Shown in pieces: positions 1 to 10,855 of a DNA stretch of 10,855 bases. Position 1 is the first letter of the stretch, and every line of letters begins with the position of its first letter. The notes under the pieces were generated by a model that saw only the letters and a program-made list of their open reading frames with translations, was not told the DNA's origin and made no database searches. Source of the stretch: Anaerolineae bacterium. Its GTDB lineage: Bacteria; Chloroflexota; Anaerolineae; B4-G1. A program made the translations under genes and the position numbers. Where the stretch lies: NCBI GenBank assembly GCA_016783285.1, contig JADHWW010000171.1, forward strand, positions 1 to 10,855, in the 5' to 3' direction.

Positions 1-722
1 CGAGGGTCTTAACGGTCAAGCGATTCACTTGCTCACGTTCGTGCTGTCGTATCATCTAGCAGTTCTCCTGTTTGATCGTGGGGATCTCATCCCCCTCCCC
101 ACATTCTACAGGTACCTGCCATATGGCACAACTATAGTTTACCTCATACCCTGCTTCAATGACCCGGTGCGGTTCATTGATACTGAACCCGGTGGAGAGC
201 TCTGTTGTGCCGCCAGTCAGTTCGTCGACACCATCGCCTATCTGCACTTTGGTGATTGCGCTCCTATCAATGCCAAGCTTCTCGAGCATATCAGCATATG
301 ATCTGTCCCGGCTTCAGTCCAACCGTTCTTCCTACGAAATACTGCGGTCTTCTGATTCCTTTAGCGCATAACAACAGAGAGGGCTGTCCTGGTAGATCAC
401 GGCAAATGCTCTAACTGGCAACCCTTCTGCTCTTGCCTGGATGATCTCGCCGGCTGACTTGGCCAAAAACAGCGTTCCCTTCAACAACCGCCTCCATCGT
501 TGGTTCTTCGAAAGAGAAAGGGAGGAGATTCACTGCTAGATTTCGGTCTCTGTAAAACCCCTTCTCGACAGCGACGTATCTGCCCGCAAACTGGGCCTGA
601 TGTACCCATTATAGCCGCACGGTTACCTCGTCGGGCGGCGTCTCGGCCTCCGGTGGACCGCAGGTAGCCAAAACCGCCGCCATCAAGAGCATCGCGACTG
701 AAAGTGTAGTTTGCCTGTTCAT
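1..722 (-). pseudogene. Decayed NMT1/THI5-like substrate-binding lipoprotein, tandem copy
   Basis: On the minus strand an ATG at 722 follows the stop of the intact binding-protein gene as TGA-C-ATG. It starts a lipoprotein signal (lipobox LATC, Cys21), then PPDEVTVRL and WVHQAQFAG, which match residues 30-47 of the intact neighbour almost exactly. The codon aligned with Lys38 of the neighbour's family motif is TAA (611-609). Homology continues after it but changes frame near 460-466, near 335-340 and near 293-300. A further piece is readable at 289-56 (LEKLGIDRSAITKV, then a TGFSINEP segment typical of NMT1 domains), followed by a TAG; similarity may continue to the window edge. I read this as the second member of a tandem duplication that has decayed. 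Three independent lesions plus a stop make sequencing error an unlikely full explanation. Its 3' end is outside the window. Confidence 0.85.
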
Positions 723-723
723 G

Positions 724-1737
724 TCACTCCCCTCCATACACCGCGTCTGCGGAGTAGACGGTGTGCAAGAACTCCATCGTGTAGGCTTTTTCCAGGTCTA
801 CTGGCGCCTCCAGGATGCCCTGCTCCACGAGGATGTCGTGCATGCGACGCCACACCTCGGCCCGCATCCAGCCGATATCCGCCTCCCCGCTGTGGATCAG
901 GGGCGTTTGCGCGGCCATCATTCGCGCCTGCCGGTCCCTGGTCAGTGCCGGGTCGTACTGCAAGGTCAATTCCACCACCTCATCCGGGTTTTCGATGGCA
1001 TAGCGCCAGCCCCTTAGTGTTGCCCTCAAGAATCTCTCCACCAGTTCAGGGTTTTGCTGGACGAGCGCGTCGCTGGTCACGATGGTATCGGCATAGAGTT
1101 GGATGCCGTAATCTTCCATCCATATCCAGTTCAGTTCGTATCCCGTTTCTTCAAAGGCCAAACCTAGGCCCGTGCGATACACCGTGTGGGCGTCTACCTG
1201 GCCCGTGAGCAGTGGTGTCACGTCCCGTTGGAAGGGGATTACTTTGATGGCGGTAGGGGCTATGCCCAGCTTGTTGAGTAGGGCCTGGTGTTGGAACTCT
1301 GCGTCAGGCGGCATCATCACCGTTTTCCCCACCAAATCCTGCGGGCGCTCGATCCCCGAACTCTTTAGGCTGACATAGACGTATGGGTTTTTCTGAAAGA
1401 CTACGGCGATGGCCACTATGGGTTCGCCCCGGGATCTGAGCACCAGCAGTTGATCGCCGCCAACGATGGCAAAATCAGCCTCGCCGCTGACGAGGTCAGC
1501 GACCATCTGCTCAGGAATGATGTCGGGACCACCAGGGTTGAGGGTGACATCGATGTTCTCCTCGGCATAGTAGCCCCTTTCTTGCGCCACATAATGGCCG
1601 GCAAATTGGGCCTGGTGCACCCACTTTAGCTGCACTGTTACCTCATCGGGCGGCTCCTCGACCTTCTGCGGCCCGCAGGCCGCCAGGAGGGCAATCGCCG
1701 CGAGCAGTACTGTGCAGATTCTGGTTACTGTTCTCAT
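724..1737 (-). CDS. NMT1/THI5-like ABC transporter substrate-binding lipoprotein
   Basis: A 337-residue extracytoplasmic solute-binding lipoprotein. The signal peptide has an RTVTR basic start, a hydrophobic core and lipobox LAAC, with the lipidated Cys at 21. The mature part starts with DEVTVQLKWVHQAQFAG, the hallmark of NMT1/SsuA/THI5 proteins, which bind pyrimidine precursors, sulfonates, nitrate or related small molecules. The C-terminal region around LRGWRYAIENPDEVV and the KAYTMEF end are also family-typical, and the length is normal. The ATG start has an AAGGAAG Shine-Dalgarno. It follows the PAS gene by 15 bp, so it is the third gene of the receiver-PAS-binding protein unit. No permease or ATPase gene is visible, although these could lie past the left edge. 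Either the transporter genes are beyond the decayed duplicate, or this protein serves as a ligand sensor for the signalling genes it is co-transcribed with. The substrate cannot be told from sequence. Confidence 0.9.
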   Translation of the reverse strand: MRTVTRICTVLLAAIALLAACGPQKVEEPPDEVTVQLKWVHQAQFAGHYVAQERGYYAEENIDVTLNPGGPDIIPEQMVADLVSGEADFAIVGGDQLLVLRSRGEPIVAIAVVFQKNPYVYVSLKSSGIERPQDLVGKTVMMPPDAEFQHQALLNKLGIAPTAIKVIPFQRDVTPLLTGQVDAHTVYRTGLGLAFEETGYELNWIWMEDYGIQLYADTIVTSDALVQQNPELVERFLRATLRGWRYAIENPDEVVELTLQYDPALTRDRQARMMAAQTPLIHSGEADIGWMRAEVWRRMHDILVEQGILEAPVDLEKAYTMEFLHTVYSADAVYGGE

Positions 1738-1752
1738 CGTTTCTTCCTTCCG

Positions 1753-3366
1753 TCACCCCTCCAGAATCGAGAGGTCGTATGCCGTATCCCTCCCCAACTG
1801 CTCCGACAACTGGTTGACCTGGCGTTTCAGTTCGATCATGCGCAGCTCGCGGCCGACGGCCAGGCGGTTAAAGCGCTCCAGTTCCTCTACCTGCCGTGCC
1901 AATTCCTCCTCTGCCCGCACCCGCTCGGCTATCTCTGTTTCAAGTTCTTCGTTGGTGCCCTTGAGCTCGGCGGTGCGCTGTTCCACCAGCTCCTCCAAAT
2001 GGTCTCGGTGCCGTCTCAACTCCCCTTCCGCCTGCACCCGCTCGGTGATGTCCTCGATAGCCAGGAGAACCAACTGAGTCTCGTTGGCCTCTCTGTACAT
2101 CCGTCGGGCGTTTAGGAGTATTACCCGTCGTCCGATGCTGGGAAAATCGTGCTCCACTTCATAGTCGTCGAAGAAGGTGTTCTCGGGCAAGATACGCTCC
2201 AGCAACTCTCGCAGCCTGGGGATGTTCCACTGCCGGTTGCCCAGGTCGTAGAGCAACTGTCCCTTGGTCTCCGCCGGTGTCACTTGGAAGGTTTGATGGA
2301 AGGGACGGTTGGCCGAGACGACCCGCAGGTCCGCATCGAGCACCACCAAGGGCTCACGCACCGTCTCCACAATGTTCTCAGCGAATTCACGCGCCTCCTC
2401 AACTGCCCGCTCCGCCCGTCTGCGCGCGGTGATGTCCCGAAAGACCATCACCGCGCCGATGATCTTCCCCGCCTCATCCTGCATCGGCGCCCCGCTGTCG
2501 GCAATGGGCCGTCCCGTGCCATCTCTGGCGATCAGCAGCGTGTGGTTGGCCAGACCGACCACGACGCCTTCCCGGAGCACCCTGGCCACCGGGCTCTCAA
2601 CCCGTTCTCCCGTTTGCTCGTTGACGATGCAGAAAATGCCTTCCAGGGGTTTGCCCACCGCCTCCGCTTCCTCCCAGCCAGTCAAGTCCTCGGCGACAGG
2701 ATTCATGAGCGTCACCACTCCTTGGGCATCGGTGGCTATCACCCCATCGCCGATGCTTCTCAGTGTGGTGGACAGCCACTGTTCTCTCTCCCGTAGCTCT
2801 TGGGTGCGCTCCTCTACGATCTCTTCCAGCCGCTCCGAGTACTCTCGTAGTTGCCCTTCCGCGTGCTTGCGCTCGGTGATGTCTGTGCCCTGGGAGATGG
2901 TGGCCACAAGGGTCGTGCCATCCTCAGCATAGATGTTCGCCGAGTTCCAGAGCACCAGCCGGGTTTCCCCATCTTGGCAGAGAATCGGGATCTCCACCGA
3001 CTTCCAGTATTCACCGCCAAGAGTGCGGGCGATCTTGCCCAGTGACTCGGCGCGGCTTGTTTCAGGGAAGAGCATGGGCAGTCCCTGGCCGATGACCTCG
3101 TCGGCCGGATAACCGGTGAGATGCTCAAAGGCCGTGTTGAAGCGGGTGATTCGCTTCCCGGGGTCCCAGATGATGATGGGGGCGTTGGCATAGTTGATCA
3201 GGTTCTCCAGGTAATCGCGGGTCTCCCGCAGAGCCTCCAGCGTAGCCTCCCTTTGGGATTCCGCCCGAGTGCGCTCGGTTTCCGATGCTTCCAGTCCGGC
3301 AATCCGTTGGCGCAACTCTGTCAGCTCTTCTGCAAGTTGCTCTTTGGTCTTGTTTTCGTCTCTCAT
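1753..3366 (-). CDS. Three-PAS-domain signalling protein lacking a kinase domain
   Basis: A 537-residue soluble protein with no membrane segment. A coiled coil occupies residues 1-48. PAS1 is at about 49-165, with the NAPIIIWDP start and DITER end. A coiled linker follows, then PAS2 at about 195-315 (GDGVIATDAQG, PVAEDLTGW) and PAS3 at about 325-442. PAS3 carries the IPRLRELLERILP and FDDYEVEHDFP segment seen in PAS domains attached to CheB/CheR-type and hybrid sensors. Residues 445-525 form a long coiled coil ending in RFNRLAVGRELRMIELKR, an element normally seen just before or within larger sensor kinases. No HisKA, HATPase, GGDEF, EAL or HTH domain follows, so it either senses and acts through partners or is a truncated kinase. 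It starts 24 bp after the receiver gene and is 15 bp from the binding-protein gene. PAS1 is about 95 percent identical at DNA level to one in the large kinase (see repeat at 2868-3266). Confidence 0.88.
   Translation of the reverse strand: MRDENKTKEQLAEELTELRQRIAGLEASETERTRAESQREATLEALRETRDYLENLINYANAPIIIWDPGKRITRFNTAFEHLTGYPADEVIGQGLPMLFPETSRAESLGKIARTLGGEYWKSVEIPILCQDGETRLVLWNSANIYAEDGTTLVATISQGTDITERKHAEGQLREYSERLEEIVEERTQELREREQWLSTTLRSIGDGVIATDAQGVVTLMNPVAEDLTGWEEAEAVGKPLEGIFCIVNEQTGERVESPVARVLREGVVVGLANHTLLIARDGTGRPIADSGAPMQDEAGKIIGAVMVFRDITARRRAERAVEEAREFAENIVETVREPLVVLDADLRVVSANRPFHQTFQVTPAETKGQLLYDLGNRQWNIPRLRELLERILPENTFFDDYEVEHDFPSIGRRVILLNARRMYREANETQLVLLAIEDITERVQAEGELRRHRDHLEELVEQRTAELKGTNEELETEIAERVRAEEELARQVEELERFNRLAVGRELRMIELKRQVNQLSEQLGRDTAYDLSILEG
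2868..3266. repeat. PAS-module direct repeat, copy 1
   Basis: This 399-bp stretch encodes PAS1 of the kinase-less PAS protein plus its flanking linkers. It matches 6845-7243 at a constant offset of 3977 bp with no indels and about 18 mismatches by eye (roughly 95 percent identity). Flanking coding sequence on both sides is unrelated. The edges fall in the linker coding for the DITER motif and in the ESQRDATLEALRE helix. Confidence 0.92.
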
Positions 3367-3390
3367 CGCTGGTACCTCGCCATTTTCGTT

Positions 3391-3810
3391 TCAACCCACC
3401 GGATGGTCGGACCCGTGATGGATCCCGTCGGCCGAAGGCTGGCCGCCGGTGGCGCGTCGAATCGCCGGCAGCAGCTCATCGACCAGTGCTCTCTTTGCCA
3501 CATAGTCACTGGCGCCGCTGGCCTGCGCGGCGTCACGGTATTCCTGCATGTCGAAGCGGCTCAATACGATGACACGGACGCCGGGCCGCACCGCTGCGAG
3601 CCGCCGAATGGCATCCAAGCCACTCATCCCTGCCATCCTCACATCCATGAGCACCACGTCCGGCTCGAGCTCGACCGCCTTTTCTATCGCTTCCCGGCCG
3701 TCGCCTGCCTCCCCGACGATTTGGATGTCCGGCTCAGGGGCCAGGAATTCCTTGACGCGCCGCCGAAAGCCGGCGCTGTCATCGACGATCAAAACCCTGA
3801 TTGCCTGCAC
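3391..3810 (-). CDS. Single-domain response regulator (CheY-like receiver)
   Basis: A receiver-only protein of 139 residues. With GTG 3810 as residue 1, the acidic pocket is the DD of VLIVDDS, the phospho-acceptor is Asp56 in VVLMDVRM, the switch Ser is in VIVLSRFD and the conserved Lys is Lys106 in YVAKRA. After Asp56 the usual RMPG reads RMAG, and the usual KP is KR, so the switch loop departs slightly from consensus. About 20 unstructured residues follow the domain, with no DNA-binding output. Start choice: AGGAGG lies at 3821-3816 and overlaps an in-frame GTG at 3816, which therefore cannot be used. The GTG at 3810 is spaced 5 nt from it. It is the first gene after the promoter at 3894-3866 and probably receives phosphate from a kinase elsewhere, such as the large kinase upstream; that link is inferred from proximity only. 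Confidence 0.9.
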   Translation of the reverse strand: MQAIRVLIVDDSAGFRRRVKEFLAPEPDIQIVGEAGDGREAIEKAVELEPDVVLMDVRMAGMSGLDAIRRLAAVRPGVRVIVLSRFDMQEYRDAAQASGASDYVAKRALVDELLPAIRRATGGQPSADGIHHGSDHPVG

Positions 3811-3865
3811 GGTCACCTCCTGATCCGTATCCGCCGAACAGCAGATACGCCACTCCCTTGCGAAT

Positions 3866-3894
3866 AGTATAAAAGATCGGATCCGCCCCGTCTA
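3866..3894 (-). promoter_or_regulatory. Sigma-70-like promoter for the receiver-PAS-binding protein unit
   Basis: Minus strand: -35 TAGACG (3894-3889, 4 of 6), a 17-nt spacer, and -10 TATACT (3871-3866, 5 of 6). It lies just downstream of two terminators and about 55 bp before the GTG at 3810, the right place for a new transcription unit. Assigned by inspection only. Confidence 0.6.
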
Positions 3895-3915
3895 TTGCCG
3901 AAACGCTGAGCTGGC

Positions 3916-3946
3916 AAAAAAAAAGGCCCCATTTATCCTGGGACCT
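3916..3946 (-). terminator. Rho-independent terminator 2 of the kinase-regulator unit
   Basis: Minus strand: AGGTCCC (3946-3940), a 9-nt loop, GGGGCCT (3930-3924, one G-U pair), then a run of T ending at 3916. The stem is followed directly by eight to nine U in RNA. It is about 70 bp past the stop of the NarL-type regulator. Confidence 0.85.
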
Positions 3947-3966
3947 CTTGCTGCGCTGGGGACGCC

Positions 3967-3995
3967 AAAAAGGCGGCAACCGGCGCCCCGCCGCC
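3967..3995 (-). terminator. Rho-independent terminator 1 of the kinase-regulator unit
   Basis: Minus strand: GGCGGC (3995-3990) pairs with GCCGCC (3977-3972), followed by TTTTT (3971-3967). A GGCGCC palindrome sits in the loop. It lies 19 bp after the regulator stop codon and works in tandem with the second hairpin 20 bp further on. Confidence 0.75.
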
Positions 3996-4013
3996 CTTGG
4001 CAGTCTGATGCCG

Positions 4014-4655
4014 CTAGCTGTCGAGACTGATCATGCCCCTGCGGATGGCGTATTGGGTCAGTTCGGCTATGCTACGGAGATGGAGTTTGTCCATCAGATT
4101 CGCCCTATGGGTCCGAACCGTTTTTTCGGTGATGCACAACCGTTTGGCGATCTCCCGGCTTGAGTGACCCTCGGCAATCAGTTGCAGCACCTCCCTTTCC
4201 CGGCCGGTCAGTTGCCCGTAGCTGTCCTTGGCTATCACTTTGGCCTGCCGGACGTATTCTTCGATCACCGTCCTGGAAATCGTGGGGCTGAGGAAGGAAT
4301 CGCCCCGGTAAACGGCCTGGATGGCCGCCACCAACTCGGTGGGCGCCGCTTTCTTGACCACGTACCCCGAGGCCCCCGCGCTCAGGATCTGAAAGACGTA
4401 CTCCTTGTCTGCGTGCATGGTCAGGACCAGGACCTTGACCTCCGGGACCCAGCGCTTGATCTGGCGGGTGGCCTCCAGGCCGTTGAGGCCTGGCATGCTA
4501 TAGTCCATCAGCACCACATCGGGGAGCAACTGCTGAGCCATCTGGACCGCCTCTCTCCCGTCCTCGGCCTCGCCAATGACCTCGATGCCGGGCTCATCCG
4601 CCAGCAGAGCGCGCACACCCTTTCGCACGATGGTGTGATCCTCGGCCAGCAGCAC
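4014..4655 (-). CDS. NarL/FixJ-family response regulator (receiver plus LuxR HTH)
   Basis: A 213-residue DNA-binding response regulator if started at GTG 4655. The receiver spans residues 1-115, with acidic pair Glu5-Asp6, phospho-acceptor Asp51 in VVLMDYSMPG, switch Thr79 and Lys101. A LuxR-type helix-turn-helix lies at about 145-205 (LTGREREVLQLIAEG, then REIAKRL and TEKTVRTH). It is the expected partner of the HisKA_3 kinase encoded upstream. Its start is abnormal. GTG 4655 begins inside the first beta strand, lacks the usual leading residues and has no Shine-Dalgarno. A strong AAGGAG followed by ATG-ATG exists at 4727-4711 but is separated from the gene by 49 bp of heptad repeats and is out of frame by one base. 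Removing those 49 bp gives MMIRVLLAEDH. The gene may be poorly translated, translated from GTG, or switched by repeat-unit number. Two terminators follow it. Confidence 0.9.
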   Translation of the reverse strand: MLLAEDHTIVRKGVRALLADEPGIEVIGEAEDGREAVQMAQQLLPDVVLMDYSMPGLNGLEATRQIKRWVPEVKVLVLTMHADKEYVFQILSAGASGYVVKKAAPTELVAAIQAVYRGDSFLSPTISRTVIEEYVRQAKVIAKDSYGQLTGREREVLQLIAEGHSSREIAKRLCITEKTVRTHRANLMDKLHLRSIAELTQYAIRRGMISLDS

Positions 4656-4661
4656 CCGGAT

Positions 4662-4710
4662 GATTTCGGATTGCCGATTTTCGATTTTCGATTGGCGATT
4701 GCCGATTACT
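4662..4710. repeat. Heptad array A1 (seven 7-bp units) inside the regulator start
   Basis: Plus strand, seven units with no gap: GATTTCG, GATTGCC, GATTTTC, GATTTTC, GATTGGC, GATTGCC, GATTACT. The consensus is GATTNNC. It lies exactly between ATG-ATG (4716-4711) and the ATCCGGGTG that begins the conserved regulator sequence. All units are in one orientation. Its length of 49 bp is 1 mod 3. Confidence 0.95.
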
Positions 4711-4727
4711 CATCATGCGCTCCTTGG
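4711..4727 (-). promoter_or_regulatory. Stranded Shine-Dalgarno and start codons of the regulator gene
   Basis: This is a 17-bp non-repeat island between arrays A1 and A2. On the minus strand it reads CCAAGGAGCGCATGATG: AAGGAG, then ATG 3 nt later and a second ATG 6 nt after the Shine-Dalgarno. It looks like the ancestral initiation site of the NarL-type regulator, now separated from the coding sequence by array A1 and out of frame by one base. Confidence 0.75.
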
Positions 4728-4822
4728 GATTTTCGATTCACGATTTTCGATTGGCGATTCACGATTGCCGAATGTCGATTTGCGATTGCAGTTCGCAAAT
4801 CGAAAATCGAAAATCGAAAATC
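4728..4822. repeat. Heptad array A2, palindromic
   Basis: Plus strand: nine GATTNNC-type units (4728-4790, one reading GAATGTC), a GTTC apex (4791-4794), then four units in reverse orientation, GCAAATC and three GAAAATC (4795-4822). The apex forms an 11-bp perfect hairpin, TCGATTTGCGA (4775-4785) with TCGCAAATCGA (4793-4803). The last unit overlaps the TGA stop of the four-helix-bundle gene by two bases (4821-4822). Confidence 0.95.
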
Positions 4823-5174
4823 ACTTCCTTCCCCGGGCCGTCTTGCGGGAGGCGACAAAGATGGCCGTCAGTTCATCAGCCTCTTGGATCAGCTCCTCCA
4901 CCCGGGACACTGGCATCAAATTGGCTTCCACCACCAATTCTAGCCAGAAGAGAGACTCGTCGGCCTCTTCCTCCACGATACCCAATTTGTGAACGAAATC
5001 AGCCTGTGAACGCGCCCGGCACACCGCCCGGTAATTCGCTGCTACCGACGTGGCCGAGCGCAGGAGTTGATTGCCGATCACGCGACCCGTTTGCGTCCGC
5101 GGTAGAGCCTCTATCAGGCGAATCACCCGCAGCGCAAACTGCTTCGTCCTCCCTTTCAACTCCTCCTTGTCCAC
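4821..5174 (-). CDS. Four-helix-bundle protein, 23S rRNA intervening-sequence/Avd-like family
   Basis: A 117-residue protein of the four-helix-bundle family, the group that includes proteins encoded in 23S rRNA intervening sequences and the Avd accessory protein of diversity-generating retroelements. Family signatures in order are FALRVIRLIEALP, GNQLLRSATSVAANYR, a DFVHKLGIVEEEADES segment, FWLELV, and the AIFVASRKTAR end. The length is typical. The start is GTG 5174: AAGGAGG lies upstream with 6-nt spacing. A longer open frame to 5273 is only translated heptad repeat (RFSISDF-like) and is not family sequence. Molecular role is unknown for stand-alone members; they are basic, oligomeric and probably bind nucleic acid. 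It is flanked on both sides by palindromic heptad arrays and interrupts a kinase-regulator operon, suggesting it travels as a cassette. No reverse transcriptase or variable repeat is visible, so an Avd role is unsupported here. Confidence 0.92.
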   Translation of the reverse strand: MDKEELKGRTKQFALRVIRLIEALPRTQTGRVIGNQLLRSATSVAANYRAVCRARSQADFVHKLGIVEEEADESLFWLELVVEANLMPVSRVEELIQEADELTAIFVASRKTARGRK

Positions 5175-5188
5175 GCCCTCCCTCCTTC

Positions 5189-5283
5189 GATTGCCGAATG
5201 CCGATTCTCGATTGCCGATTTCCATTCGGAAATCCCAAATCGAAAATCGAAAATCCGAGATCGAAAATCGCAAATCCTAAATC
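5189..5283. repeat. Heptad array B, palindromic
   Basis: Plus strand: five units (GATTGCC, GAATGCC, GATTCTC, GATTGCC, GATTTCC; 5189-5223), an ATTC apex (5224-5227), then eight units in reverse orientation (GGAAATC, CCAAATC, GAAAATC, GAAAATC, CGAGATC, GAAAATC, GCAAATC, CTAAATC; 5228-5283). GATTTCC and GGAAATC form a perfect hairpin around the apex. The outermost unit encodes Ile-stop of the kinase on the minus strand. The layout matches array A2 (units, NTTC apex, inverted units). Confidence 0.95.
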
Positions 5284-8200
5284 GGAATTCTCATGGTCAG
5301 TCGAGTGCCCTGCCCGGGACGAGACTGAATGTCAAAGCTGCCTCCCAGCAGGGCCACCCTTTCTTGTATTCCCAACAGGCCCGCCCCGCGCTCTCGGAGA
5401 TGGGCGGTATGCTCTTCCGCCTCAAAGCCCCGGCCGTTGTCTTGGACCACGGCGGTGACGGTGGATTCGCTACGCTCCAGCCGGACAGCCACCCTGCTCG
5501 CTCCTGCGTGCTTGGCCACGTTGGTTAGCGCCTCCTGGACCGTGCGGTAGACGGCCGTGGCCACATCCGGGGTCACTCTCTCCTCGAAATCGACAGCTTC
5601 CAGTTCGACGTCGATGCCCATTCTCTTGATATATCTGTTCAGGTACCAGCGCAGCGTTGGCAGCAGACCGAGGTCGTCGAGCATCTGGGGCCGCAGGTCA
5701 AGGGCCATTTGGCTCACTCGCTCGTCCACCTCCGCCAGAAGCGAGCCTACGTTGGCCAATCTCTCCCTGGCCTTGGGGGCAACCTCCGCCGGCAACTCTC
5801 TTTCGATGGCCGCCAGGTCAAAGCCCATGGCCGTCAGCGCCTGCCCCAGCTCGTCGTGCAACTCTAGGGAGATCCTGCGGCGTTCCTCCTCCTGCGCCTT
5901 AAAGAGCCGGATCGAGAGTTTCTCCAGGTCGGTGGTGTGCGTCCGAGCCTCCTCCACCAGCCGCGCGTTCCCCAGGGCGATGGATGCCTGGTTGGCAAAG
6001 GTGGTGATGGCCGGCGCGTCGGCCTCTGTCAGGCCGGCGCCGGCGACCAGCAACAGGCCGATCCTCTCGCCGCTCACCGTGAGCGGAGCAGTGATGCACT
6101 GCTCCAACCCCAGCTTGGCCGCCATCCGCGGAGCCAGCGAGCGTACCCGCTTGGGCAGCCCCCCGGCCATGAAATCGGCGGCTGGCTCGTCAAAGGATGT
6201 CTCTCCCTCGGTGAGGACACGCTGGAAGACAGGGCTCTCCACCAGCGGGACCCGGAAGGTCTGCAGCGAGAGGCCGGTCAGTTTCTCCGCTGCCCGCAGC
6301 AAAGTCGGCTTGATGGTCAGGTGGCGTAGGGTCAGGTACTGCTGGTCATGGGTCAGAGCGAAGACGAAAGCATGGTAGCCCAGCTTGACCACCTCGTCAC
6401 CGACGGTGCGATAGACCTCCTCGGCCGTGCGGGCGCGCTGCACGGTCTGGGCCGCCTGGCTGAGGGCCAGCAGCAGGCGCTGTCCGCGGGCGGTCTCTTC
6501 CAGCGAGCGCCGTAGCGCTGCCTCTGCTTTCTTGCGCTCGGTGGTGTCGAGTCCATAGACATTGAGATAGTCTTCCTCCACGACAGGCGCAAAGATCAGG
6601 GTAAGGGTACGGTCCCCGCACTTGATTTCAATTTCTCGCGTCACACCAGAAGTGAGAACATCGATATTCAATCCAGACCAGCCGTCGGGCAAAAGCTGGC
6701 CGATTTGGCAGCCCCAGAGGTCCAGCAGAGGCAAACCAGCCTCGTTGGCGTAGAGGATAGTGCCATCTCTTGCGATCCGCAGAACGGGGTTGGGGTTTTC
6801 GCTGGGGAACTTGGCCAACCGTGCTACTTGCTGCTCCCTCTGTCTGCGCTCGGTGATGTCTGTGCCCTGGGAGATGGTGGCCACGAGGGTCGTGCCATCC
6901 TCAGCATAGATGTTCGCCGAGTTCCAGAGCACCAGCCGGGTTTCCCCATCTCTGCAAAGAATCGAGATCTCCACCGACTCCCAGAATTCACCGCCAAGAG
7001 TACGGGCGATCTTGCCCAGTGACTCGGCGCGGCTTGTTTCAGGGAAGAGCATGGGCAGTTCCTGGCCGATGACCTCGTCGGCCGGATAACCGGTGAGATG
7101 CTCAAAGGCCGTGTTGAAACGGGTGATTCGCTCCCCTGGGTCCCAGATGATGATGGGGGCGTTGGCATGGTTGATCAGGTTATCCAGGTAATCGCGGGTC
7201 TCCCGCAGAGCCTCTAGCGTAGCATCCCTTTGGGACTCTGCCCTTTCTCGGGCGATCGCGCTGCCGATTTGGGCGGTAATTGCTTCGATGGCGTCGCGGG
7301 CGTGAGGGGGCACCTCGTACCGATTATGGGAAGCGACGTTCAGGCAGGCGACCACACGATCCTCATGCCGCACTGGAACGACAGCGTGAGCACGCAGACT
7401 CTCGCGTCTCTCAGCCTCGTCTAGCTCCACTCCCAGTGACAGATGTTCGGTATAGATTGGCTCGCCGGCCGTGACGAGCCGCGCCTGGTCCGAATCCCCA
7501 TCAAAGTGTGATGCACTCTTGATGAAATCGGGCGGCAGTCCTTGATGAGATACGATGTCGCATGCACCAGAGGTCTCGTCCACTAGATAGATGCCGCCGC
7601 AGTCCATTTCTGAGACGTGGATGGCGGCCTCCAGGCATAGGCGCAGAGTCTCATCTAGTCCCAGCGCAGTGGCTAGTGCCAGGCCCAGATCGCGTTGGGC
7701 GCGGATCAGGTTGTCCGCCCGCTTGCCCTCGGTGATATCCTCCAGACTCCCTTCGTAGTGCAGCACCCGACCCTCACCGTCGGCGACAGCGCGAGCGGTA
7801 TCCTTCACCCAAAAGCTCGTTCCGTCGCGCCGTCGCCATTGCGCCTGAAAGTCGCGCACCAACCCCTCGCGGTCCATCATGGCCTGCCATCGCACGCGAT
7901 CTTTGGGGTTCGCATACGCGCTGGCGGCGTTGGCCGCCAGCCCGGTATCCCGATCTGGGAAGCCAAGCATTTCCAGCATAACCGAGTTCACGTCGAGGAT
8001 CTGCCCATCTGGCGTGGTGCGGTAAAGACCAACAGGCACGCTCTCAAACAGGCTGCGGTAGTGTTCCTCGCTCTCCCGCAGCGCTTCTAGCGTAGCATCC
8101 CTTTGGGACTCCGCCAGCACGCGCTCGGTGATGTCCTGCACGGTCCCGACAAATTCCATCACATGACCGTCGGCCGAGCGGACGGGACTGCCATGCACGG

Positions 8201-8285
8201 CGGTGTGTCGTACCGCGCCATCGTCCGCACGAACGATTCGATTCATGCGGTGATAGGATTCGCTCCCGGCAATGGCTTTCTCCAT
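5277..8285 (-). CDS. Multi-PAS/GAF sensor histidine kinase (HisKA_3), 3' half of a frameshifted gene
   Basis: The 1002-residue open frame, numbered from ATG 8285, contains: the C-terminal part of a PAS domain (1-53); PAS (70-187, VPVGLYRTTPDGQILDVN); GAF (195-345); PAS (363-480, near-identical to one in the 1753-3366 protein); PAS (495-583); GAF (605-775); HisKA_3 dimerisation with phospho-acceptor His810 in LELHDELGQ; and HATPase_c with N box Asn922 (EALTNVAKH), DNGRG at 949-953 and GAGLLG at 967-972. It autophosphorylates and should pass phosphate to the NarL-type regulator encoded downstream. ATG 8285 has no Shine-Dalgarno and lies inside a PAS domain whose first half is in the other frame, so this is not a natural start; see the frameshift site. 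There are no transmembrane segments, so sensing is cytoplasmic. The last codon and TAG stop come from heptad array B, so the native C-terminus has probably been replaced. Confidence 0.93.
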   Translation of the reverse strand: MEKAIAGSESYHRMNRIVRADDGAVRHTAVHGSPVRSADGHVMEFVGTVQDITERVLAESQRDATLEALRESEEHYRSLFESVPVGLYRTTPDGQILDVNSVMLEMLGFPDRDTGLAANAASAYANPKDRVRWQAMMDREGLVRDFQAQWRRRDGTSFWVKDTARAVADGEGRVLHYEGSLEDITEGKRADNLIRAQRDLGLALATALGLDETLRLCLEAAIHVSEMDCGGIYLVDETSGACDIVSHQGLPPDFIKSASHFDGDSDQARLVTAGEPIYTEHLSLGVELDEAERRESLRAHAVVPVRHEDRVVACLNVASHNRYEVPPHARDAIEAITAQIGSAIARERAESQRDATLEALRETRDYLDNLINHANAPIIIWDPGERITRFNTAFEHLTGYPADEVIGQELPMLFPETSRAESLGKIARTLGGEFWESVEISILCRDGETRLVLWNSANIYAEDGTTLVATISQGTDITERRQREQQVARLAKFPSENPNPVLRIARDGTILYANEAGLPLLDLWGCQIGQLLPDGWSGLNIDVLTSGVTREIEIKCGDRTLTLIFAPVVEEDYLNVYGLDTTERKKAEAALRRSLEETARGQRLLLALSQAAQTVQRARTAEEVYRTVGDEVVKLGYHAFVFALTHDQQYLTLRHLTIKPTLLRAAEKLTGLSLQTFRVPLVESPVFQRVLTEGETSFDEPAADFMAGGLPKRVRSLAPRMAAKLGLEQCITAPLTVSGERIGLLLVAGAGLTEADAPAITTFANQASIALGNARLVEEARTHTTDLEKLSIRLFKAQEEERRRISLELHDELGQALTAMGFDLAAIERELPAEVAPKARERLANVGSLLAEVDERVSQMALDLRPQMLDDLGLLPTLRWYLNRYIKRMGIDVELEAVDFEERVTPDVATAVYRTVQEALTNVAKHAGASRVAVRLERSESTVTAVVQDNGRGFEAEEHTAHLRERGAGLLGIQERVALLGGSFDIQSRPGQGTRLTMRIPI
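6845..7243. repeat. PAS-module direct repeat, copy 2
   Basis: The second copy of the 399-bp PAS module, at a constant offset of 3977 bp from 2868-3266 and about 95 percent identical. It encodes residues of about 348-480 of the kinase half. Differences are scattered and gap-free, as expected for a recent intragenomic copy or gene conversion. Confidence 0.92.
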
Positions 8286-10264
8286 GGTGTCTTTCGACGG
8301 CAGCCAGTCGTCGGGGTGATAGAGGGGCTGGTGCCCGTCGGGCCATGAAGGGGCCCGTCGCCCGCGTCCAGTCCAAAGATCCGAAACAGCTCCTCAGACC
8401 AAGTGACCTCGGATGTGGCCAAATCGAGCGTCCAGCTTCCCGTGCGAGTCACGCGTTGTGCCATGGTGAGATCACGGTGGCTGCGCTTGAGCGCCTCCAA
8501 GTGCAGCTCTTCTGCTGCCTCCGCCTGCTTGCGCTCGGTGATATCCCAGTCAATCCCTGCGAACCGAATGGGCCGGCCGTCTTCATCCCGCTGAACTCTA
8601 CCACGGGAATTGATCCAGCGGAGGCTACCATCCTTGTGACGGATGCGATATTCTAGCTCGTACGAGTTCGTGCGGCCTGCTCGGTGGTTTCGCGAGCTCT
8701 CCTGCAACGCCGCCAGGTCTTCAGGGACGATTCGGCTATCCCAGGCCGCCAAGGAGTTCGGAAACTCGTCATCCTCGTAACCGATGAATCTCTTCAAGCG
8801 CGGCGAGAGATAGACGTCGTCAGGAAGAGGGTGCAGGGGGTCGTCAGGATTCATCTCATGGTGCCACTCACCCCCATTCGAGCCAGCGATGGCGAGCTCA
8901 AGTCGCGCCTCGCTCTCCCGCAGCGCCCTTAGCGTAGCATCCCTTTGGGACTCCGCCCGCTTGCGCTCGGTGATGTCCAACGCAGTCGTAGTAAGACCGA
9001 TAATCTTTCCGATACTGTTGGATTTTGGCTCGGCGTAGATGTCATACGCCCTTTCTCCGTCGGACAGGATAAAAGAGATCTCTCTCCGCGCAGGAATGCC
9101 GCCGTCGAGGACTTGTCTCTTAAGCTCCACAAGTCGGAAGGTCCCCTCAGTCTTCGCGAGTTGGTCATCTCGTTTTCCGATAACATCCTCCGGTTTGAAG
9201 TCAGGATGTGGGCTATGAATCCAGGTGTAGCGCAAGTCCTTATCCACATGTGCCACCACCATGGGCGCGTTTTTGAGAGCCACGGCTAAACGCTGCTCGC
9301 TTTCCCGCAGCGCCTTTAGCGAAGCATCCCTGTGGGACTCCGCCCGCACCCGCTCCGCCAGTTCTCGCCGAAGCGCTTCGTACAGGCGGGCGTTCTCCAG
9401 GGCGCCGGTTATCTGGCTGCCCATGATGGACAGCAGGTTCAGCTCGGCCGGGCTGAAAGGCGCACTCCCGGCTCGCTCCGCGCGGCTGACCGTGAGCAGT
9501 CCTATCGCTTTCTCCCCGGTGCGCAGGGGGAGGCACGCGGCCGCGGTGTCCGGGCCGGCGTTCAACACCGGCCACAAGGGGTCCAGATTCGCCGGCGATG
9601 ACACCTCCAGTACCAGCGGCTCTTGCCCCAGCAGGGCCTGCCGGGCGATCCCCTCTCCCGCCGGAAAGCGCCTCCCGGCCATGTTCTCGTCCGGCCGCCC
9701 GGCCGCGGCCGCGAGGTGCAATTCGTCCGCCTCCTGGTCCAGCAGCAGCAGCGCTGCCTGCTCGGCTCCGATCTGCGACACCACCACCTCCAGGAGCCGC
9801 CCGGCCAGAGTCTCGACGCCGCCCTCGGCCATCAGGGCCTGGCTGATCTCCAGGATGGGCAACCGGGCGCGCAGGAGCAGGCGTTCCTGTTCCCGCCGGC
9901 GCGCTGCCAGGGCCTCACCTACGGCGCGCTCGAGATCGTCGGGATCAAAAGGCTTGAGCAGAAAATCCCGCGCTCCGGCCCGCAGGGCGTCGATGGCGTT
10001 CTGCATGTTGCCGTAGCTGGTGATGACGATGGCCGTCACGTCCGGGTCCAGTTCCCTGGCCCGGCGCAACACCGTCAGCCCGTCCACCTTGGGCATCCGA
10101 AGGTCAATCACCAAGAGGTCGAACCGCCCCCTCTCCAACTGGGTCAAGGCTTCCCGTCCCCCGCAGGCCTGGCTCACCCGGTAACCCTCTTCGGTCAGGA
10201 TCTCGGCGCATACCTTGACCATCGACGGATTGTCGTCCACCATCAGGATCCGTTCGTCGCTCAT
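8243..10264 (-). CDS. Receiver-GAF-PAS sensor, 5' half of the frameshifted hybrid kinase gene
   Basis: The 673-residue open frame begins with a receiver domain (residues 1-120: Asp10/Asp11, phospho-acceptor Asp54 in LLVIDLRMP, Thr82, Lys104 in LLKPFD). GAF follows (about 137-297), then PAS (about 318-433), PAS (about 447-578) and a PAS of the PAS_3 type beginning near 595 (RTGSWTLDLATSEVTWSEELFRIFGLD). At about residue 637 the family sequence stops and turns into unrelated residues (PLHGPTGTSPS), while the rest of that PAS continues in the other frame. Adding one base to the C-run on the minus strand joins this half to the kinase half without a stop. ATG 10264 has GGAG with 8-nt spacing. The REC-first hybrid layout suggests input from another kinase as well as ligand binding. 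The leader before it is long and structured. Confidence 0.92.
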   Translation of the reverse strand: MSDERILMVDDNPSMVKVCAEILTEEGYRVSQACGGREALTQLERGRFDLLVIDLRMPKVDGLTVLRRARELDPDVTAIVITSYGNMQNAIDALRAGARDFLLKPFDPDDLERAVGEALAARRREQERLLLRARLPILEISQALMAEGGVETLAGRLLEVVVSQIGAEQAALLLLDQEADELHLAAAAGRPDENMAGRRFPAGEGIARQALLGQEPLVLEVSSPANLDPLWPVLNAGPDTAAACLPLRTGEKAIGLLTVSRAERAGSAPFSPAELNLLSIMGSQITGALENARLYEALRRELAERVRAESHRDASLKALRESEQRLAVALKNAPMVVAHVDKDLRYTWIHSPHPDFKPEDVIGKRDDQLAKTEGTFRLVELKRQVLDGGIPARREISFILSDGERAYDIYAEPKSNSIGKIIGLTTTALDITERKRAESQRDATLRALRESEARLELAIAGSNGGEWHHEMNPDDPLHPLPDDVYLSPRLKRFIGYEDDEFPNSLAAWDSRIVPEDLAALQESSRNHRAGRTNSYELEYRIRHKDGSLRWINSRGRVQRDEDGRPIRFAGIDWDITERKQAEAAEELHLEALKRSHRDLTMAQRVTRTGSWTLDLATSEVTWSEELFRIFGLDAGDGPLHGPTGTSPSITPTTGCRRKTPWRKPLPGANPITA
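8350..8353 (-). other. Single-base frameshift splitting the giant sensor kinase gene
   Basis: On the minus strand, GGG-CCCC-TTCATGG interrupts a PAS_3 domain. With one more C the codons read Gly-Pro-Pro-Ser-Trp-Pro-Asp-Gly and continue to LYHPDDW, the canonical PAS_3 course, then run into the 1002-residue frame. The repaired gene spans 10264-5277, about 1,662 codons. The lesion is in a short homopolymer, so a sequencing or assembly error is a serious alternative to a true mutation. Confidence 0.85.
8916..8978. repeat. PAS-linker seam repeat (one of five copies)
   Basis: This roughly 60-bp linker encodes DIT-ERKRAESQRDATLRALRES on the minus strand. Closely similar DNA copies occur at 3224-3280, 7201-7243, 8074-8136 and 9303-9358, each between two sensory domains. 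The shared plus-strand core is AGCGTAGCATCCCTTTGGGA with few changes. Confidence 0.85.
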
Positions 10265-10495
10265 CGTTCTCGCTCCCTCTACCGCCTCTCAGATCTCTAC
10301 CGTATCGAGTCCAGGCCGTCCATGCTCTATTGGCTCCCCCGTGTTGCTTTCAGTACGAGTTCGTTGCGTGGAGTGTCCCTACCGGCTCTGCTTCAGGACA
10401 TTAGTTTTCTTGTCCCCATTCCGCCCTCGGGAAGAAGGCGAGGCCTGTCAGTGGGTTCCAGACAAACGCGGTCAAGGCCATTCCGAGTACCCCAC

Positions 10496-10523
10496 GCCTG
10501 GCATGGTCTCAGAGATGCCAGGC
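10496..10523. promoter_or_regulatory. Perfect 9-bp inverted repeat in the leader
   Basis: GCCTGGCAT (10496-10504) and ATGCCAGGC (10515-10523) are separated by a 10-nt loop. No T-run follows on either strand, so it is not a terminator. It lies just downstream of the candidate promoter, where it could be an operator or an RNA hairpin. Confidence 0.5.
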
Positions 10524-10550
10524 AGCTAGCCAATGAGACTTGGTCTCTCT

Positions 10551-10579
10551 ATCATAGCCGTATTCGGCCTGGAAAGCAA
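10551..10579 (-). promoter_or_regulatory. Candidate sigma-70-like promoter for the giant sensor gene
   Basis: Minus strand: -35 TTGCTT (10579-10574, 3 of 6), a 17-nt spacer, -10 TATGAT (10556-10551, 5 of 6). It begins 12 bp from the MITE-like insertion. The -35 is weak, so confidence is limited. Confidence 0.4.
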
Positions 10580-10584
10580 GAACA

Positions 10585-10757
10585 GCGTCCGAGGGTGTTG
10601 AAAAACATCCAGGGAGCCAGTGGCTAATGCCGATCCATGCAGTGAAAGGGGAACGGGGGGGGTGGGAGTGAACATGGCGCACTCCCACCCCCCCATATCT
10701 CCGTTTGCGTGGCGCTCCATACGATCAGGTAGCGCGTTATTCAACACCCTCGCGTCC
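10585..10757. mobile_element. MITE-like element with 6-bp target duplication
   Basis: Direct repeats GCGTCC (10585-10590 and 10752-10757) bracket a 161-bp element (10591-10751). Its ends are inverted repeats: GAGGGTGTTGAAAAAC on the left and, in reverse complement, GAGGGTGTTGAATAAC on the right, 15 of 16 matching. No coding capacity is visible. The interior holds a 15-bp perfect GC-rich hairpin. The ends resemble those of DDE-transposase insertion sequences, but I cannot name the family. It would be mobilised in trans by a transposase elsewhere. Confidence 0.8.
10656..10694. repeat. 15-bp perfect hairpin inside the MITE-like element
   Basis: A G-rich arm at 10656-10670 (seven G, then TGGGAGTG) pairs perfectly with CACTCCCA plus seven C at 10680-10694 around a 9-nt loop AACATGGCG. 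No T-run follows on either strand, so it is a very stable structure but not a standard intrinsic terminator. Confidence 0.9.
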
Positions 10758-10834
10758 TAGCCTTTGTCGGCCAATCACAGTGCTGGGCTCCAGGGACGGT
10801 GTGAACTGGCCAGAGAGAGAGGCGGGGGTGGCGA

Positions 10835-10855
10835 AGGGGGCGCAAAGCGCCCCCT
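10835..10855. repeat. 9-bp hairpin at the window edge
   Basis: AGGGGGCGC (10835-10843), loop AAA, GCGCCCCCT (10847-10855), perfect. It is cut by the window end, so a following T-run on the plus strand cannot be judged; no T-run follows on the minus strand. It may be the terminator of a plus-strand gene to the left or a repeat; there is no supported plus-strand gene here. The stretch 10758-10834 shows nothing recognisable. Confidence 0.5.

Follow-up and report, generated by a model that had tools for sequence, protein, structure and literature searches.

An S23 gene between inverted heptad arrays in a kinase-regulator operon: a candidate mobile cassette with relatives in several phyla

In the window, by which we mean the whole 10,855-nucleotide stretch of Anaerolineae DNA that was analysed, a gene of the S23 (23S_rRNA_IVP) family lies on the minus strand at 4821..5174 and encodes 117 aa, with a GTG start at 5174 and a TGA stop at 4823-4821. 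PF05635 was the sole Pfam family found in this gene, and the profile search scored it at 58.6 bits, well within the family given the curated cut-off of 33.8. The protein also matches PDB 2rld_A at the sequence level (E 1.8e-17); solved S23 relatives are four-helix bundles and are described as pentamers on the basis of the five chains of this one entry, 2rld, together with the title of the Xcc0516 paper. Homologues of the window protein range from 99% identity downward and many are metagenomic, while the named ones include Chloroflexota and Anaerolineae, plus one Flavobacteriales. The gene order on the minus strand is kinase, S23, NarL-type regulator, receiver protein, PAS protein, and NMT1-like binding protein. 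Profile matches identified the gene directly upstream (5277..8285, minus strand) as a PAS/GAF histidine kinase with HisKA_3 and HATPase domains, and the gene directly downstream (4014..4655, minus strand) as a NarL-type response regulator. No recombinase, nuclease, integrase, or reverse-transcriptase domain was found in any of the seven window ORFs that were scanned, the S23 gene among them.

The S23 gene is flanked on both sides by arrays of inverted heptads, and an earlier note, made from the sequence alone, had proposed that the gene and its two arrays form a mobile cassette. The upstream (5') array (5189..5283) runs from GATTNNC heptads through an ATTC apex to GNNAATC, and the downstream (3') array (4728..4822) has the same inverted GATTNNC/GNNAATC heptads around a GTTC apex. 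Reading the sequence confirmed the shared design that the note had described (GATTNNC units, an NTTC apex, inverted GNNAATC units), with some units imperfect in both arrays. The junctions are as tight as had been claimed: the TGA stop codon of S23 shares bases with the first GATT in the downstream array, and the Shine-Dalgarno sequence AAGGAGGGAGG (5177..5187, minus strand, read from the sequence) stands one base off the upstream array. That array also overlaps the kinase stop codon TAG (5277-5279), where it starts as the heptad GATTTAG. The motif TAGGATT, in which the upstream stop codon leads straight into the array, was observed in the window and in two other genomes, G081 and G109.

Each array was scored by its best lag-7 self-match out of 28, with 500 dinucleotide shuffles per array as the null. 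The downstream array scored 25/28 (4724-4823) and the upstream array 21/28 (5186-5285), while a third heptad array at the start of the response-regulator gene (4662..4707) scored 24. In all three cases 0/500 shuffles reached the observed value, and a chance origin of the window's heptad arrays is excluded. The PF05635 gene does lie between two inverted GATTNNC arrays, and the span given in the earlier note covers this gene and both arrays correctly but leaves the third array outside. When folded as RNA, the downstream array was far more stable than its shuffles (z = -4.7, with 0/200 equally stable), and the upstream array moderately so (z = -2.1, 7/200). The third array falls between an upstream ATG, preceded by the Shine-Dalgarno AAGGAG, and the reading frame of the regulator. 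At 4656-4718, this ATG with its good Shine-Dalgarno does not share the reading frame of the regulator, and 43 nt lie between them; a change in the number of heptads in the third array could switch the regulator frame in a phase-variation-like manner.

S23 genes of several phyla were found to be bracketed by tandem arrays with a period of 7, often 8; the unit varies between elements, but within an element one arm is the reverse complement of the other. We evaluated 90 loci, of which L136 gave no domain; 88 of the 95 domains were full length and 85 elements were usable, and lags 4-11, 13, and 14 were tested, with 12 left out. A lag-7 match of at least 19/28 was observed upstream of 43/85 and downstream of 42/85 S23 elements, compared with 92/2370 control windows. 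Lag 8 was reached by 18 elements upstream and 18 downstream, lag 14 (twice 7) was also high at 26 and 24, and lag 6 gave 4 and 2, while lags 4, 5, 9, 10, 11, and 13 gave at most two elements per side. A best period of 7 or 8 with a score of at least 18 on both sides was found in 54/85 elements, and the two periods agreed in 53 of these 54. Upstream arms paired with their own downstream arms at a mean of 24.0, versus 10.5 for swapped arms, and in 61/85 elements the own arm outscored every other arm among the 85 possible partners; the window is among the other 24, its own arm ranking second. These comparisons show that the unit is specific to each element, yet matched between its two arms.

We considered arms to be matched and inverted when their score was at least 22. 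By this measure, matched inverted arms flank 48/81 S23 genes, compared with 1/236 other genes (loci L146-L205). One-sided arrays are common around other genes, 70/236 controls having a period-7/8 array on one or both sides, and therefore the matched arm pair is the specific feature. Thirteen of 25 S23 genes in a class survey had matched inverted arms, with 5.9% of swapped pairs also scoring because units are shared there, and a diverse set gave 15/27. Bacteroidota S23 genes had weaker arms, matched and inverted in 6/30. The Bacteroidota set, of which the 30 best-scoring loci were used, is the sole S23 set drawn regardless of arrays; the S23 sets from a 23-genome and a 16-genome pick come from genomes chosen for having GATTNNC arrays, and the set of window-S23 relatives was chosen for window-like S23. 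Conversely, among inverted array pairs 150-1600 nt apart, 131/193 contain S23, at loci that are S23-biased, and by eye no other recurring cargo was seen in the 24 listed non-S23 pairs with gaps of 300-900 nt.

The earlier note had proposed a search for GATTNNC arrays. GATTNNC was rejected as a cassette signature: other S23 elements carry other heptads or octads, and the units seen in period-7 S23 flanks include GTAGGTT, CGGTGGA, CAGTAGT, TTGAAAG, and GTGTCAA, among others. The unit was compared with the protein across 165 elements with enough flank, after five loci present twice in the set were dropped and flank-similar pairs were removed. For the 501 pairs with at least 55% protein identity, the mean arm score was 16.3, versus 12.6 when permuted, and 0/999 permutations reached the observed mean. 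The share of pairs with an arm score of at least 22 was 0.9% at 20-30% identity, 10% at 55-60%, 22% at 60-65%, and 35% at 65-75%, and above 75% it was 5/8 pairs. Across all identities unit and protein were weakly rank-correlated (0.11), and even among close pairs there are some with different units. Judged by eye, relatives of the window S23 (54-80% identical) carry mostly GATT-type units, with non-GATT exceptions at L213, L218, L227, L231, and L233. GATT-type units were also found at the four plasmid loci inspected out of 26 plasmid matches, which come from Planktothrix, Gloeocapsa, and Candidatus Chlorohelix. The comparison shows that S23 proteins close to each other in sequence tend to have a similar unit even where their sites are unrelated. 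The variation of the unit, its tendency to follow the protein clade, and the span of several phyla go beyond the earlier note.

Several individual copies of the gene are described here in their own right. The four plasmid loci (L381, L382, L383, L384) hold GATT-armed S23 genes inside annotated defence-type operons, after DISARM drmD in a Planktothrix agardhii plasmid and, in plasmids of Candidatus Chlorohelix and Gloeocapsa, with DUF1156 genes on one side and Swt1-HEPN genes on the other. Array lengths vary between Planktothrix strains that are ~97% identical at the S23 plasmid locus. In Xanthomonas, Dokdonella, and Luteimonas (L345, L347, L358), S23 lies directly upstream of an accC-like gene. 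All three carry GGGAATC-like heptads on the upstream side, and L345 alone has them downstream too. A same-site series (L207, L212, L222, L225) has S23 directly before an argB-like kinase gene, with no downstream array, and looks like a settled, vertically kept copy. Tandem or close duplicates of S23 were observed at L061:1-1160, G009:C203:168-1010, and L183, which perhaps arose by recombination between arrays. Here and below, the genes naming the rpoB-rpoC, argB, and accC junctions are what we take them to be from their reading frames.

Occupied and empty versions of the same junction were then available for comparison at several places. At Moorena site A, arms and S23 together measure 601 nt in G437, 588 nt in G449, and 0 nt in G436; the flanks are ~97% identical, and the empty site in G436 has no heptads. 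The earlier note had looked to such pairs for the ends of the element and any target duplication. They returned a unit of gene and arms, 588-601 nt long, but no clear target-site duplication at this one site compared, where only a weak resemblance was seen (CTAG/CTAA in G449, CTAA/CTGA in G437). At Moorena site B, an S23 cassette with GGGAGCA arms is present in G436, and solo arrays of another unit without S23 are present in G437 and G449. A third Moorena junction holds a cassette in G437 and solo GAATTTA/GAATGAA-type arrays in G436, G450, and G449, the solo arrays abutting the same stop codon with differing far flanks. The fourth has a cassette within GGGAATC arrays in G436, a solo array of another unit in G450, and other sequence with other repeats in G449 and G437. 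Some genomes have a different far flank at the third and fourth junctions, so that these do not make clean pairs.

Nine of 11 rpoB-rpoC loci from one family were judged by eye, L245 and L246 being left out as one split gene. The cassette was found at two of the nine, G170 has a 3-nt gap, and G153 has a short spacer; among the rest, four show other inverted arrays by eye and one is of unclear type. The window's own kinase-regulator-receiver operon was found in G028, where the kinase stop overlaps the regulator start with no insert, and neither a PF05635 match nor a GATT array was found in that genome. The gene is thus not always at this operon position, contrary to one of the two outcomes that the earlier note named as refuting a cassette. 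At the same junction, G081 has GATT arrays with an S23 copy broken after ~46 residues. Its upstream heptad palindrome was observed to be interrupted by a further inverted element of ~120 nt (L247:860-990, 1025-1162). In G109, the gene for the closest S23 (80%) has a NarL-type regulator on one side and a receiver gene on the other. No empty sites were found in the plasmid collection, in which three near matches to the Planktothrix locus were all occupied, and phages gave two distant matches.

The occupied and empty sites at Moorena, rpoB-rpoC, and the kinase-regulator junction support the mobile cassette proposed in the earlier note. Compared in sequence, arms and gene are present or absent together at intercistronic junctions, which is direct evidence that they are inserted or lost as a unit, and solo heptad arrays are dispersed in the same genomes and differ between close relatives at some of these junctions. 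The empty sites could be precise losses instead of a pre-insertion state. We favour, as somewhat the more probable reading, a widespread mobile cassette of the form arm-S23-arm with solo REPIN-like derivatives, and we infer that S23 drives its movement by recognising the arms and promoting their copying. In such a process, hairpins of its own unit class, whether RNA or single-stranded DNA, would be recognised by the S23 protein, which would promote copying into junctions by stop codons with the help of nucleases and polymerases of the host or of some other factor. The copied unit could be arm-gene-arm or a solo arm, and the solo arrays would be non-autonomous offspring of S23, as REPINs are of RAYT. 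The arms, lying against the stop codon and the ribosome-binding site, would keep the insert tolerable; they may fold out of the way in the mRNA, and RNase III might cut their hairpins as it does in the intervening sequences of rRNA.

How far arrays and S23 genes go together bears directly on this reading. A species-genome scan found at least 115 stretches with four consecutive GATTNNC units, from many phyla by record titles. Under a narrow profile, S23 lay near 1/115 of these array loci among the matches listed, namely L061 in a Verrucomicrobia genome, where gene and array are tandemly duplicated. The idea that any heptad array marks an S23 gene was rejected on this count and on the 70/236 control genes. 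At the level of genomes, PF05635 was present in 23/23 array-bearing genomes of a first pick, with 1 to 23 matches each, and in 14/16 of a second pick (18 loci, 16 genomes searched), G446 and G448 being without, compared with 0/14 control genomes in both surveys. The outcome that the earlier note regarded as fatal, arrays throughout genomes with no association to the gene, was seen in part: arrays are mostly solo, but matched arms favour S23.

Among 298 genomes of one class, 70 had GATT arrays and a window-like S23, 52 had S23 only, 15 had arrays only, and 161 had neither, an odds ratio of 14.4 with kinship ignored. Restricting S23 to the closest proteins (E at most 1e-35) gave an odds ratio of 18.3 with GATT arrays versus 2.4 (p 0.11) with a reversed-pattern control; this control, itself a heptad, gave 3.9 (at least 1) and 17.3 (at least 5) against S23 at the loosest threshold. 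Six genomes have at least five GATT matches and no window-like S23, and four of these have other PF05635 matches. The profile search found no PF05635 match in the other two, G103 (70 GATT matches) and G188 (21). Genomes of this kind (G103, G188, G446, G448) can reflect arrays needing no S23, relics, or incomplete assemblies. Of 24 genomes picked for having neither GATT arrays nor window-like S23, 11 had a PF05635 match, nine of them over the cut-off.

These figures leave some room for arrays that spread independently of S23, by slippage, hairpin-primed synthesis, or another mobile enzyme, with S23 as a passenger that enters or is captured by inverted arrays. The mostly solo arrays and the four array-bearing genomes with no detectable S23 would be expected in that case, as would the many different units found side by side in Moorena; the exceptions among the window-S23 relatives likewise indicate that units can change within a clade. 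Capture by an existing array is, however, at odds with the empty sites at Moorena site A, rpoB-rpoC (G170), and kinase-regulator (G028), which carry no array, and with the tendency of the unit class to follow the S23 protein, and we consider an S23-independent origin rather unlikely. Less probable again, and in our view doubtful, is that the arms are cis-regulatory RNA, with S23 binding its own hairpins for expression or mRNA stability and the solo arrays serving as sites of an S23 regulon. Where a downstream array was detected (91/165 elements), the median distance from the beginning of the S23 stop codon to the array is indeed 7 nt, the window arms fold as hairpins, and the unit tends to follow the protein clade. 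Yet arrays change unit or vanish at orthologous junctions despite upstream flanks that are 94-98% identical, a turnover that seems too fast for a conserved regulon. An ordinary MITE-like non-autonomous transposon, moved in trans by a known transposase with S23 as cargo, would explain why the ends are inverted, why solo arrays are dispersed, and why a genome can carry several copies of S23, but is very improbable, given that the ends of different elements share a period and mostly no sequence, that we know of no transposase recognising such ends, and that there is no clear target duplication at the one Moorena site.

Returning to the mobile cassette, a broader form of it can be put forward tentatively, with rather less than even confidence: S23 may serve the mobility or maintenance of a class of elements lacking any known recombinase, with ends set by period and self-complementarity instead of sequence, and the heptamer repeats of bacterial genomes may largely be non-autonomous offspring of this class. 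On this view, 23S rRNA intervening sequences would have arisen when copies of the same element landed in rRNA. The S23/IVP proteins and the heptamer repeats, both long orphans, would share one testable explanation, and if the role proposed for S23 is true, this would be a mobile element without a recognised recombinase whose ends are free in sequence and fixed in period. Cassette copies from several phyla occupy rpoB-rpoC-, argB-, and accC-like junctions and annotated defence operons, DISARM for example. Between close species, the sequence at a junction changes.

Parts of this arrangement have been described in other systems. The accessible text of PMC4990558 describes the S23 ORF of the 23S rRNA intervening sequence (IVS) as bordered by complementary sequences that form a stem, reports that the IVS stem-loop is cut by RNase III, and, citing Ralph and McClelland 1993, gives the proposal that the IVS is a mobile element with the ORF as its mobility component. 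The window likewise has an S23 ORF between inverted terminal repeats, but its site is a protein operon (histidine kinase/response regulator) and not 23S rRNA, and no Rfam match was found in the window. The cassette differs further in its heptad-array arms, its many dispersed copies, and its solo arrays. PF05635 genes are also placed inside cas loci in the available portion of PMC3936711 and inside rRNA insertions of CPR bacteria in that of PMC11270868. According to the accessible part of PMC10053308, Avd of diversity-generating retroelements is structurally related to PF05635; unlike in those retroelements, no adjacent reverse transcriptase domain was found in the seven window ORFs scanned.

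For the repeats, the accessible part of PMC4692102 describes 7-base intergenic tandem repeats in Xanthomonas and Nostoc (GGGAATC), the Xanthomonas heptamers often forming inverted pairs, near the 5' neighbouring ORF, and with different genes across related species. The arrays described here share the 7-nt tandem units between genes, and an S23 gene of Xanthomonas euroxanthea was found flanked by GGGAATC-kind units; in contrast to the present arrangement, that part of PMC4692102 draws no link between heptamers and S23. No publication connecting the S23 family with heptamer repeats turned up in the literature searched, a collection that lacks bioRxiv preprints and most subscription journals. The rRNA IVS already offers an example of an S23 ORF between inverted repeats; the present arrangement is undescribed in the literature searched.

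In REP/RAYT systems, a gene is flanked by palindromes, many solo palindromes occur per genome, and the repeats are specific to the gene family; RAYTs are HUH (Y1) transposases. The S23 cassette resembles them in pairing a flanked gene with solo palindromes or arrays genome-wide, but S23 has no HUH (Y1) transposase domain, and its palindromes are defined by period, not by sequence. The nearest precedent for the cassette is the 23S rRNA IVS, and the nearest system in behaviour is REP/RAYT.
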